A DNA stretch of 64,000 nucleotides, taken from contig JAICWP010000003.1 of assembly GCA_025934735.1 (NCBI GenBank), positions 1 to 64,000 on the forward strand. Direction: 5' to 3'. This stretch comes from Terriglobales bacterium (GTDB lineage Bacteria; Acidobacteriota; Terriglobia; Terriglobales; Acidobacteriaceae). This document shows positions 1 to 64,000 of this stretch, piece after piece. A program made the translations under genes and the position numbers. Below the pieces are notes generated by a model. That model was not told the DNA's origin. It made no database searches and saw only the letters and a list, made by a program, of their open reading frames with translations. Numbering within the stretch: position 1 is the first letter of the stretch; each line of letters begins with the position of its first letter.

Positions 1-139
1 AACGGAACGACACCTTGGGATTGTGCTTGGACAATACCTTGGTGATGGCCGCCGTCAGCGTGGTCTTGCCGTGATCAATGTGCCCGATCGTGCCCACGTT
101 CACGTGCGGCTTATTGCGTTCAAATTTCTCTTTCGCCAT
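1..139 (-). CDS. tuf: Elongation factor Tu, N-terminal fragment
   Basis: The first 46 codons of EF-Tu, read leftwards from ATG at 137-139 and cut by the window edge. EF-Tu is the GTPase that carries aminoacyl-tRNA to the ribosome. The start [20 protein letters not shown] and the P-loop GHIDHGKT at residues 19-26 are diagnostic. An AGGAG lies about a dozen nt upstream of the ATG. It is the last gene visible in a minus-strand operon that begins with four tRNA genes, the arrangement known for tufB. Confidence 0.97.
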
Positions 140-171
140 TTGCTGCTTTGCTCCTGATCTCTGCTCGCGCT

Positions 172-519
172 CTAAAAAACTCTATAAACGGTGGCAAACT
201 TGGCCCGCCATTTCACATCCACTTGCTCCAAGCGCTCCAGGTAAAACTCTTTCACCTGGCTCTGGTCGGAAAGCGGCAAGATCTCCCACAACCCTTTTGC
301 GGTTTTGCCCGCCTGGGCCAGCGCAGCGTCGGCGCGCTCAATGAAGCCGCCGGCCAGCACCGCTTCAAAATCCCGCACCCCCACGCCCTTTTTTTTCAGC
401 TGGCGCAGGAACTTCTCCACTTCGGGAGCCGTGAAAACGCGGTTAACGGCGTCACGAAATTCCGTAAAGACCGCTTCGTTCTCGACCTTAATGGTGGCCT
501 GCTGGAACCCTGGTGCCAT
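172..519 (-). CDS. Hypothetical protein between tRNA-Gly and tuf
   Basis: About 115 residues; I do not recognise the family. It looks soluble and charged, with no signal peptide or membrane segment, and is rich in Lys/Glu/Arg helices. I chose ATG at 519; the same frame also has a TTG at 534 (five residues longer), and neither has a good Shine-Dalgarno. It lies between tRNA-Gly and tuf on the same strand, so it is probably co-transcribed with them, although genes between these tRNAs and tuf are not part of the classical tufB operon. Confidence 0.55.
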
Positions 520-542
520 ATCTCTGTTGACCAATCAAAGCC

Positions 543-617
543 TGGAGCGGGAGACGGGAATCGAACCCGCGACCAACAGCTTGGAAGGCTGTGACTCTAC
601 CACTGAGTTACTCCCGC
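543..617 (-). tRNA. tRNA-Gly(TCC)
   Basis: Complete cloverleaf on the minus strand. Acceptor stem GCGGGAG/CTCCCGC, anticodon loop CTTCCAA giving TCC, T-loop TTCGATT, and a genomically encoded CCA end at 543-545. Confidence 0.97.
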
Positions 618-662
618 CCTGCTGAATCTGTCTGCCCTTCCCGCAGATACAAGCTGATCCTC

Positions 663-738
<76 letters not shown>

Positions 739-752
739 TCGAACCCTTAACC

Positions 753-980
753 CTAGTGGCGGCCTTGAGCCGATCCATGTCCATTCACCGGCTCCGACCT
801 CTCCAGCAGTTCGCGTTTGTGGTGCAGCCAGCTACGAAAGGCGAACATGCCCAACACCACCAGGGTGATGACGCTCAGCGGCACTTGGCGGCCCGCCAGC
901 GAAACCGTCTGAGTCAGCGTGGTCACAGCCAGAATTCCCAGGACCACGAACGCGAGCATTGCGATTGAAAACCGGGACAA
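753..980 (-). CDS. Small two-helix membrane protein inside the tRNA-tuf operon
   Basis: 75 residues with two hydrophobic segments (about 5-28 and 35-51) and a charged C-terminal tail, so a small inner-membrane protein of unknown function. The start is TTG at 978-980: AGGAG at 988-992 lies 7 nt upstream, whereas the internal ATG eight codons later has no ribosome site. It sits between tRNA-Tyr and tRNA-Thr(GGT), with 14 nt to the latter, so it must be on the tRNA precursor transcript. Confidence 0.6.
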   Translation of the reverse strand: MSRFSIAMLAFVVLGILAVTTLTQTVSLAGRQVPLSVITLVVLGMFAFRSWLHHKRELLERSEPVNGHGSAQGRH

Positions 981-1016
981 CTGAAAACTCCTTCACGCCC
1001 AGCGTGAAGCCAAGCC

Positions 1017-1105
1017 TGGTGCACAGGGGAGGATTCGAACCTCCGTAGCTCGCAAGGAGCGGCAGATTTACAGTCTGCTGCCATTAACCACTCGGCCACC
1101 TGTGC
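1017..1105 (-). tRNA. tRNA-Tyr(GTA)
   Basis: Class II tRNA of 89 nt with a long variable arm. Anticodon loop CTGTAAA (GTA), acceptor GCACAGG paired with CCTGTGC, encoded CCA at 1017-1019. Confidence 0.97.
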
Positions 1106-1336
1106 AGAACCTTGCCAGGCGCGCCGCACCGTCCAGCGTCGGCCTCCATGAGCGAACCGGAACCACGCCGCCCGGCAGAATCCGCTACGAGCGCGAAAAT
1201 AAAGACGCAAGAGGAGGTCGTCTCCGCGCCCAACGCCATTTCACGTTTCTGAGTATGGAGTGCGTTCTCGGGAAATTATTATTCAGTAACCGCCCGGCCC
1301 ACCACTCGACTGCTAGCGCCTGAATTTGCTTTTACC

Positions 1337-1412
1337 TGGAGCTGGCGGAGGGATTTGAACCCCCGACCCTCTGATTACAAATCAGATGCTCTACCACCTG
1401 AGCTACGCCAGC
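1337..1412 (-). tRNA. tRNA-Thr(TGT)
   Basis: Complete cloverleaf. Anticodon stem TCTGA/TCAGA around TTTGTAA (anticodon TGT), acceptor GCTGGCG/CGCCAGC, encoded CCA. It is the first gene of the tRNA-tuf operon. The AT-rich patch at about 1545-1585, between it and the divergent gene at 1648, is where promoters for both should lie; I could not fix a convincing hexamer pair. Confidence 0.97.
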
Positions 1413-1647
1413 GGTCTTCGCCGCCAGAAATCTGACGTGCTCAGACACTTAAACCCGCCCGCTTGCGCGAACAAACACAAAAGGTTAGCACAAACGGAAG
1501 CCAACGTGCAAACAACCTACTTCCCGCCCTTCGATTGTCAGAGCAGTGCTATGATTTGCAATCTTTATAAATTGTATCCAAAGTTTGCGGGTTGCGCCAC
1601 TGCCCGGGGCCCAAGGCCAGAGCCGGCGGGGCGAGTAAAAGCAGGTT

Positions 1648-2706
1648 ATGCGGCGACGAACTCGCCTCACTATTCTGAGTGTGGTTGCAATCGTCGCCGC
1701 CCTGGCGGTGATGGTTGAACTGCGGAAGCAGGCGCCGCCCGAACCCGCCCGCCTGCTGCCGGGCGCCGAAGCCTTCGCTTACGTGGATCTGAAGTGGGTG
1801 CGCCGGCTCGACCGGCTGGGTCGGGTGCCAGCCGTCCCCCACGATCCGGAATACGACCAGTTCATTAAGGAAACCGGGTTTCAATTCGAGCGCGACCTGG
1901 ACGAAGCCGCTTTCGCGGTGCATTACGCCGGCACGCCGGCGGCCCCCGGCCCCGATATGCGGTTTACCGAGGTGTTCACCGGTCGCTGGAATTCAACCCG
2001 GGTAGCCGCCTACCTGAGCAAGTGGGCCCGCTCGGTGGAGGATTACCGCGGGGTGCAGATATTTGATATTCCCCTGGAGGGCCGCACGGTGCGCGTGGCC
2101 ATGCTGGCAGTGGGCACGGTGGCGGTCTCCAATTCTGACGACCCACAAGTAATCCGCGGCATCATTGACCGCTCGCGCAAGCTGGCTTCACCTTTTGGCG
2201 GACCGTCGTTATTGCGCCGGTACTACAAGCAGGTGCCCCTGGGCAGCCTGGCTTGGGCCATTGTCAGCAACCCTTCGCAGCTGCAAGGCGGCCAGCTCAC
2301 CGACATGTTGCTGCCGCCGAACTACCGGCAACTGCTGAGCGGTTCTGTGCTGGTGGGGTCGGCGCGTTTTCTGCGCGCCATCCACATCCGGGCGGACGCG
2401 TTCTATGAACGGGAAATGCGGGCGTCGCAACTGGCCGAACAACTGGGCGCGCTGGTGGCCGTGTTTCACAGTCTGCAGCCCACCATCGCCTCGGCGGGGC
2501 CCGGCGACAAAGACGTGAAGACTTTTTTCGACAGCTTGAAAGTCGCCCAGAGCAAGAGTCGGGTGACGCTGACCGCAACAGTGCCGCTGGATTTCATCAA
2601 GAAAGTATTTGCTGAGCCGCCGCCGGAAGTAATTGCTCCCGCGCCGGAAACCACCCCCCGGGCCGCGCCTCCCGCTAAGAAGAGCAGGCGTCACCGGAAG
2701 CGGTAG
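1648..2706 (+). CDS. Membrane-anchored hypothetical protein
   Basis: 352 residues. A single N-terminal helix (about 7-24) after a Arg-rich start (MRRRTR) points to an inner-membrane anchor with a periplasmic body. The body has no motif I recognise; the C-terminus is a Pro/Ala then Lys/Arg-rich tail. A weak AGG precedes the ATG. It diverges from the tRNA operon and ends at a repeat and hairpin shared with the convergent M23 gene. Function unknown. Confidence 0.7.
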   Translation: MRRRTRLTILSVVAIVAALAVMVELRKQAPPEPARLLPGAEAFAYVDLKWVRRLDRLGRVPAVPHDPEYDQFIKETGFQFERDLDEAAFAVHYAGTPAAPGPDMRFTEVFTGRWNSTRVAAYLSKWARSVEDYRGVQIFDIPLEGRTVRVAMLAVGTVAVSNSDDPQVIRGIIDRSRKLASPFGGPSLLRRYYKQVPLGSLAWAIVSNPSQLQGGQLTDMLLPPNYRQLLSGSVLVGSARFLRAIHIRADAFYEREMRASQLAEQLGALVAVFHSLQPTIASAGPGDKDVKTFFDSLKVAQSKSRVTLTATVPLDFIKKVFAEPPPEVIAPAPETTPRAAPPAKKSRRHRKR

Positions 2707-2709
2707 ACC

Positions 2710-2799
2710 AAAACCGCAGACGACGCGGAGAACGCTGGGAGTCTCTTGGTCTTTATTCAAGGAAGAGTGCTCTGCGTTCTCAGCGTCCTCTGCGGTTTT
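2710..2799. repeat. Imperfect inverted repeat of the 'stuttering' type
   Basis: Arms 2710-2738 and 2771-2799 are reverse complements at 25 of 29 positions, both built from echoes of the words CGCAGA/GACGC. The 19-mer at 2786-2804 recurs at 2826-2844 with one mismatch. The element lies just after the stop of the 1648 gene, in a non-coding gap. Confidence 0.75.
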
Positions 2800-2856
2800 C
2801 ATTTCAGTGGGGCAGCGTTGCGCGGTCCTCAGCGGTTTTCATTTGGGCCAATAATA

Positions 2857-2884
2857 AAAGCCCACGGCTCAGAGCCGGGGCTTT
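2857..2884 (-). terminator. Intrinsic terminator between convergent genes
   Basis: Stem AAAGCCC/GGGCTTT enclosing CGGCTC-A-GAGCCG. On the minus strand it is followed by TTTTATTATT, so it fits best as the terminator of the M23 gene, whose stop lies just upstream of it at 2912; it may also stop transcription coming from 1648-2706. Confidence 0.75.
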
Positions 2885-2911
2885 AGTGAATGGGGGAGGG
2901 GAGGGCTGCCC

Positions 2912-3823
2912 TTACGAACCGTGCTCGATACCGAAGTCGCGAGCGACCGTAATGCGCAGATACTTGTAGGGGTTCACAGGAACGTCGTTGATGCGAACCT
3001 CGTAGTGGAGATGAGGGCCGGTACTGCGGCCGCTGTCTCCGATGTAGCCGATGATGTCGCCGCGATGGATTTGCTGTCCGGCAATCACGGCGAAGCTGGA
3101 GAGGTGGCCGTAAAGCGTGCTCAAGCCGTGGCCGTGCTCCAGGATGACGGCGCGGCCGTAGCCGTTCATGAAGTCAGCGAAAGCCACTTCCGCATCCGCG
3201 GGAGCGATAACCGGCTCGCCATATTCGCAGGAAATGTCCACCCCGCGATGGAAAGCGCCTTCCCCATTGAAAGGATCAATGCGCTCCCCAAAAGAACTGG
3301 TGATGCGGCCCATTACAGGCCACAGGGCAGGAGCGGCGGAAGCTCGAATCCAGTCATTCATGCTGACGGGATGGCTCATGTTCATGCCGATGGCGATCAT
3401 GGTGGCGCCGCTCAACGCCGAACTCCGCAGGGCGTGCAACTGGTCCATGGACACGCCAACCTGCTGCGCTTCAAAGCCTTCACCAGCGTTGCTAGTGAGG
3501 ATGGGTTCGGGCTTGAGCCCGTAGAGGGCGGAAACTTCACTGGCCAGCGAGCCCAGCGAGGCTACCTGCAGATCTTTTTCACGCTCTGACTGCTCCAGCT
3601 TGGAGTAGCGCGCCTTCAGCGATGCGGTCTCATCCTTCAACTGGTTGAAGCGGGAAACCTTGGCCAGCATGCTGGCGTACGAACCAATGATTCCAGTGAC
3701 GCTGAGGAGGCCAATGGCCGCGCCAATCACCAGGACGTAAAGGTAATAGACGGGGATTTGAACCTTATGGAGCTGCCCCTCGGCATCCCGAGCAACGAAA
3801 AGTATGTAGAAGCGTTTACGCAA
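2912..3823 (-). CDS. M23-family (LytM) peptidoglycan endopeptidase, membrane-anchored
   Basis: 303 residues. Order: short cytoplasmic start, one membrane helix (about 27-47), a coiled-coil-like stretch (52-95), and an M23 domain from about 165. The zinc and catalytic signature is complete: HRGVD (H192, D196), YGH (H240) and HLHYE (H271, H273). The family cleaves peptide cross-links in murein or activates amidases at division. The start is TTG at 3821-3823, chosen because AGGAG at 3829-3833 sits 5 nt upstream. The gene is preceded by almost 400 nt of apparently structured non-coding sequence. Confidence 0.93.
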   Translation of the reverse strand: MRKRFYILFVARDAEGQLHKVQIPVYYLYVLVIGAAIGLLSVTGIIGSYASMLAKVSRFNQLKDETASLKARYSKLEQSEREKDLQVASLGSLASEVSALYGLKPEPILTSNAGEGFEAQQVGVSMDQLHALRSSALSGATMIAIGMNMSHPVSMNDWIRASAAPALWPVMGRITSSFGERIDPFNGEGAFHRGVDISCEYGEPVIAPADAEVAFADFMNGYGRAVILEHGHGLSTLYGHLSSFAVIAGQQIHRGDIIGYIGDSGRSTGPHLHYEVRINDVPVNPYKYLRITVARDFGIEHGS

Positions 3824-4208
3824 TAGTTCTCCTATTTGCGCTGAGGCGTCTCTGGCACCTGATGTAACTGCTCAAAACGGGCCGCCGTTGGTTCCACAGC
3901 CCCTCGTGGATCCTGGCAACGCCTCCTCTGCACAGGGGGAGAGGATTGATGGCGTAACCGCTTCGGGATCCGGCCGAACCGGCTAAGGCCCGACAGTCCG
4001 TACGTGTGCGGAGGAAGGCCCGACACAAACTGCAAATTCAGCCTTCATCCCCGCAGCCAAGGGGAAACAACTGAGCCACCGTAACAAAGTAGATTCTCCC
4101 CTGTCAACGAGGTAAACCCCTTAGTCCGGTTACCCTGGTGACATCTACGGGAGCACTTAAGCCCTTGTACTTCTGGTGGATGGCCGAGGTTACCCTTTGG
4201 CAACTTGC
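3824..4208 (-). other. Long, probably structured leader of the M23 gene (candidate regulatory RNA)
   Basis: No gene fits this gap. Read on the minus strand it holds a compound hairpin: GGATCC (3967-3972) can pair with a second GGATCC (3907-3912), enclosing GGTTACGCC/GGCGTTGCC and an inner CCTCT/AGAGG stem. It also has CCGG-TTCGG-CCGG, CCCC/GGGG, GTAGAT/ATCTAC and CTCCC/GGGAG pairings, the last two mutually crossing. An 11-bp word (AAGGCCCGACA on the plus strand) occurs at 3985-3995 and 4015-4025. I could not match it to a known riboswitch. Confidence 0.45.
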
Positions 4209-4214
4209 TATAGT
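4209..4214 (+). promoter_or_regulatory. -10 element of thiL (leaderless-type)
   Basis: TATAGT ends 6 nt before the thiL ATG at 4221, with no Shine-Dalgarno between them. This places transcription start at or next to the start codon. No good -35 is visible. Confidence 0.5.
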
Positions 4215-4220
4215 TAAGGC

Positions 4221-5231
4221 ATGCCGTTGCCAGAGAAAGCCCTGATAGCGCGTATCGCCCGCCAGGCACGGACTTCCGCTCCAGCGGCAGGAGCCAGGGG
4301 AAGGGACAAATATCAGAAGGCAAGTACCCGCACCGGGGTTGCCGGCCTCCTCCGCGGAATTGGCGATGACTGCGCCGTCCTACAGCTGCCTTCCGGGCAT
4401 GCAGCCCTGGTCACCACCGATTTCAGCCTGGAGGGAGTCCATTTCAAGCGTCGGTGGCACCCCCCGGAATCAGTGGGGCACCGCTGTCTGGCACGCGGTT
4501 TGAGCGATATCGCGGCCATGGGCGGAAAGCCCCTGGCAGCCTTTCTTTCCTTGGCTTTACCGTCCCGCATGCCGCAGGAATGGGTGGACCGGTTCTTAAA
4601 GGGGTTCCTGGGGCTGGCAAAGCGCTTTGCGGTGGTGCTGGCCGGGGGGGACACGTCGCAGTCGCCGGGATGCGTGCTAGCCGACGTCATCGTACTGGGC
4701 TCGGCGCCGGCGGGAACGGCCGTGCTTCGTTCCGGGGCGCGGGCGGGCGATTCCTTATATGTAACCGGGGAACTGGGGGCCGCGGCCCAGGTGCTTGCGA
4801 AACTGCGGTCGGGCAGGCTCAAGCGTCCCAGCCCACGCCGGTATCCTGCCCACTTCTTTCCCCTGCCTCGCATAGCCACAGGCCGCATCTTGCGGGTGAG
4901 GAGGGTGGCTTCCGCCATGATTGACATCAGCGACGGGCTCTCCACCGACCTTCGCCACCTATGCGAGGAAAGTGGTGTAGGAGCACGTATTTACGCGGAA
5001 AAGGTGCCCGCGGCGGGGGGTGCGGCTACCCTTCACTTTGCGCTTCACGGCGGAGACGACTACGAGCTGCTCTTTGCTGCCCGGGGCAAGGTTCCAGCCC
5101 GCATTGCGGGAGTTCCCGTCACCCGCATCGGCGAGGTCACCCGCGGGCGCAACGTGGTGCTGGTGGAAAATGGCCAGGAAAGGGAATTGCCGGCAGGCGG
5201 ATGGGAGCATTTTGGCCGCCGGCCCAGGTAA
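4221..5231 (+). CDS. thiL: Thiamine-monophosphate kinase
   Basis: 336 residues. ThiL phosphorylates thiamine monophosphate to thiamine pyrophosphate using ATP, the last step of TPP synthesis. Family motifs in order: GIGDDCAVL, TTDFSLEGVHF, ARGLSDIAAMGGKP, AGGDTSQ, ISDGLSTDL and the C-terminal GGDDYELLF. The N-terminus is about 25 residues longer than usual and Arg/Ala-rich before GIGDD, but the -10-like TATAGT just upstream supports this ATG. No TPP riboswitch is seen. Confidence 0.94.
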   Translation: MPLPEKALIARIARQARTSAPAAGARGRDKYQKASTRTGVAGLLRGIGDDCAVLQLPSGHAALVTTDFSLEGVHFKRRWHPPESVGHRCLARGLSDIAAMGGKPLAAFLSLALPSRMPQEWVDRFLKGFLGLAKRFAVVLAGGDTSQSPGCVLADVIVLGSAPAGTAVLRSGARAGDSLYVTGELGAAAQVLAKLRSGRLKRPSPRRYPAHFFPLPRIATGRILRVRRVASAMIDISDGLSTDLRHLCEESGVGARIYAEKVPAAGGAATLHFALHGGDDYELLFAARGKVPARIAGVPVTRIGEVTRGRNVVLVENGQERELPAGGWEHFGRRPR

Positions 5232-5309
5232 CGCAAGCGTCTCTGTACCCATGGGATGTTGCCGCTGGAGCGGGTTTCGCATACAAGAACGGCTGAGGAG
5301 AATTACCTG

Positions 5310-5900
5310 ATGCGGCGAGCCTTTTACCTGGCGGTGCTGGCTCTATTCGGAATCGCGTTTTACCAGTACCAGCCGGGACTCGATCGTGCGCCTCTTACTG
5401 GCACGGCTTCGGGAGCGGAAGCCGGCGACCACTTCTCTCCCGCGGAGAACCTGGAGCGGCTGGATATCGAACAAATCAGCCGGGCCAGGCACACCCTGGA
5501 CATCGCCATGTACGCTTTCACCGACCGCTACCTGGCCCAGGCGGTGATGGAAGCCGCCCACCGCGGGGTGAAGGTGCGCCTCTACCGCGACCGCTCGCAG
5601 TTCGAGGAAGAGCAGCGCAACGCCGACGTGCATCACGAGCGCTCCCTCAGCGACATGTTTCACCGCCAGCCCAATGTCCAGGTACGGGTAAAAGACTCCA
5701 ACGAGCGCAACCTGATGCACCTGAAAGCCTACCTCGTAGATGGGGCGCTGTTGCGGGACGGCAGCGCCAACTGGTCGTCCTCGGGGCTGAAACAGCAGGA
5801 CAACAACGCCCACTTCACCACCGATCCGGCGCAGGTGCACGCCTTCCAGCAGGCGTTTGAGGAAATGTGGTCGCGCGCCCGAAACCAGGTGGCGCACTAG
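5310..5900 (+). CDS. Single-HKD phospholipase D-family protein, exported
   Basis: 196 residues. A hydrophobic start (residues 4-18) looks like a signal anchor. One HKD motif is complete: H137-x-K139-x4-D144, followed by G-S-A-N154. A single HKD is typical of the Nuc-like/PLDc_2 group, which act as dimers on phosphodiesters; the substrate cannot be read. I chose ATG at 5310, since GAGGAG at 5295-5300 precedes it; the frame extends further up without such support. Confidence 0.85.
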   Translation: MRRAFYLAVLALFGIAFYQYQPGLDRAPLTGTASGAEAGDHFSPAENLERLDIEQISRARHTLDIAMYAFTDRYLAQAVMEAAHRGVKVRLYRDRSQFEEEQRNADVHHERSLSDMFHRQPNVQVRVKDSNERNLMHLKAYLVDGALLRDGSANWSSSGLKQQDNNAHFTTDPAQVHAFQQAFEEMWSRARNQVAH

Positions 5901-5911
5901 AGAGCAGCGAG

Positions 5912-7153
5912 TTACGAGTTCCGATCGGGAATGGGCAGCGACAGCGTGGGCCTGGGCGCAGGCTGTTCCGGGGGGAGGCGCGGGCTCAGGCGATTTGACT
6001 CGGGCCGGGCAGCACGGGTTTCGGCCTGCTTACGCTGCGCGACGGTCAGGCGGCTGCCCAGCATCTCGCGAATGGCGCGGCACTTATCCAGCAACTCCGT
6101 GGCTCCCCTTTCCGAGCGCAGCAACCAGGTGTACGCCGCGAAGGGGTCCTGATCAGCGGGACCATCCTGCCCCACTCTATCCAACCTGTACTGGGCCACC
6201 AGAGATCCCTCCGGCATCCGTGATTGCCCGAGCACGGTCTGCGCCTTGGTGGCAGCCGACGAACTGGACGGAGACTCTGGCAATTGGGCATCCGGGGCGT
6301 GGCTCATGAGAGAAAAGATTACTTCCACGCGTTTCTCTACTCCGAGCTTGGCATAAATGCGAAAGAGATGGTTTTTGACGGTATGCTCGCTGAGTCCGAG
6401 AGTGCGAGCAATATCCCGATTGGTGAGACCATCGCATAGATGGCGGACAACCTCGTGTTCGCGGCGGGAAAGCAGGCCAGCGCTGGAGTCGGGTGGAAAA
6501 CGGGGAACCACGGCGCGCTTCAGGGCGGCCAGCAGATGATCCATCTGCTCTCCGCTGGCCCAGATCTGGCCGGCGGCGACACACTCAATGCACTTGACCA
6601 TTTCCTGCAGGGACAGGCTGCGGCTGAAAACGCCGCGGGCTCCAGCCCGAAAAGCCTGAACGACGAGATCTCCGTCGCAGGGTTCATCAAGCAGAATGAT
6701 GGTGGAGGCATGGCACTCCTGAGCCGCCATTCTGGCGGCAGTTTGCAAGCCACCGCCCGGCTTTACGAAATCGGCGGCCAACACGACAACGTCCGGCAAA
6801 CGGCCCAGCAAAAATAAGAGGTCGTCAGCGTTGTCGGCGCATCCGATGAGCCTGAAGCGGCGTTCCCGGCGCAAGGCTTCCGCGAGCAACTGGCTGCCCA
6901 TGTGGGTATTGTCGGCAATCAGCACCGCGGGACAGGAGCGGGGCTGGGCGAGGGCGGAGCGCACAGCATTATTCTCGCCAAAAAGGTGCAGGTTTGGCGG
7001 TGACGAGATGGGAAAAACGTGCACGTCAGTCCCAAAACGGGACAGCGTGAAGGCCGGAAGGGGGAACCGCTTGCGTGCCCGCGCACGCTTTTGCCAGCCC
7101 AGCGGCTTTTTTGCTCTAATTTTGGCCTTCATTTCAACACTGCTTGACGTCAC
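5912..7153 (-). CDS. NarL/LuxR-type response regulator with a C-terminal Sel1-like segment
   Basis: 413 residues in this reading. A receiver-like domain spans about 74-190, with D128 (LAADFVKP) as the probable phospho-acceptor; the usual DD pair near the start is only AD. A LuxR helix-turn-helix spans about 226-283 (LSRREHEVVRHLCDGLTN). Residues about 312-375 contain AYTWL...RLTVAQRKQAE, which resembles the end of a Sel1-like repeat. The first 70 residues are basic and low in motifs, so the true start may be further in. No partner kinase is adjacent; it diverges from 7213. Confidence 0.85.
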   Translation of the reverse strand: MTSSSVEMKAKIRAKKPLGWQKRARARKRFPLPAFTLSRFGTDVHVFPISSPPNLHLFGENNAVRSALAQPRSCPAVLIADNTHMGSQLLAEALRRERRFRLIGCADNADDLLFLLGRLPDVVVLAADFVKPGGGLQTAARMAAQECHASTIILLDEPCDGDLVVQAFRAGARGVFSRSLSLQEMVKCIECVAAGQIWASGEQMDHLLAALKRAVVPRFPPDSSAGLLSRREHEVVRHLCDGLTNRDIARTLGLSEHTVKNHLFRIYAKLGVEKRVEVIFSLMSHAPDAQLPESPSSSSAATKAQTVLGQSRMPEGSLVAQYRLDRVGQDGPADQDPFAAYTWLLRSERGATELLDKCRAIREMLGSRLTVAQRKQAETRAARPESNRLSPRLPPEQPAPRPTLSLPIPDRNS

Positions 7154-7212
7154 GGCGGCAACGTCGCTGATGTGGTTATCCTTGAATTAGAGAGCACCAG
7201 CAGGCGGACGCT

Positions 7213-7383
7213 ATGAGCGCGAAGAAGAAGAATCCTCATGCCGTGGCCCTGGGCCGACGCGGCGCCAGCAAAGGCGGGCAGGCACGAGCCATAGCGCTCA
7301 CCTCGGCGCAACGCAGCGACAGTGCGCGCAAGGCTTCCGAGGCGCGCTGGGCTAAATGGCGGCGGGAGCGCGGCCTGGAATAA
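7213..7383 (+). CDS. Small basic conserved protein (GGxxGGxAR type)
   Basis: 56 residues: starts MSAKKKNPHAVALGRRGASK, then GGQARAIALT, and ends in an Ala/Arg/Trp-rich helix (ARKASEARWAKWRRERG). I recognise the pattern (NPHAVALGRxG, GGxARAxxLT, ARKAxxARW) as a common short bacterial protein of unknown function, possibly nucleic-acid binding given its charge. Its 29-codon core has no room for a catalytic domain. It is divergent to the LuxR-type gene, with 59 nt between the starts. Confidence 0.65.
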   Translation: MSAKKKNPHAVALGRRGASKGGQARAIALTSAQRSDSARKASEARWAKWRRERGLE

Positions 7384-7439
7384 TCCCGCGTGCTCCGGAG
7401 TTGTAGTTCGCTAATGGAGCACGGCTGTGCGCTACGGTT

Positions 7440-7453
7440 GAGAAGGCCTTCTC
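7440..7453. repeat. 14-bp perfect palindrome
   Basis: GAGAAGGCCTTCTC in the 250-nt gap between the small basic protein and the PilZ gene. Possible operator; nothing else in the gap is recognisable apart from a shorter palindrome, CTCCGGAG, near 7393. Confidence 0.35.
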
Positions 7454-7634
7454 CGGAGGCGAAGAGACCAAGCGGCCGGGGATATCCCTAAGCTGCTCGG
7501 GGCATGCCGCGCACGGAGTCCTGTCCAATTTCGTCCCTTTCTAAGGCATGACTTTCGGTTTCTTGCCCCTTTGTGTTTTCCCGCCTATGTTGCGAGTTGT
7601 GTCCGAACTTCACATTTGGCCAAACGGAGCAGAG

Positions 7635-8009
7635 ATGGAGCGGCGGCGAGCGCGCCGATTCGCATTGCGCATTCCGATCATCTTTGAGTGGACAGATGAG
7701 CGGCAAATGCCTTGCGGCGGCGCAGGGTTCAGCCGCGACATCAGCATCAGCGGATTGTTTGTGTGCATCCCTTCCGCAGCGCCTCCCCTGGCCAGCCAGC
7801 TTGATTTAACGGTGCTTCTGCCCTCCCTGGATCCGCTGGGTCCAGGCCTTCGGTTGCGAGCGAACGGCAGCGTAGTTCGTGTGCAACTGACCCCGGAGGG
7901 AGTGGGAGTAGGCATCGCCAGCGCACTCGGCGATTTTGACGATTCGGATCACCCGGCCTTGTCCTTGTCCGAAAACACAGCTGCAGCTCCTTGCTCCTAC
8001 ACGCAATAA
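7635..8009 (+). CDS. PilZ-domain protein (putative c-di-GMP effector)
   Basis: 124 residues. It begins MERRRARRFALRIP, the arginine-rich c-di-GMP switch (RxxxR), and has the second motif D35-I-S-I-S-G40 (D/N-x-S-x-x-G), followed by beta-strand-like sequence. PilZ proteins bind cyclic di-GMP. The start at 7635 has GGAG at 7626-7629; the frame continues 29 codons upstream but without family sequence. It is the last gene before the exopolysaccharide operon, same strand, 101 nt upstream, which suggests a role in c-di-GMP control of it. Confidence 0.85.
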   Translation: MERRRARRFALRIPIIFEWTDERQMPCGGAGFSRDISISGLFVCIPSAAPPLASQLDLTVLLPSLDPLGPGLRLRANGSVVRVQLTPEGVGVGIASALGDFDDSDHPALSLSENTAAAPCSYTQ

Positions 8010-8110
8010 GCGGCTCGGAAGAGCCCTGCAGCCAGAAAACCAAACCGGTTGAGCCGCTCCTGTGACTCAAACGGCGGAGCCACAGCCACCCCATCCAGGG
8101 CGCAAGCAAA

Positions 8111-8632
8111 ATGTTGTCTGCCAATGTGAGCGATGACCGTCGCTGGTACGCCATTCACACCCGGGCGCGCCACGAAAAGCAGATTGAGTTCCGGTTGCGG
8201 CAGGCAGGCGTGGAGAACTTTCTTCCCCTGATCACGGAGGTGCACCGCTGGAGCGACCGGCGCAAGGAAATTTCGCTGCCGCTGTTCCCCGGCTATGTGT
8301 TCGTGCGCATCGCATCCGACCCGGCCGTGCGCCTGAATGTGCTGAAGACTCCAGGCGTGCTCAATTTTGTAGGCAGGTCATCGGGCGAAATACCCGCCAT
8401 TCCCGAGGACGAGATCGAACGGGTACGGATAGTGATCCGGGAGGAAGCCCGGTTCTTTCCGTGTCCGTTTCTCAAGGAAGGGCAGCGCGTTCGGATACGG
8501 GGAGGCGTGCTGGATGGATTGGAAGGCATTCTCAGTTCGCATAAAGGTGCCTCGACGGTGGTGGTCTCGGTGGAATTGATTCAGCGCTCGGTATCGCTTT
8601 TGGTTGACGGCTATGACGTAGAAGCGGCGTAA
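8111..8632 (+). CDS. NusG-like transcription antiterminator of the UpxY/RfaH type
   Basis: 173 residues. N-terminal NGN domain (about 10-105; WYAIHTRARHEKQIEFRLR, PLFPGYVFVRI) and C-terminal KOW (about 118-150; EGQRVRIRGG...LEGI). It is a specialised paralogue: general nusG normally sits with secE/rplK, while such paralogues at the head of surface-polysaccharide operons bind RNA polymerase and help it read a long operon. All following genes to 30195 are on the same strand with little space, as expected for its target. Confidence 0.9.
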   Translation: MLSANVSDDRRWYAIHTRARHEKQIEFRLRQAGVENFLPLITEVHRWSDRRKEISLPLFPGYVFVRIASDPAVRLNVLKTPGVLNFVGRSSGEIPAIPEDEIERVRIVIREEARFFPCPFLKEGQRVRIRGGVLDGLEGILSSHKGASTVVVSVELIQRSVSLLVDGYDVEAA

Positions 8633-8655
8633 GGCGGTTCGAAGCCGGTGACGGA

Positions 8656-9312
8656 ATGAAAAGCTTGATGAGGCTGGGCATGAGTTGGGGCAGAGCGACA
8701 GGATTCGCGGTGGCCGCGTTGGGCGCAATGTGCTTGGTCCTGCCGCTCTGCCGGGCACAGCTGGCGCCGGGCAGCACGGAAACTCGCGGGAGCGCAGCCG
8801 GGAACGGGGCGGCTCCGGTGCTAGCCAGCGATTACGTAATTGGTCCCGACGACGTGCTGGCGGTGAATGTGTGGAAGGAAAATGAAATAAGCCAGGAAGT
8901 GCCGGTTCGGCCCGACGGCAAAGTTTCGCTGCCCCTGATCGGCGATGTGCAAGCCAGCGGCCTCACGCCGCTAGCGCTGCAGCAGAGCATCCGGGCGAAG
9001 CTGGCGTCCTACCTGGTGAATCCCACGGTGGCAGTAATGGTGCGGGAAGCTCGCAGCCACCGCTTCAACGTAGTTGGCGAGGTGCAACACCCCGGATCCT
9101 ACGTGCTGGGGCAGCCGCTGACCGTGCTGGACGCACTGGCCACGGCGGGCGGATTCCGCGACTTCGCCAAAACCGGCAGCATATACGTGCTGCGACTGCA
9201 TGGGGACGGAACGCACGAACGACTGGCCTTCAACTACAAGCAGGTGATTCTGGGCCGCAACCTGGGACAAAACATTCCCCTACGGCCTGGAGACACGGTG
9301 GTGGTGCCATGA
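8656..9312 (+). CDS. Short polysaccharide export (OPX/Wza-like) protein
   Basis: 218 residues. Signal peptide about 1-34 (cleavage after CRA). The Poly_export domain starts at DYVIGPDDVLAVNVW and is followed by one SLBB domain (VVGEVQHPGSYVLG). It stops right after the SLBB domain (RPGDTVVVP), so it lacks the further SLBB and the amphipathic C-terminal helix with which full-length Wza crosses the outer membrane. There is no lipobox. It overlaps the next gene, a beta-barrel protein, by ATGA, which suggests the two form one export channel. Confidence 0.92.
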   Translation: MKSLMRLGMSWGRATGFAVAALGAMCLVLPLCRAQLAPGSTETRGSAAGNGAAPVLASDYVIGPDDVLAVNVWKENEISQEVPVRPDGKVSLPLIGDVQASGLTPLALQQSIRAKLASYLVNPTVAVMVREARSHRFNVVGEVQHPGSYVLGQPLTVLDALATAGGFRDFAKTGSIYVLRLHGDGTHERLAFNYKQVILGRNLGQNIPLRPGDTVVVP

Positions 9313-10610
9313 AGGCGAGGCTCGGCAGGCGCGGGTGGCTGCTGGCCGGTTGCCTGGGACTGGTAACGGCAGGATGGAGCCAGGGGGTGCCGAGTGCCAT
9401 GACGGGAGAAATGCCCGCGGCGGACTTTGCCTCGGCTAGCAAGCAGACCAACCTGGCCGTAATCTCTTTCTCCAGCAGCAGCGTCTTCGACGACAACTTC
9501 AGCAACAGCGCCTCCGGCCACGAGAGCGGCGGACAGCAGTCCCTGAATGCAACGTTCGGGTTCCAGCAGACGCGGCGGAATCTGCGGTGGAACCTAAGCT
9601 ACCGGCCGGGATTGGTAGTGGGCGCGCATTCGTGGCTAGGAAACCAATTCAGCCAGGTGTTGGGCACGACCTCAGAAGTGCAGCCTGCGACCCGCTGGTC
9701 GCTGAAATTACGACAGGACTACAGCCGGACCACCGATCCGTTTGAGCGGCTGGGCGAAGCGCCGCTGCAGCCGGGGCTCAGCCCGCTGGAGAGGCCTAAC
9801 GATCTGCCGCTTCTGCCGCAATTGAGGAGGACGGCGAGCTTTACGGGAGCGGGAGTAAGTTACCGCTTCAGCCGGCATCTGACGGCAGGGCTGAACGGCA
9901 GCTACGCTCTGCAGAACTATAGCGATTACGCCGGCTGGACCGGCGCGCTGATCAACAACCGTACTGCGACTGGGAACACTTACATTTCCCAGCAGGTCTC
10001 GCGGACTTATATTACGGGAGTGGAGTATCGCGTCCGGAGCCTCACTTTTCCGGGATACGAAACGGGCGCGCGCACCCACTCCATACTGTCGTTCCACCAA
10101 TTTGCCGTGAGCGCGAACAGCAGCGTGGTGGTCTACGGCGGTCCAGAGTTTGCCCGCACCCGCGGCCCGATGCTGATTGCACGCAGCACCCCCGCAGTTT
10201 CCGCGTCGTGGTCCCCCGCCGCGGGTGCTATCTATACCTGGTCGGGAATGCACAACCGCCTGCAAGCCGGCTACAGCCGCCAAATCAGCGATGGCGGAGG
10301 GCTGCAAGGGGTGGTGCGATTGAATGCGGGCTGGCTGCGGCTGGCGCGGCAGATGGGGCGTGGTTGGGCGGCCGACCTGAGCAGCGAACTCGCCCAACAG
10401 ACCACATTACCGGGGCGTACCGGCGAGCGGCTGCGGCTGCTGGGAGCGGGAGCCGGCTTCCGTCGCGAACTGGGCGGAAACACTGCCCTCCGGCTGTCCT
10501 ATGACCGTATGTACCAGACGGGAAACGCGCTGGGTTACCGGCCCGGAAACCACAACCGGGTGATGCTCTCAGTAGAACAAAGTTTCACGCGGCCCCTGGG
10601 GAGACGATGA
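9309..10610 (+). CDS. Outer-membrane beta-barrel protein, probable partner of the short OPX
   Basis: 433 residues. Signal peptide about 1-25 (cleavage near GWSQG). The rest alternates hydrophobic and polar residues in strand-like runs with aromatic girdles and ends in an aromatic-containing strand (MLSVEQSFTRPLGRR), as outer-membrane barrels do. There is no helix-rich or enzymatic motif. Start ATG at 9309 overlaps the OPX stop, so the two are translationally coupled. By analogy with the EpsX/EpsY-type composite translocon of Myxococcus xanthus, it would supply the outer-membrane pore. Confidence 0.8.
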   Translation: MKARLGRRGWLLAGCLGLVTAGWSQGVPSAMTGEMPAADFASASKQTNLAVISFSSSSVFDDNFSNSASGHESGGQQSLNATFGFQQTRRNLRWNLSYRPGLVVGAHSWLGNQFSQVLGTTSEVQPATRWSLKLRQDYSRTTDPFERLGEAPLQPGLSPLERPNDLPLLPQLRRTASFTGAGVSYRFSRHLTAGLNGSYALQNYSDYAGWTGALINNRTATGNTYISQQVSRTYITGVEYRVRSLTFPGYETGARTHSILSFHQFAVSANSSVVVYGGPEFARTRGPMLIARSTPAVSASWSPAAGAIYTWSGMHNRLQAGYSRQISDGGGLQGVVRLNAGWLRLARQMGRGWAADLSSELAQQTTLPGRTGERLRLLGAGAGFRRELGGNTALRLSYDRMYQTGNALGYRPGNHNRVMLSVEQSFTRPLGRR

Positions 10611-12184
10611 TGAAGGCGCAGGCTTGCGAGGAGCCGATGAGCCTCACCCAATATGTTGAGATCGGGGTGCGGCGGCGCTGGTGGATACTGGGCATGCTGT
10701 TTGTCGTGTGGACAGGGGTGTGGTCAGCGACGTGGCTGCTGCCCGCGCGCTACCGTTCGGAAACCACCATTCTGATTGATGAATTGCAGGTGCCGGCACA
10801 AAAAGTGGGGGAGGAGAGCGGCCCGGGCTTGCAGGCCCGCCTGCAGACGCTGACGCCGCAGATCCTGAGCCGCACGCGGCTGCAGCGAATCATCGAAGAT
10901 TTGAAGTTATACGGTGAGGGAAAGGGCCGCCCGGCCCCGGAAGCGCTGGTCAGCCAGATGCGGCGCGACATCAAGGTACAACCCTTGCAGGTGGCTGGGC
11001 GGCCCGACGAACTCGCAGCGTTCACACTTTCCTACTCCGCCCACAGCCCAGCCCTGGCACAGCAGGTGGCGAAAAGGCTGACTTCCTTCTTCATTGAGGA
11101 GGATGTGCGCACCCGGGCGGAGCGCTCGCAGCAGACCAGCAGTTTCCTGGATGCCCAACTGGAGGATGCGCGCGCCTGGCTGCAGAAACAGGAAACGCGC
11201 CTGCAGCAATTCAAGGCGCAATACCTCGGCCAGTTGCCCAGCCAGATGCAGGCCAACGTCGCCGAACTGGGCGCTCTCGATAACCGGCTGCAGAATGCCC
11301 GGGAGGAACTGCAACGGGCACAACAGCAGAAGGTTTACCTGAATTCGCTGCTCACGCAGTACCGCGAGCTGCGGGTTGCCGGCAGTTCCGCGTCCAGCGA
11401 CGTAACACAGACACCCCCCGCTCTGGACGCGGAACTGACACGGCTAAGCCGCCAGATGGGCGAGCTTCGCCTGCGGTACACGGAGGAACATCCAGACCTG
11501 ATCCAGCTCCGCCAGCAGTTGGCGAGCACGGAGAAGCTTAAAGCTCAGATGCAGCGGGAACTGACGGTCGAGGGCGGAATAGCACCGAGAGTGGAGTCGG
11601 CAGCCAGCGCGCAAATCCAGAGCCAGCTCAAGGCCAATGAACTAGAGATCAGCGACCGGCAAAAGGAAATGGGTGGCGTACAGGTGGAAATGCGCGCGGC
11701 ACGCGGCCGGCTGCGGAACACACCAATACGGGAACAGCAACTGGCGGAGCTGACGCGGGATTATGACCAGTCGCGCGCGTATTACGAGTCCCTGCTGGCC
11801 AAGAAGAATCAAACGCAGCTGGCCAGCAGCCTGGAGCAACGGCAGCCGGGAGAGCAGTTCCGAATTCTCGATCCGCCCAGTTTGCCCAGTGGCCCATACT
11901 TTCCCAACCGGTTTCGGTTCGCCCTGGCGGGGTTGCTGCTGGGCGCAGTGGCGGGAGGAGCAGCGGCATATGGTTGCGAGATGCTGGACGACCATATCCA
12001 CTCGCGCGGGGAAGTGGAGACGTTGTACGCCGTTCCCATCCTGGCGACCATTCCTCCGGCGCCTGAACCTGATTCATGGCTGCGGCGGCTGCGGGTGGGC
12101 GGGGAGATTGCCGGCGCGACCGCGCTGCTGGCGTTCGTCACCGGGAGCACGTTTCTGGCATTCATAGCCCGCTATCGCGACTAG
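10607..12184 (+). CDS. Wzz-like polysaccharide co-polymerase
   Basis: 525 residues. Wzz domain with membrane helix at about 24-46, a long periplasmic coiled-coil region (about 150-410, rich in Gln/Leu/Arg), then the Pro-rich DPPSLPSGPYFPNRF motif and a second helix at about 440-458. An extra helix ends the protein (about 500-518). It has no ATPase domain; the kinase-like partner is the next gene. Such proteins set chain length and link polymerisation to the OPX protein. ATGA overlap with the barrel gene. Confidence 0.93.
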   Translation: MMKAQACEEPMSLTQYVEIGVRRRWWILGMLFVVWTGVWSATWLLPARYRSETTILIDELQVPAQKVGEESGPGLQARLQTLTPQILSRTRLQRIIEDLKLYGEGKGRPAPEALVSQMRRDIKVQPLQVAGRPDELAAFTLSYSAHSPALAQQVAKRLTSFFIEEDVRTRAERSQQTSSFLDAQLEDARAWLQKQETRLQQFKAQYLGQLPSQMQANVAELGALDNRLQNAREELQRAQQQKVYLNSLLTQYRELRVAGSSASSDVTQTPPALDAELTRLSRQMGELRLRYTEEHPDLIQLRQQLASTEKLKAQMQRELTVEGGIAPRVESAASAQIQSQLKANELEISDRQKEMGGVQVEMRAARGRLRNTPIREQQLAELTRDYDQSRAYYESLLAKKNQTQLASSLEQRQPGEQFRILDPPSLPSGPYFPNRFRFALAGLLLGAVAGGAAAYGCEMLDDHIHSRGEVETLYAVPILATIPPAPEPDSWLRRLRVGGEIAGATALLAFVTGSTFLAFIARYRD

Positions 12185-12202
12185 TCCGAGAATGAGGACG
12201 AA

Positions 12203-13039
12203 ATGAACCCAACCAGTTCCCTTGCGCAGACCGAGGATTGGAGCACCTCGGTGAGAGCACGCCCGTCCCCCGCCGGGCGAGGATGGGACTTGGACTCGCT
12301 TTCCTGGCTGGCGCCCGGGGTTCCCCTGCGCCAGGTGATTTGTATCTTGGGCGCCGGCCAGGATGCAGTGGCGGAACCGATTCGGCTGCTGCACACCCGA
12401 TTGCAGAAGCTGCGGGAGAAGCGCCCGCTGAAAACCGTGATGATCAGCAGCGCTCTGCCGGAAGAAGGCAAGAGCTTTGTAGCGCTGAACCTGGCGGCAA
12501 TTATGTCGCAGCACCCCGGCAGCCGAGTGTTGCTGCTGGAGGCCGACCTGCGCTGGCCATCTTACGGTTGCACGCTCGGGCTGGATCCCGTAGCCGGCCT
12601 GGCGGACTACTGCGGGAGCGGCGAGGGGCTGGCAAAATTTGTTTATCGCATCCGCGGGTCGGACCTGTGCCTGCTGCCGGCGGGCCGCCCGGCTGGACAT
12701 CCCATGAACGTGCTGGCTTCCGGCCGCATGGCGCAAGCGTTGGAAGAAGCCGGGGAAGTCTTTGACTGGGTGCTAGTGGACTCAGCGCCCCTGGTCCCGG
12801 TGGCCGATTCCGCGGCGCTGGCCCAACTCTGTGACGGGCTCCTGCTGGTGGTGCGGCGGAGCCGGGCCATGCATGCCGCGACGCGAGAGGCCCTGGAACG
12901 AATTGATCCGGCCAAGTTGCTCGGCCTGGTGCTGAATGATTTTCCCTGTCTCCCGAGCAGCAAGGCCTACTTCACCAAGCCTGCCGAACCTGCCAGCCAA
13001 GGCCCGATCAGTATCACCGGCTACCGGGAAGCTGTGTGA
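12203..13039 (+). CDS. CpsD/CapB-like BY-kinase-type ATPase
   Basis: 278 residues, cytoplasmic. Walker A SALPEEGKS (K90), Walker A' VLLLEADLR (109-117) and Walker B WVLVDSAP (189-196) are in BY-kinase order. The C-terminal tail holds only two tyrosines (about Y256 and Y274) instead of the usual cluster, so autophosphorylation may be reduced or absent. It would partner the Wzz-like protein encoded just upstream, which gives the split arrangement known from Gram-positives rather than the fused Wzc. Confidence 0.88.
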   Translation: MNPTSSLAQTEDWSTSVRARPSPAGRGWDLDSLSWLAPGVPLRQVICILGAGQDAVAEPIRLLHTRLQKLREKRPLKTVMISSALPEEGKSFVALNLAAIMSQHPGSRVLLLEADLRWPSYGCTLGLDPVAGLADYCGSGEGLAKFVYRIRGSDLCLLPAGRPAGHPMNVLASGRMAQALEEAGEVFDWVLVDSAPLVPVADSAALAQLCDGLLLVVRRSRAMHAATREALERIDPAKLLGLVLNDFPCLPSSKAYFTKPAEPASQGPISITGYREAV

Positions 13040-14220
13040 CTCCAGTCCCGCAGGCAAAGCGCCTGCTGGTATTTGCCATGCGCAAACACAATCTATTGCA
13101 GGCTCTCTCCGGGCTGGCTTCGGACGGGGGACCCGCCAGGCAGCGGGCTGCCCGGGTGGATGCGATGGTAGTGGCCGATGAACCCGCGTTCACCCGCGAC
13201 ATCTACCTGGAGCGCAGACGGGCAGAGCGCAACCAGCGAAGTCTGGTGCTGGTCCTCATAGATGCAACCGCGATTGCTGATATCTCCGCGCGCGCCGCAG
13301 CTCTGCGATATGTGATTCACCGCGTGCCCGACCTGCTGCGCGATACCGACAAGCTGGGCTGGTACCGCAAAGAGAGCATCCTGGGCGTACTTCTTCCCGA
13401 TTTGCGAGGCGTGGATCAGGGCGCGATCCGGATGCTGGCGGACAATTTGTCGAACCTGTTGCAGAAGAGCCTGGGCGCAACCCTCGCAGTAAGCGTGCAA
13501 CTCACGATCCATATTTTTCCCAATCCGTTAAATTTGTGCGGGGAATCGCCCGACTTAACGCTTTATCCGGAATTGCCGGGACAGGAGCAACGTCTGGCGT
13601 TTCAGGCGGAGTTGAAAAGGGCGCTGGATGTGCTGTTCAGCGGGCTGGCGCTGCTGCTGCTGTCGCCGCTTTTGGCCTGTGTGGCCGCGGCCGTCAAATG
13701 CTCCTCGCCCGGGCCAGTTCTGTTTCGGCAGAAACGGCTGGGCCAGTATGGCAAGCCGTTCTGTTTCCTGAAATTCCGCTCGATGTACGCGAACAGCAAT
13801 GCCACCGTACACCAAGAGTACGTAAGCCAATTTATTGCCGGGAGGCCGGCGGCCACAGCAGGCATCTACAAAATCGCCGACGACCCGCGCGTCACAGCCG
13901 TGGGACACGTTCTGCGCAGGACCAGCCTGGATGAGCTGCCGCAGCTGTGGAATGTGTTGCGAGGGGAAATGTCGCTGGTGGGGCCGCGTCCGGCGCTGAG
14001 CTATGAATTCGAGCAATACGCCAGCTGGCACCGGCGGCGGGTGTGGGAAGCCAAACCGGGGATTACGGGGCTTTGGCAGGTGCAGGGCCGCAGCCGGACC
14101 AGTTTTGAGGAAATGGTCCGCTTGGACTTGCGCTATGCGCGGCGCTGGTCGCTGTGGCTGGATGTGAAGATCCTCTGCCAAACACCGGGCGCCGTGCTCA
14201 ACGGCAAAGGGGCTTATTGA
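13036..14220 (+). CDS. Degenerate GGDEF-like domain fused to a sugar phosphoglycosyl transferase
   Basis: 394 residues. Residues about 48-165 look like a GGDEF-fold domain ([37 protein letters not shown]) in which the GGDEF motif itself is replaced by YRKES, so no cyclase activity is expected. From about 190: a membrane hairpin helix (198-220) and the bacterial sugar transferase domain ([38 protein letters not shown]). The latter starts repeat-unit assembly by moving a sugar-phosphate to undecaprenyl phosphate. The GTG start at 13036 overlaps the previous stop; ATG 13078 is an alternative. Confidence 0.9.
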
Positions 14221-14221
14221 C

Positions 14222-15277
14222 ATGGCTGCCGTGGCAGAAAGCCTTTCGCAGGAAGCGTCATCGAATCCCCTGGCAAACGCGGTGCGCGTAGGCGTGATTG
14301 GTTACGGCTACTGGGGCGCCAACATCGTACGCAACCTGCGCAGCGCCGGAGCGAGGGTGCAGGCAGTGTGCGACGTCGAGGAGGATGCGTTGCGGCGCGT
14401 AGCGCAAGCCTACCCGGAGTTGCCGCTGACGAAAGACTCAGCCGAGGTCCTGGCCTCGACCAATATTGATGCGGTGGCGATCGTCACTCCGGTATGGACC
14501 CACTTCGAACTGGCCAAAGCCGCCCTGCAAAACGGCAAACATGTTTTTGTAGAGAAGCCGCTCGCCGCCACCTCACGGCAGGCCGAAGAACTGATCGAAG
14601 TGGCGGAGAAGCACAACTTAATCCTGATGGTGGACCACACGTTCCTGTTTACCGGGGCGGTAAGAAAAATCCGGCAACTCATCCACAGCGGAACACTAGG
14701 AGCGCTCTACTACTATGATTCGACGCGGGTCAACCTGGGCCTATTCCAGCACGATGTGAACGTAGTGTGGGACCTGGCGCCGCACGACATTTCCATCATG
14801 GATTATCTGGTGCACGCGAGGCCGGAGGCGGTAAGCGCCACCGGGCAGAGCCATTTCAGCGGGCTGGAGGATGTGGCCTTCATCACCGTCTATTTTCCCG
14901 ACCGCATGATTGCCCACATCAACGTGAACTGGCTGTCGCCAGTGAAGATAAGGAGTACATTGATCGGCGGACAACGGCGGATGCTGGTATGGAACGACCT
15001 GGAAGCGGACGAGAAGATCCGGGTATACGACCGGGGGGTAAACGTCTCCAAGCGGGAAGAAGTTTATGAGCTGCTGGTGAGCTATCGCTCCGGCGATATA
15101 TGGGTGCCGCACATTGCGGGCACGGAAGCACTGCAAAACGAGCTGGGTTATTTTCTGGAATGCGTGATCCACAAGAAGTCGCCGATTAACAACGGGAAAG
15201 CCGGCTTGCGCGTAGTGAAGCTGCTGGAGTCGGCTTCGCGCTCGCTGGCCAAGGGCGGGGAACTGGTTTACCTGTGA
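14222..15277 (+). CDS. Gfo/Idh/MocA oxidoreductase, WbpB/WlbA-like
   Basis: 351 residues. Rossmann motif G27-Y-G-Y-W-G32 for NAD(P), the EKPLAAT motif with catalytic-region Lys, and the C-terminal Gfo/Idh fold. Together with the next two genes (hexapeptide acetyltransferase and DegT/DnrJ aminotransferase) it matches the WbpB-WbpD-WbpE set, which converts UDP-GlcNAc uronate to UDP-2,3-diacetamido-glucuronate through a 3-keto intermediate. The substrate is inferred from that gene order. The UDP-GlcNAc 6-dehydrogenase (WbpA) is not in the window. Confidence 0.88.
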
Positions 15278-15831
15278 GCGAATTCTGCTGCGTGGCGCCG
15301 GATGTGAAACTGGGGCGGGGGGTCCGCCTGGCCCGGTTCATCAATTTGTACGGCTGCGAAATCGGGGGCGAAACCAGGATCGGCGCCTTCGTCGAAATCC
15401 AGAAGAACGCCAAGGTGGGCAGGCGCTGCAAGATCTCCAGCCACAGCTTTATTTGCGAGGGCGTGACCATCGAAGACAATGTGTTTGTCGGCCACGGCGT
15501 GGTCTTTATCAACGACATTTACCCGCGTGCCACCACGGCCGCCGGAGCCCTGCAAAGCGAGCAGGACTGGAAGGTGGGACCGACGGTGGTGCGCCGGGGA
15601 GCATCCCTAGGTTCCGGCGCCACCATACTGGCCCGCGTCACGATTGGCGAAAACGCAATAGTAGGAGCCGGAAGCGTGGTCACCAAAGATGTTCCCGCCA
15701 ATAGCATCGTAGCGGGCAATCCGGCACGAATTTTCCGCTACCTGAGGGAAACGCAAAGGCGCAACCATGGATCTCACATCTTCCGTCCCATTTCTCGATC
15801 TGGTCAGCCCGCATCGCGAACTGCACGATGA
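15274..15831 (+). CDS. Left-handed beta-helix N-acetyltransferase, WbpD/WlbB-like
   Basis: 185 residues built of hexapeptide repeats (for example [37 protein letters not shown]), the fold of acyl-CoA-dependent N-acetyltransferases; ends of the helix region at about 160. In the WbpD role it acetylates the 3-amino group of the UDP-amino-uronate. The start is a GTG overlapping the previous stop (GTGA). The 3' end overlaps the aminotransferase gene by 65 nt, so its last ~20 residues ([13 protein letters not shown]...) are probably not conserved. Confidence 0.85.
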
Positions 15832-16987
15832 AATCCTGGCGGTAGTCAGCCAGGCCTTGAGCACCGCTGTGTTCACCAATGGCCCCATGCTGCTGCAGTT
15901 CGAAACGGCCTTTGCCGACTTCTGCGGCACTCGCCATTGCATTGGCGTAAGCAGCGGCACGGATGCTCTGCGCTTTGCCTTACTGGCGGCGGGAATCGGA
16001 GCGGGGCAAGCGGTAATCACCGTGCCCAACAGTTTCATCGCCACTGCCGAGGCAGTGGTGCAGTCCGGGGCCCTGCCAGAATTCGTGGATGTAGACCCGA
16101 CAACCTGCAATTTGAGTGTGAACAAACTGCGGGAGTATCTGAGCGCGCATTGCCGGCGAGAGGGAGAGGGCCACCTGATCAGCCGGCGTAGCGGACGGCG
16201 TGTGACTGCGATTTTGCCGGTTCATTTATACGGCCAGCCCGCGGATATGGACCCGATTATGGAGCTGGCAGAGCACCATGAGCTGGCAGTGATTGAGGAT
16301 GCGTGCCAGGCGCACGGGGCGGAATATATCTCGCAGGCCGCCAACCGATGGCGGCCGGCAGGCTCGATAGGGCGCGCCGCGGCGTTCAGTTTCTATCCCG
16401 GCAAGAATCTGGGCGCCTGCGGGGAGGCCGGCGCAGTCACCACCGACGACGACGAACTCGCGCGCAAGGTGCGCATGCTGCGCGACCACGGCCAGGCGCA
16501 CAAATATGAGCATGCGATCGAGGGCTATAACGGGCGCATGGATACGATTCAGGCGGGCATTCTGCTGGCCAAGCTGCGCCGCTTACAGGAGTGGAACCAG
16601 CAGCGGCGTTCCGCGGCCAGTCGCTATCGTGAACTCTTTGCGGAGTGCCCAGGGGTGGGCCTGCCGCGGGAGCCGGACTACGCGCGTTCGAATTACCACC
16701 TGTTCGTGATTCGCGTCGCGGAACGGGATGCCCTGCTGGAGCACCTTGGGGAAGCCGGGATAGGAGCCGCGATTCATTATCCCGTCCCAATCCATCTGCA
16801 GTCCGCGTTCCGCTATTTGGGCTATAAGAGCGGCGATTTTCCGGTGGCGGAGCGCCTGGCGACAGAGGTGCTGTCCGTTCCCATGTACCCGCACCTGCAG
16901 TCAAGCGAGCAGGAGCGAGTGGTGGAAGTGATTCGCAATTTTCTGCCGACTGAGAGCGAGACAGCGCGTCTGGCGGCAGTGTCGTAA
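15767..16987 (+). CDS. DegT/DnrJ/EryC1 PLP aminotransferase, WbpE/WlbC-like
   Basis: 406 residues. Typical start [17 protein letters not shown], phosphate-binding [19 protein letters not shown] and the PLP lysine K213 in [11 protein letters not shown]. These enzymes aminate keto-sugars with glutamate as donor; beside the WbpB- and WbpD-like genes it would form the 3-amino group. ATG at 15767 is used because the family N-terminus begins a few residues later. Confidence 0.91.
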
Positions 16988-17022
16988 AGCAGGTCCTTGC
17001 AGCTCAGGACAACAAAGAGGCA

Positions 17023-18060
17023 ATGGGCACGCAGCCGCAGCTATCAATCATCATCGTCAACTGGCATTCGGCGGAGTATTTGCGCGCCTGCCTGGCCAGC
17101 ATCTTTTCCGCCGAATGTGATTTCTGCTTGGAAGTCCTCGTGATTGATAACGGGTCTTACGACGGTTGCGGAGAAATGCTGAGGGGCGAATTTCCCCAGG
17201 TATGTTTTCTGCAAGCGCCGCAAAACCTCGGGTTTGCCGAGGGCAACAATCGCGCCTTCGCATTCTCGGCAGGACGAAATCTGCTTTTTCTGAATCCGGA
17301 TACGGAGGTGGTGGGGCCGGCATTACGGCGCATGATTGATGTGCTAGTGAGCACGCCCGATGCCGGCATTGTGGGCCCGCGCCTGGTGGGGCCTGACTTC
17401 CGCGTGCAGGGAAACTGCATGCGCTGCCTACCAACCATTTTGAACCAAGTGCTGGACGCCTCCCTCAGCCGCAAAATGTTGCCCAAATGGTGGGGCCTCG
17501 AAGTGGTGACGCGCGAATCGCCTGAACCGGCTGTGGCGGAGGTGGTGCCTGGCACGTGCCTGATGGTGCGGCGTGAAGTGTTTGTCGAAGCCGGGCTCTT
17601 CAACCCAGCTTATTTCCTTTATGCGGAGGATGTTGACCTCTGCTGTAAGGCGCGCAAGCTGGGTTGGGAAACCTATTACCTGGACGATGCGGTAGTAATC
17701 CACCACGGCGGGCGAAGTTCGCGGTTGCAGCACGACGGCTGCTATGCCGCCGTGCTGATGCGGGAATCGGTGCGCAAGTTCTTGTCTACCAACCGCGGAC
17801 CCGCCTACGCCGCAACGTTTCGCGCGGCCACGGGAGCAGCCGCCCTTTGCCGGGTACTGGCCTGTAGCGGCTTTTGGCTGTTGGCGAGCCGGCCGTCGCG
17901 GCAGTTGTGGCGGGCAGCAGCTAAGAAATGGACACGCGTGTTGCGTTGGAGCCTGGGCCTGGAGGCGTGGGCGGAAGCGCCGGGCGGGCGCGAATCCTCC
18001 GCAGCCTCACCTCTCCAAGTTCGCCGCGCAGAATCCCGGGAACAACAGTTGCGGGCATGA
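17023..18060 (+). CDS. Family 2 glycosyltransferase (rhamnosyltransferase-like)
   Basis: 345 residues. GT-A fold N-terminus LSIIIVNWHSAEYLRACL, nucleotide-binding VLVIDNGSYDG, LNPDTEV, and the acceptor-region motif YFLYAEDVDLCCKARKLGW typical of WbbL-like rhamnosyltransferases. A weakly hydrophobic stretch lies at about 270-290. Adds one sugar to the lipid-linked repeat unit at the cytoplasmic face; the sugar is not determinable from sequence. Confidence 0.88.
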   Translation: MGTQPQLSIIIVNWHSAEYLRACLASIFSAECDFCLEVLVIDNGSYDGCGEMLRGEFPQVCFLQAPQNLGFAEGNNRAFAFSAGRNLLFLNPDTEVVGPALRRMIDVLVSTPDAGIVGPRLVGPDFRVQGNCMRCLPTILNQVLDASLSRKMLPKWWGLEVVTRESPEPAVAEVVPGTCLMVRREVFVEAGLFNPAYFLYAEDVDLCCKARKLGWETYYLDDAVVIHHGGRSSRLQHDGCYAAVLMRESVRKFLSTNRGPAYAATFRAATGAAALCRVLACSGFWLLASRPSRQLWRAAAKKWTRVLRWSLGLEAWAEAPGGRESSAASPLQVRRAESREQQLRA

Positions 18061-18086
18061 GTTTCGGCGCCCGCTCTTAGCAAGGC

Positions 18087-18947
18087 ATGGACACGATCTC
18101 CAGCATTACCCAGACGCGGAACGCTCCTCCGCCGTTTCTGTTCCGCTGCTTCAAAGCGCTCAAGCGTCACCACGTGCGCGGAGCGCACCGCATGCTGCTG
18201 GTATGGCAGCGCATGCAGGGCGACTGCCTGGTGCTTTATCCGCTATCCCCCAGCGTCAACATTGCTGTCCCGATTAATCGCATGGAGAATGCCTGGGAGT
18301 TGCAGGACATTCTGGCGTACGAGCGGGACCTGATTCGAACCTGCTGCGCCGCTTTAACTCCTTTCCGCGACGTCAGGGTGTTCGACTGCGGCGCCGATAT
18401 CGGGTTGTTCACCGCGCTCCTGTGCGCGCGATGTGACCGGATCGGGCGCGTCGTCGCTTTCGAACCCAATAGCAGGGTGGAGCAGGTCCTGCGCCACAAC
18501 CTGGCCCAATTCCCCTGTCCTGAGGTCCATATGGCGGCAGTCAGCAATTTCATCGGGCGCGGTAGATTGCTGGCTCCCGCCTATGACCTTGGCGATCATG
18601 CCCGATTCCTGGTGCGCGCCGAGGAAGGCATTCCGGTGATGACGGTGGACAGCCTGGAGTTATTCGGCGGAGATGTGCTGCTGAAGATTGATGTGGAAGG
18701 CGAAGAATTAGAAGTGCTGCAGGGCGCGACCGAAACCATCCGCCGCGCGGCGCATTGCGTTCTCACACTAGAGGCGCATCCTCAGGTCTGCCGCCGTACC
18801 GGGGTTCTTCCTAATCCCTGCCTCGACTATCTGTCTTCCCTGCGGCGCTTCCGTTTCACCATTGCCGAGACGGGCAGGCAGGTAGAGCCGAATGACCAGA
18901 TCCTCGACCCGGCGCGGGTTCTCAACGTGGTAGCCGTTTCTGAATGA
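18087..18947 (+). CDS. FkbM-family methyltransferase
   Basis: 286 residues. SAM-binding motif VFDCGADIGLFTALL, VVAFEPN, and the FkbM signature LLKIDVEGEELEVLQGA. The family O-methylates sugars in many surface polysaccharides. It sits between a GT2 gene and a secreted beta-helix gene within the operon, so the polymer is probably methylated. Confidence 0.88.
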   Translation: MDTISSITQTRNAPPPFLFRCFKALKRHHVRGAHRMLLVWQRMQGDCLVLYPLSPSVNIAVPINRMENAWELQDILAYERDLIRTCCAALTPFRDVRVFDCGADIGLFTALLCARCDRIGRVVAFEPNSRVEQVLRHNLAQFPCPEVHMAAVSNFIGRGRLLAPAYDLGDHARFLVRAEEGIPVMTVDSLELFGGDVLLKIDVEGEELEVLQGATETIRRAAHCVLTLEAHPQVCRRTGVLPNPCLDYLSSLRRFRFTIAETGRQVEPNDQILDPARVLNVVAVSE

Positions 18948-18952
18948 GGTAG

Positions 18953-20452
18953 ATGATGCGAGTTCTGATGACCGCTGGCTGGCTGGTGCTAGCAATAGCC
19001 ACTATTTGCCCAGCGAAAGACATGTACATCGCCCAGAATGCGGCAGGCCGCAGCGATGGCGCCGATTGCGCCAACGCCTTCCGCTATGCGTTTTTTAACG
19101 ACCCGGCCAACTGGGGCAGTGGCGCGGCGCAGATCGGCCCCGGAACCACGGTGCACCTGTGCGGCGTGGTCACCACTTTCAATGGCGCTGCGTATGATTA
19201 CCTGACCTTCCGCGGCAGTGGGGCGAGCGGCCAGCCAATCACTCTGAAATGGGAGCCCAACGCCCGGCTTAGCCTGCCCACCTGTGGCAGCGGCTCCTGC
19301 ATTTTGTTCAGCGGCAGGACTTACCTGGTGTTGGACGGGGGCAGCAACGGGGTGGTGGAGGAAACGGACAATGGCAGCACCCTTGGCCACCAGGACCGGC
19401 ACACGGCGCTCTATGGGCGGCCTTGTAGCCATTGCGAGTTCAAGAATCTGGCACTGCGCAACATCTACGTGCACTCGCTCGCCTCGGACGATATCGGGGC
19501 CGACGCCCTTACGGTCTCCGGCCCCGGTATTCTCATGCACCACATGAGCTGCAGCCATGCCAGCGGCTGCTTCACTATCTCGGTGAGCGGAGCGGACGAC
19601 AGCGTGGAGATGTACAACCTGGACTCCAGCAATACCAACCACTGCATGACCCTCGCCGCCAATGGCGCGGGCTACGCGTTGCTATCGGCGCGCATTCACG
19701 ACAATAACTGCCAAGACTTCGCCAACTGGGATACGACCAGCAACGCGTTCCACCACGATGGCATTCACCTATACGCGCTGAACGGCGCCACTTTCCGCGA
19801 TGTGCAGGTTTACAACAACCTGTTTGGCGGGGATCCCGGCGTTAACGTGACTTCCTTCATCTATGCCACCGGCGCCATCAGCGATTCTTTGTTCTTCAAC
19901 AACGTGATGCTCACGCCGGCGGACAAATACTTCAACAATGGAGTGTTCTGCGCCGGGGGAGACAGAATCTCCATTTACAACAATCTGATTCTGGGCGGGA
20001 CCAGTGCTTCCGGGCTGTGCCTGGCGACCAGCGGAACCGGCATTGCAGTGAGAAATAACCTGGTGGGCAAGTGCTCCGGACTGGTTTCGCTGGCGGCAGG
20101 AACGACGTTTGCCGACCGCGGCCTCGACCACAATGTTTATGGTCCGGGACAGAACTGGAAGAGCGGCAGCACGTTTTACTACACATTGGAGCCGTGGAAA
20201 ACGGCGTCGGGCGAAGGAGCACATTCGCTGAGCGCCGCCGATTTAAAGGTGGACTCCAAGGGACGGCCGCAGCCCGGCTCACCCGCCATTAACGCCGGGG
20301 CGAATCTTTCCTATCACGCGCTCCCAGCGCTAAACGCCGACAGAGTGGGCGACCCGCGCTCGGCTTGCAGCGCGTGGGATGCCGGACCGTACAATCATTA
20401 TCCTGTCCCGAGTGCCGCCACCGATCTGTGGCCGTTCCAGGCCGCACCCTAA
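18953..20452 (+). CDS. Secreted right-handed beta-helix protein
   Basis: 499 residues. Signal peptide about 1-20 (ends TICPAK). The body contains many Asn-ended short repeats (VYNNLFGG, FFNNVMLTP, IYNNLILGG, VRNNLVGK) typical of right-handed parallel beta-helices such as pectate lyases, alginate epimerases and related carbohydrate-active proteins. No catalytic set could be assigned. Position inside the operon suggests it modifies or cuts the polymer in the periplasm or outside. Tandem ATGs (18953, 18956) leave the exact start open. Confidence 0.82.
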   Translation: MMRVLMTAGWLVLAIATICPAKDMYIAQNAAGRSDGADCANAFRYAFFNDPANWGSGAAQIGPGTTVHLCGVVTTFNGAAYDYLTFRGSGASGQPITLKWEPNARLSLPTCGSGSCILFSGRTYLVLDGGSNGVVEETDNGSTLGHQDRHTALYGRPCSHCEFKNLALRNIYVHSLASDDIGADALTVSGPGILMHHMSCSHASGCFTISVSGADDSVEMYNLDSSNTNHCMTLAANGAGYALLSARIHDNNCQDFANWDTTSNAFHHDGIHLYALNGATFRDVQVYNNLFGGDPGVNVTSFIYATGAISDSLFFNNVMLTPADKYFNNGVFCAGGDRISIYNNLILGGTSASGLCLATSGTGIAVRNNLVGKCSGLVSLAAGTTFADRGLDHNVYGPGQNWKSGSTFYYTLEPWKTASGEGAHSLSAADLKVDSKGRPQPGSPAINAGANLSYHALPALNADRVGDPRSACSAWDAGPYNHYPVPSAATDLWPFQAAP

Positions 20453-20472
20453 GACGTATTGCCCGGCGTGCC

Positions 20473-22035
20473 ATGGCCTCCACTGCGCGACAACTGAGCA
20501 GCGCCTCCGCTTTCCGGGTATTCAGTTTTTTTGTCACCACCGCCGTCTCCCTGGCGATGATGCCCTTCATCGTGCACACGCTGGGAGACCGGATGTACGG
20601 ACTGTGGGCGCTGGTGGCGACTCTGCTGGGCTACTACGGAGTGCTCGACTTTGGGCTGACCCCGGCGGTGTGCCAGCATGTAGCGGTGGCGCTGGGGCGC
20701 GGCGATCGCGAGGCCTGCAACGGCGTGGTAGCCGCCAGCCTGCGATTTTTTCTGGCAGTCGGGATGGTGGTTCTGCTCCTCAGCGGGGTGGCAGCGGTGT
20801 GCGCTCCTGGAATGGCCAGGAGCGCGGACCAGGCCTCCCTCTTTTCGCAAATCATACTGATTCTCGGTATCAGCACCGCAGTAAGTTTCCCCTCGCGGGT
20901 GTTCACCGGGTTTCTAATCGCCAACCTGCGCTATGACCTGATGGTCGGCGCCGAACTGGTCGCCCTCGCCCTGCGCACCAGCCTGATCCTCTCGGTTCTT
21001 CTCCTGGGACACGGGCTGGTGGCCATGGCGTGGGCGACTTTTACTGGCAGCATGGTTGGCATGGTTTTGCAGGCCTGGTTGACTATCAGGAAGTATCCCT
21101 GGCTGCGTTTGCGGCTGAGAGCGCCACGCACCGGACTGACCCGCAGCCTGGCTTCCTACAGCATCTTTTCCTTTGCCGGGCAGGTTTCAGACCGGCTGCG
21201 CTTTCAGGCCGACCCGGTGGTCATCTCCATGTTTGTGGGCCTGGCGGCGGTAACCCATTACCGCATCGCCAGCACCCTGGCACAACAATTTGTTGTGCTC
21301 ACAGTGGCAATCACCGGCGTGTTCGCGCCGCTGCTCAGCCGTAAGTACGGGGCGGGCGATTTCGCGGGCTTGCGTTCAACCTTCTTCTTTGCCACGAAGG
21401 TCTCAATTTGTGTGGCCAGCTTTCTGGGCTTCGGCCTGATCGCGTGGGGCAAGCCTTTCATCCTGCGCTGGATGGGGCCGGCGTACCTGGACGCATATTG
21501 GCCACTGGTGATCCTGGCGGTCGCGATCGCATTCGACCTTTGGCAAGCCCCGTCGGTGGACCTGCTCTACGCCATTGCCAAGCACCGGGCGTACGCCTGC
21601 CTCAACTCCGTGGAGGGCGTTCTGAACCTGGGACTCAGCTTATGGCTGGTACGCCGCTACGGAATGCTGGGGGTGGCGCTGGGCACGCTGGGATCCATGA
21701 CGGTGATGCGGCTGGTGGTTCAGCCGATTTGGGTGTGCCGGCTGGCGCAACTCCCCTACCGCGACTACATGAAGCTGGCCGGGTCGGCCCTGGGCGGGAC
21801 GCTTGTGGCGGCAAGCCTGGCCTGGCTGATCTGCGGTTGGGCGATTCGCCCGGCTTACTGGCAACTGGCCAGCTCAGCCGGAGTTGCGGTGTGCGTGTAC
21901 GGGATCGCCGTTCTGTTTCTGGTGTTCAGCAGCGCCGACCGACGGCGAGTGGGGTCAGCGCTGGCTCCCCTCACGCGACTTTTGCATCCCCAGCAGCTGC
22001 CGGCGATCGCAAGTCCGGCCCCGCCGGCGCAGTAA
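20473..22035 (+). CDS. Wzx-type polysaccharide flippase
   Basis: 520 residues and about 12-14 hydrophobic helices from residue 10 on (FRVFSFFVTTAVSLAMMPFI, TLGDRMYGLWALVATLLGYY). It belongs to the MOP/polysaccharide-synthase family, which flips the lipid-linked repeat unit to the periplasm. ATG at 20473 starts just before the first helix; upstream in-frame sequence is inside the previous gene. No strong Shine-Dalgarno. Confidence 0.9.
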   Translation: MASTARQLSSASAFRVFSFFVTTAVSLAMMPFIVHTLGDRMYGLWALVATLLGYYGVLDFGLTPAVCQHVAVALGRGDREACNGVVAASLRFFLAVGMVVLLLSGVAAVCAPGMARSADQASLFSQIILILGISTAVSFPSRVFTGFLIANLRYDLMVGAELVALALRTSLILSVLLLGHGLVAMAWATFTGSMVGMVLQAWLTIRKYPWLRLRLRAPRTGLTRSLASYSIFSFAGQVSDRLRFQADPVVISMFVGLAAVTHYRIASTLAQQFVVLTVAITGVFAPLLSRKYGAGDFAGLRSTFFFATKVSICVASFLGFGLIAWGKPFILRWMGPAYLDAYWPLVILAVAIAFDLWQAPSVDLLYAIAKHRAYACLNSVEGVLNLGLSLWLVRRYGMLGVALGTLGSMTVMRLVVQPIWVCRLAQLPYRDYMKLAGSALGGTLVAASLAWLICGWAIRPAYWQLASSAGVAVCVYGIAVLFLVFSSADRRRVGSALAPLTRLLHPQQLPAIASPAPPAQ

Positions 22036-22050
22036 GCGAATGCTTTCCCC

Positions 22051-23202
22051 GTGAAGATCTGCTTCATTTCGCATTCTGCCCGCCTGGGTGGGGCGGAGAT
22101 GGTCCTGCTGGAGACCATCGAGGTCCTGCAGGAGAGCGGAGTGCAGTGTTATGCGGTGCTGCCCGCGCGCGGCCCGCTGCTGGCGGAACTGGAAAACCTG
22201 CATGTGCCCGCGCTGGTGACGTCCTATGCGCTGTGGGTATCGCCAGAGGCGATTCCGCTGTCCCGCCGAGCCAGGGCGCTGCTGAACATGGCGGCAAAAT
22301 CTCTGTTGATCGCATGGCAGGCTCAGCGCTGGGGCTGCGACATCCTTTACAGCAACACGGCGACGGTGTGCGTGGGGGCGTTCGCGGCGGCGCTGCTGGG
22401 CCGGCCGCACGTCTGGCACGTGCATGAGTTCGGCCCACCGATGGGATTGAAGTTCATCTTCGGCGAGCGATGGTCGCAGCGGATCATGCGCAGGCTTTCA
22501 TCGCTGGTCATAGCACCCTCACAGGCGGTCGCTAATGAGCTGAGCGCCTGGTTGCAGGGCACGCCGCTGGAAGTCGTTTACTGTTCCCTGCATCGCGCCC
22601 TCCGCAACGATAGGTCCGTCACCACCGGGAATGGCAGGTATCGGTGCGTCATTACGGGAGCCATCGCCGAAAACAAGGGGCAGAAAGATGCGGTGCTGGC
22701 CCTGCTGGAGCTTCGCCAGCGGCAGGTGGATGCGGAGTTGGTGGTTATAGGCGAACGCGACGGTAACTACGGCCACCGATTGGAGCAACTCGTGGCGCGA
22801 AATCACCTGCGGTATCGGGTCCGCTTCCTGGGGCGATTGGATGATCCCATGCCGCAAGTGCGCGCTGCCGATGTCATCCTCGTCTGTTCCAGAGCGGAAG
22901 GCTTTGGCAGAGTCACGGCGGAAGCGATGCTGGCGGGCAAGCCGGTAATTGGCGCGGACAACACCGCCACCGCCGAGCTTATCCAGGATGATTTAAACGG
23001 GCTACTCTATCGCACGGGCGATCCCCAGGACCTGGCCAGAATGATTGATTACCTGTACCGTCATCCGGAAATTGCCGTGCGACTTGGCCAGGGCGGACAG
23101 GCCTGGGCAAGACGCATGTTCACCCGCGACCGCTTTCGCGATGAACTGCTCCCGCTGCTGGCCGAACTGCTGCCTTCTGTTGTCTGGCGAGTCGCTACAT
23201 GA
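22051..23202 (+). CDS. Family 4 glycosyltransferase
   Basis: 383 residues. GT-B fold: N-terminal KICFISHSARLGGAEMVLL (donor-loop GGAE), C-terminal EGFGRVTAEAMLAGKPVIG with the E-x7-E motif that binds the nucleotide-sugar. The start is GTG at 22051. It retains configuration at the transferred sugar; its specificity is unknown. Adjacent to the flippase and overlapping the next GT gene by ATGA. Confidence 0.9.
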   Translation: MKICFISHSARLGGAEMVLLETIEVLQESGVQCYAVLPARGPLLAELENLHVPALVTSYALWVSPEAIPLSRRARALLNMAAKSLLIAWQAQRWGCDILYSNTATVCVGAFAAALLGRPHVWHVHEFGPPMGLKFIFGERWSQRIMRRLSSLVIAPSQAVANELSAWLQGTPLEVVYCSLHRALRNDRSVTTGNGRYRCVITGAIAENKGQKDAVLALLELRQRQVDAELVVIGERDGNYGHRLEQLVARNHLRYRVRFLGRLDDPMPQVRAADVILVCSRAEGFGRVTAEAMLAGKPVIGADNTATAELIQDDLNGLLYRTGDPQDLARMIDYLYRHPEIAVRLGQGGQAWARRMFTRDRFRDELLPLLAELLPSVVWRVAT

Positions 23203-24179
23203 GCCACCCGCTTATTTCCGTGGCCATGTGTACGTACAACGGCGCGCGGTACGTGCGCGAGCAATTGGAGAGTATTGCCCGGCAGACGGCCGCGCCCGAT
23301 GAGGTGGTTATTTGCGACGATGCCTCCACAGACGAGACCACGCAAATTGTCAACACGTTTGTGGCACACTCGACCTTCCGCGTGCGCCTGGTCCGCAATA
23401 CCGGAACCCTGGGCTGCACCGGGAATTTCGAGCGCGCCATCAGGCTGTGCCGCGGCGACATTATTGTCCTGGCGGACCAGGATGATATTTGGAAGCCGGA
23501 GAAAGTCGCTCAGATCGCGGAGACATTCGCCAGCAACCCGGGCGCGGGATACGTTTTCTCCGATGCCGACATAGTGAACGAACAGGGAGAGCATCTGGGA
23601 ATCAGCTTGTGGCAGACGCTGGACTTCGAGGCGCCCTATTTCATCGCTTGCCGGCAGCTCGAGGTGCTGCTCAAGCGCAATCTGGTGACAGGAGCGGCGA
23701 TGGCGTTTCGCTCCTCCCTGTGCAGCGTTCTGCTGCCTATTCCGGCGGCTTGGTCCCGCGACTACTGGATTGCCCTGCTTGGTTCCATCTTCGGTTATGG
23801 TGTTCCCATATCCGAACGCCTGCTCTGGTACCGCCGCCACTTTGGCCAGCAGCTGGGATGCGGACACGACACCTTTGCGGCCAAAGTGAGGACGTCGCTG
23901 GCGGCAGAGCCAGATTATTACGCCAAAGCGGCACGCATCGCCGAACTGCGGCAACGGGCGGAGGCGTGCGCTTGGCGGGTGAGTTGTCTACCCGAGCACC
24001 TGCGACTGCTCAAGGAAAAACAGCTGCACCTGTCGCGCCGAGCGCTGATCCGCTCCGCCCACGGAGGCGATCGAATCGCCAGGCTGGTGAACGAGGCCTC
24101 CAGCGGGCGTTACCAGCGGTTCTCCTTTTCCTGGGGCAGCGTGATTCGTGATTTGACGGCTGTGGTTTCATCGCGCTGA
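23199..24179 (+). CDS. Family 2 glycosyltransferase
   Basis: 326 residues. GT-A motifs: ISVAMCTYNGARYVREQLES, VVICDDASTDET and VLADQDDIW (acidic cluster for metal and donor). It resembles the RfbF/WcaA-like rhamnosyl- or galactosyltransferases. The ATG is within the stop of the preceding GT4 gene (ATGA), so it is translationally coupled. Confidence 0.89.
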   Translation: MSHPLISVAMCTYNGARYVREQLESIARQTAAPDEVVICDDASTDETTQIVNTFVAHSTFRVRLVRNTGTLGCTGNFERAIRLCRGDIIVLADQDDIWKPEKVAQIAETFASNPGAGYVFSDADIVNEQGEHLGISLWQTLDFEAPYFIACRQLEVLLKRNLVTGAAMAFRSSLCSVLLPIPAAWSRDYWIALLGSIFGYGVPISERLLWYRRHFGQQLGCGHDTFAAKVRTSLAAEPDYYAKAARIAELRQRAEACAWRVSCLPEHLRLLKEKQLHLSRRALIRSAHGGDRIARLVNEASSGRYQRFSFSWGSVIRDLTAVVSSR

Positions 24180-24183
24180 ACAC

Positions 24184-25551
24184 ATGCTCTCGCTCATACC
24201 CAGATTTGGCGGAGACCCGGATCCCTACGTCCACCCCGGCGTGCTGATAGCCGTGCTGGCGGCGAGCGTCCTGATTCTAATGCTGCCTCGCAAGCAGGTC
24301 ATGGTGCCCGTGCTGGCGGCCACGCTGCTTATTCCTTTTGATCAAGCGGTGCTCATTGGACCGCTCCACTGGACCATGCTGCGCATCATCCTTCTAGTGG
24401 GGTGGGTGCGGGTGCTGGCCAGCGCGCGGGCGCCGCAGCAGCGGTCTCTGAGCTTCCGACTGAATGCTATCGATAAGGCGCTAATAGCCTGGGCGGGAAT
24501 TGCCGCTGTGAATATTGTTCTGCTGTGGCAGACCTCGGCGGCGTTCATCAATCAACTGGGCGCGCTCTACAACGTGTTCGGCATCTATTTCCTCGCGCGC
24601 TTTTTAATTCGCGACCAGGAGGATGCAGGGCGAGCTATCCGCACGCTGACTAGCATAGGGATCGTGGTGGCCGCCATCATGGTGCTGGAGCAGGCCAGTG
24701 GCCAGAAGGTCTATGCGGCGTTGCACGATGGGCAATCCGCGGCGGGGAAAGCCCTTTGGGAGCGGCTAGGGGAATTGCGGGCTGTGGCCGGATTCGGCAA
24801 CCCGGTTTCCGCGGGAGTATTTGGGGCCACGCTGATGCCGCTCAGCCTTGCCCTGTGGTGGAAAAACGATAAGTGGACGGCGGGCGCGGGTGTCTGCGCG
24901 GCTACGGCCATTGTGGCGGCCTCGGTTTCCAGCACTCCGCTGCTGGCCTACCTGGCCGCCATGCTTGGCTTGTGCCTGTGGCACCTGCGCCGGCACCTGC
25001 GCCTGCTGCGCTGGGGTGCGGTAATTTCGCTGCTCGGACTGCAACTGGTGATGAACGCGCCGGTGTGGGCGCTGATTCAGCGCGCGGGCCTGATTGGCGG
25101 CTCTTCCGGGTATCACCGCTATATCCTGGTGGACCGCTTTTTCCAGCACTTCGGCGACTGGTGGCTTCTGGGGGCCCGTAACGCTGACCAATGGGGACTC
25201 CTTTCCTATGACATTGCCAACCAGTACGTCGGTATCGGGGAGAGCGCCGGCCTGCTTCCGTTTCTTTTGTTCATTGCTGTGATCGTGTATGCCTTCAAGT
25301 ACCTGGGCAGGGCCCGCTCATTGGCGCGCGAAGCTCCGGAAAGGCGTTTTGTGTGGGCGGTTGGCTGCGCGCTTTTTGCGCACGTGGTCGCTTTCTTTGG
25401 GCTCTCCTATTTCGATCAGTTGATGGTCTCCTGGTACGTGCTGCTGGCCATCATCTCGGCGGTGGCCGTTCCTCTGGCACAAGGTCAGCCGCAAGCGCAC
25501 ACCAAGGCGCTGCCGGCGCGCGCTACGGAAATGCCGCAGGCTACTGCCTGA
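24184..25551 (+). CDS. Wzy/O-antigen polymerase-like membrane protein
   Basis: 455 residues, about 10-12 hydrophobic helices, with a large extracytoplasmic loop in the C-terminal half (about residues 305-345, GSSGYHRYILVDRFFQHF, NADQWGL) as in the Wzy_C/O-antigen ligase superfamily. With Wzx and the Wzz-like protein it completes a Wzx/Wzy-dependent pathway. The sequence is too divergent to tell polymerase from ligase, but it is the only such gene in the operon. Confidence 0.82.
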   Translation: MLSLIPRFGGDPDPYVHPGVLIAVLAASVLILMLPRKQVMVPVLAATLLIPFDQAVLIGPLHWTMLRIILLVGWVRVLASARAPQQRSLSFRLNAIDKALIAWAGIAAVNIVLLWQTSAAFINQLGALYNVFGIYFLARFLIRDQEDAGRAIRTLTSIGIVVAAIMVLEQASGQKVYAALHDGQSAAGKALWERLGELRAVAGFGNPVSAGVFGATLMPLSLALWWKNDKWTAGAGVCAATAIVAASVSSTPLLAYLAAMLGLCLWHLRRHLRLLRWGAVISLLGLQLVMNAPVWALIQRAGLIGGSSGYHRYILVDRFFQHFGDWWLLGARNADQWGLLSYDIANQYVGIGESAGLLPFLLFIAVIVYAFKYLGRARSLAREAPERRFVWAVGCALFAHVVAFFGLSYFDQLMVSWYVLLAIISAVAVPLAQGQPQAHTKALPARATEMPQATA

Positions 25552-25605
25552 GCGGCGCTCCGCGCTGGCACGGGGCACAGCCCGCGGACATACGAGATTT
25601 ACACA

Positions 25606-26863
25606 GTGAAAATTGCCCTTGTCTGCGATCGCTATCCGCCCCGGCCACACAGCGGCATCGGGAGCTTTGTGCAGATGCTCGCGCATGGCCTACAGCAGCG
25701 CGGCCACAGCGTACTGGTTGTGGAAATAGGCGATTGCTGCAGCGAGGCCTGCGACCGAGGGGTTCCGATTTTCATGCTGCCGCGAAGCCGCCTTCCCTGG
25801 CTGGGCAACCTGATCACTCGAGTGCGCCTGCGCAACTGGCTTGCCGCCCGCGTGGGCGCGAGGGAAATCGAACTGATCGAAGTACCCGATTACCCGGGAT
25901 TTTTGCCTTTTCGGCATCCGCGGGTGCGTCACCGTGGTGCGCTTGCACCAAAGTTCGACGGTTTCAGACCGGCTCGCGGGACTAAAGAGGTCGCCCGGGA
26001 TTTATTGTTATGAAAAGAGAACTCTGGCCGCGAACCGCAATTGGATTGCCGTTTCCGCCCACATCGTTGCTCTGACCGAACAGGCATTTGGCATTTCGCC
26101 CAAGAGACTGGCGACCATTCCCAACGGCATTTCGTCAGCAGCAGATGGCGGCGGTCCCGCGCCGGATTTGCCCTCACGATTTGTGCTCTACGCGGGACAG
26201 GTCTCCAGAAGAAAGGGCTCGCTGGTGCTGGCGGAGGCGGCGCGTGAGTTCCTGCCCCGCCATCCTGAGGTGCAACTCGTGTATGCCGGAGGCTGCCTGC
26301 CGGAGCCGGGAGTTCCACCCATTGATGAAACCATCCGCGGGATTGTGGGCAGGGAATTGGCAGAGCGGGTGCATTTCCTCGGCCAGGTGACCCGCGAGCA
26401 GACCCTGGCCTGCATGCGCCGCGCCGCGGTCTTTGCTTTTCCGGCGCTGATTGACTGCTTTCCCCTCGTGGTGCTGGAAGCCATGAAGGCGGGAGCGCCC
26501 GTGGCCTTCACCAAAAATCCTCCGGGACCGGAAATGGTGGAAGACGGAATCAGCGGCCTGCTCGCTGATCCCGATTCGCCGCAGGATTTCGCCGAGAAGA
26601 TCAGCTGGCTTCTGGCCAATCCCGAATTTGCCGCCCGCATCGCGGCCAAGGCCCAAGAGCGTGTGGCCGAACGGTTCTCGTCGGAGCGCTGCGTGCGCGC
26701 TACCGAGCAATTTTACGAAGATTGCCTGCGCGAAGCTCGTTCTTTGATTCAAACCCGGCTAGCAGCCCCTGCAACGGTTGTTGAGTTCGCACCACGCACA
26801 TGGATTCAGCCGAAATTAAGTACGTCGTCATCACCCCGGCTCGAGACGAAGAAGCCTGCCTGA
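25606..26863 (+). pseudogene. Family 4 glycosyltransferase split by a frameshift
   Basis: Two frames together make one GT4 protein. Frame 1 (25606-26013) gives KIALVCDRYPPRPHSGIGSF to LIEVPDYPGFLPFRHPR; frame 2 (from about 25922) continues CVTVVRLHQSST, LATIPNGI, VLYAGQVSRRKGS and IDCFPLVVLEAM with the C-terminal domain to 26863. The switch lies at about 25917-25925, CCGCGGGTGCG, and equals one extra base, perhaps one G too many in the GGG. Either a real inactivation or a sequencing/assembly error; neighbours are intact. The 3' end overlaps the next gene by 64 nt. Confidence 0.82.
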
Positions 26864-27675
26864 GGCTGACCATTGAGAGCATGCTGGCGCAGACGCTGCG
26901 TCCGGCTGAGTGGATCATTGTGGACGATGGCTCGCACGATGGCACCGCGGCCATCATTCAGGAATACGCCCGAGGCTGTCCTTGGATCCGAGGTTGGATG
27001 CGCCAGGACCGAGGTCGCCGCCTGGCCGGGGCGGGCGTGGTCGAAGCCTTTTATGACGGCTATCACCAGTTGCAGCGCGGGGATTGGGAGTTCCTGGTCA
27101 AGCTGGATGCCGACCTGAGTTTCGCGCCTGAGTTCTTCCAGAATGCCCTGGAGCACTTCCGCAAACAACCACGCCTCGGCATCGCCGGCGCTCATTTGTA
27201 CCAAATCGCAAACGGCCAAATTCAACTGGAGGGCGGTCCGGGTTTTCACGTGCGTGGCGCCAGCAAAATCTACCGGCGGCAGTGCTGGGAGGCAATTGGC
27301 GGGATGCTGGCAGCGCCCGGCTGGGACACGGTGGATGAAGTCAGAGCCAGCATGCGGGGATGGACAACCGCCAGCTTTCCCGACGTGATTGCGGTTCATC
27401 ACCGGCCGACGGGCAGCGCCGAGAGCCGCTGGCGCGACATGATCAAGCGCGGTCAGGGCTGTTACGTGGCCGGCTACCACCCGCTGTTCGTGGCTGCGCG
27501 CTGCCTGCGTCACATGACATCCAGGCCTTACCTGCTGGGCGCGGTGGGCATGGGCGCGGGTTTCATTTCCGGCTACCTCGGTGGAGTCGTGGGACGGCGC
27601 GACCCTGCGCTCGTGCATTACGTCCACGAGCAGCAGTGGCACCGGATGTGGGGCGGCGATAGTTTGTGGCGGTGA
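26800..27675 (+). CDS. Family 2 glycosyltransferase
   Basis: 291 residues. GT-A motifs YVVITPARDEEACLRLTIES, WIIVDDGSHDG, LVKLDADLSF and a C-terminal EVRASMRGW region. A hydrophobic segment at about 247-265 may associate it with the membrane. The start overlaps the reading frame of the split GT4 gene by 64 nt; the ATG at 26800 fits the family N-terminus (residues 7-12 VVITPA). Confidence 0.88.
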   Translation: MDSAEIKYVVITPARDEEACLRLTIESMLAQTLRPAEWIIVDDGSHDGTAAIIQEYARGCPWIRGWMRQDRGRRLAGAGVVEAFYDGYHQLQRGDWEFLVKLDADLSFAPEFFQNALEHFRKQPRLGIAGAHLYQIANGQIQLEGGPGFHVRGASKIYRRQCWEAIGGMLAAPGWDTVDEVRASMRGWTTASFPDVIAVHHRPTGSAESRWRDMIKRGQGCYVAGYHPLFVAARCLRHMTSRPYLLGAVGMGAGFISGYLGGVVGRRDPALVHYVHEQQWHRMWGGDSLWR

Positions 27676-27681
27676 ACGGCT

Positions 27682-28902
27682 GTGCTGGGCAGCGATAAAC
27701 CAATTCGGGTTCTATACAGCTTTCCCCACAAACTGGGTGCAAGCCGAATCTGCTACACGGCTTGGGAGCAGGTTCGTGGGCTTTGCGCGGCGGGGGCGGA
27801 GGTGCTGGTTTTCCCCGGCGTTCTGCATCGTCCGCTTCCGGCAGGCATCACGCTGAGGCCAACGCTGGCGCGCCGTCAGTGGAGGATTTCGTACCGGCTC
27901 CTGGGAACGTTGCGGGCCTGCGCTCTGCACGATTGGTTGGTTTCTCGCCGGCTCGAGGCTCTGGCCGGCCAGATTGATATTGTTCACACCTGGCCGCTGG
28001 CGGCGCTGCGGACCCTACAGACTGCCGCTCGGATGGGAATCCCGGCTGTCCTGGAGCGGCCCAACGCGCACACCCGGTTTGCCTATCAGGTGGTGCAGGA
28101 AGAATGCGCGCGGCTGGGAGTGAAGCTGCCGCGCAACCATGAGCACGCCTGGAAACCCGCGGTGCTGGCGCGTGAAGAAGAGGAGTACCAGCAGGCCTAC
28201 CGGATTCTATGTCCGTCAGAGTTCGTGGTGCAGACTTTCCTGCAGCAGGGCTTTTCCCGCGAACGCCTGGCGCGGCACGAATACGGGTTCGACGAGACAG
28301 CGTTCTATGCGACCGACAGCGCACGTGCACGTGGGAGCGGGCTCAGGGTTCTGTTTGCCGGCGTATGCGCGGTACGAAAAGGCTTGCACTATGCCCTCGA
28401 AGCCTGGCTGCGCTCGCCTGCGCACCGCCAGGGCACATTTTTGATCGCAGGCGAGTTTTTGCCAGCTTACGCGAGGACACTGGCTGCGCAGCTTGCGCAT
28501 CCCAGCGTGCGCGTGCTTGGAAATCGAAATGATCTGCCGGACCTGATGCGGCAAAGCGATGTGCTGGTGCTGCCCAGCATCGAAGAGGGCTTCGGTCTGG
28601 TGTGCGCAGAAGCCATGGGTAGCGGATGCGTGCCGCTGGTTTCAGATGCGTGCACCGACATTTGCGTGCATATGGGGAATGCCCTGGTGCACCACGTGGG
28701 TGATGTGGAGGCGCTTACGCGTCATTTGACCCTGCTGCAGCAGGACCGCGAACTGCTCGAACGCCTGCGAACTGCCTGCCTGCGCTGCGCCCCACAGCAC
28801 ACGTGGACGGCGGCCGGACGCAAGCTGCTGCAGGTGTACCGGCAGGTCATCGCAGAGGGCACAAGCGACTCCGCCGCTCCGGCGCTGCGAACCTGCGCCT
28901 AA
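27682..28902 (+). CDS. Family 4 glycosyltransferase
   Basis: 406 residues. GT-B fold with N-terminal VLYSFPHKLGASRICYTAW, C-terminal VLFAGVCAVRKGLHYALEAW and PSIEEGFGLVCAEAMGSG (E-x7-E). The start is GTG at 27682, six nt after the preceding stop. Specificity unknown. Confidence 0.87.
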   Translation: MLGSDKPIRVLYSFPHKLGASRICYTAWEQVRGLCAAGAEVLVFPGVLHRPLPAGITLRPTLARRQWRISYRLLGTLRACALHDWLVSRRLEALAGQIDIVHTWPLAALRTLQTAARMGIPAVLERPNAHTRFAYQVVQEECARLGVKLPRNHEHAWKPAVLAREEEEYQQAYRILCPSEFVVQTFLQQGFSRERLARHEYGFDETAFYATDSARARGSGLRVLFAGVCAVRKGLHYALEAWLRSPAHRQGTFLIAGEFLPAYARTLAAQLAHPSVRVLGNRNDLPDLMRQSDVLVLPSIEEGFGLVCAEAMGSGCVPLVSDACTDICVHMGNALVHHVGDVEALTRHLTLLQQDRELLERLRTACLRCAPQHTWTAAGRKLLQVYRQVIAEGTSDSAAPALRTCA

Positions 28903-28962
28903 GTTGAGGCGGGGTTGGTTCGTTGCCGCTCCGCGACCCAGCGTGTTCGTAGCCTTCCACAC

Positions 28963-30195
28963 ATGCCCCCGGTTCGCATTGTGTTCCTTATCGAGAACAT
29001 TTCCATCCTGCGCGACCGCCGGGTACGGCAGGAGTCGGCAGCCCTGGCGGCCGCAGGATGTGAGGTGAGCGTAATATGTCCGCGGCTTAAGACCGAGCCG
29101 CGTCCCCCCTCTCTATTCAACGGCACACGCATCTACTCCTATCCGCAGCCCTGGCAGGGGAGAGGAATATTCAGTTACGCCCTGGAGTACGGTTGGAGCT
29201 TGGCCGCCACTTCTTTTCTGCTGTTTACCATCTGGCTGCGGCACGGTGTGGATGTTCTGCATGCCGCCAATCCGCCTGACCTCTTCTTCCTGTTAGCAGC
29301 GCCGCTGCGCTTGGCGGGCAAGAAATTCGTTTTTGACCAGCACGACCTGAGCCCGGACATATTTCTGTCCAAATTTGGCGGCCCCGCACGCCTGCTGCAC
29401 AGGCTCTTGCTGGTGTTGGAGCGATGTTCCTACCGGTTTGCCGACCTGGTTATCGTAACCAATGAATCGTTCCGCGCCCTGGCCATCAGCCGAGGCCGGT
29501 GCCCGCCGGAGAAGATTCACGTTGTCCGCAACAATCCCGACTTCAGCCGTTTCCGCTGTGGCCGGCCAGATCCCGAACTGAAACGAGGCGCGGCCTTCCT
29601 GGCGGTCTACGCCGGGATCATGGGGACGAAGACCGGAGTTGACCGGGTGGTTCACGCCGCCCACCATATTGTTCGTGAGCGCGGCCGCAAGGATGTGCAT
29701 TTCGCGCTGCTGGGTGGTGGCGATTGCCGGCAGAGAGTGCAGATCCTGGCCCGCTCTCTCGGCATAGAGCCGTACATTTCCTTCCCCGGTTTTCTGGGAG
29801 ATGCGGAACTGCTGGCCTGGCTCTCTACCGCCGACGTCTGCCTGGCTCCCGATCCGCCGATCCCGGTGAACCAGTTCTGCACGTCCATCAAAATCATGGA
29901 GTACATGAGCTGCGGCAAGCCCACGGTGTGCTTCGACCTAGCCGAAGCGCACTATTCCGCGGGGCCAGCGGCGGTGTACGTGCAAAATGATGATCCTGCG
30001 CAATTCGGCGACGCGATTCTGGAACTGCTTGAGGACCCCGCCCGCCGGCAGCGCATGGGGCAAGCCGGCCTGCAGCGCGTTCGGCAGGATTTGAATTGGG
30101 AACGCTCACGGCAGGCGTTGCTGGCAGCTTACGAGCAGCTCATCGGCCCAGCCGCAGCCGAACTCGCCGCCAACAAGCCCAAGAAGGCAGCCTAA
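28963..30195 (+). CDS. Family 4 glycosyltransferase, last gene of the exopolysaccharide operon
   Basis: 410 residues. N-terminus RIVFLIENISILRDRRVRQE, then VLHAANPPDL, FDQHDLSPD, C-terminal YAGIMGTKTGVDRVV and FCTSIKIMEYMSCGKPTVCF, all close to the WbuB-like GT4 subgroup, where the second acidic residue is in KIMEYM. I use ATG at 28963 because the preceding in-frame codons do not fit the family. It ends 123 nt before tnaA, at the end of the operon. Confidence 0.89.
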   Translation: MPPVRIVFLIENISILRDRRVRQESAALAAAGCEVSVICPRLKTEPRPPSLFNGTRIYSYPQPWQGRGIFSYALEYGWSLAATSFLLFTIWLRHGVDVLHAANPPDLFFLLAAPLRLAGKKFVFDQHDLSPDIFLSKFGGPARLLHRLLLVLERCSYRFADLVIVTNESFRALAISRGRCPPEKIHVVRNNPDFSRFRCGRPDPELKRGAAFLAVYAGIMGTKTGVDRVVHAAHHIVRERGRKDVHFALLGGGDCRQRVQILARSLGIEPYISFPGFLGDAELLAWLSTADVCLAPDPPIPVNQFCTSIKIMEYMSCGKPTVCFDLAEAHYSAGPAAVYVQNDDPAQFGDAILELLEDPARRQRMGQAGLQRVRQDLNWERSRQALLAAYEQLIGPAAAELAANKPKKAA

Positions 30196-30258
30196 CTCCC
30201 CGCTTTACCGCCGCACCACTCCTCCACTTCCCAGAACTCTGCCCTCGGCTTCCCCGCC

Positions 30259-30274
30259 TGTGACTCAAATCACA
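30259..30274. promoter_or_regulatory. CRP-type operator upstream of tnaA
   Basis: TGTGA-CTCAAA-TCACA is a perfect match to the CRP/FNR-family consensus TGTGA-N6-TCACA, centred 52 bp before the tnaA ATG. In Escherichia coli tnaA is CRP-activated, so this site is in the expected place. Alternative: a weak 6-bp terminator stem (CTGTGA/TCACAG followed by CTTTTCTTTTC) at the end of the operon upstream. Confidence 0.65.
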
Positions 30275-30318
30275 GCTTTTCTTTTCATGGAGGAGTTTCC
30301 TTTCCTAAAGACCCTCTC

Positions 30319-31695
30319 ATGCGCACCCGCACGGTTATCGAGCCTTTTCGCATCAAGAGCGTGGAGCCGATCCACTGGACCACCCGGCCACAAAGGGAAG
30401 CCCTGCTGCGCGCCGCCTGCCACAACCTGTTTCAGCTGCCCGCTGACGCTGTGCTGGTGGACCTGCTGACCGATTCGGGCACCGGCGCCATGTCCACGCG
30501 GCAGTGGGCGGCGGTTATGGAAGGCGACGAAAGTTACGCGGGCAGCCGCAGTTTCGACCGCTTTCGCGATTCGGTGCGCGACATTTTTGGATTCCGCCAC
30601 GTTATTCCTACTCACCAGGGGCGGGCGGCGGAACGAATTCTTTTCACGGTAATGTGCCGCAAGGGCGACGTGGTTCCTAACAACACCCATTTCGATACCA
30701 CGCGCGCCAACGTGGAATTCGTGGGCGCGGAGGCCGTGGACCTGCTCATCCCTGAGGGACGCGAGCCCGGGCTCAGGCACCCCTTCAAGGGCAACATGGA
30801 CGTGGAGGCGCTGGAGAACCTGATCGAGCGGGTGGGCCGCGAGCGCGTGCCGCTGGTCATGCTCACCATCACCAACAACTCCGGAGGGGGCCAGCCGGTC
30901 TCGCTGGAAAATGTAAGAGCGGTGAGCGCCGTTTGCCGGCGTCACAGCATCCCGCTGTACTTCGACGCCTGCCGCTTCGCCGAGAATGCCTACTTAATCA
31001 AGCTGCGGGAGGCCGGCTACGAGGAAAAGACGCCGAAGGAAATTGCGCGCGAGATCTTCGGCTACGGCGATGGCTGCACCATGTCGGCCAAAAAGGATGG
31101 GCTAGCCAACATCGGCGGCTTCCTGTGCACGAACGATGACACGCTGGCACAACAGGAGAAGAACCTGCTCATTCTTACCGAGGGTTATCCTACTTACGGC
31201 GGACTGGCTGGGCGCGACCTGGAGGCCGTGGCCGTTGGTCTGCAGGAGGCGCTGCAGGAGGACTATCTGCGCTACCGCATTGCTTCCACCGCCTACCTGG
31301 GCAATCACATTGCCGCCGAAGGAGTGCCGATTGTGCAGCCGCCTGGGGGACATGCCATCTACATTGATGCGCGGGCCTTCCTGCCGCATATTCCGCAGCA
31401 GCAGTTTCCGGGCGTGGCCCTGGCTTGCGAGTTCTACCTGGAAGGCGGCATCCGCAGCGTGGAGATTGGCACCCTCATGTTTGGCGAAGCCGCCAAAATG
31501 TATCTAGTGCGGCTGGCCATCCCGCGCCGGGTCTACACCCAAAGCCACATTGATTATGTGGTGGAGGTCATCCTCGAGGTGTGGCGGCACCGGGAGCAGG
31601 TTCGCGGGCTGCAGCTGACCTATGAGGCGCCGTTCCTGCGCCACTTCACCGCGCGCCTGATGCCGGTGGAAGCGGCGGCCACCCAGCCGGCGTAA
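30319..31695 (+). CDS. tnaA: Tryptophanase
   Basis: 458 residues; the PLP-dependent beta-eliminating lyase fold that splits tryptophan to indole, pyruvate and ammonia. PLP-lysine motif SAKKDG (K259), FDACRFAEN, and THQGRAAE are present. I favour tryptophanase over tyrosine phenol-lyase because the residues that mark phenol-lyases (MERG, RFFTARF) are here VEIG and RHFTARL, as in TnaA. No short Trp-containing leader peptide (tnaC) is seen upstream, so control by tryptophan attenuation is unlikely; a CRP-type site precedes it. No tnaB permease is adjacent. Confidence 0.88.
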   Translation: MRTRTVIEPFRIKSVEPIHWTTRPQREALLRAACHNLFQLPADAVLVDLLTDSGTGAMSTRQWAAVMEGDESYAGSRSFDRFRDSVRDIFGFRHVIPTHQGRAAERILFTVMCRKGDVVPNNTHFDTTRANVEFVGAEAVDLLIPEGREPGLRHPFKGNMDVEALENLIERVGRERVPLVMLTITNNSGGGQPVSLENVRAVSAVCRRHSIPLYFDACRFAENAYLIKLREAGYEEKTPKEIAREIFGYGDGCTMSAKKDGLANIGGFLCTNDDTLAQQEKNLLILTEGYPTYGGLAGRDLEAVAVGLQEALQEDYLRYRIASTAYLGNHIAAEGVPIVQPPGGHAIYIDARAFLPHIPQQQFPGVALACEFYLEGGIRSVEIGTLMFGEAAKMYLVRLAIPRRVYTQSHIDYVVEVILEVWRHREQVRGLQLTYEAPFLRHFTARLMPVEAAATQPA

Positions 31696-31716
31696 AGCTC
31701 GGCGCTCCCTACCACC

Positions 31717-32718
31717 TCAGCGAAAACGATATCCCGGCTTCAACTCGCAGCGGTAGATTTTTGCGTCTTTATCCACCCGGACGTTGCAGTTCGCCCAACT
31801 CAAGCACAGGCTCGGCCCCAGCGGAAATACGATATTGCTGCCGTTCAGCTCGGCCTCAATGCTGGGTCCCTCGGCATCGGGCGGCAGAGTGAAGTTCAGT
31901 GCCTGGCCGAAAATCACGGGGTACGAATCGCGGACGCTCTCGCTGACCATGGGGTGGTAAACCTCGGCTTCGAACAGGAAGGTCGCGGTATCGGACCAGT
32001 TCAGAACTGAGATCTTGACCATGCGTCCATCCTCGGAGAAATCGGTGCGAATAGTGCGGGTAAAGGGGCAGGGACCGGCGATGCAGGAAACACGGGGGTT
32101 GCGGAATTCATTGCGCTCACCAGCATCCATGGAAATGGAGCCCAGCTCCGCCTTCCACTTGCCATCTGGCGAGCAAGAAGAGGCGCCGCGGCAAGGCACG
32201 TTGCCGGTGTTCACAACCTGGAAAGTCTTGACCGCGCTACCCACATTCAGGGTTGAGGTGGTCTTTTGCGAGTATCGTACGGCGACATTTGCGATCACGC
32301 CCTTCGTAGGGACAGGCGGAGGATGAGGCGCCCGGCTGACCGGAGTCATGCGGGCGATGATCAACTCCCCCGGTAAAACCGGCTGCAGGACCAGGAGGCG
32401 GTAACCGGTTTGCGCAAAGCTGATGCTGATAGGCTGACGGGGCAGCACCCCGGGCCGCAAGGTGACATTGAAATAGCCGGCAGCATCGGAGACAGCCGTA
32501 CCGGTAGCGAAGCCGCTGGTAGCGATGATCTGAGCGTCGGCAATGGGCTGCTCCTTGTTGGGATCAGGATCCTGCCGGATGATGGCGCCATGCAGCGTTA
32601 CCGGCTTAGGGCGGGGAATACGCGACCAGAGCACCACTCCTGCCACAATCGCGCCGGCAAGGGCAATGAGTCCTATAGCCGTCGCCAGCTTTTTCCTGCC
32701 GCTCATGCTGGCCAACAT
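31717..32718 (-). CDS. Membrane-anchored protein with a carboxypeptidase-regulatory-like domain
   Basis: 333 residues. An N-terminal helix (about 11-31) anchors it. Residues about 42-125 form a CarboxypepD_reg-like beta-sandwich (LHGAIIRQDPDPNKEQPIAD, ATSGFATGTAVSDAAGYFNV). The rest is beta-rich with four or more cysteines (CRGASSC, SCIAGPC, CLSWANC) that probably form disulfides outside the cytoplasm. No enzyme motif. Convergent with tnaA, 21 nt apart. Confidence 0.72.
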   Translation of the reverse strand: MLASMSGRKKLATAIGLIALAGAIVAGVVLWSRIPRPKPVTLHGAIIRQDPDPNKEQPIADAQIIATSGFATGTAVSDAAGYFNVTLRPGVLPRQPISISFAQTGYRLLVLQPVLPGELIIARMTPVSRAPHPPPVPTKGVIANVAVRYSQKTTSTLNVGSAVKTFQVVNTGNVPCRGASSCSPDGKWKAELGSISMDAGERNEFRNPRVSCIAGPCPFTRTIRTDFSEDGRMVKISVLNWSDTATFLFEAEVYHPMVSESVRDSYPVIFGQALNFTLPPDAEGPSIEAELNGSNIVFPLGPSLCLSWANCNVRVDKDAKIYRCELKPGYRFR

Positions 32719-32829
32719 CTTACTTCAGGGGCGGGGGGCGGCGGTTATCGCGGGATGTTCCAAAGTCCCGGGATTCCTGGCGCCGCGCGGGTGCGGGGTT
32801 ATGCACTCCACGAGGCAGGGGCCCTCGTT

Positions 32830-32835
32830 TACAAT
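32830..32835 (+). promoter_or_regulatory. -10 element of the glycoamylase-like gene (leaderless-type)
   Basis: TACAAT lies 7 nt before the GTG at 32843 with no Shine-Dalgarno between. It favours that GTG over the in-frame ATG at 32801. Confidence 0.45.
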
Positions 32836-32842
32836 CGCAACC

Positions 32843-34237
32843 GTGAACGAAAGGAGCGAGAACAGCCGGAAAATTTCGCGCCGGGAATGGCTGCGGCGCG
32901 CCGCCGCCCTGGGTTTGTGCGTGCCTCTGAGCCGAGGCGGCATCGTGCCCTTGCTGAAGGCCGCCCAGCCAAGCGAATCGACAGCTCCGTGCTCTTTGCC
33001 TCCTCCCGCTCCCACCACGCTTTCCCCGGACGACGCCAATTTCCTGGATGAAGTGGTGAACGCGGACTTCTGTTTCTTCTGGGAGCAGGCCAGCCCCAAT
33101 ACCGGCCTGGTCAAAGACCGCTTCAGCGTGCGCGCGCCGGATAACCGGGTGGTGGCCAGTGTCGCGGCCACGGGGTTCGGGCTGACGGCGATCTGCATTG
33201 GACATAACCACGGCCTCATCACTCTGCCCGAGGCGACGGAGCGCGTGCTTACCACGCTGCGTTTTCTGTGGAAGAAGCTGGCCACGCACCGCGGTTTCTT
33301 TTTTCATTTCGCCAACGTGGAAACCGGCGAAAGAGTATGGGAATCCGAGGTCTCCTCGGTGGACACCGCTATCCTGCTGTGCGGCGTGCTCACCTGCCGG
33401 CAATACTTCCACGATCCGGAAATCAGCCGATTGGCCAGCAACATTTTCAACCGCGTGGACTGGACCTGGCTGTCGGAAGACACCACGCTGCTGCCCCAGG
33501 GGTGGACCCCGGAAGTTGGCTTTCTGCCGTCCCGCTGGGATTACTACAGCGAACTGATGATGATGTACCTGCTGGGCCTGGGTTCCACAGCGTATCCTTT
33601 GCCGCCCGCCGCCTGGAACGCGTGGAAGCGCACCACCTTCGAATACGACGGGCTGCGCTACGTTGGCGCCTTCGCACCGTTGTTCGTCCATCAGTATTCC
33701 CAAGCCTGGTTTGACTTTCGCGGCCAGCGTGACGCCTATGCTGATTACTTCCAGAACTCGGTGGTGGCCACGGAAGCGCACCGCCGCTTCTGCCTGGAGC
33801 TGGGCAAAGAGTTTTCCGATTACAACAACGACCTGTGGGGAATTACGGCGTCGGATTCGCAGAGCGGGTACGTGGTGTGGGGTGGGCCGCCCGAGATCGG
33901 CCCCATTGATGGGACGGTTGTGCCCAGCGCTACAGCCGGATCGCTGCCCTTTCTCCCCCAACCCGTGATGCGTGTGCTGCGCAACATCCGCAAAAATTAC
34001 CCCAAAGCGTGGAGCCAGTATGGGTTTGTAAACGCCTTCAACCCGCTGAAGGACTGGTACGACCCGGACGTGATAGGCATTGATACCGGCATTACCATGC
34101 TGATGGCGGAAAACGCCCGCACCGGTTTCGTGTGGAACACCTTTATGAAGAATCCGGAAGTGCTGCGCGGAATGCAGCGCGCCGGCTTCAGACCGGCCCC
34201 GGCAGCAGGAACGCAGGCGGCAGTTCTCCCGCGCTGA
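32843..34237 (+). CDS. Tat-exported glycoamylase-like protein (DUF/PF10091 type)
   Basis: 464 residues from the GTG at 32843 (478 from ATG 32801). A Tat signal SRREWLRR + AAALGLCVPLS starts the protein. The body matches the glycoamylase-like (alpha/alpha)6 barrel: FLDEVVNADFCFFWEQAS, NTGLVKDRFSV, ATGFGLTAICIG, PSRWDYYSELMMMYLLG, NDLWGITASDSQSGY, YGFVNAFNP, GIDTGITMLMAEN. These proteins act on beta-glucans or related polymers; activity is not proven for most. Diverges from the 31717-32718 gene. Confidence 0.87.
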   Translation: MNERSENSRKISRREWLRRAAALGLCVPLSRGGIVPLLKAAQPSESTAPCSLPPPAPTTLSPDDANFLDEVVNADFCFFWEQASPNTGLVKDRFSVRAPDNRVVASVAATGFGLTAICIGHNHGLITLPEATERVLTTLRFLWKKLATHRGFFFHFANVETGERVWESEVSSVDTAILLCGVLTCRQYFHDPEISRLASNIFNRVDWTWLSEDTTLLPQGWTPEVGFLPSRWDYYSELMMMYLLGLGSTAYPLPPAAWNAWKRTTFEYDGLRYVGAFAPLFVHQYSQAWFDFRGQRDAYADYFQNSVVATEAHRRFCLELGKEFSDYNNDLWGITASDSQSGYVVWGGPPEIGPIDGTVVPSATAGSLPFLPQPVMRVLRNIRKNYPKAWSQYGFVNAFNPLKDWYDPDVIGIDTGITMLMAENARTGFVWNTFMKNPEVLRGMQRAGFRPAPAAGTQAAVLPR

Positions 34238-34315
34238 GCCGCAGCCAAATCGGCAGGAATTATGCACCCGCCTTCCCGGCGACCGAACGTTCCCTGCCCA
34301 AATGGGCACGAGGGT

Positions 34316-34353
34316 GGTGACATCCGTCACGTAGTGACCGCTCACGAGTCACT
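34316..34353. promoter_or_regulatory. Cluster of GTGAC/GTCAC half-sites
   Basis: GTGAC-ATCC-GTCAC (34317-34330), GTCAC-GTA-GTGAC (34326-34338) and AGTGAC...AGTCAC (34333-34352) interlock in 38 bp upstream of the 34413 gene. The first fits the CRP core GTGA-N6-TCAC. Probable operator for a CRP/FNR-family or similar dimeric regulator. Confidence 0.45.
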
Positions 34354-34412
34354 GCTTCCATGTGCGTGAAAAGCTAATCTCATGCTGGCAGATGGGGTGA
34401 GCAGGAGAAGTC

Positions 34413-34985
34413 ATGACACTGCTCTCGTATGTCCTTCTCGCTCTGCTCGGCGTTGCTGTCGTCTTTTTCTTCTACCGCATGGCACTGGCCGTCCGTCAGT
34501 TTTTGCGCTTTGGCGGGAAGATGCTGGTGACCTGTCCGGAAACTCAGCACCCGGCCGCGGTCAACGTTGACAATTGGCGCGCTGTGCTCACTCGGGTAGC
34601 GGCACCTCATCATCTGCAATTGAGCGCGTGCTCACGCTGGCCGGAGCGCCGAGAATGCGGGCAGGAATGCCTCTGCCAGGTCGAAGAGGATCCGGAAGCG
34701 CACCGGATTTGGACGGTCGCCTCCCAGTGGTATGCGGGGAAGGACTGCGCCTATTGCGGCCGCGAAATCGAGATGAGCCATCTCCGGCACCCCGCCGCGC
34801 TTCTGGATGCCGAGAAACAGATGAATGAGTGGAGCGGAGTGCCGGCGGAGAAGCTGCAGGAGGCATTCGCCCGTTCCGCGCCGGTGTGCTGGAACTGCTA
34901 CATTACCGAGAGCTTCATCCACGAGCATCCCGGCCGCACCGTGATCCGGCCCTGGAAACATTCGCCCCCCTGGGCCAATAACTGA
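34413..34985 (+). CDS. Membrane-anchored cysteine-rich hypothetical protein
   Basis: 190 residues. One N-terminal helix (about 5-26), then a soluble domain with ten cysteines, among them CxxxxxxxxCGQxC, CAYCGREIEMSHL and CWNCY. The CxxC pairs suggest a metal- or heme-type or redox role, but the spacing does not match a CXXCH c-type heme. It ends with TVIRPWKHSPPW. I do not recognise the family. Upstream cluster of palindromic GTGAC sites suggests tight regulation. Confidence 0.68.
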   Translation: MTLLSYVLLALLGVAVVFFFYRMALAVRQFLRFGGKMLVTCPETQHPAAVNVDNWRAVLTRVAAPHHLQLSACSRWPERRECGQECLCQVEEDPEAHRIWTVASQWYAGKDCAYCGREIEMSHLRHPAALLDAEKQMNEWSGVPAEKLQEAFARSAPVCWNCYITESFIHEHPGRTVIRPWKHSPPWANN

Positions 34986-35014
34986 GCGGCGAAAGCAGAT
35001 ACCGCACGCGGCCA

Positions 35015-35068
35015 GGTGACGGGCGTCACCACCCCGCAGTTCACAATGGTCGCTGCCCGATCGCAGCG
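35015..35068. promoter_or_regulatory. Palindrome GGTGAC-N4-GTCACC and adjacent hairpin
   Basis: 35015-35030 is a perfect 6-bp inverted repeat spaced by 4 bp, matching the GTGA-N6-TCAC core that also stands before the 34413 gene. At 35051-35068, CGCTGC-CCGATC-GCAGCG could be a terminator stem between the two convergent genes (no clear T run). Confidence 0.4.
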
Positions 35069-35097
35069 TTGCTCTCGGGTGCAAAGTGTTCCGACCC

Positions 35098-35328
35098 TCA
35101 GTCCAGCTTCAGCGGGCGCTTGTCCACGTCTTCCTCCTTCAGCGGGCGGAATCTGTGCCACAGGTGCAACCCGCCGGCAACAATCACCCCAACCGCCACG
35201 CTGATGAGAAAAAACCAGCGGGCAGCAGGCAGCATGATGACGATGACGGCGATGGCTATACCCACCACGACGAGGCCAAGAAGGCCCCGCGCCGGCCGTT
35301 TTTCAACTTCTCCCGAGTCGTCATTCAT
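35098..35328 (-). CDS. Small two-helix membrane protein
   Basis: 76 residues with two hydrophobic segments (about 16-34 and 38-53) between acidic and basic ends. Function unknown. Convergent with the Cys-rich gene; an A/T-rich patch with TAAAAT upstream of its start may be its -10. Confidence 0.6.
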   Translation of the reverse strand: MNDDSGEVEKRPARGLLGLVVVGIAIAVIVIMLPAARWFFLISVAVGVIVAGGLHLWHRFRPLKEEDVDKRPLKLD

Positions 35329-35706
35329 GGCTGCTTTGCCCCTATTATTTTAGCTCCCGCCCAGGTCTTCTGGGATGCGCCGGGTTGCGCCGGAGTCAGC
35401 CCGCCCGGCTCCCGCCTGGTCCTCCCGTCCAACCGCGTTCCTGGCCCGAAACAGTTCGCGGGAAGAAAACACGCTCCCGTGTAGGATTTTCAGAACGAAT
35501 TCCGGCATTAACTATTTTGACACTTGTCCAGGAGGAACTCTGGACGCACAATATTGCGCCTGCGGCGAACGCGTGCAAGTCCAGTCCTGCCGAGCAAACT
35601 TGCGTGCACGCCAGAGGATTCCCCCGCCATGGGCAATCGCATTGTTTGTGGTCCTCTGCTCTCCCGTTCAATAAGTGTCTTCCGTGTGGTCCGCCGACAA
35701 GCTGGA
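35329..35706. other. 378-nt region upstream of the Asp-box protein gene, no gene
   Basis: Apart from the promoter side of the 35328 gene, I see TTGACA at 35517-35522 (a perfect -35) but no -10 at normal spacing, and a short palindrome GACACTTGTC at 35519-35528. The frame of the 35707 gene is open from 35524, but the sequence before 35707 lacks a signal peptide and is probably non-coding. Confidence 0.45.
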
Positions 35707-38700
35707 ATGCGGCTCGCGTTGCGCCTCGTGCTGATACTTTTCTTGTGCGCCAGCTTGTTCGCGCAAGGAAACAGGCCGGCGCCTGAGCCGGAAGGCCCCA
35801 ACCACGACAATCCGCTGGCTCGCGAGCTATGGTTCCGCCACGGCCGCGTTGTGCCGGGAAAGCCAGGGGCTGCGGCCCGCCTGCTGCGTCACGCTTACCA
35901 GCAGAAGATGAAACTGCGCGCCACGCGTTTGCAGGCGATGCGTGGGGCGGGGATGAGCGCTTACTCGGCCAGTTTAGCTACTGCGACGGCCAGTTCCACG
36001 AGCGGCTACGGTGGCTGGGTGCCGCTGGGGCCCGCCCCTCTCAACTCCAACGCCAGCGGCAGCCTGGGAGAGCAGGACTACGGTCCGGTGACCGGGCGCG
36101 CCACCTCCGTGGTGGCCGATCCTGGCGATCCGACCGGCAACACGGTGTACCTGGGCGGTGCCTACGGCGGATTATGGAAGTCCACCAATGCTGCCGCTAG
36201 CAGCCCTTCGGCAGTGACCTGGACACCTTTGATTGACCAGCAGGCGACGCTGGCAGTGGGCTCGGTGGCCGTCCAGCCCAGCAGCAGCGGGCCCAGCAGC
36301 GTAGTGCTGGTGGGCACAGGTGAAGCCGACTTCTCCATTGATTCCTACTACGGGCTGGGCATCTTGCGCTCCGCCGACGGCGGCAATACGTGGACGCTAA
36401 TCAGTTCCGCCAATGGAGCACAGTTCTCCGGCGTGGCCTTCGCTAAAATTGCTTTCAGCACCGACAATCCCAACCTGGTGGTAGCGGCGGCAACGGGCTC
36501 CGGCAACGACGAGGGGGCGAGCAACTTTGGGAATGCGCCCGGCCTCTACACTTCCGCTGATGGCGGCCAAACCTGGACCATGGCTCTTCAGGGCGCATTT
36601 CCGGGCATCGGCAGCACATCCGTGATCTATGACTCCGCCGGACACAAATTTTTTGCCTTCCTGCAATTTGAGGGTTATTACACCTCGACCGACGGCATGA
36701 GCTGGCATCGGCTGGGCAGCCAGCCTGGCAGCGCCTTGCAGAATTGCCCCACCGGCAACAACGGCGGCCCTTTCTGCCTGGTGTTTCGCGGAGAAATGAC
36801 GGCTGTGCCGGGACGCGAGGAGCTTTACACCTGGTACGTCACTATTGATAACCAGGGAAACATCGGTGATGGCGGTATCTATAAAACGACCAATGGCGGC
36901 GGCTCCTGGCAGCAGGTGAGCGACAGCGGCATCACCAACTGCGGCGATGGAAATGGGAACGGCTGCGGAGTGGAGCAAGGCTGGTTCAACCTGGAGCTGG
37001 CGGCTGTGCCCAACGGTACGGGCACCGACCTTTACGCCGGCGCGGTAAATATTTACAAGTGCTCCATTACCGCCGCCAACAGCCTGTGTGCCACACGGCC
37101 GTTCATCAATCTCACGCACGTGTATGGCTGCAGCCCGGTGGGCTCGCTCTCCCACGTCCACCCCGACCAGCACGGCATAAGCTTCGTCCGGCCGAACCCC
37201 TCGCAGGCAGTTATGTACTTCGCCAATGACGGTGGCATTTACCGCGCACTCAATGGCTATGCGCTCAGCTCCGGGACCTGCGGCACCGCCCCGAACCCGT
37301 TTCAGAACCTGAACGCAACCATGGGTTCCATGACCCAGTTCGTGGATTTTTCCAACAGTCCCAGCGACGTCAACACTGTGCTGGGCGGCACGCAGGACAA
37401 TGGCTCGCCGGCTACCAGCAATGACGGGAGCAGCTGGATTTCGGTGAATGGCGGCGACGGCGGATTCAACGTGATTGATCCCGTTTCCGGCATGTGGTTC
37501 ACGTCCAACACCGACGTCAGCGTGCAGAGCTGCCCCAGCGGCATCAACTGCCTGGAACAAACCTTTACCCCCATTGTGACCAATTCCACGGTGGGCGGCG
37601 ATCACGGATTCTTCTACACGCCCTTCATTCTGGACCCGCAGGCGGATAGCCGCATGATGGTAGGGACCTGCCGGCTGTGGCGCGGCAACAGCAACGGCAG
37701 CGGATTCAGCGCGCTGAGCTACAACTTCGATAGCGTGATGAATCAGGTTCTAAATGCGGCGTGTACCGGAGGGGAGACGCAACTCATTCGCTCTATTGCT
37801 GCCGGCGGGCCGAACACTGCGAACGGGTCCTCAGTTATTTATGTGGGCACCGAGGGTGGATTTGTATCGAATGGAGCTGGGGGGAGCTCACCAGTTGGTG
37901 GTCACATCTGGGCGACGAACGATGCGGACTTAGGCGCCTTTACTTGGGCCAACCAAACTGCCGTAGGTGACGGACCGGACCCCATATCCAGCATCGCAGT
38001 TGATCGCCGTGATCCTAGCGGCAACACTGCCTATGCCACTGTCATGGGTTTCGGCACTGCGCACGTATTCCAAACTACGGACCAGGGTCTAACATGGTAT
38101 GCCGAAGGCTTTGGGCTTCCGAACGCTCCGGTTGATGCTGTCCTGATTGACCCCGACGACAGCAACACCTTTTACGTGGCCACCGATGTTGGCGTCTACA
38201 CCAGCCATGATCTCCAAAATTGGACCGAACTAGGGCAGTTGCCCAATGTCCCGGTTCTGCAATTAAAGATGTTCGAATCCGGCGGGGGGAAACAGCTCCG
38301 CGCAGGCACCTATGGGCGTGGCATCTGGTCCTACGATATTCCTTACCAGATCACGATCACTACTCCGCATGTTCATCTATTCCCTGGTCAGACCGGAACC
38401 ATGCATGGCGTAATCACCGGCTATAACGGATACAACAGTCCCGTTGCCATCCAGTGTGCACCCAACGCTTTTCCCGGAACTTGCACCGGTACAACTCTTA
38501 CCCCCATGTCCTCGGGAACGCCTTTCTCTCTGACCCTGACACCCGTAAACGCACCTGCTGTGGATTACAGTTTTGCAATCGAGGGCACGGGAACAGATCC
38601 CAACAACACTAGCGCGCAAACTGCCCCGGTGACCCTTAGTATTTCCGACTATTCTTTCGTTGTACCGTCTCCGACTAACCTGACGGTTAACCAAGGGGCT

Positions 38701-39819
38701 ACTTCGGCCGCGGTAAATCTTCCATTGACCGCCTTCTACCAGCCGATCACTCTTTCTTGCTCGAACCTGCCGGTCGGCGCAACCTGCAATTTCTTCCCCT
38801 ACGCCACAGTTCCGCCTTCCAATTTCGACAACATCATCTTGACCGTCAGCGCGGGTCCGAATACGCCCTTAGGCACTTCAACCATCACCGTTAGCGCCAA
38901 CTCTCCCGGACAGCCCTCAGCCAAAAGCGGCCCTGTCTCCCTTTCTGTCACCAACAGCCCCGATTACAGCATGCTGACCTCGCAGCCTGCTCCTGCGATC
39001 GCGGGCAGCGCTGCAACTGCTCAGATAACGTTAACGCCATCTCAGGGATATTCTGGGCCGGTGACCCTGTCCTGCTCCGTCGCCGTCGGTATTACCTGCT
39101 CCATGTCGCCGCCGAGCCCCATTACTTTGGCAGGGGCTCCGGTTACGGTCACCGCCACCATCTCCACTCCACTGACTAACGGCGCGACCATAGGCGGGTA
39201 TTTCGAGGTGCCTTTCACGGCCACTGCCCCAGGAACTGTTACCCACTCCACCGCTGTGCACGTTACCGTCACCGATTTTGCGCTGGGTGCTCGTACTAAC
39301 AGCGCTACTGTCCTAGCAGGCCAGCCCGGGCAGTACGAGCTAAACGTTATTCCTGGTGTGGCTCCCTTTACCAATCCCATCTCTTTCTCCTGTTCCGGCC
39401 TGCCCCCGGGCACCGCGTGCTCCTTCTCCCCGGCCACCGTGACACCGGGCAGCTCGCCAGCCATCGTAGTGCTGAGCATCAGCACACCAAAAAGCTTGGC
39501 CGAGCTACACCCCGCCGCTCCGCTAAGTGAGGACTTACTCTTATTCAGTATGCTCTTGCCGGGCATGGTCCTGAGTCTTTCGGGCGGCATAAGAAGCAGG
39601 AGATCGCCATTTACCCTTTTGCTGATCGTGGTGCTCGCTACGTTGCTTTTCCAGCCCGCTTGTGGTGGTGGAGGCAGTGCAGGGCCACCCACGCCACCCA
39701 CTCCAACTCCGGCACCCGCGCCTCAGCCTTTCTCGACAACTTACCCCGTTGTTCTGACCGCCAGTTCGGGCACGGTGCAGCACCAAGTCAATTTGAATTT
39801 AGTGGTCTGGCAACAGTAA
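35707..39819 (+). CDS. Giant secreted Asp-box beta-propeller protein with Ig-like repeats and an internal membrane insert
   Basis: 1,370 residues from ATG 35707, where a signal peptide begins (RLALRLVLILFLCASLFA, cleavage near A|QG). First ~820 residues: sortilin/Vps10-like propeller with Asp-box motifs such as SADGGNTWT, SADGGQTWT and TTNGGGSWQ. Then about five Ig-like beta-sandwich repeats (SCSNLPVGATCNF, SCSVAVGITCSM, SCSGLPPGTACSF). The last repeat is interrupted by two hydrophobic helices and ACGGGGS plus a Pro linker before its final strands (QHQVNLNLVVWQQ). Base composition becomes less GC-rich from about 37,780 on. Probably a cell-surface adhesin or polymer-binding protein. Confidence 0.8.
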   Translation: MRLALRLVLILFLCASLFAQGNRPAPEPEGPNHDNPLARELWFRHGRVVPGKPGAAARLLRHAYQQKMKLRATRLQAMRGAGMSAYSASLATATASSTSGYGGWVPLGPAPLNSNASGSLGEQDYGPVTGRATSVVADPGDPTGNTVYLGGAYGGLWKSTNAAASSPSAVTWTPLIDQQATLAVGSVAVQPSSSGPSSVVLVGTGEADFSIDSYYGLGILRSADGGNTWTLISSANGAQFSGVAFAKIAFSTDNPNLVVAAATGSGNDEGASNFGNAPGLYTSADGGQTWTMALQGAFPGIGSTSVIYDSAGHKFFAFLQFEGYYTSTDGMSWHRLGSQPGSALQNCPTGNNGGPFCLVFRGEMTAVPGREELYTWYVTIDNQGNIGDGGIYKTTNGGGSWQQVSDSGITNCGDGNGNGCGVEQGWFNLELAAVPNGTGTDLYAGAVNIYKCSITAANSLCATRPFINLTHVYGCSPVGSLSHVHPDQHGISFVRPNPSQAVMYFANDGGIYRALNGYALSSGTCGTAPNPFQNLNATMGSMTQFVDFSNSPSDVNTVLGGTQDNGSPATSNDGSSWISVNGGDGGFNVIDPVSGMWFTSNTDVSVQSCPSGINCLEQTFTPIVTNSTVGGDHGFFYTPFILDPQADSRMMVGTCRLWRGNSNGSGFSALSYNFDSVMNQVLNAACTGGETQLIRSIAAGGPNTANGSSVIYVGTEGGFVSNGAGGSSPVGGHIWATNDADLGAFTWANQTAVGDGPDPISSIAVDRRDPSGNTAYATVMGFGTAHVFQTTDQGLTWYAEGFGLPNAPVDAVLIDPDDSNTFYVATDVGVYTSHDLQNWTELGQLPNVPVLQLKMFESGGGKQLRAGTYGRGIWSYDIPYQITITTPHVHLFPGQTGTMHGVITGYNGYNSPVAIQCAPNAFPGTCTGTTLTPMSSGTPFSLTLTPVNAPAVDYSFAIEGTGTDPNNTSAQTAPVTLSISDYSFVVPSPTNLTVNQGATSAAVNLPLTAFYQPITLSCSNLPVGATCNFFPYATVPPSNFDNIILTVSAGPNTPLGTSTITVSANSPGQPSAKSGPVSLSVTNSPDYSMLTSQPAPAIAGSAATAQITLTPSQGYSGPVTLSCSVAVGITCSMSPPSPITLAGAPVTVTATISTPLTNGATIGGYFEVPFTATAPGTVTHSTAVHVTVTDFALGARTNSATVLAGQPGQYELNVIPGVAPFTNPISFSCSGLPPGTACSFSPATVTPGSSPAIVVLSISTPKSLAELHPAAPLSEDLLLFSMLLPGMVLSLSGGIRSRRSPFTLLLIVVLATLLFQPACGGGGSAGPPTPPTPTPAPAPQPFSTTYPVVLTASSGTVQHQVNLNLVVWQQ

Positions 39820-39845
39820 CGAAGTCGGCGGCGGAAAAAAAAGTA

Positions 39846-39873
39846 CCCCAGCCAGCGGCCCAGCCGGCTGGGG
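39846..39873 (+). terminator. Intrinsic terminator of the Asp-box gene
   Basis: CCCCAGCC (39846-39853) pairs with GGCTGGGG (39866-39873), followed by CTTTCCTGACTTTCC. An alternative perfect palindrome CCCAGCCGGCTGGG is nested in it. It is 27 nt after the stop. Confidence 0.7.
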
Positions 39874-40102
39874 CTTTCCTGACTTTCCCCGGCGCTCCCC
39901 AGTGCCGGGACTTTGGGGAATCCTCACAACGCTCTTCGGGTGAGCGCTAGCAAGTTGCAAAGAATTTAGCTTTCTGCGCGATACCGGGCAATAGTACGAA
40001 AATATTAGTCAGCGCGCCGCCCCGAGAGCGGAGATCCGATGCCGTTCCTCCCAGCTACCTGAGCAGAGCACCTGAACTGGGGACGGGATTCTGACACCCT
40101 GG

Positions 40103-40879
40103 CTACATGGTGGCTCCGGCTGGCCGCTCCCCCGCTACCGAAAAATCGGCAACGAGCGGCAGGTGATCGGAAGCAACCAGCGCCTGCCGGGTGCGGCACA
40201 GCTGAAAACGCTCCAGTCCCAGCCGCTCATCGAAATAAAAATGATCGAGGTGCAAGAAGGGAGCGAGCCCGGGATAAGTGCGGGTTCGCCCCAGATACCG
40301 CGCCAAATCCACGCTGCGGTAATGCGTTCTCATCAGCCGCGATGCCAGCCCGTGGGTCCACTCGTTGAAATCGCCGACCACCACGCTGGGACCCTGCAGG
40401 TCGATGCGGCGCAATAGCGAGTCGCTGAGCAGCATACGCGCCTGATGCCTCCGCTCCAGAAATCCCGTTCCCAGGTGCACGTTAAAAATGTGCAGCAGCA
40501 CGCCGGGCCAGGGCTCCACATCCAGCCGAAGACAGCCGCGGCGTTCGCGCCGGGCCCAGGTCAAGTCATAATTCTTGGCGAAGCGCACCGGCAAACGGCT
40601 GAGCACTGCGTTGCCGTACGCTGCCCCATGCAACCGCCGATTCTCGCCGAAGTGCACGGAATAGCCGCCGGTCAGCGACGCGGCTATCTCGGCTGCCTGC
40701 CCCGGGCCGCCTTCGCCCGCACCGATCACTTCCTGCAGGGCAATCGCGTCCGCATCCAGTTCGCCCAGAATGGCGGCAATGCGCGCGGGCCGGACGCGGC
40801 GGTCCAGCCCCCGGCATTTGTGGATGTTATAGGTAACGATGCGAATCTGCCGCTTCACTGCTGCCGTTCGAAAACCCAT
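40103..40879 (-). CDS. Endonuclease/exonuclease/phosphatase (EEP) superfamily protein
   Basis: 258 residues. EEP motifs in order: IVTYNIHKCRGLD, ALQEVIG (catalytic Glu), NVHLGTGF, VVGDFNEWT (D-x-N) and SDHLPLVADF (catalytic His). Hydrolyses phosphodiester bonds in a substrate that may be nucleic acid, phosphoinositide or phospholipid. Its start lies within the end of the cardiolipin-synthase-like gene (25 nt overlap), a conserved-looking pair that suggests phospholipid head-group work. Confidence 0.85.
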   Translation of the reverse strand: MGFRTAAVKRQIRIVTYNIHKCRGLDRRVRPARIAAILGELDADAIALQEVIGAGEGGPGQAAEIAASLTGGYSVHFGENRRLHGAAYGNAVLSRLPVRFAKNYDLTWARRERRGCLRLDVEPWPGVLLHIFNVHLGTGFLERRHQARMLLSDSLLRRIDLQGPSVVVGDFNEWTHGLASRLMRTHYRSVDLARYLGRTRTYPGLAPFLHLDHFYFDERLGLERFQLCRTRQALVASDHLPLVADFSVAGERPAGATM

Positions 40880-42162
40880 CCCACCAGCTCCGGGGCGCGT
40901 TCAAAAACCGAGCGCCGGCGCCAGCGTTCATAAGAGATCTGGCGGCTGGCGGCAACATCAGCGGCAAAGTCCTGCTGCAGGCGCTCAGACAATTTGCGTT
41001 CAAACGCGGCGAGATTAATTTCGTCGTTGAGGCCGAAGGAGCGGTTGTCGAAATTGGTGGAGCCCACCACGCTCCATAAGCCGTCAATAATCAGGATTTT
41101 GGCGTGAATCATCGCCGGCTGGTACTCGTAAATGCGGGCGCCGGCCTGCAGCAGCTTGCCGTAGGCCGCACGGCTGGAACTGCGCGTGAGCTGGTGGTCG
41201 GAGTGGGCGCCGGGCACCACGATGCTGACCTCCACCCCCCGGTCCCGCATGGCGCGCACCAGTTCGTCGCGCAAGCTGCGGTCCGGCAGAAAATATGGCG
41301 TGGTGATCTGGATGGAGCGCTGCGCCGAAGCGATCAGCATTTGAAAAAGCATGCGTGCCCGCGTGGAACCACCCGCTGAGGGCGTGCTGTTGATCACCAG
41401 AACCGAGGATTCGGCCGCCGCCTCGCAGATGGGGAAGTACTCGGGACCGCTCAGGATTTCTCCGCAGGCTTCCAGCCAGTTTTCCGCGAAACTGGCCTGC
41501 AGGTTGGGAACGGCGTCTCCCTGGACGCGAACCATGGTGTCGCGCCACCGGCGCTTCTTTCCCTTGTCCAACAGCCAGTGATCGGCGGTGCCGGCCCCGC
41601 CCACAAAGGCGGTCTCGCCATCTACCACCAGAATTTCGCGATGGGTGCGGTTGTTGTAGCGGGGCAGGCGGTTCCAGCGAGCGGAATTGTACCAGGCTAC
41701 GTGGCCGCCAGCCTGGCTCAGTTCGCGAAAGAAGGAGTCGGTGGTTGACAGGCTGCCCAGCGCGTCGAGAACTACGTTCACCCGCACCCCCGCGCGGGCG
41801 CGCTCGGTGAGCGCTCCAACCACTTGGCGGGCGACCTCGCCGGACTGAAAAATGTAGTTCTCCAGGTTCACCGAGCGCCGCGCAGCGCCAATGGCCTTCA
41901 GTTCGGCAGGATAGAACGACTCGCCGTTGGTGAACACTTCCAGGCTGGTATGGCGGTTGAGCTTGGCGTCGGTAAGCGCTTCCAGCTGATAAAGGAATTC
42001 AGGACTGTCCAGCGACTCACCGCGGGCGGGACTTATTCGATAGCGAAGGCCAGGGTCAAATAAGGCCACGAACAGCACCAGGCTTTGCGCCAGGATGGCA
42101 AGCGTGGCAATCACCACGAAGCCGGTGGAAACGGTCATCTCAGCCGGAAGAATGGCATGCAT
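40855..42162 (-). CDS. Cardiolipin synthase-like PLD protein with a degenerate first HKD
   Basis: 435 residues. Membrane helix at about 12-36, then two PLD domains. The second HKD is intact (IHAKILIIDGLWSVVGSTNF). In the first, THREILVVDG, the HxK lysine is Glu (codon GAA at about 41,630). The middle contains VNLENYIFQSG and TPYFLPDRS as in ClsA/ClsB-type enzymes, which join two phosphatidylglycerols or PE and PG. With one half altered, activity is uncertain. It overlaps the EEP-family gene downstream. Confidence 0.85.
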   Translation of the reverse strand: MHAILPAEMTVSTGFVVIATLAILAQSLVLFVALFDPGLRYRISPARGESLDSPEFLYQLEALTDAKLNRHTSLEVFTNGESFYPAELKAIGAARRSVNLENYIFQSGEVARQVVGALTERARAGVRVNVVLDALGSLSTTDSFFRELSQAGGHVAWYNSARWNRLPRYNNRTHREILVVDGETAFVGGAGTADHWLLDKGKKRRWRDTMVRVQGDAVPNLQASFAENWLEACGEILSGPEYFPICEAAAESSVLVINSTPSAGGSTRARMLFQMLIASAQRSIQITTPYFLPDRSLRDELVRAMRDRGVEVSIVVPGAHSDHQLTRSSSRAAYGKLLQAGARIYEYQPAMIHAKILIIDGLWSVVGSTNFDNRSFGLNDEINLAAFERKLSERLQQDFAADVAASRQISYERWRRRSVFERAPELVGWVFERQQ

Positions 42163-42229
42163 AGCTGCGCCCCAGGCAACTAAGATGCACGTTCAGCCGC
42201 GGACAGTAGCGCCTGCAGATTGTGGTAAG

Positions 42230-42245
42230 AAGCCGTTGCCGGCTT
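42230..42245 (-). terminator. Possible terminator of the ASPIC/UnbV operon
   Basis: Minus strand AAGCCG-GCAA-CGGCTT followed by CTTACCA. The 6-bp stem has a GNRA-type tetraloop; the T content after it is low, so this is a weak call. Confidence 0.3.
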
Positions 42246-42307
42246 GCCAAATAATGGGCTGAACGGCTGGCGATTCGCAGGCGAGGCACCGGGGCGGAGC
42301 TTCAGCC

Positions 42308-43978
42308 TCAGATCCCTCGTCCTTCTACGCATTCATAGGCTCGCCCGGTGGCGAGGTTTTTGAACTCCTCGGTGCGCCCGCTGGGCCACTGAATCGTGGC
42401 ATGCTCGATGCGGTCGCGTTTGCCCACTCCGAACGTGACCGGCAGCTCGGATTGCGAAAGATAGCTGGAGCCGCCCTTCACCATGCGCGACTGGCTGCTG
42501 CCGCCGGCGTAAATTCGCACGATCGCCCCAATGGCATCGCGGTTGGATTTCTTGCCCACCAGGCGAAAGCGAATGCTGCGGTTGCCGGCCAGCTGATCGT
42601 TTCTATAAAGGAACGCCGAACTATTATTGGTGGTCATGAGCAGGTCGAGGTCGCCATCGCGGTCAAAATCGCCATAAGCCAGGCCGCGCCCCACTTTCGG
42701 CCGGTCGAAGGAAATACCCGCTTGCGCCGCTACGTCATGGAAGTGGCCCTTGCCATCGTTCAGGAACAGTTGCGGCGGCTGGGCATAGCCCACATTGCCG
42801 CGAATGTTACGCACCGTCTCGTCAATGTGCCCGTTGGCCACTACCAAATCCAGGGCACCGTCCAGGTTTATGTCCGCAAACACGCAGCCAAAGCCCAGCG
42901 TGTTGCGCGAAGGCGCCCCTACGCCTGCAGACATGGCCACGTCGTCATAAATATGCTTGCTGCCCATGCGGAAGAGTCCAATCATCTCGTTGTCAAAATT
43001 GGTGATGGCTACGCCCGGAGCGCCCGAACCGTCAAAGTCGCCGGTGTCCACGCCCATTCCGGCGCGCGCTTTGCCTTCCGCGCTGAAGGCAATGCCCGAC
43101 TCTACGCCCACTTCCTTGAAGGTACCGTTGCGCTGGTTGCGGTAGAGCTTGTTGGGTTGCGTGTCATTGGCGATCAGCAGGTCGGGCCAGCCATCCTGGT
43201 CGAAGTCGAGCATGGCAACGCCCAGCGACTTGGAGCTGGTATCGAAGATGCCGCTGCTCGGGGTTACATCTTCGAAGGTGCCATTGCCGCGATTGTGAAA
43301 CAGCCAGCAAGTCTCGCCGCGGTAAGCCTCGGGCGTGCAGTAGGACTTGTGCTTGCCATCCAGGCTGCAGAAAACGTCGTGGGCAGGCGACCACTTCACG
43401 TAATTGCATACCACCAGGTCTAGCAGCCCGTCGCGGTCGTAGTCGAACCACAGGGCGGAGGTGCTGAACGCTTCGCGCCCGCCCAGCCCGGCAGCCTGGG
43501 TCGCGTCAACAAATTTCCCGCCGGTGTTCTTGAACAGGCGGTTCTGGCCCACACCGGTGATCAGGATATCGGGGTGGCCGTCATTGTTGTAGTCGCCCAC
43601 GGCCACGCCCATACCGTACATCTCCACGTCGAGGCCGGCGCGGCGGGTGACATCGCTGAAGGTGCCATCGCGGTTGTTGCGGTAAAGGCGCAGGGTGGTG
43701 TGCTCGCGCTTGTGGCCGGGCCAATCCATGCCGTTGACCAGCAGGATGTCCTGCCAGCCATCGCTGTCGTAATCCAGGAAGGCGCAGCCCGAGCCCATGG
43801 TTTCGGGAAGAAATTTGCCGCCAAACGCACCGGAATTGTGCAGGAAATGAATGCCGGCGCGCGCAGTCACATCCACCAGGCGGAATCCAGGTCCGGCAGC
43901 CGCGGACCACAGCTCTGAAGGGAGCACGGCAGCGCCGGCCAGCCCTCCGAGTCCCTGGAGAAATGACCGCCGGTTCAC
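42308..43978 (-). CDS. Tat-exported FG-GAP/ASPIC-UnbV (CRTAC1-like) protein
   Basis: 556 residues. Tat signal (NRRSFLQGLGGLAGAAVLPS). Repeated FG-GAP/VCBS blades such as DYDSDGWQDILLVNGMDW, DYNNDGHPDILITGVG and DFDQDGWPDLLIAND form a beta-propeller with Ca-binding-like D-x-D-x-D loops. C-terminal ASPIC/UnbV domain (about 480-550; VKGGSSYLSQSELPVTFGVG, TIQWPSGRTEEF). Function unknown for nearly all homologues. The ATG overlaps the response-regulator stop by 4 nt (ATGA), so translation is coupled to a two-component system. Confidence 0.9.
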   Translation of the reverse strand: MNRRSFLQGLGGLAGAAVLPSELWSAAAGPGFRLVDVTARAGIHFLHNSGAFGGKFLPETMGSGCAFLDYDSDGWQDILLVNGMDWPGHKREHTTLRLYRNNRDGTFSDVTRRAGLDVEMYGMGVAVGDYNNDGHPDILITGVGQNRLFKNTGGKFVDATQAAGLGGREAFSTSALWFDYDRDGLLDLVVCNYVKWSPAHDVFCSLDGKHKSYCTPEAYRGETCWLFHNRGNGTFEDVTPSSGIFDTSSKSLGVAMLDFDQDGWPDLLIANDTQPNKLYRNQRNGTFKEVGVESGIAFSAEGKARAGMGVDTGDFDGSGAPGVAITNFDNEMIGLFRMGSKHIYDDVAMSAGVGAPSRNTLGFGCVFADINLDGALDLVVANGHIDETVRNIRGNVGYAQPPQLFLNDGKGHFHDVAAQAGISFDRPKVGRGLAYGDFDRDGDLDLLMTTNNSSAFLYRNDQLAGNRSIRFRLVGKKSNRDAIGAIVRIYAGGSSQSRMVKGGSSYLSQSELPVTFGVGKRDRIEHATIQWPSGRTEEFKNLATGRAYECVEGRGI

Positions 43979-44628
43979 GGAATGTTCACCAGCCCGTTGC
44001 GGATGGCGTAAACCACCAGTTCAGCGGTCTTGTGAATTCCGAGCGCATCCATGATGTTGGCGCGATGTACGGCCACGGTGTTGACGCTGAGCTCAAGCTG
44101 GTCGGCGATTTCCTTGTTGGATTTGCCGTCCACGATCAGCTGCAGGATCTGCAACTCGCGCGCCGTGAGGCCGGGTCCGCGCTCTCCGCGCAGGCTCGAG
44201 GCCCGCGCCAGCTGCGCATCGAGCACTGTCTCCCCTCCGGCAACTTTGCGGATCGCGGTGGCCAAGTCAAGGTCCATGGCGCTCTTCAAAATGTAGCCGC
44301 GGGCGCCGGCCGCCAGGGCCTGCTGCACCAGCGTCTCTTCCGAATGCATGCTCAGCATCAGCAACTGGGGCGCGGCAGACCCGTTGCGCGCCGAGCCTTC
44401 CAAAATTTTGCGCGTGGCCGCCAGCCCGCTCATGCCGGGCAGCGCGCAGTCCATCACGACCACGCGGGGCTTCAGTTGCTGCGCCAGGCGCACCGCCTCT
44501 TCGCCATTGCCCGCCTCGCCCACCACCACGATGTCTGCCTGGTCCTCCAGCATGCGCCGGAAGCCGCGCCGCACCAGGGCGTGGTCGTCCACTAGCAAAA
44601 CTGTGATCTTTTCAGGCATGGCTCTCAC
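43975..44628 (-). CDS. NarL/FixJ-type response regulator
   Basis: 217 residues. Receiver domain (DD at 14-15, phospho-acceptor D60 in VVMDCALPG, K around 110) and a LuxR helix-turn-helix (LTARELQILQLIVDGKSNKE, ELSVNTVAVHRANIMDALG). Starts at ATG 44628 or 44619 (MPEKITVLLVDDH); both lie within the kinase gene's end. Most likely controls genes for the ASPIC/UnbV protein or its targets. Confidence 0.92.
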   Translation of the reverse strand: MRAMPEKITVLLVDDHALVRRGFRRMLEDQADIVVVGEAGNGEEAVRLAQQLKPRVVVMDCALPGMSGLAATRKILEGSARNGSAAPQLLMLSMHSEETLVQQALAAGARGYILKSAMDLDLATAIRKVAGGETVLDAQLARASSLRGERGPGLTARELQILQLIVDGKSNKEIADQLELSVNTVAVHRANIMDALGIHKTAELVVYAIRNGLVNIP

Positions 44629-45946
44629 ATTTTGCCCGGGGAACGCGCAAACGCACCAGGGTTCCGCCTTCCAGCGGATGCGAGAACTGAAGGGTCGCGC
44701 TCAGCAGCTCCGCTCGTTCCCTCATCCCTACCAGGCCAATCCCCTGGCGCGCACCGTTATTCGGTAGCCCTTTGCCGTGATCCTCCACTTCCAGTTGCAG
44801 CGCCTCCGGCTCAAAGCACAGGCGCACCCAGGCCTGGCGCGCTCCTGAGTGCCGGGCCACATTGTTGAGCGCTTCCTGCAAGACGCGGTACACATGCACT
44901 CCGGCGCTGCCATCCACCGGAAACGGCGTGCCCGATTTTTCGTAGCATATGTCAACCCCGGTTTGCTTTTCCACGGTGCGCAGGTACCACTCCACGGTGC
45001 TCTCCAGGCCAGCTTCGTCGAGCATGACCGGATGCAGCGCCTGCGATAGGCTGCGCACGCTCTCCAGCGTGCTCTGCGCCACTTCAGAAACTTCGCGGAG
45101 GTCGGTGCGCAGGGGCGAGCCCTCGGGCGCATGCTTCTTGGCGCGCTCCAGCATGGCGCCCACCGCGGTCAGAATCTGCCCGAATTCATCGTGCAACTCG
45201 CGGGAAATTTCCCGCAGCGTTGATTCCTGCATGCTGATCAGCTTCTGCGCCAGCTCGCTGCGCTGTTCGGAAAGCGTGGCCAGTTGCGCGAACAGGCGCC
45301 GGTTGGAGCGGATGACGTATAGGCTGGTGAGCACGATGGCGATCAGAATCGCACTCAGGAAAATGTACACCTGGCGCTGGACCCGGTCGTAGATTTCGCC
45401 AACGCGCTGGGCCGCTTGCTGTTCGCTCTCATTATTGGCCACCAGCAGCCGCGCCACCGCCGTGCTCAGCGCCGCCTGCCGCGCCTGCAGCGTCACCCGG
45501 ATCTGCTCCCGAGCTTCCGCTTGCTTGCCCGCCTGCGCCAGCGTGAAGGTCCGCCCCACCGCGTCCCAGAACTGATTGAGCGACTTGCCCAGATATTCGC
45601 GCTGCTCAGGCGTGCGATGGGCGACAGCCAGTTCCTCTTCGCGGCGGAAGGCGTCATCCAGGTCGGAGCGCACCCGCTGGAACTGCGCCGACCAGGCGGT
45701 CAGCGGATAGGGCTCGTCGTTGTCCAGCATGTCGCGCATCGCTAGTCCCAGAGAGTTCAGGTCGTCCTGAATGCGCAACAGCTGCAGCGAATCCTTGCGG
45801 CTGCGGTCGGCCAGGTTGTTCTGCAGCTCGCGCAGGCCGCGGATTTGCAGCGTGATGTACCAGGAATAGGCCACCACCGCCGCCAACGTAATCACCAGCC
45901 CCAGGATGAGGCCGAGGGTGGGCGACTGGGCAGAAGACCGCTGCAC
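44612..45946 (-). CDS. NarX-like sensor histidine kinase (HisKA_3)
   Basis: 444 residues from GTG 45946. Two membrane helices (about 12-32 and 194-213 in that numbering) flank a ~160-residue periplasmic, helical four-helix-bundle-like sensor. H252 is in ISRELHDEFGQ, the HisKA_3 signature, then HATPase_c with N-box EALNNVARHSGA and G-box DHGKG, GIGLVGMRERAELL. I chose GTG 45946 because TATGCT lies 6 nt upstream, as for other leaderless starts here; the longer ATG at 46030 leaves only 11 nt to the divergent gene. Ligand unknown. Confidence 0.87.
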   Translation of the reverse strand: MQRSSAQSPTLGLILGLVITLAAVVAYSWYITLQIRGLRELQNNLADRSRKDSLQLLRIQDDLNSLGLAMRDMLDNDEPYPLTAWSAQFQRVRSDLDDAFRREEELAVAHRTPEQREYLGKSLNQFWDAVGRTFTLAQAGKQAEAREQIRVTLQARQAALSTAVARLLVANNESEQQAAQRVGEIYDRVQRQVYIFLSAILIAIVLTSLYVIRSNRRLFAQLATLSEQRSELAQKLISMQESTLREISRELHDEFGQILTAVGAMLERAKKHAPEGSPLRTDLREVSEVAQSTLESVRSLSQALHPVMLDEAGLESTVEWYLRTVEKQTGVDICYEKSGTPFPVDGSAGVHVYRVLQEALNNVARHSGARQAWVRLCFEPEALQLEVEDHGKGLPNNGARQGIGLVGMRERAELLSATLQFSHPLEGGTLVRLRVPRAKCESHA

Positions 45947-45985
45947 GCCCCGAGCATACGTCAGCCGCCCCGGCTTTTGCCAGTT

Positions 45986-46019
45986 GCTGGCCAGTCTAGA
46001 GAAGACCAAACTGGCCAGC
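45986..46019. repeat. Inverted repeat between divergent genes
   Basis: GCTGGCCAG at 45986-45994 and CTGGCCAGC at 46011-46019 form a 9-bp perfect inverted repeat, nested in outer CGTCAGC (45959-45965)/GCTGACG (46018-46024). It lies between the NarX-like kinase and the small 46042 gene if the kinase starts at 45946. Candidate operator; if the kinase starts at 46030 it is within its coding sequence. Confidence 0.45.
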
Positions 46020-46041
46020 TGACGGCGCATCTTAACTTCGT

Positions 46042-46182
46042 ATGATCCGCAAAACCACTAAAGGCTACGTGCTGCTCTCGAAGACAACCGGCAAGAAGCT
46101 GGGCGGTCCTTACAAAACTCGCGAGCAGGCGCTCAAGCGCGAACGGCAGGTGCAGTTCTTTAAGCGCCACAAAGCGGCATAG
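46042..46182 (+). CDS. Small conserved protein (GGPYKTREQALKRERQVQFF type)
   Basis: 46 residues, MIRKTTKGYVLLSKTTGKKL then GGPYKTREQALKRERQVQFF and a short basic tail. Same pattern as a widespread short protein of unknown function with the GGPYKTRxEAxKRxxQVxFFK core. Compact, basic, no membrane segment. Divergent to the NarX-like kinase. Confidence 0.62.
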   Translation: MIRKTTKGYVLLSKTTGKKLGGPYKTREQALKRERQVQFFKRHKAA

Positions 46183-46317
46183 AACGGCTCTTGGGCCTTA
46201 GCTATTCGCTCTTGGCTTTACGCGGCTGGCTCTAATCCTTTGGCCTCGGCCATAAGGCCAGGGCTAAGCGCCGAAAGCCTTGCGCCGTGCTCTGCACCGC
46301 GTCACCCCTCCATCTTT

Positions 46318-46323
46318 TATAAT
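46318..46323 (+). promoter_or_regulatory. -10 box of the E2 gene
   Basis: Perfect TATAAT, 53 nt before the ATG at 46377; no matching -35. The preceding ~120 nt (46183-46317) hold only short repeated words (CTTGGCTTTACG, GGCCATAAGGCC). Confidence 0.4.
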
Positions 46324-46376
46324 TGTCGTTTGGCGAAACACGAAGATTCTTACTAGCAAGACCACGAAAGGGAACT

Positions 46377-47822
46377 ATGCCGACTGACATTGTCATGCCG
46401 CAGATGGGCGAGTCCATCGTTGAAGGCACCATCACCAAGTGGCTGAAGAAGCCGGGCGAAAAGGTACAGCGCGACGAGCCGCTGTTTGAAATCTCTACCG
46501 ACAAGGTGGATGCCGAGATTCCCGCGCCCTCCGCCGGCGTGCTGCGCGAAATCAAAGTTCCCGAAGGCACCACGGTGCAGGTCAATACAGTGGTGGGGGT
46601 GATTGATGCGGAGGGTGCAGGCGCCGCCGCTCCCGCGCCCGCCAAGCCGGAAACGCCGCGCGCTGCGGCACCGCCGCCTTCGCAGCCCCCCAAGCCCTCG
46701 CCCCAGGCTGATGGCGGCGCACGCCAGCCTCAGGCCACGGAAGCCGCAGCTCCCGCGTACCCGCGCGAGCGCGCTGCCGTCGAGCCTGCGGCCCGTCCGC
46801 AACAGCAGGAGGCAGTGGCCCGGCAGAAAGAGACCGTGATCGAATTTCCCTCTGAAGGTGAAGGGGAAGAGGGCGAGCGCATCCGCTCTTCGCCTCTGGT
46901 GCGGCGCATTGCGCGCGAACACAATGTGAACCTGGCGCAGGTGCCCGGCACCGGGCTGGGCGGGCGCATCACCAAGCAGGACATTGAAAGTTTTATCGCT
47001 CAGCATCCGGCAGGCGTTCCCGCCGCGCCGGCGCGCCCGGCAGCTGCCGCGCAAGGTCAACCTTACCAGCCGGGAGCCGCGGCGCCATCTATGCCCGCGC
47101 CTCAGCCCGCCCCTATACCTGGCGAACTCGTGGCCCTGACCAATATGCGCAAGATCATCGCCCAGCGCATGGTCGAATCGCGACGCACCAGCGCCCATGT
47201 TCACAACCTGTTCGAAGTGGACGTCACCCGCATCGTGAACCTGCGCAACCGAGCCAAGGCAGGGTTCGAGCAGCGCCACGGAGCCCGCCTCACCTTCATG
47301 CCCTTCTTCGTGCGCGCCGCCATCATCGCCCTGCAGCAGTTCCCCATCATCAATGCTTCGCTGGAAGGCGATAACATCCGCTACCACCAGCACATCAACA
47401 TGGGCATTGCGGTGGCGTTGGACTGGGGCCTGATCGTTCCTGTCATCAAGAACGCCGAGGAAAAGAACTTCCTTGGGCTGCAGCGCGCCATTTCGGACGT
47501 AGGCGAGCGCGCCCGCAACAAGCGCCTTTCGCCCGACGACATTCAGGGCTCCACCTTCACCGTGACCAATCCCGGAACCTTTGGCGCAGTGTTTGGCCTG
47601 CCCATCATCAACCAGCCCAACGTAGCTATCCTGGGCGTGGGCGGCATCGCTAAAGCGCCAGTGGTGGTCACCGACGCACAGGGCAGCGACTCCATCGCTA
47701 TCCGTTCGCTGGTGCATTTGACGCTGGGCTACGACCACCGCGTGATTGACGGCGCCGTTGCCGACCAGTTCATGGCTTTGCTCAAAAAGACCCTGGAGAA
47801 CTGGAACGAGGACGTAGGCTAG
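46377..47822 (+). CDS. 2-oxo acid dehydrogenase E2 (dihydrolipoyl acyltransferase)
   Basis: 481 residues. Lipoyl domain with K43 in STDKVDAEI, an Ala/Pro-rich linker (about 85-165), the peripheral-subunit-binding domain (PLVRRIAREHNVNLAQVPGT), a second linker, and the catalytic domain with H454-R-V-I-D458-G. It transfers the acyl group to CoA in a pyruvate-, 2-oxoglutarate- or branched-chain dehydrogenase complex. The N-terminus MPTDIVMPQMGESIVEGT is the SucB-like type. E1 and E3 genes are not adjacent. ATG chosen for AAAGGG 5' to it. Confidence 0.9.
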   Translation: MPTDIVMPQMGESIVEGTITKWLKKPGEKVQRDEPLFEISTDKVDAEIPAPSAGVLREIKVPEGTTVQVNTVVGVIDAEGAGAAAPAPAKPETPRAAAPPPSQPPKPSPQADGGARQPQATEAAAPAYPRERAAVEPAARPQQQEAVARQKETVIEFPSEGEGEEGERIRSSPLVRRIAREHNVNLAQVPGTGLGGRITKQDIESFIAQHPAGVPAAPARPAAAAQGQPYQPGAAAPSMPAPQPAPIPGELVALTNMRKIIAQRMVESRRTSAHVHNLFEVDVTRIVNLRNRAKAGFEQRHGARLTFMPFFVRAAIIALQQFPIINASLEGDNIRYHQHINMGIAVALDWGLIVPVIKNAEEKNFLGLQRAISDVGERARNKRLSPDDIQGSTFTVTNPGTFGAVFGLPIINQPNVAILGVGGIAKAPVVVTDAQGSDSIAIRSLVHLTLGYDHRVIDGAVADQFMALLKKTLENWNEDVG

Positions 47823-47974
47823 AGGTGCTGTCGGTTGTTGGCTGTGCTCGGCACTTGCCCTGGAGCCTGAGGGGTCGACCGGGCGACGCCGGAGAGCCCA
47901 TTGACCAATAGCCGCACTTTCCACAGGAGTTCCTCAGCCACCGGCGATTGGAATTCTGCTAAGTTAGTGCCACT

Positions 47975-49150
47975 ATGCCCTGCGACCTAGGCGCTCCCGG
48001 ACCGGCTCTCTTCCCTGACCTGGAGCAGGAGGACGTGGCCGCCGTGACCACCGGCGTGCTGCCTTCGCAGAACATCCGCGAACTGATCGCGGCCAAGCGC
48101 GTCTTCGCCAGCCAGGAGATCAGCGAAGACCAGATTCAGCCCGCCAGCCTCGACCTGCGGCTGGGCGAGATGGCGCATCGCGTGCAGGCCAGCTTCCTGC
48201 CAGGCCCGTCGCGCACCGTGGCCGAAGGGCTCAACCAGTTGCGCATGAGCCGCATTGACCTGACCAAGACCACGGTCCTGGAAAGAGGCTGCGTTTACGT
48301 TATTCCGCTGCTGGAGGACCTGAACCTGCCCGCGGCTATCTCGGTGAAGGCGAACCCCAAGAGCTCCACCGGGCGGCTCGACATCTTCACCCGCCTGATC
48401 ACCGATTACGGCGTGGAGTTCGAGCGCGTTCCCGCCGGCTACAAGGGCAAGCTGTATGCCGAAATCGTCCCGCGTACCTTTCCTGTGATCCTGCGCGCGG
48501 GCATGAAGCTGAACCAGATTCGGTTCCTCCGCGGCAACCCATCATTCGGCGACCCCTCCATCAACGCGCTCGATGAAGAGAAGGCGCTGGTCTATCACGG
48601 CGAGGAAGATACTCCGATTAAGGCCATGGTAGACAATGGCTTGCGAATCTCCGTGAACCTTCGCGCAACCGACAGTTCGGAAATTGTGGCCTTCAAAGCC
48701 AAGAAGAACGCGCCCGCCGTTGACCTGGCGAACGTTAATTACTACCCGCCGGAGGACTTCTGGGACGCCATCCGCCAGCCCAACGGCAATCGCCTGGTGT
48801 TGGAACCAGGGGACTTCTACATTCTGGCATCACGCGAGAAGGTGCGCGTGCCGGCGGATTTTGCCGCCGAAATGGTCCCGTTTGATCCGTCTATGGGCGA
48901 GTTTCGCGTGCACTATGCCGGGTTTTTCGATCCCGGCTTCGGCTACGGCAGCAACGACATCAAGGGCACTCGCGCGGTGCTGGAAGTGCGGGCTGACGGG
49001 GTGCCATTCGTGCTCGAAGACGGGCAAATCATTGGCCGCCTTACCTATATGCGCCTGCTGACCCGCCCCGACAAAATTTATGGGGTGAACATCGGCTCCA
49101 ATTACCAGCAACAGGGCCTGGCGCTGGCCAAACACTTCAAAAAAAAGTGA
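47975..49150 (+). CDS. dCTP deaminase-family protein (double DCD domain)
   Basis: 391 residues with two dCTP-deaminase-like halves: N-terminal QIQPASLDLRLGEMAHRVQA and VYVIPLLEDLNLP...; C-terminal FVLEDGQIIGRLTYMRL and ..FDPGFGYGSN. The length and the N-terminal prefix fit the long alpha-proteobacterial-type family (PF06559), which makes dUMP precursors from dCTP. The start ATG at 47975 is near TAAGTT (a poor -10). Confidence 0.82.
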   Translation: MPCDLGAPGPALFPDLEQEDVAAVTTGVLPSQNIRELIAAKRVFASQEISEDQIQPASLDLRLGEMAHRVQASFLPGPSRTVAEGLNQLRMSRIDLTKTTVLERGCVYVIPLLEDLNLPAAISVKANPKSSTGRLDIFTRLITDYGVEFERVPAGYKGKLYAEIVPRTFPVILRAGMKLNQIRFLRGNPSFGDPSINALDEEKALVYHGEEDTPIKAMVDNGLRISVNLRATDSSEIVAFKAKKNAPAVDLANVNYYPPEDFWDAIRQPNGNRLVLEPGDFYILASREKVRVPADFAAEMVPFDPSMGEFRVHYAGFFDPGFGYGSNDIKGTRAVLEVRADGVPFVLEDGQIIGRLTYMRLLTRPDKIYGVNIGSNYQQQGLALAKHFKKK

Positions 49151-49186
49151 GCGGATTGCGGATACGGGCCCGAAAGGTATGAGGCG

Positions 49187-49474
49187 ATGGACGCGCACAG
49201 AATTAACTGGGTGAGCGGTAAAGTCCTTCTTCTCCTGTCGGTTACAGCTTTGGTTGCTGTGCTCAGCGGGTATGTGAGCCCGCCACAAGCCGATGAAGGC
49301 GCGGCGGCACACATTTTTCAGCTGGCGGTAGTTGGACTGCTACCGATTGGCGTGCTCTTCTTCGCCACGGCGGACTGGAAGCAGCCTTGGCGCAGCGCGC
49401 GACCGTTGGCGTTGGCTGCCGCCACATTGGTGCTCGCGTTTGGAGCCCTGTTTTACCTGGAACACTATCGCTAA
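49187..49474 (+). CDS. Small three-helix membrane protein
   Basis: 95 residues, hydrophobic segments about 10-28, 43-60 and 71-90. Function unknown. It follows the dCTP-deaminase-like gene after 36 nt on the same strand and is followed by rpmE. Confidence 0.55.
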   Translation: MDAHRINWVSGKVLLLLSVTALVAVLSGYVSPPQADEGAAAHIFQLAVVGLLPIGVLFFATADWKQPWRSARPLALAAATLVLAFGALFYLEHYR

Positions 49475-49503
49475 ACGGGATTAGCTGACTGGCTCAGTCC
49501 CAT

Positions 49504-49533
49504 TTGCCCGCTTCCGGGACCCTCCTGTAGAAT
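49504..49533 (+). promoter_or_regulatory. rpmE promoter
   Basis: -35 TTGCCC (49504-49509), 18-nt spacer, -10 TAGAAT (49528-49533); 30 nt to the ATG. GGAGAG lies just before the start codon. Confidence 0.5.
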
Positions 49534-49563
49534 CTTTCTTTCGCCTCACGCATCTGGAGAGTT

Positions 49564-49788
49564 ATGAAAGCCGCCATCCATCCCAATTATCACGAAATCC
49601 GCGTGCACTGCGCCTGCGGAAACACCTTTACCACCCGCTCCACCCACCGGGGCGATGTGCACGTGGAAATTTGCTCCGCCTGCCACCCGTTCTTTACCGG
49701 TAAGCAAAAGTTGTTGGACACCGCCGGACGCGTGGAACGCTTCCGCCGCAAGTACGCGAACGTGCCGGCGGCCACTGGAAAGAAATAA
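49564..49788 (+). CDS. rpmE: Ribosomal protein L31
   Basis: 74 residues. [20 protein letters not shown] and the zinc cysteines C-A-C-G ... C-S-A-C-H mark the zinc-bound (C+) form. Binds the central protuberance of the 50S subunit. Followed by a strong hairpin. Confidence 0.95.
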
Positions 49789-49830
49789 CTTTCTTTCTGT
49801 CAGCAACTTAAGAATCTTTGCGAACTGAAA

Positions 49831-49855
49831 AGAGCCCTCGGTAGTCGAGGGCTCT
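49831..49855. terminator. Bidirectional terminator after rpmE
   Basis: AGAGCCCTCG (49831-49840) pairs with CGAGGGCTCT (49846-49855), 10-bp stem. On the minus strand it continues TTTTCAG, which suits the convergent gene ending at 49860; on the plus strand the T run is weak. Confidence 0.8.
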
Positions 49856-49859
49856 CTCA

Positions 49860-50174
49860 CTATTGCTCTGCAGCGGAAGCGCCGGCAGGGTAGAGCCAGG
49901 TTCCCAGCCACAAACCACACGCGAACACAAGCACTGCTAAAACGGCGAGGAACACGAACAGAAATGCGGATGGGGTTGGCGCGTGAATCCTGATGGACAA
50001 CGTGGGGGCCTGCCGCAGAAAGAAATTCAACCCCGAGCACACCAGGGCGTCAATAGGATCGCCCACCGCTGTAACGAAGCCCTCGAGCCCGCCCGCCAGG
50101 AGAAGTGCTATTGCGACAGGGCCCGCGTAGCTGCTGGCCAATGCCGCCTTTGCGGATTTTCGTTTAGCCGACAT
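49860..50174 (-). CDS. Small membrane protein, MscL-like topology
   Basis: 104 residues with two helices (about 15-34 and 72-92) and a loop between them. Start ATG at 50174 lies 2 nt after the stop of the next gene upstream (50177), so the two form a pair. Cannot be assigned to a family with confidence; two-helix layout resembles a mechanosensitive channel or holin. Confidence 0.55.
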   Translation of the reverse strand: MSAKRKSAKAALASSYAGPVAIALLLAGGLEGFVTAVGDPIDALVCSGLNFFLRQAPTLSIRIHAPTPSAFLFVFLAVLAVLVFACGLWLGTWLYPAGASAAEQ

Positions 50175-50176
50175 CT

Positions 50177-50488
50177 TCAAGCCTCTACCGCGGGCTCGTC
50201 TATTGGTTCGCTCCTGTCCTCTCCCCGCAGATACAGCCAGCGCAACAGCGAGTACGCAACCAGCACATAGAGGGCGACCGCGATAAGGTTGAGCAGGAAA
50301 CGGTCCCAGTTGAACGGTTGCGGGGAACTGAATCCAAGCACGCTCTGGGGTGCGCTCCTCTCCGCCAAATACCAAGCTGCCGGGACAAGAACGGCGGTGA
50401 CAAAACTGATAATTGCCTGCGAAAGCACCAGCCCGATGACAATGGCGCCAATGTACTGGGTCAGCAGAAGTTCACGAATTCTATGCAC
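50177..50488 (-). CDS. Small membrane protein, partner of the previous one
   Basis: 103 residues from GTG at 50486-50488, chosen because AGGAG at 50496-50500 is 7 nt upstream; the ORF extends 40 codons further without support. Two helices (about 12-35 and 67-85) around a polar loop, then an acidic tail. MscL-like layout but no conserved MscL motif. It and the 49860 gene are similar in size, topology and order, perhaps an old duplication. Confidence 0.6.
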   Translation of the reverse strand: MHRIRELLLTQYIGAIVIGLVLSQAIISFVTAVLVPAAWYLAERSAPQSVLGFSSPQPFNWDRFLLNLIAVALYVLVAYSLLRWLYLRGEDRSEPIDEPAVEA

Positions 50489-50544
50489 TTCTAAGCTCCT
50501 GGAAGCGGGCCATTGGGCGAAGCATATCCCTTTTTGCGGCTTGG

Positions 50545-50550
50545 TAGAAT
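50545..50550 (+). promoter_or_regulatory. -10 element of dus (near-leaderless)
   Basis: TAGAAT ends 8 nt before the GTG start at 50559. No Shine-Dalgarno is seen between, and no -35. Confidence 0.45.
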
Positions 50551-50558
50551 AATCAATC

Positions 50559-51635
50559 GTGCGCAAGTATTGGGAAACACCGGCCAATGCCACGGGCGAG
50601 GGCGCCAATCAGCAGCAACTTGCCCGTGTGCCCGATTCCGTCTCCCTGGGCGGAGTGCACCTTGCCCCGGCCACCCTGCTTGCGCCCATGTCGGGGATTA
50701 CCGACACGGTGTTCCGGCGCTTCATCCGCAACCTGGGTGGCTGCGGCCTCATCATGACCGAGTTCACCTCAGCGGATGGCATGCTGCGCGACAAGCGCAT
50801 GCGCGGCCGCTACCTGCATTTTTACGACGACGAGCACCCCATCTCAGCGCAGCTTTTCGGCAGCGACCCGCAGGTGATGGCCGAGGCCGCCCGCATGGTG
50901 GAGGGCCTGGGCTTCGACCTGGTGGACCTGAACCTGGGCTGCCCGGCTAAGAAAGTGGTGAAGTGCAACGGAGGCTCCGGCCTGCTGCGCGATCTGCCCG
51001 CCATCGGGCGAATTTTCCAGGCGGTGCGCACGGCGGTAAAGATTCCCTTCACGGTGAAATTCCGCCTGGGCTGGAGCGACGATGAAATCGTGTGCGTGGA
51101 CCTGGCGCGCATGGCCGAAGACTGCGGCCTGGCGGGGGTGGCGCTGCATGCCCGCACGCGTGAGCAGGGCTACAGTGGCCAGGCGCGCTGGGAGTGGATT
51201 GCCGCAGTGAAGAATGCGGTGAGGGTTCCCGTGATCGGCAATGGCGACATCCGCCTGCCCGAGGATGCCGCCGCCATGGTCGGCAGAACCGGTTGCGATG
51301 CCGTCATGATCGGGCGGACCGCCGCCTCCAATCCCTGGATCTTCCGCCAGGTCGCGCAGTACACGGCCACCGGCGCGTATACAGAAGCGACCGAGGCTGA
51401 CCGCTACGAGATGATCCGCACCTATTTCCAGATGCTGATCGAGGAAGAGCTGCCGGGCACGGAAGGCAAGATGAAGCAGTTTGCCTCCTGGTTTACGCAT
51501 GGCGTGGCCAACGGCGCCGGCCTGCGCAAGGCGGTGTATGAATCGCGCACCGGGCCGGAAATATTGGCCAGAGTGGATGAGTTCTTCAGCACAAGACTTA
51601 GTAGAGAGCTTGTGGCCAATATCTCCAAGGCCTAG
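50559..51635 (+). CDS. dusB: tRNA-dihydrouridine synthase (DusB-like)
   Basis: 358 residues. LAPMSGITDTVFRRFIRNLG, LNLGCPAKKVVKCNGGSGLL (catalytic Cys), the FMN-binding VIGNGDIR and DAVMIGRTAASNPWIF are DusB hallmarks. Reduces a uridine in tRNA D-loops with NADPH. Starts with GTG at 50559; 30 N-terminal residues precede the family start. Convergent with the MBL-fold gene. Confidence 0.92.
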   Translation: MRKYWETPANATGEGANQQQLARVPDSVSLGGVHLAPATLLAPMSGITDTVFRRFIRNLGGCGLIMTEFTSADGMLRDKRMRGRYLHFYDDEHPISAQLFGSDPQVMAEAARMVEGLGFDLVDLNLGCPAKKVVKCNGGSGLLRDLPAIGRIFQAVRTAVKIPFTVKFRLGWSDDEIVCVDLARMAEDCGLAGVALHARTREQGYSGQARWEWIAAVKNAVRVPVIGNGDIRLPEDAAAMVGRTGCDAVMIGRTAASNPWIFRQVAQYTATGAYTEATEADRYEMIRTYFQMLIEEELPGTEGKMKQFASWFTHGVANGAGLRKAVYESRTGPEILARVDEFFSTRLSRELVANISKA

Positions 51636-51645
51636 GCGTCCTGCG

Positions 51646-51706
51646 ATTGTGTAGCAGCGGGGCTCCGCCCCAGCCTGCACGGGGCAGAGCCCCGTGCCCA
51701 CACAAT
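51646..51706. repeat. Cruciform-like palindromic element (bidirectional terminator?)
   Basis: Outer stem ATTGTGT (51646-51652)/ACACAAT (51700-51706) encloses two hairpins: GGGGC-TCC-GCCCC (51659-51671) and CACGGGGC-AGA-GCCCCGTG (51678-51696). It stands between the convergent dus and MBL genes, 11 nt from the first stop and 8 nt from the second. Confidence 0.75.
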
Positions 51707-51713
51707 AGGGAAT

Positions 51714-52547
51714 TCACGCTGATCGCGCCGTGATCCTGTTTCCTTGCATTTCCAAATACGCCCACGGGGTTGAAGGATCGTGGGTGAAGGCGACCAGCCA
51801 CTTTCCCGGAATTGCCTCCGCGTAAAATTTCTTGCGGCTTTCGATGGTGTCGAGGGGAAAAAGGTCGTAGGCCATCACCCAGGTCAGGTCAAGGTGCGAG
51901 ACGGTGGGGATGAGGTCGGAGATATAGCACATGGTCTGGCCGCCGCCGCGAATCATCACCGCCTGCATGTGCCGGGTGTGCCCGGGATAGACTTCGACCG
52001 AAATTCCGGGCACGATTTCCTGATCGCCTTGGAGCAACTGCATCTGGCCGCTGCGCACCAGGGGATCGTAGTTGTCGCTGATGTAGCTCACACGATCGCG
52101 CTCCAGTTGCCGCACAGCGTGCTGCCATTCGCCTTCCTGAACGTAGTAGCGGGCATTGGGAAAGGTGGGCTCCACCTGGCCGTTGCGGCGCACCGTGTTC
52201 CAGCCGCAGTGGTCGAAGTGCAGGTGGGTATTGATGACAATATCAATCTGCTCCGGGTGAACACCGGCGGCGGCGAGATTTTCCAGCAGTTTCTCCTGCG
52301 GGCAGTAGATCTGCTTAGCCTTCTCAGGAAGCTTATTACCCATGCCGGTTTCGACCAGCACGGTGTGCTTGCCGGCGCGTACCAGCAAGGAATTCATCGC
52401 GCCAGAGATGCGGTTCATCTCGTCCGCGGGCAGGCGGCGCTGCCACAAGACCTTGGGCACCACGCCAAAAAAAGCGCCGCCGTCCAGGTAGTAGGTGCCG
52501 TCATGAAGGTGCGTGATCTCTATATCGCCAATGGTGACTCGTTGCAA
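51714..52547 (-). CDS. Metallo-beta-lactamase-fold hydrolase
   Basis: 277 residues. Zinc motif H108-x-H-x-D112-H113 (NTHLHFDHCG), later His in PGHTRHMQ, and Asp in YISDLIP. The overall layout (VLVETGMGNK, SLLVRAGK) is that of the AHL-lactonase/carboxypeptidase-like MBL subgroup; substrate unknown. Possible quorum-quenching activity is speculation. Plain ATG start. Confidence 0.85.
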   Translation of the reverse strand: MQRVTIGDIEITHLHDGTYYLDGGAFFGVVPKVLWQRRLPADEMNRISGAMNSLLVRAGKHTVLVETGMGNKLPEKAKQIYCPQEKLLENLAAAGVHPEQIDIVINTHLHFDHCGWNTVRRNGQVEPTFPNARYYVQEGEWQHAVRQLERDRVSYISDNYDPLVRSGQMQLLQGDQEIVPGISVEVYPGHTRHMQAVMIRGGGQTMCYISDLIPTVSHLDLTWVMAYDLFPLDTIESRKKFYAEAIPGKWLVAFTHDPSTPWAYLEMQGNRITARSA

Positions 52548-52572
52548 GCAAACTCCTTTTTCATGGCGGAGA

Positions 52573-52646
52573 AGTAGTCAGTAGCTGGTAGGGATGTAGC
52601 GTTCGCCGGAGCCCTGCTCATTTGCAAACTACCAGTTACCGGCTAC
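52573..52646. repeat. Imperfect inverted repeat of the 'stuttering' type
   Basis: Arms at 52573-52590 and 52629-52646 are reverse complements at 14 of 18 positions, built from echoes of GTAGCTGGTA/CTACCAGTTAC. The right arm overlaps the end of the DPP-IV-type gene. Confidence 0.45.
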
Positions 52647-54946
52647 CTGGCTGCAGCACTGCCGCTCAGGTATCTCACGAAGTGGTCCTCGATCATGTGA
52701 AACAGATGAGTGCTCGCGGTGGTGCCGGAAATGCCGTGAGTCTTGCCAGGGTAGATCATCAGATCAAACTGCTTGCCGGCGTTGATCAGCGCCTGCGCCA
52801 TCTGCACCGTGTTCTGGAAATGAACGTTGTCATCGCCGGTGCCATGCACCTCCAGCAGCTGTCCGTGCAGATCGGGGGCATTATTGACCGGAGAGCTCTT
52901 GCGATAGCCTGCGCCATTGTCCTTCGGCAGGCCCATGTAGCGCTCGGTGTAAATGGAATCATAGAGCAGCCAGTTAGTGACCGGCGCCACGGATACGCCG
53001 GTTTTGAAGCGGTCAGAGTGAGTCATGGCGTAAAGGGTGAAGTAGCCGCCATAACTCCATCCCCACCAGCCCAGGCGGTTGCGGTCAAAAATGGGATATT
53101 GCTGCAGCGCCTGATCGAGCGCAGCCAGCTGGTCTTTCAATTCGACGTCGCCGAAGTGGTGGAAGTTGGCGGCGGCAAACTTCTCGCCGCGGGCGCCCAT
53201 GCCTCGGTTATCCACCGTGAGCACGGCCAAGCCGCGCCGCAGCAGGATCTGATTAAAGAGTCCGAAGGCGCCACGCCAGGCATTGGTCACATCCTGGGCA
53301 TGGGGCCCGCCATAAGGATTGATAATCAGGGGCACGCTGCCGGGTGCAGCGGTCGCGGCATTCTCCGGCAGCCAGAGTACGCCGTAAAGCACCGTGCCAT
53401 CGTCGGCCTTGAAGTCCACGAACTTGGGAGGAACCATGTGGTATGGCGCGAGATCGTTCGATTGCCAAAACTGGTTACAGCTCGCGCCGATCGTGCAAAA
53501 AGATAAAGATGGCGGGGTTTGCAGGGTGGAAAAGCGGTCCACGTAGTGTTTGGCATCGGCGGCAAAATCGGCCTCGTGCGTGCCCGCCTGCTCCGAGATC
53601 CGGGACATGCCGGAGCCATCCAGCTTCACGCGGTAGAGCTGGCGGTCGCGGGCATCATCCTTGTTGGCGGTGAAGTATACCCATCCCGCGGAATCGTCCA
53701 CGGAGTCCACGCTGGTCACCTCATAATCGCCATTCTCCAACTGCCGCTCAATCCGGGCATCGGCGGCCAGGGGGTTCGATTTGTCAAAACTGTAGAGATA
53801 CAGGTGGGTGTAGCCGGTCCGCCAGCTGGACCACAGGAAGCGGTCGCCCGACTTCAATACCTGGAAATCATCGGTCACCTCGACCCACTGCGGATTGCTC
53901 TCCTCCAGGACGCGGCGGGATTTGCCGGAAGCGGTGTCCACGAAGTAGAGGTCGAGCTTGTTCTGAGCGCGGTTGAGCACCTGCACCCATAGCCAGCCGT
54001 CGCTAATCCAGCCGAAACGGGGAATGTAGATGTCCTGGTCCTTGCCCAGCGAGATCCACTTGACCTTGCCGCCGTCAGAACCGATCATGCCCAGGCGCAC
54101 CGAAGGATTGGGATCGCCCGGTTTGGGATACTTTTCTTTGTCCACGCTGGCCTGCACATCCAGAAGATCGGTGAGCGGGTATGTGGGCACGTTCTCCTCG
54201 TTCATCTGCAGGAAGGCAATGTGCTTGCCTCCCGGCTCCCAGAAATAATTGCTGCGCACGTCGAGTTCCTCGGCGTAAACCCAATCCACTTCCCCATTGA
54301 GCAGATCTTCGGTCCTGGTGCCGGTGTTAAGTTCGTGTTTCTTGATTTTGGGGTTGGCGTCTTCCGTGATTTCCTTCTCTGCGGCGCCGGCCTCGAGCGG
54401 GCGCACATAGAGGTTGCGGTCGCGAATGTAGGAAATGCGCTTACCGTCGGGGGAAAACTTGGGGTCGCCGGTAGCCTGCGAGGCGGTAGTGATCTGCACG
54501 GCGGTGCCACTGTCCAGCGAGTAATACCAGAGCTGGCCCATGGAGTCGAAGAGCAGGTGTTGGGAATCGGGGGCCCAATGATAAGAGGCCACGTGGTAAC
54601 GCTCAATCCAGGTCTTTTCGCGCTCACTTTTGATTTTGCTGACGGGCGGCGCCAGGGTGGCAAGCTTCTCTTCGGCCACCAGAATGGCCTTCTTACCGGT
54701 GGAAGCGTCCACATACCACAGTGCGCCGTGCTCGCCCGAGGCATCGCGCTGCACAAAGGAAACCTTCTTGCCGTCCGGACTCCACTCAATATTCGTGGGA
54801 GCGCGCCCGGTGAGGCCGCCTTCCGCGAAGATTTTCTCGATGGTTAGCTGCTGGCTGTTGGTCGCGGGCTTAGCCTGGGCCGCGGCGAAGACGGCGAGCA
54901 GCCAACAAGTGCAGAGAGAAGTCAGGAATGCCTGGATTGGCTTCAC
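52643..54946 (-). CDS. DPP-IV-family S9B serine peptidase, secreted
   Basis: 767 residues. Signal peptide about 1-25 (LLAVFAAAQAKP). N-terminal eight-bladed propeller (DPPIV_N), then the alpha/beta-hydrolase domain: nucleophile in GWSYGGYF, acid in GTGDDNVH, His in GKTHGIS. Cleaves X-Pro dipeptides or related peptides in the periplasm. Length is normal for the family. Confidence 0.92.
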   Translation of the reverse strand: MKPIQAFLTSLCTCWLLAVFAAAQAKPATNSQQLTIEKIFAEGGLTGRAPTNIEWSPDGKKVSFVQRDASGEHGALWYVDASTGKKAILVAEEKLATLAPPVSKIKSEREKTWIERYHVASYHWAPDSQHLLFDSMGQLWYYSLDSGTAVQITTASQATGDPKFSPDGKRISYIRDRNLYVRPLEAGAAEKEITEDANPKIKKHELNTGTRTEDLLNGEVDWVYAEELDVRSNYFWEPGGKHIAFLQMNEENVPTYPLTDLLDVQASVDKEKYPKPGDPNPSVRLGMIGSDGGKVKWISLGKDQDIYIPRFGWISDGWLWVQVLNRAQNKLDLYFVDTASGKSRRVLEESNPQWVEVTDDFQVLKSGDRFLWSSWRTGYTHLYLYSFDKSNPLAADARIERQLENGDYEVTSVDSVDDSAGWVYFTANKDDARDRQLYRVKLDGSGMSRISEQAGTHEADFAADAKHYVDRFSTLQTPPSLSFCTIGASCNQFWQSNDLAPYHMVPPKFVDFKADDGTVLYGVLWLPENAATAAPGSVPLIINPYGGPHAQDVTNAWRGAFGLFNQILLRRGLAVLTVDNRGMGARGEKFAAANFHHFGDVELKDQLAALDQALQQYPIFDRNRLGWWGWSYGGYFTLYAMTHSDRFKTGVSVAPVTNWLLYDSIYTERYMGLPKDNGAGYRKSSPVNNAPDLHGQLLEVHGTGDDNVHFQNTVQMAQALINAGKQFDLMIYPGKTHGISGTTASTHLFHMIEDHFVRYLSGSAAAR

Positions 54947-55043
54947 AATTCAGCTCCAACGGCGGTTGTGGCCCGCAAACAGAAGGGCTGAAAAGTGTAT
55001 CAAGAAACCAGCGGTCAGTCCTCGGCACTCAGTTGTCGGTTGG

Positions 55044-55280
55044 TTACCGAATCAACCACCAGATGCGGGAAACTTCGAACAGGGCGATGCCGATGCCCGT
55101 GAGGAAGTAAAGGGTGTGGGCGGTGCTGCGGCGGGGCACAGACGGAAGCATCAAGCCGCGTTGGCGGAAGAGGACGACCAGCGAGGTCTCCTGCTCCAGC
55201 ATAAAATCGGCGATCGGCCGGTGAAAAAAGGCTATGGCTAGCCCGATCACCAGGCGCGTCATCTCCATCCACATGTCCAT
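55044..55280 (-). CDS. Small membrane protein
   Basis: 78 residues with helices at about 6-20 and 57-75; a central Arg/Gln-rich part. Function unknown. It diverges from the gene at 55476, with the palindrome at 55386-55410 between them. Confidence 0.5.
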   Translation of the reverse strand: MDMWMEMTRLVIGLAIAFFHRPIADFMLEQETSLVVLFRQRGLMLPSVPRRSTAHTLYFLTGIGIALFEVSRIWWLIR

Positions 55281-55385
55281 GGCTTTACCTAAAGCTTAAT
55301 CCGCGAGACTTGGCATCTCAATCGGGGAAAACGCTGAGAACCCCGTAGGTAAGGGGCCAGTCAGAGCCAGGGATTTGGACAACTG

Positions 55386-55410
55386 TAAAGCCCGGAGGCT
55401 CGGGGCTTTA
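55386..55410. repeat. Palindromic AAAGCCC...GGGCTTT hairpin between divergent genes
   Basis: TAAAGCCC (55386-55393) pairs with GGGCTTTA (55403-55410) around GGAGGCTCG. It resembles the 2857-2884 hairpin. Because it lies between divergently transcribed genes it is not likely to be a terminator of either. Confidence 0.55.
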
Positions 55411-55475
55411 CGCGGAAACCGCCGGGAAGGCAGGTCTGACGCGTGCTAGAATGGACGAAGTAGCACGCCGTCACA

Positions 55476-56243
55476 ATGCTTCCTGACATTCAGAGGCTCA
55501 TCGAGCTCCAGCAAATCGACCGCGAGATTCAGCGCCTGCAAGATGAAGTCGCCGCCCTGCCCCGCCGTGTAGCCGAAATCGAGTCCAAGCTGGCCGACAC
55601 CAAGGCGCAGGTGGAGAAGGCAAAAGCCACCATCAAGGCGGACGAGAGCAACCGCCGCAAGCTGGAAATAGATATTCAGGCCCTGCAGCAGAAGATCACG
55701 AAATACCGCGACCAGTCGCTGGACGTCAAAACCAACGACCAGTACAAAGCCCTCATGCACGAGGTCAACTTTGCCGAGCAGGATATCCGCATTATCGAGG
55801 ATAAAATCCTGGAAGGCATGCTGGACGTGGAAGAGAACGAAAAGAGGCTGAAGGCGGCAGAGGCCGAATTAAAAGCGGAAACGGCGGAGATTGAGAAAGA
55901 GAAGGCGGCAGCTAGGCTGCGCACCGCGGAAGACGAGGCCCAGCTTGCGGAGCACAATGCCAAGCGCAACCAACTGCGGAGCGCGGTGGCCGCTGACCTG
56001 CTCCGCCACTATGACCGGGTGCTGAAACTGCGCCGGACAGCGCTGGCCGAAGCCCGCGACCACAAGTGTTCAGCCTGCCAAGTCATGCTAAGGCCCCAGA
56101 TGTATAACGACGTACGCACCAACGAGCAGATCCTTATCTGCGATTCCTGTCAGCGAATTCTGTACTACCTGCCCCCGGCTGAAGGCGAAGCCACGCCTGC
56201 TCCTGCGGCCGAAAATCACGCCCAAGCCCCAGTTGCTCAATAA
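55476..56243 (+). CDS. CT398-like coiled-coil zinc-ribbon protein
   Basis: 255 residues. A long coiled coil (about 5-180; IDREIQRLQDEVAALPRRVA, KTNDQYKALMHEVNFAEQDI) and a C-terminal zinc ribbon (C-S-A-C ... C-D-S-C, zf-RING_7). The family is widespread and uncharacterised, with chlamydial CT398 as the structural model. TAGAAT at 55447-55452 is a plausible -10. Confidence 0.87.
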   Translation: MLPDIQRLIELQQIDREIQRLQDEVAALPRRVAEIESKLADTKAQVEKAKATIKADESNRRKLEIDIQALQQKITKYRDQSLDVKTNDQYKALMHEVNFAEQDIRIIEDKILEGMLDVEENEKRLKAAEAELKAETAEIEKEKAAARLRTAEDEAQLAEHNAKRNQLRSAVAADLLRHYDRVLKLRRTALAEARDHKCSACQVMLRPQMYNDVRTNEQILICDSCQRILYYLPPAEGEATPAPAAENHAQAPVAQ

Positions 56244-56365
56244 CTTACGACCCAGTCCTAATACCCGCGGGAAACGTGTCCAAACGGACCATGCCCCCGC
56301 GATTGCCGGCTAGGTCTTGCACTTAGGGGAGGATTGTCCCAGAATGGGCAGCTAGGAACCAGCCA

Positions 56366-57148
56366 GTGGCTACACTCCCCAAGCCGCGCTATCCTTCCGC
56401 TGGGCCGAATGGCCCTCCCGTTTGGCCGAGCTCCCGTATTAACCAGGTAACCCCGAAGAGGCCGTTGCTATCCGCCAGTTCTTCCCTTCTGGGACTTCAA
56501 GCCCAAGCTCCCGTCCTGCATTCCGAACCGGTACGGCCGGAGGCGGGAGTGGTGGCGCATCTCTATGCCCGGCTCATGCTCCTGGGAAGATTCCTGCGCG
56601 CGCTGGGACGCTGGTGGATGGAAGCTGATTTCCGTAGCCGGCAGGCGCCGCTGTTGGTGGTTGCGCTGGGGATTTGGGGCCTGACAGCGCAGGCGGCCTG
56701 GCGGAGCCAAGAGTCAGGTACGCCGCTGCTAGCACAAAGCATTTCCAAAATAACCCTGGGGCAGACCAGGGCAGCAATCAATGCGGGCATTACTCCACCT
56801 CGGCCGGCAGCAAAGGCCGAGTCAGCTCCGGCTGCGCCCGTCAGCAATCTGGCTAATGTTCCGCCGGTCTCGCCGGCCGACGTTCAGAAATCCCAAAAGC
56901 CGAGCGGCAGCTTTCCGACTTTGCTGGCGGCTTCCCTGCGCTCCTGGTTTTCCGCGGAGCCGGCCAGCCCGGAGAAGGTGCATGGAAATCCCCGGCGCCG
57001 GGTTTGGGTCGACATGAAAACCGGCCTGTATTACTGCCCTGGAGCTGCCTACTACGGATTCGGAGGCCGGAGCCGGGGCAAGGTCATGCCGCAGAAAGAC
57101 GCAGAATACGAGTACTTCCAGCCCGCCACCGGCGCGCCCTGCCGGTAG
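56366..57148 (+). CDS. Hypothetical protein with membrane helix and WVxxxxGxYYCPG tail
   Basis: 260 residues from GTG at 56366. Low-complexity N-terminus, one helix (about 90-110), a Pro/Ala/Ser linker, then a ~50-residue C-terminal module (RRVWVDMKTGLYYCPGAAYY, GKVMPQKDAEYEYF) like the 'VWVNTKTGVYHxPGxRYYG' tail found on many acidobacterial and proteobacterial proteins. N-terminal start is uncertain. Confidence 0.62.
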   Translation: MATLPKPRYPSAGPNGPPVWPSSRINQVTPKRPLLSASSSLLGLQAQAPVLHSEPVRPEAGVVAHLYARLMLLGRFLRALGRWWMEADFRSRQAPLLVVALGIWGLTAQAAWRSQESGTPLLAQSISKITLGQTRAAINAGITPPRPAAKAESAPAAPVSNLANVPPVSPADVQKSQKPSGSFPTLLAASLRSWFSAEPASPEKVHGNPRRRVWVDMKTGLYYCPGAAYYGFGGRSRGKVMPQKDAEYEYFQPATGAPCR

Positions 57149-57252
57149 TTTTTTTTCCTGCAAGAAACGCAGAGAGGAACCGACTCCAAGTTCCCGTATG
57201 GCTCTGTGATCCCGGCATGTCGGCGGCAAAAATACCGGCGCATGAAAACGTT

Positions 57253-57258
57253 TAGTAT
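57253..57258 (+). promoter_or_regulatory. -10 element of the RlmI-like gene (leaderless-type)
   Basis: TAGTAT ends 6 nt before the GTG at 57265 without a Shine-Dalgarno. Confidence 0.4.
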
Positions 57259-57264
57259 GTTGCG

Positions 57265-58452
57265 GTGTCCACTAGAGCCCCAGCACAAGTAGTGATCAGC
57301 GCGCGCGCGGTCGCACGGCTTAGCGCTGGACATGCCTGGGTGTACCGCTCGGATTTGGTGTCAGCCGACGGAATCGGCCCTGGAGCGCTGGTACGAGTGG
57401 TGGACGAACGCGGGCGCGCCTACGGTACCGCGCTATACAGCAGCGCCTCGCAAATCGCCATCCGCATGCTTTCGCCGGGGCCGGTCGAAAACTTCCCTGC
57501 GCTCATTCGCGAGCGCCTGCTGGCCGCCATCCGCTACCGCGACCTGGTGGTCAGCGAAACCGATGCCTGCCGCCTGGTTTTCAGCGAGGCTGATTTCCTG
57601 CCGGGGCTGATCGTAGACCGCTACAACGGCGTCCTTACAGTCCAGGCGCTCACGCAGGCAATGGACGCCGAGGCCGCGCGCCAGGCGGTGATTTCCACGT
57701 TGGCGGAGCAACTCTCGCCCGCAGGCATGGTGGAGCGGGTGGAAGGGCGAGTGCGCGAACTGGAGCAACTGGCGCCGCGAGCCAACGCGCTGCTCGCGGG
57801 GGAGAAGACGGACACGGTATTCACCATGAATGGCGTGCGTTTCCAGTATCGCGGCCTGGAGGGGCAAAAGACGGGCGCATTCCTCGACCAGCGCGAGAAC
57901 TATGCCGCCGCCGCCCACTACGCGCATGGCGACGCGCTGGATGTCTTCTGCTACCAGGGCGGCTTTGCCCTGCATCTGGCAAGAGCGTGCTCTCAGGTCA
58001 CGGGCGTGGACAGCTCGCGGGGGGCGCTGGAAATGGCAGAGCAGAATGCCGCCTTGAACCAGCCGGTGCGCGAGATCGAGTGGATCGAGGCGAACGCCTT
58101 CGACCTGCTGAAGGATTATTCCGAGGCAGGACGGAAGTACGACACGATTGTGCTTGATCCGCCCGCCTTCGCCCGCTCCCGTAAAAACCTGGAAACAGCA
58201 TTACGCGGCTACAAGGAGCTGAACCTGCGAGCGCTCAAAATGCTTCGTCCAGGTGGCGTGCTGGTCACGTGCTCATGTTCTTATCACGTTAGCGAGGCCG
58301 ATTTTTTGGAGACGGCGGCTTCTGCCGCCACGGACGCCCGGCGCACCCTGCGCCTGATCGAAAAGCGGGGCCAAGCCCGTGACCATCCCGTGCTGGTCGG
58401 CGTGCCGGAGACGGCTTACCTCAAGTGCTTGGTTTGTCAGGTACCTAGGTAG
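57265..58452 (+). CDS. RlmI-like rRNA (cytosine-C5) methyltransferase
   Basis: 395 residues. N-terminal PUA-like domain (GHAWVYRSDL), then the RlmI-type Rossmann domain: KTGAFLDQREN, DVFCYQGGFALHLA, TIVLDPPAFARSRK and the motif VTCSCSYH with the catalytic Cys. It methylates 23S rRNA (C1962 in E. coli RlmI). The start is the GTG at 57265. Confidence 0.88.
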   Translation: MSTRAPAQVVISARAVARLSAGHAWVYRSDLVSADGIGPGALVRVVDERGRAYGTALYSSASQIAIRMLSPGPVENFPALIRERLLAAIRYRDLVVSETDACRLVFSEADFLPGLIVDRYNGVLTVQALTQAMDAEAARQAVISTLAEQLSPAGMVERVEGRVRELEQLAPRANALLAGEKTDTVFTMNGVRFQYRGLEGQKTGAFLDQRENYAAAAHYAHGDALDVFCYQGGFALHLARACSQVTGVDSSRGALEMAEQNAALNQPVREIEWIEANAFDLLKDYSEAGRKYDTIVLDPPAFARSRKNLETALRGYKELNLRALKMLRPGGVLVTCSCSYHVSEADFLETAASAATDARRTLRLIEKRGQARDHPVLVGVPETAYLKCLVCQVPR

Positions 58453-58529
58453 CTGGCGACCGGCCGGGGCACCCTTGTATGTAATTGAATTGACAAGATC
58501 TAATCTGGGCGGAGCTCAGCATTTCATAG

Positions 58530-58558
58530 TTGACATTGTTACACTCATATTTTATGCT
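58530..58558 (+). promoter_or_regulatory. hsp20 promoter
   Basis: Perfect -35 TTGACA (58530-58535), 17-nt spacer, -10 TATGCT (58553-58558). Gives an 80-nt leader. A sigma-70-type layout. Confidence 0.65.
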
Positions 58559-58574
58559 TCTATAAGACTAAGTG

Positions 58575-58640
58575 CTGCATCAAATGCAGTAGGCGCAGGG
58601 TTTGAGTTCCTGCGCACGAAATCTTCATAATGGAGGAGAA
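58575..58640 (+). promoter_or_regulatory. Two-hairpin hsp20 leader, candidate RNA thermometer
   Basis: CTGCAT-CAA-ATGCAG (58575-58589) and GCGCAGG-GTTTGAGTT-CCTGCGC (58593-58615) lie directly upstream of the GGAGGAG ribosome site (58632-58638). GTTCCT (58606-58611), at the loop-stem edge of the second hairpin, can pair with the AGGAGAAC of the ribosome site with a bulge. ROSE-type thermometers control small heat-shock genes by such pairing. Confidence 0.4.
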
Positions 58641-58645
58641 CGAAA

Positions 58646-59128
58646 ATGACTGTTGTGACCCGTTGGGATCCCTTCCGTGAGCTAGCCACGGTGCAGGACC
58701 GCATGAATCGCCTGTTCCAGGACAGCTTTGGCCAGAGCCGGGAAGAAGGGCTGGCGAGCGCAGCCTTCGCGCCGGCGGTGGACATTTACGAGGACGAGCA
58801 CAATATCACCCTGAAAGTGGAAGTTCCCGGGATCGACGAGAAGGACATTGATGTCCGCCTGGAGAACAACACCTTGACGGTTCGGGGCGAGCGCAAGTTC
58901 GAACAGGAAGAGAAGGAAGAGAATTATCGCCGGGTAGAGCGGCAGTACGGCAGCTTCTCCCGTTCGTTCACGCTGCCCAACATCGTGGACACGGAAAACG
59001 TTCAAGCCAGCTACGACAAAGGCGTGCTGGAGATCCGGCTGGGCAAGAAGGCGGAAGCCAAGCCCAAGCAGATCAAGGTAAACGTCGAGAAGAAGCTGGA
59101 AGCCAAAGGCGCGGGCAAAGCGGCCTAA
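58646..59128 (+). CDS. Small heat-shock protein (Hsp20/alpha-crystallin)
   Basis: 160 residues. Alpha-crystallin domain about 40-135 (DIYEDEHNITLKVEVPGI, LTVRGERK, YGSFSRSFTLP, ASYDKGVLEIRLGKK) preceded by WDPFRELATVQDRMNRLF and a basic tail. ATP-independent holdase that keeps unfolding proteins soluble for ClpB/DnaK; clpB is the next gene. Confidence 0.95.
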   Translation: MTVVTRWDPFRELATVQDRMNRLFQDSFGQSREEGLASAAFAPAVDIYEDEHNITLKVEVPGIDEKDIDVRLENNTLTVRGERKFEQEEKEENYRRVERQYGSFSRSFTLPNIVDTENVQASYDKGVLEIRLGKKAEAKPKQIKVNVEKKLEAKGAGKAA

Positions 59129-59163
59129 GACAGCGTTCAGTTGTCACTGGCAGTAAACAGTAC

Positions 59164-59185
59164 CCGGGGGGCTTGCGCCCCCCGG
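59164..59185 (+). terminator. Intrinsic terminator of hsp20
   Basis: CCGGGGGGC-TTGC-GCCCCCCGG (9-bp stem) followed by CGCGTTTTGC; separates hsp20 from clpB. Confidence 0.78.
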
Positions 59186-59239
59186 CGCGTTTTGCAAGAG
59201 GGAATTCGTTGCTCCGGCTTTTGCATCAGTACCAATTGA

Positions 59240-59319
59240 CACTTAGCAGTCAGCATTTAGCGCTCGGCTTTTGTGAGACTGCAACTAACCTTCCTTGGCT
59301 AAATGCTAAGTGCTAAGTG
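59240..59319. repeat. Inverted repeat of the 'stuttering' type before clpB
   Basis: Arms CACTTAGCA... (59240-59261) and ...TGCTAAGTG (59298-59319) are reverse complements at 20 of 22 positions and made of the repeated word TAAGTGCT/AGCACTTA. The element lies between the hsp20 terminator and the clpB start. Confidence 0.65.
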
Positions 59320-59384
59320 CTGAATGTTAACAACCGATTGCTGGCTAGCCAGCGAAACAGCTACTCAGCCAGGGAGCTTTTCTT

Positions 59385-62090
<2,706 letters not shown>

Positions 62091-62189
62091 CTTCTTTCTC
62101 GCGGATCAACGCGGATCCTAGGTAGATTTTCAGAACTCCCTAGACGGGGAGCGGTTTCACGAAGAGCGTAAGGGGTCCCTTCGGCAAAC

Positions 62190-63302
62190 TCATTCCGTGG
62201 GCCGGTCCACCATCACCGGCTGGGCCTTGCGCGGCTCGGCTGGACGGGCAGCAGTCGGCTCGGCTGGACGGGTGGCGGCCGGCTCGGCGGCTGCCTTGGC
62301 CTCGGCCCGTGCCGCTCCGCGCTCGTCGAACTTGCCGAAAATCATTTTGCCGGCGGTGGTCTGCAACACCGAGGTGACTGAAATATCCACGTTTTTGCCG
62401 ATCATCTTGCGCGCATTGTCCACCACCACCATGGTGCCGTCGTCCAGGTAAGCCACGCCCTGGTTGTACTCCTTGCCTTCCTTGAGGATGAACACCCGCA
62501 TGATCTCGCCGGGCAGCACAATGGGCTTGAGGGAGTTGGCCAGCTCATTGATGTTGAGCACCTCGACGCCCTGCAACTGGGCCACCTTGTTCAGATTGAA
62601 ATCGTTGGTGATGATTTTGCCTTCGTACACTTTGGCGAGTTCGATCAGCTTCATATCCACTTCGCGGACGGCGGGAAAGTCGTCTTCCACGATCTGGATG
62701 TTGAGCGAAGCTACTTTCTGCAGGCGCTGCAGGATGTCGAGCCCGCGGCGACCGCGGTTGCGCTTCAGCGAGTCAGCGGAGTCGGCTACCAGCTGAAGCT
62801 CGCGCAGAACGAACTGCGGGATGACGATGATGCCGTCGAGAAAGCCGGTTTCGGCAATATCGGCGATGCGTCCGTCAATGATCACGCTAGTATCCAGAAT
62901 CTTGTAGGCTTTGCGTCCCTGCTTTTCACCGCCGAAGATGCCGCCCAGCGCAGCCAGGTTGAGCAGGTCGCCTTTATTAGCGCCTACGATCAGCCCGATA
63001 TAGGCCATCAGCAGCATGACCAGGAGTTCCAGGAAACTCTGCGTGCTGCCCGGGTGGATGGAATCGCGGATGACCAGGCTGAAAAGGTATGCGCCCAGAA
63101 TGCCGAGCACGCTGCCAATGGCGGCGCCGATCAACCGCTTGAGGCTGACCTTATGCAGGCGCATCTCGAAGAGAATTACGCCGACGCCGATAGCAGCGCC
63201 CACGGCGCCATCCACGGGAGCGGTGAGGCCGAAGGGTTCCAGAACGTAACAGGCGGCCGCTACAACCAGAATGAAGATGACACGAACGGCTATGAGATCC
63301 AA
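62190..63302 (-). CDS. YacL-like PIN/TRAM-domain membrane protein
   Basis: 370 residues from TTG 63302. About four N-terminal membrane helices (about 5-120), PIN domain (LDTSVIIDGRIADIAETGFL, ELAKVYEGKIITNDFNLN) with conserved Asp ligands, then TRAM (LPGEIMRVFILKEGKEYNQG) and an Ala/Pro tail. PIN domains are Mg-dependent RNases. The TTG is chosen because GAGGAGG (63310-63316) precedes it by 7 nt; the frame runs further up without support. Confidence 0.88.
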   Translation of the reverse strand: MDLIAVRVIFILVVAAACYVLEPFGLTAPVDGAVGAAIGVGVILFEMRLHKVSLKRLIGAAIGSVLGILGAYLFSLVIRDSIHPGSTQSFLELLVMLLMAYIGLIVGANKGDLLNLAALGGIFGGEKQGRKAYKILDTSVIIDGRIADIAETGFLDGIIVIPQFVLRELQLVADSADSLKRNRGRRGLDILQRLQKVASLNIQIVEDDFPAVREVDMKLIELAKVYEGKIITNDFNLNKVAQLQGVEVLNINELANSLKPIVLPGEIMRVFILKEGKEYNQGVAYLDDGTMVVVDNARKMIGKNVDISVTSVLQTTAGKMIFGKFDERGAARAEAKAAAEPAATRPAEPTAARPAEPRKAQPVMVDRPTE

Positions 63303-63664
63303 GGAGAAACCTCCTCGGGGCGAATCCGGTCCCAAGCCACGCTGGCAGGCCAGGGGAGAAGGCCGTCAGCCAGGGCCCAAGTGGCGTCCCGTACCGCTAA
63401 AGTCCAGCCGCGCAATGGCCCGGCCGGAGGGAACTTATGGCGAACTTATAAAAATGAAAAGCTTCGCCAGCCGGCATGACGACAACATGCCGACACGCGG
63501 GAAGTATATACCAGAGTACGTTTCCCCAGTCCGGGAAAAGTCCTACAGCCCACTCCCGCGTTCCCCTATCAGATGAGCCTGAACGGATGAGGGTAGCTCC
63601 GGTGGGCAAAGATGGTTGTATTCAGCAGCGCTGCAACTTCTACAATCGTAGCCTGGGAGAAACC
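63303..63664. other. Intergenic region between divergent yacL-like and quinone-reductase genes
   Basis: No gene seen. It holds a 7-bp perfect inverted repeat, CGGCATG-ACGACAA-CATGCCG (63472-63492), an A/T-rich stretch near 63450 (CTTATAAAAATG) that may contain the yacL-like promoter, and TACAAT at 63641-63646, a -10 candidate for the downstream gene (a TTGTAT at 63616 is 19 nt upstream). Confidence 0.45.
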
Positions 63665-64000
63665 ATGAAGGCGATCGTGATCCAGCGGTTTGGCGGTCCG
63701 GAAGTGCTGAAGCTGCAGGAGGTTGCCGAGCCGCAGCCGCAACCGGGCGAGGCTTTGGTGAGGGTGCAGGCGGTGGGGGTGAACTTTGCCGACGTGATGA
63801 TGGCACAGGGAGGGTATCCGGGCACACCGGCGCCGCCGGTGATTGCGGGACGCGAATTTGCCGGCGTTGTAGAGGGCTCGGGCGAGCGGGTGATGGGCTA
63901 CACGCAACTGGGCGGCTTCGCGGAGAAGATCGCCGCTCCCCGCAACCTGCTCTGGCCCCAGCCCATGGGCTGGAGCGCGCCGGAAGCGGCGGCGTTTCCG
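63665..64000 (+). CDS. Zinc-independent quinone oxidoreductase (MDR family), partial
   Basis: First 112 residues of a medium-chain dehydrogenase/reductase: MKAIVIQRFGGPEVLKLQEV, ALVRVQAVGVNFADVMM, IAGREFAGVVEG. Truncated by the window end. Typically NADPH:quinone reductase. GGGAG precedes the ATG. Confidence 0.85.
   Translation, partial: MKAIVIQRFGGPEVLKLQEVAEPQPQPGEALVRVQAVGVNFADVMMAQGGYPGTPAPPVIAGREFAGVVEGSGERVMGYTQLGGFAEKIAAPRNLLWPQPMGWSAPEAAAFP

Follow-up and report, generated by a model that had tools for sequence, protein, structure and literature searches.

The window, a stretch of 64,000 nucleotides, carries a polysaccharide gene run in which a single polypeptide combines a GGDEF-like domain with a monotopic phosphoglycosyl transferase (Table 1). 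The kinase gene ends at 13039, and its stop codon shares bases with the GTG start (13036) of the fusion gene. The export protein, the Wzz protein and the kinase (8656-13039) are nearest to the XrtA/PEP-CTERM models TIGR03027, TIGR03007 and TIGR03018, all below cut-off. Downstream, the GFO/IDH oxidoreductase, acetyltransferase and aminotransferase genes (14222-16987) look like a UDP-2,3-diamino-sugar cassette, which perhaps makes the donor of the priming enzyme. A gene for a PilZ protein, already noticed in the preliminary description, lies upstream of the operon and encodes both PilZ motifs, RxxxR and DxSxxG (PMC7288161).

Table 1. Genes of the operon and features of the fusion protein (positions in the window; residue numbers of the fusion protein)
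Feature	Position	Strand	Evidence or remark
PilZ protein ahead of the operon; motifs RxxxR and DxSxxG (DISISG)	7548..8009	+	PF07238 4.4e-7
UpxY/NusG-like antiterminator	8111..8632	+	NF033644 above cut-off
Polysaccharide export (OPX) protein	8656..9312	+	PF02563 2.3e-25
433-aa protein (orf433)	9309..10610	+	no Pfam/NCBIfam match; conserved in operon
Wzz/PCP chain-length protein (XrtA-type)	10607..12184	+	TIGR03007 7.6e-82, just under cut-off
MinD/BcsQ-like kinase (XrtA-type tyrosine autokinase family)	12203..13039	+	TIGR03018 5.5e-38, below cut-off
Fusion gene: degenerate GGDEF domain and monotopic phosphoglycosyl transferase	13036..14220	+	394 aa, GTG start
Degenerate GGDEF domain, residues 45-178	13168..13569	+	range aligned to PleD 2wb4, plus profile evidence
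R62, matching PleD R313 (contributes an I-site arm to the partner subunit)	13219..13221	+	R in 38/38
R102-D-T-D105, I-site RxxD (PleD R359/D362)	13339..13350	+	R 37/38, D 37/38
Slot where GG(D/E)EF has been lost (residues 111-115); reads RKESI in this protein	13366..13380	+	RxxD spacing as in WspR
N137 (AAT), possible fourth I-site arm; Asn only here	13444..13446	+	R 65, K 11, N 1 of 77
Bac_transf catalytic domain, residues 194-388	13615..14199	+	PF02397 E 4e-66
GFO/IDH oxidoreductase, UDP-GlcNAc 3-dehydrogenase-like	14222..15277	+	Pfam/NCBIfam
Hexapeptide acetyltransferase	15274..15831	+	domain search
DegT-family aminotransferase	15767..16987	+	PF01041 4e-115
Wzx-like flippase, same gene run	20365..22035	+	PF01943 5.1e-12

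The C-terminal half of the fusion protein is a Bac_transf domain scoring 222 bits against a cut-off of 27. Its Asp-Glu pair D299-E300 (13930-13935), which we take to be the catalytic pair of a monotopic phosphoglycosyl transferase, is present in all 70 aligned rows, and the transferase half of the AlphaFold2 model superimposes on WbaP 8t53 (Z 21.2, 157 residues, 1.5 A) and PglC 8e37 (Z 19.8). TIGR03025, TIGR03022 and TIGR03023 align to the protein only from model position 253-259 onward. Before residue 188 the structural model contains no membrane bundle and has a mixed alpha/beta, GGDEF-like domain instead. By its modelled N-terminal architecture, the protein is not a large phosphoglycosyl transferase of the WbaP/EpsZ type, with a four-helix bundle and a cytoplasmic domain.

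Profile comparisons and the predicted structure indicate that the N-terminal part (about residues 45-178) is homologous to GGDEF domains and has their predicted fold. Single-sequence searches alone would have missed this relationship: scanned directly with Pfam/NCBIfam, the window protein gave no GGDEF match, with Bac_transf as the sole Pfam family recognized; a phmmer search of PDB sequences with the N-terminal half returned only 3ign (E 1.1). An HMM built from 18 N-domains was searched against 396 genomes of the phylum and found matches in 121. The best of these were the same fusion, and the next were ordinary diguanylate cyclases, in which Pfam GGDEF was recognized in 10 of 10 checked (11 loci fetched). 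When 77 N-domains were scanned singly with Pfam, 12 matched GGDEF (best 8e-5), and matches to any other family stayed at two domains or fewer. The best PDB sequences for the N-domain profile were 5euh (E 0.0014) and 4zve (0.012), both GGDEF. Profile-profile alignment with ten acidobacterial GGDEF domains yielded 98.4 % and E 4.3e-15 over 115 columns, a value flattered by the choice of these ten as family-profile matches. Chance resemblance is ruled out by the controls (five column-shuffled, one reversed), which gave E 0.25-0.41.

The predicted structure adds an independent line of support for GGDEF homology. The model, computed from a 70-row alignment (mean pLDDT 84.8), has helices at residues 49-65, 83-100 and 128-151 and strands at 69-76, 106-111, 115-123 and 155-161, and matches GGDEF structures over residues 41/45-178. 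Among the matches listed, 6khu comes first (Z 13.6, 122 residues, 2.5 A); WspR 3i5a reaches Z 10.5 and PleD 2wb4 Z 10.0 over residues 45-178. Among the 50 structural matches listed, three are phosphoglycosyl transferases and nearly all the rest GGDEF domains or diguanylate cyclases, with Z to about 9.8; PelD and BcsE are absent among these 50, which excludes nothing. A WbaP cytoplasmic domain as the identity of the N-terminal half is ruled out by the match to GGDEF structures. The preliminary description had recognized a GGDEF-like pattern at residues 48-165, in the same polypeptide as the priming transferase, and had named structure prediction as a check; the profile and structure comparisons agree with it.

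We then compared individual residues, in PleD numbering, across 38 distinct domains (34 fused, 4 stand-alone) collected by the relatives search and the HMM search; the comparison set was 21 GGDEF rows from the phylum, of which three repeat the same genes. The GG(D/E)EF motif occurs in none of the 38 and in none of the 77 aligned N-domains. Its slot, placed by the five-residue spacing after RxxD, reads RKESI in the window protein, in line with the first reading of a replaced active motif (YRKES). The equivalent of N335 is gapped in all 38 domains and those of K332, D344, K442 and R446 are not conserved, while the position of D327 holds D in 19 and E in 9. With motif and GTP-binding residues gone, the N-domain is, by its sequence, catalytically dead as a diguanylate cyclase.

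The residues of the c-di-GMP pocket have had a different fate. The I-site of PleD is described as R359, D362 and R390 plus R313 from the neighbouring subunit (PMC12943098, PMC7288161), and that of WspR as R242xxD245, ahead of GGEEF at 251, with R198 from the partner (PMC2270323); in both proteins, c-di-GMP at this site is reported to bridge two GGDEF domains (PMC2270323, PMC7288161). In the window protein, R102-D-T-D105 sits exactly at the RxxD position, and both R and D are present in 36 of the 38 domains. E59, R62, R65, R102, T104, D105 and G108 are invariant in the 77 aligned domains, 69 of which came from a scan whose search patterns held either RxTD or the stretch around R62/R65. Because these patterns contain the residues in question, the scan rows are unusable as independent evidence for RxTD and R62/R65. 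Residue counts are therefore based on the 38 domains, for which the 18-row alignment profile rewards the RxxD motif, too; the scan for conserved stretches used a tighter 8-row alignment. Retention is in part inheritance, because RxxD and the helix arginines are common in active GGDEF domains of the phylum (R359 in 21/21, D362 in 18/21 and R313 in 15/21 rows, three of the 21 being repeats). What matters for our argument is that the I-site, judging from these alignments, has outlived everything around it; the site itself is not new.

Whether a fourth I-site arm exists is uncertain for the whole family. Column 137 is Arg or Lys in 76 of the 77 aligned domains and lies 32 residues after D105, a spacing identical to that reported from D370 to R402 in PelD (PMC7112168), but the profile alignment places PleD R390 at residue 133 instead, where the family mostly has T. 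The sole exception in column 137 is the window protein itself, and its Asn weakens the case for ligand binding in this particular copy. At one further locus (L066), the fused copy has S in place of R102 and the neighbouring stand-alone copy has E in place of D105, in a genome (G430) with only two GGDEF matches. If the site serves c-di-GMP, its loss in a genome with so few GGDEF matches would be expected; as one case, it proves nothing.

The fusion is a recurrent architecture within the Acidobacteriota. Apart from the genome of the window, 17 of 60 relatives have a homologue that includes the N-terminal half, mostly at 44-51 % identity, and the best 80 of 213 relatives contain the fusion in 76 named acidobacterial loci, that is, loci with titles naming Acidobacteria/Acidobacteriota or groups within. 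An I-site RxxD and related fusions in relatives, both proposed as checks in the preliminary description, are thus present, the former nearly invariant in the family. Mostly, the fusion belongs to one kind of polysaccharide operon, in which homologues of the window genes recur, largely in the same order. Among the 76 loci (from the best 80 of 213 relatives), homologues were counted upstream for the export protein in at least 44, orf433 in at least 51, Wzz in at least 58 and the kinase in at least 67, and downstream for GFO/IDH in at least 57, the hexapeptide transferase in at least 53 and DegT in at least 51; these are minima because many contigs end early. The orf433 homologues, encoded between export protein and Wzz, share 21-31 % identity.

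Of 15 loci with enough flank, one candidate ORF upstream of the antiterminator gene was scanned in each of 10, and Pfam recognized PilZ in six of these ten and nothing in the other four. With tblastn, PilZ was found in 2 of the 76 loci (best 80 of 213 relatives), a poor count because flanks are short and PilZ diverges. Canonical GGDEF genes occur in all 33 fusion-bearing genomes searched (2-27 matches each), which is weak evidence because such genes are common in the phylum.

Several loci encode the N-domain also as a protein of its own. Stand-alone copies (frames of 179-217 aa) were found in 8 of the 76 loci from the best 80 of 213 relatives (L092, L093, L096, L098, L101, L108, L133, L145), and genome searches added four further loci (L017/L057, L066, L067, L069) with copies of 142-191 aa. 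The stand-alone frame adjoins the fused gene in L108, L066, L067 and L069. Stand-alone copies may therefore form mixed pairs with the fused enzyme. Two of the loci have additional peculiarities: in L098 (4955-7812), a gene ahead of the fusion gene codes for an amino-acid kinase that has an ACT domain, and ATP-grasp and FemAB genes are present as well; in L133 (6411-9038), an ACT-domain amino-acid kinase and the fusion share one 876-aa frame, which is either a three-part fusion or an assembly error.

The closest known parallels are PelD and BcsE, described in PMC7112168 and PMC7439463 as degenerate GGDEF proteins with control over polysaccharide production and with c-di-GMP bound at their I-site. 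With PelD, the window domain shares a dead, degenerate GGDEF domain, an intact RxxD and a polysaccharide operon, and with P. aeruginosa PelD also a possible basic arm 32 residues past the Asp; for B. cereus PelD, PMC7112168 reports no detectable binding when RxxD or R395 was mutated (R395 to alanine), and the R395 result counts against binding by the window copy with its N137. However, PelD is a separate membrane protein with a GAF domain in a synthase-dependent system, whereas the window domain shares its polypeptide with the catalytic priming enzyme of a Wzx/Wzy-type system and comes without a GAF domain. BcsE of enterobacterial cellulose synthesis, in which the I-site (RTGD) works, resembles it in a severely degenerate GGDEF domain with RxxD and in a MinD-family ATPase alongside, but serves as an accessory protein: it carries NTD and REC* domains and is not fused to an enzyme. 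PleD and WspR share the fold and the equivalents of R313, R359 and D362, and in WspR the spacing from RxxD to the motif is reported to be the same (R242xxD245/251 versus R102xxD105/111); both are active enzymes, and the window domain lacks the catalytic motif and K442/R446 and has a loop about six residues shorter.

Among phosphoglycosyl transferases, WbaP and EpsZ (with its regulator EpsW) share with the window protein the C-terminal catalytic domain and the idea of an initiating step regulated by a cytoplasmic module, but differ in that the window protein has a GGDEF-like N-terminal half, no four-helix membrane bundle and no WbaP-type cytoplasmic domain. PglC, a small monotopic enzyme, shares the catalytic domain and has no regulatory domain. 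Other small phosphoglycosyl transferases are reported with regulatory domains, including receiver domains (PMC12802240, citing O'Toole 2021). I-site receptor and priming enzyme are thus each of a known kind; in our search of a largely open-access literature, we found no title or abstract reporting a fusion of GGDEF and phosphoglycosyl transferase domains.

We propose that the N-domain is a former diguanylate cyclase domain that now acts, like PelD and BcsE, as an I-site receptor for c-di-GMP and gates the initiation of repeat units, a reading to which we assign a probability of roughly 60 %. The preliminary description had suggested that c-di-GMP or another nucleotide controls initiation allosterically through a non-catalytic GGDEF fold; this is supported in part, with the fold, the loss of catalysis, the fusion, its recurrence in relatives and the PilZ neighbour all confirmed. 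As I-site c-di-GMP is reported to bridge two GGDEF domains in PleD and WspR, the simplest interpretation would be that it pairs the fused enzymes. c-di-GMP, as an intercalated dimer, would bind to R102 and D105 and be bridged by R62 of a second subunit, and could thereby pair or re-orient two fused enzymes at the membrane. By this means it would gate the step at which undecaprenyl phosphate receives the first sugar-phosphate, and with it the onset of repeat-unit synthesis. Large phosphoglycosyl transferases are reported to act as dimers, and in Myxococcus the phosphorylated response regulator EpsW is proposed to promote dimeric, active EpsZ (PMC12802240). Since PelD and BcsE are described as stimulating and a partner-induced dimer as activating EpsZ, control by activation appears likelier than by inhibition. 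A more far-reaching version, which we offer only tentatively, is that in Acidobacteriota the initiating enzyme of a Wzx/Wzy-type pathway is itself such a receptor, with the RxxD and R62 cross-link as a monomer/dimer switch that stand-alone copies tune through mixed pairs.

The main rival is a ligand-free scaffold, in which the N-domain pairs transferases, or docks the upstream MinD/BcsQ-like kinase or the stand-alone copy, and so replaces the dimerizing membrane bundle and cytoplasmic domain of WbaP-type enzymes, the arginines being structural or interface contacts. The kinase gene is conserved in at least 67 of the 76 loci from the best 80 of 213 relatives, and the degenerate GGDEF domain of BcsE is reported to bind the MinD-family protein BcsQ through a surface other than the I-site (PMC7439463). 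The stand-alone copies at the same locus (8 of these 76, and 4 further) and the N137 of the window copy, which weakens the case for a ligand there, fit this explanation as well. But a scaffold alone does not predict that exactly R62, R102 and D105 are kept while the GGDEF slot drifts freely, and the PilZ gene often found ahead of the operon speaks against it, too. We therefore regard a pure scaffold as less probable, and receptor function as the better account of the residue pattern.

Sensing of a different nucleotide, such as GTP, (p)ppGpp, cGAMP or the nucleotide-sugar donor, seems unlikely to us. GTP binding or ATP hydrolysis by degenerate GGDEF domains has been described (PMC7288161), and the D327 equivalent is D or E in 28 of the 38 domains, but the family has lost N335, D344, K442, R446 and the GGDEF turn and kept the I-site. 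That the N-domain is still a working cyclase, making its signal beside the transferase, has the fold and nothing further in its favour and is ruled out for practical purposes by the missing GG(D/E)EF motif (0/38 and 0/77) and the absent N335.

Direct control by c-di-GMP is well described for synthase-dependent polysaccharides, and post-translational control of Wzx/Wzy pathways is described as incompletely understood (PMC12802240). The loss of the catalytic parts together with the retention of the c-di-GMP pocket residues suggests that the first step of polysaccharide production may be under direct second-messenger control in these bacteria. If our reading is true, it would widen the group of I-site receptors beyond accessory proteins to include the initiating enzyme. 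It would also allow the question of Wzx/Wzy control to be studied, across a widespread soil phylum, in one polypeptide that can be purified and has clear point mutants.

Follow-up and report, generated by a model that had tools for sequence, protein, structure and literature searches.

The window, that is the whole 64,000-nucleotide stretch of Terriglobales DNA analysed here, carries on its plus strand a soil bacterium's gene for a large secreted protein whose C-terminal tail is the subject of this work. Its features are as follows (basis in brackets).

35707-39819, +: whole gene, secreted Asp-box protein with Ig-like repeats and a split-Ig tail (1370 aa)
35707-35763, +: N-terminal Sec signal peptide of the signal-peptidase-I type, MRLALRLVLILFLCASLFA, predicted cut before Q (sequence)
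35764-38646, +: passenger, Asp-box / sortilin-like beta-propeller and the region up to the second Ig-like repeat (weak profile matches)
38647-39273, +: two intact Ig-like repeats, residues 981-1085 and 1086-1189 (sequence)
39274-39489, +: split Ig domain, first part, six strands, residues 1190-1261 (AlphaFold2 and structural match)
39490-39732, +: 81-residue insert between Ig strands, residues 1262-1342 (AlphaFold2 and repeat alignment)
39535-39588, +: hydrophobic helix 1, residues 1277-1294 (sequence; hydrophobicity of helix 1 in 100 tails)
39589-39606, +: Arg-rich loop IRSRRS, residues 1295-1300 (loop charge across 100 tails)
39607-39660, +: hydrophobic helix 2, residues 1301-1318, ending in the putative lipobox (...LLFQPA) (sequence, AlphaFold2)
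39661-39663, +: codon of Cys1319, the invariant lipobox Cys (101-row alignment; 40/40 in the masked-model test)
39664-39732, +: G/P-rich linker after the Cys, where some relatives have whole domains (variant comparison)
39733-39816, +: C-terminal beta-hairpin completing the Ig domain, residues 1343-1370 (model strands E153-164 and E167-178; structural match)

The open reading frame is taken from the ATG at 35707; a mechanical ORF list instead begins it at a TTG at 35524. Two profiles, PF15902 and NF045728, match the passenger weakly and below their cut-offs, and its assignment is based mainly on recognised repeats. Elsewhere in the window lie a long secreted-looking protein with FG-GAP/ASPIC-type repeats and a Tat-like N-terminus, MNRRSFLQGLGG, recognised by eye (42308-43978, minus strand), and, at the window start, a cluster of four tRNA genes (Gly, Thr, Tyr, Thr; 543-1412, minus strand).

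The last Ig-like repeat and its insert

Ig-like repeats begin at residues 981, 1086 and 1190. The third is interrupted by residues 1262-1342, which read KSLAELHPAAPLSEDLLLFSMLLPGMVLSLSGGIRSRRSPFTLLLIVVLATLLFQPACGGGGSAGPPTPPTPTPAPAPQPF and run in the order helix, Arg loop, helix, ACGGGG and Pro-rich linker; the repeat resumes at residue 1343. With the insert removed, this last repeat aligns with the intact repeats upstream. Residues 1191-1370 were modelled with AlphaFold2 from an alignment of 101 sequences, giving a mean pLDDT of 82: block means are 94-98 in the six strands that precede the insert and in the pair that follows the Cys, and 50-80 in the insert. On structure comparison, model residues 1-178 match a single uninterrupted Ig domain in the Micromonospora viridifaciens sialidase (residues 406-502; Z 12.6, rmsd 1.9, 95 aligned residues). 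Since both flanks match this one domain, the final hairpin supplies the end of a fold whose first part precedes helix 1; in the predicted structure the two flanks are one Ig domain that is split, rather than two segments that are merely adjacent. A sequence-only reading of the window had described the last beta-sandwich repeat as broken by two helices, ACGGGG and a Pro-rich linker before resuming, and had proposed AlphaFold as a check. The repeat alignment, the model and the sialidase match all bear this description out, with pre-insert strands and post-Cys hairpin forming one confident Ig domain.

The lipobox-like cysteine

In an alignment of 101 tails the Cys is the sole invariant column (101/101). 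The residue at -1 is G, A or S in every row, -3 is mostly L, A, M or V, and +1 is mostly G, S or A. Across 100 tails the last K/R lies 14-22 residues ahead of the Cys, and the loop between the helices holds 3-8 K/R and almost no D/E; the hydrophobic core before the lipobox has a mean hydropathy of 2.35. Because a profile search itself favours the Cys, a masked model was used, with X in place of the Cys and of the four residues flanking it on either side. In the 40 tails read, one per genome and all from genomes outside the model's training set, the Cys and a G/A/S at -1 were present without exception. A point against lipoprotein-type processing is the Gln at -3 in the window's lipobox, FQPAC, a residue that is uncommon yet recurrent (7/40 of the masked-test tails). 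An automatic screen overlooked the lipobox in 4 of 75 loci (L261, L274, L321, L333); inspection by eye found it in all four.

Helix 2 together with the Cys looks like a standard lipobox: there is G/A/S at -1, Cys at +1, and a run of positive residues followed by a hydrophobic core, as in substrates of Lgt and LspA. The genome has an LspA gene, and N-terminal lipoprotein-like sequences from the same genome show alike cut sites (VLSA/CGGGGSS and VLTA/CGGGGST), the set coming from some 0.8 Mb of genome together with the window and having been picked with a crude rule, which admits false members. The signal is, however, not N-terminal: the Cys is residue 1319 of 1370, so the tail would work like a lipoprotein signal, yet the protein is no ordinary lipoprotein. 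Nor does it duplicate a lipid anchor at the other end, since the N-termini of tailed proteins are almost all of the signal-peptidase-I type (88, against 6 lipobox-like, 3 with no signal found and 3 truncated); the six were flagged by a loose rule and mostly have an AxA-type site just downstream. The conserved lipobox supports the earlier suggestion of an anchoring device with the Cys as its likely lipidation site.

The same conservation bears on a simpler possibility, namely that the tail is an uncut two-helix anchor in the inner membrane, with the Ig domain folded around it in the periplasm and the Cys lipidated uncleaved or otherwise used. Two helices and a positive loop would alone retain a protein in the membrane, and the AlphaFold2 model shows that the Ig domain can form with the chain left whole. 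What this leaves unexplained is a strict Cys with G/A/S at -1 next to helices that vary freely, and we regard it as quite improbable.

Classification, recurrence and spacer variants

The sequence-only reading had called the anchor undescribed. That word has to be withdrawn, for the tail already belongs to an NCBIfam family, though we found no paper naming it. Profile NF058595 (invert_tail; NCBIfam release 20) matches residues 1254-1367 of the 1370-residue protein (E 3.3e-14; 53.2 bits against a cut-off of 37), and the tail alone at 56.6 bits. By NCBI's cut-off the tail is a member, the match lies at the protein C-terminus as the family demands, and all 101 aligned tails match as well; in most of 100 other tails the match ends 0-3 residues, and at most 22, from the end of the reading frame. 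The model bears the title 'lipo-invert putative C-terminal anchoring domain'. Comparison with the family was by model name and description line, to which the split-Ig structure and the spacer variants are added here. A search of one literature library for the lipo-invert name or an internal lipobox tail found no relevant paper, and Pfam has no above-cut-off model on the tail. What appears to be new here is the split-Ig architecture, together with the masked-Cys test and the spacer variants.

The layout had also been ascribed to the ends of many long proteins secreted by Acidobacteriota, and a profile search of Acidobacteriota proteomes had been proposed; the profile searches run here found the recurrence. 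NF058595 matches seven tails above cut-off in the window's genome (weaker matches, under the cut-off, in control genomes were taken to be noise). In a sample of the phylum 33 of 297 genomes matched at E <= 1e-9; the window's family accounts for 31 of these and one other family for the remaining two. A wider model, built from masked tails, matched 58/60 genomes of the window's family at E <= 1e-6 and 183/299 genomes of the class at E <= 1e-8, these being concentrated in the window's family and two others. The richest genome has at least 14 tails. Nearly all named records with the tail are Acidobacteriota, and the passengers among those scanned are diverse (beta-propellers, a phosphoesterase, a possible glycoside hydrolase).

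One complete tail lies outside the phylum, on a 1.06-Mb contig of a betaproteobacterial metagenome-assembled genome (Ideonella sp. H5_PRO6, 5001-5282; locus L333), while 150 other genomes of the Ideonella family gave no tail at E <= 1e-9 (1/151 overall). This lone tail fits a single transfer, and it fits the use of general machinery. By eye, the reading frames flanking it look betaproteobacterial. A second candidate phylum was dropped: a tail in a record titled Rhodanobacteraceae (L273, CAJCHN010000074.1) comes from a family whose genomes share coordinates and scores with the window's family, and appear to be that family, so the title is most likely wrong. The L273 assembly holds about 11 tails.

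A scan seeded on the hairpin sequence recovered variants, mostly of subtilisin-like proteins from subdivision-2 Acidobacteria, in which one or more complete domains stand between the Cys and the hairpin (L282, L283, L294, L296, L299, L302, L303, L309, L312, L322). They share the same half-Ig, two helices and lipobox Cys, both halves are in register (alignment A5), and the terminal hairpin is kept in all of them. The usual distance from the Cys to the C-terminal end is about 34-74 residues; in eight related subtilisin-like proteins it is 133, 136, 144, 231, 232, 235, 333 and 605, rising in increments of roughly 100, which is how long the inserted Ig repeat is. In two proteins unrelated to these the position is taken by an FN3-like domain (L322) or by a different domain (L312). 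NF058595 matches spacer variants as two stretches and misses the largest spacer. The simplest reading of these sequences is that the hairpin is needed to complete a distant half-Ig and that the inserted domains are spacers. For the one-spacer protein L309, AlphaFold2 modelled the spacer as a complete Ig domain but assigned low confidence to both the split half and the hairpin, and the spacer Ig was all that structure comparison brought back; with such low confidence for the halves, pairing across the spacer is something we infer.

The proposed anchor and its relation to known systems

Four computed results enter the explanation that we favour: the split Ig domain, the conservation of the lipobox, the N-terminal signal peptides and the retention of the hairpin. 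On this explanation, to which we give a probability of roughly 0.6, the tail is an anchor of the lipoprotein type that has been shifted to the C-terminus and incorporated in an Ig domain, cut through the Lgt/LspA pathway and held by a hairpin clamp; it would probably attach large secreted proteins to the membrane by way of a beta-hairpin that bears the lipid. Export would begin at the N-terminal Sec signal, to be cut by signal peptidase I. Helix 1 would then stop transfer, crossing the membrane from outside to inside, the Arg loop would remain in the cytoplasm, and helix 2 would serve as an internal lipoprotein signal peptide. Lgt would add diacylglyceryl to the Cys and LspA would cleave ahead of it, leaving a new N-terminal Cys that bears the lipid, the linker or spacer domains and the last Ig hairpin. 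This lipidated hairpin would insert into the waiting half-Ig of the passenger as a non-covalent clamp, so that the passenger would be tied to the lipid through the reassembled Ig domain and not by a peptide bond. Topology, lipidation, cleavage, the clamp and the final membrane (inner or outer) are what we infer in this scheme. Its fuller form, a two-chain surface anchor in which LspA severs the last Ig, the lipidated hairpin re-joins it and interchangeable spacers set the distance between membrane and passenger, is more tentative, and we put it at a little under even odds.

After the LspA cut the passenger would still end in the hairpin of helices 1 and 2 and may therefore be retained in the inner membrane if helix 1 is not cut as well; across the tails, no conserved motif for such a further cut was found. 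In E. coli an Asp after the lipoprotein Cys is an inner-membrane retention signal. No Asp follows the Cys in the aligned tails, an absence that would allow sorting to the outer membrane by the E. coli rule, which may not hold here. The lack of Asp would suit processing at both ends, in which LspA acts at the Cys and a rhomboid or similar intramembrane protease within helix 1, freeing a clamped two-chain protein for the outer membrane. Pro/Gly and small residues abound in helix 1, and the genome has four rhomboids, one of them about 1.3 kb from an exosortase gene; but rhomboids occur in all 14 of 14 control genomes, which makes their presence uninformative, and helix 1 is without a conserved motif. 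Processing at both ends is in our judgement unlikely.

Ahead of helix 1, P1269 was considered as a sorting motif, being present in 95 of 99 ungapped rows. An ungapped count gave a Pro in 0.93 of tails against 0.85 expected from composition, so the column mostly reflects the aligner's stacking of Pro-rich linker, and P1269 was rejected; a Pro so near composition also speaks against a cut at helix 1. It bears likewise on whether the tail is a C-terminal sorting signal for a dedicated sortase of the exosortase, rhombosortase or myxosortase type, for which no matching signature stands ahead of helix 1. A hydrophobic helix followed by an Arg cluster does resemble sorting tags, and the genome has one exosortase. 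In such tags, however, the Arg cluster is the C-terminus, whereas here a second helix, a lipobox and a half-Ig follow it, and the singleton in Ideonella also argues against a dedicated partner. We consider a dedicated sortase very improbable. The protease or sortase for which the sequence-only reading had proposed a co-occurrence search need not be invoked, because the lipobox is the only strictly conserved linear motif and the lone Ideonella copy is intact. The exosortase-family gene lies at G000:C40:56421-58906, with the rhomboid-family gene about 1.3 kb off on the other strand; neither the exosortase nor the four rhomboids are implicated by the evidence.

If lipidation and clamping are true, the ordinary lipoprotein pathway can anchor a protein C-terminally with an Ig domain as the joint. 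This would explain how a large share of the long secreted proteins of Terriglobia are retained by the cell, would mean that signal predictors that consider only the N-terminus misplace tailed proteins, and would offer a modular route for protein display. If the two-chain reading is also true, the tail would represent a lipoprotein anchor whose hold depends on protein complementation.

Among the closest known systems is the Lgt/LspA lipoprotein signal, with which the tail shares a positive n-region, a hydrophobic core, a G/A/S-Cys lipobox and a G/S-rich tether; it differs in being internal, near the C-terminus, and entered from outside via the preceding helix. MYXO-CTERM tags have an invariant Cys, predicted to be lipidated, before one helix, with the Arg cluster last (PMC11980579). 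The tail resembles the MYXO-CTERM/myxosortase system in being a C-terminal anchor with an invariant, predicted-lipidated Cys, a transmembrane helix and an Arg cluster, but its order is helix, Arg, helix, Cys, hairpin, which is not that of MYXO-CTERM. Helix 1 and the Arg cluster likewise resemble the second and third parts of the GlyGly-CTERM/rhombosortase and PEP-CTERM/exosortase signals; unlike these, the tail has no Gly-Gly or Pro-Glu-Pro conserved ahead of helix 1, and its chain continues. That the device is unlike PEP-CTERM and LPXTG was rightly judged from the sequence, for a helix, a lipobox and a hairpin lie beyond the Arg cluster and no motif precedes helix 1; type IX secretion uses a conserved C-terminal domain that is cleaved upon recognition by PorU, and type IX models in NCBIfam or Pfam gave no match on the tail. 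In chaperone-usher pili, donor-strand complementation completes an incomplete Ig fold with a strand or strands from a separate polypeptide. Here the likeness is one of working principle only: the proposed hairpin is a product of the same gene as the half-Ig that it would complete, and it would bear the lipid.
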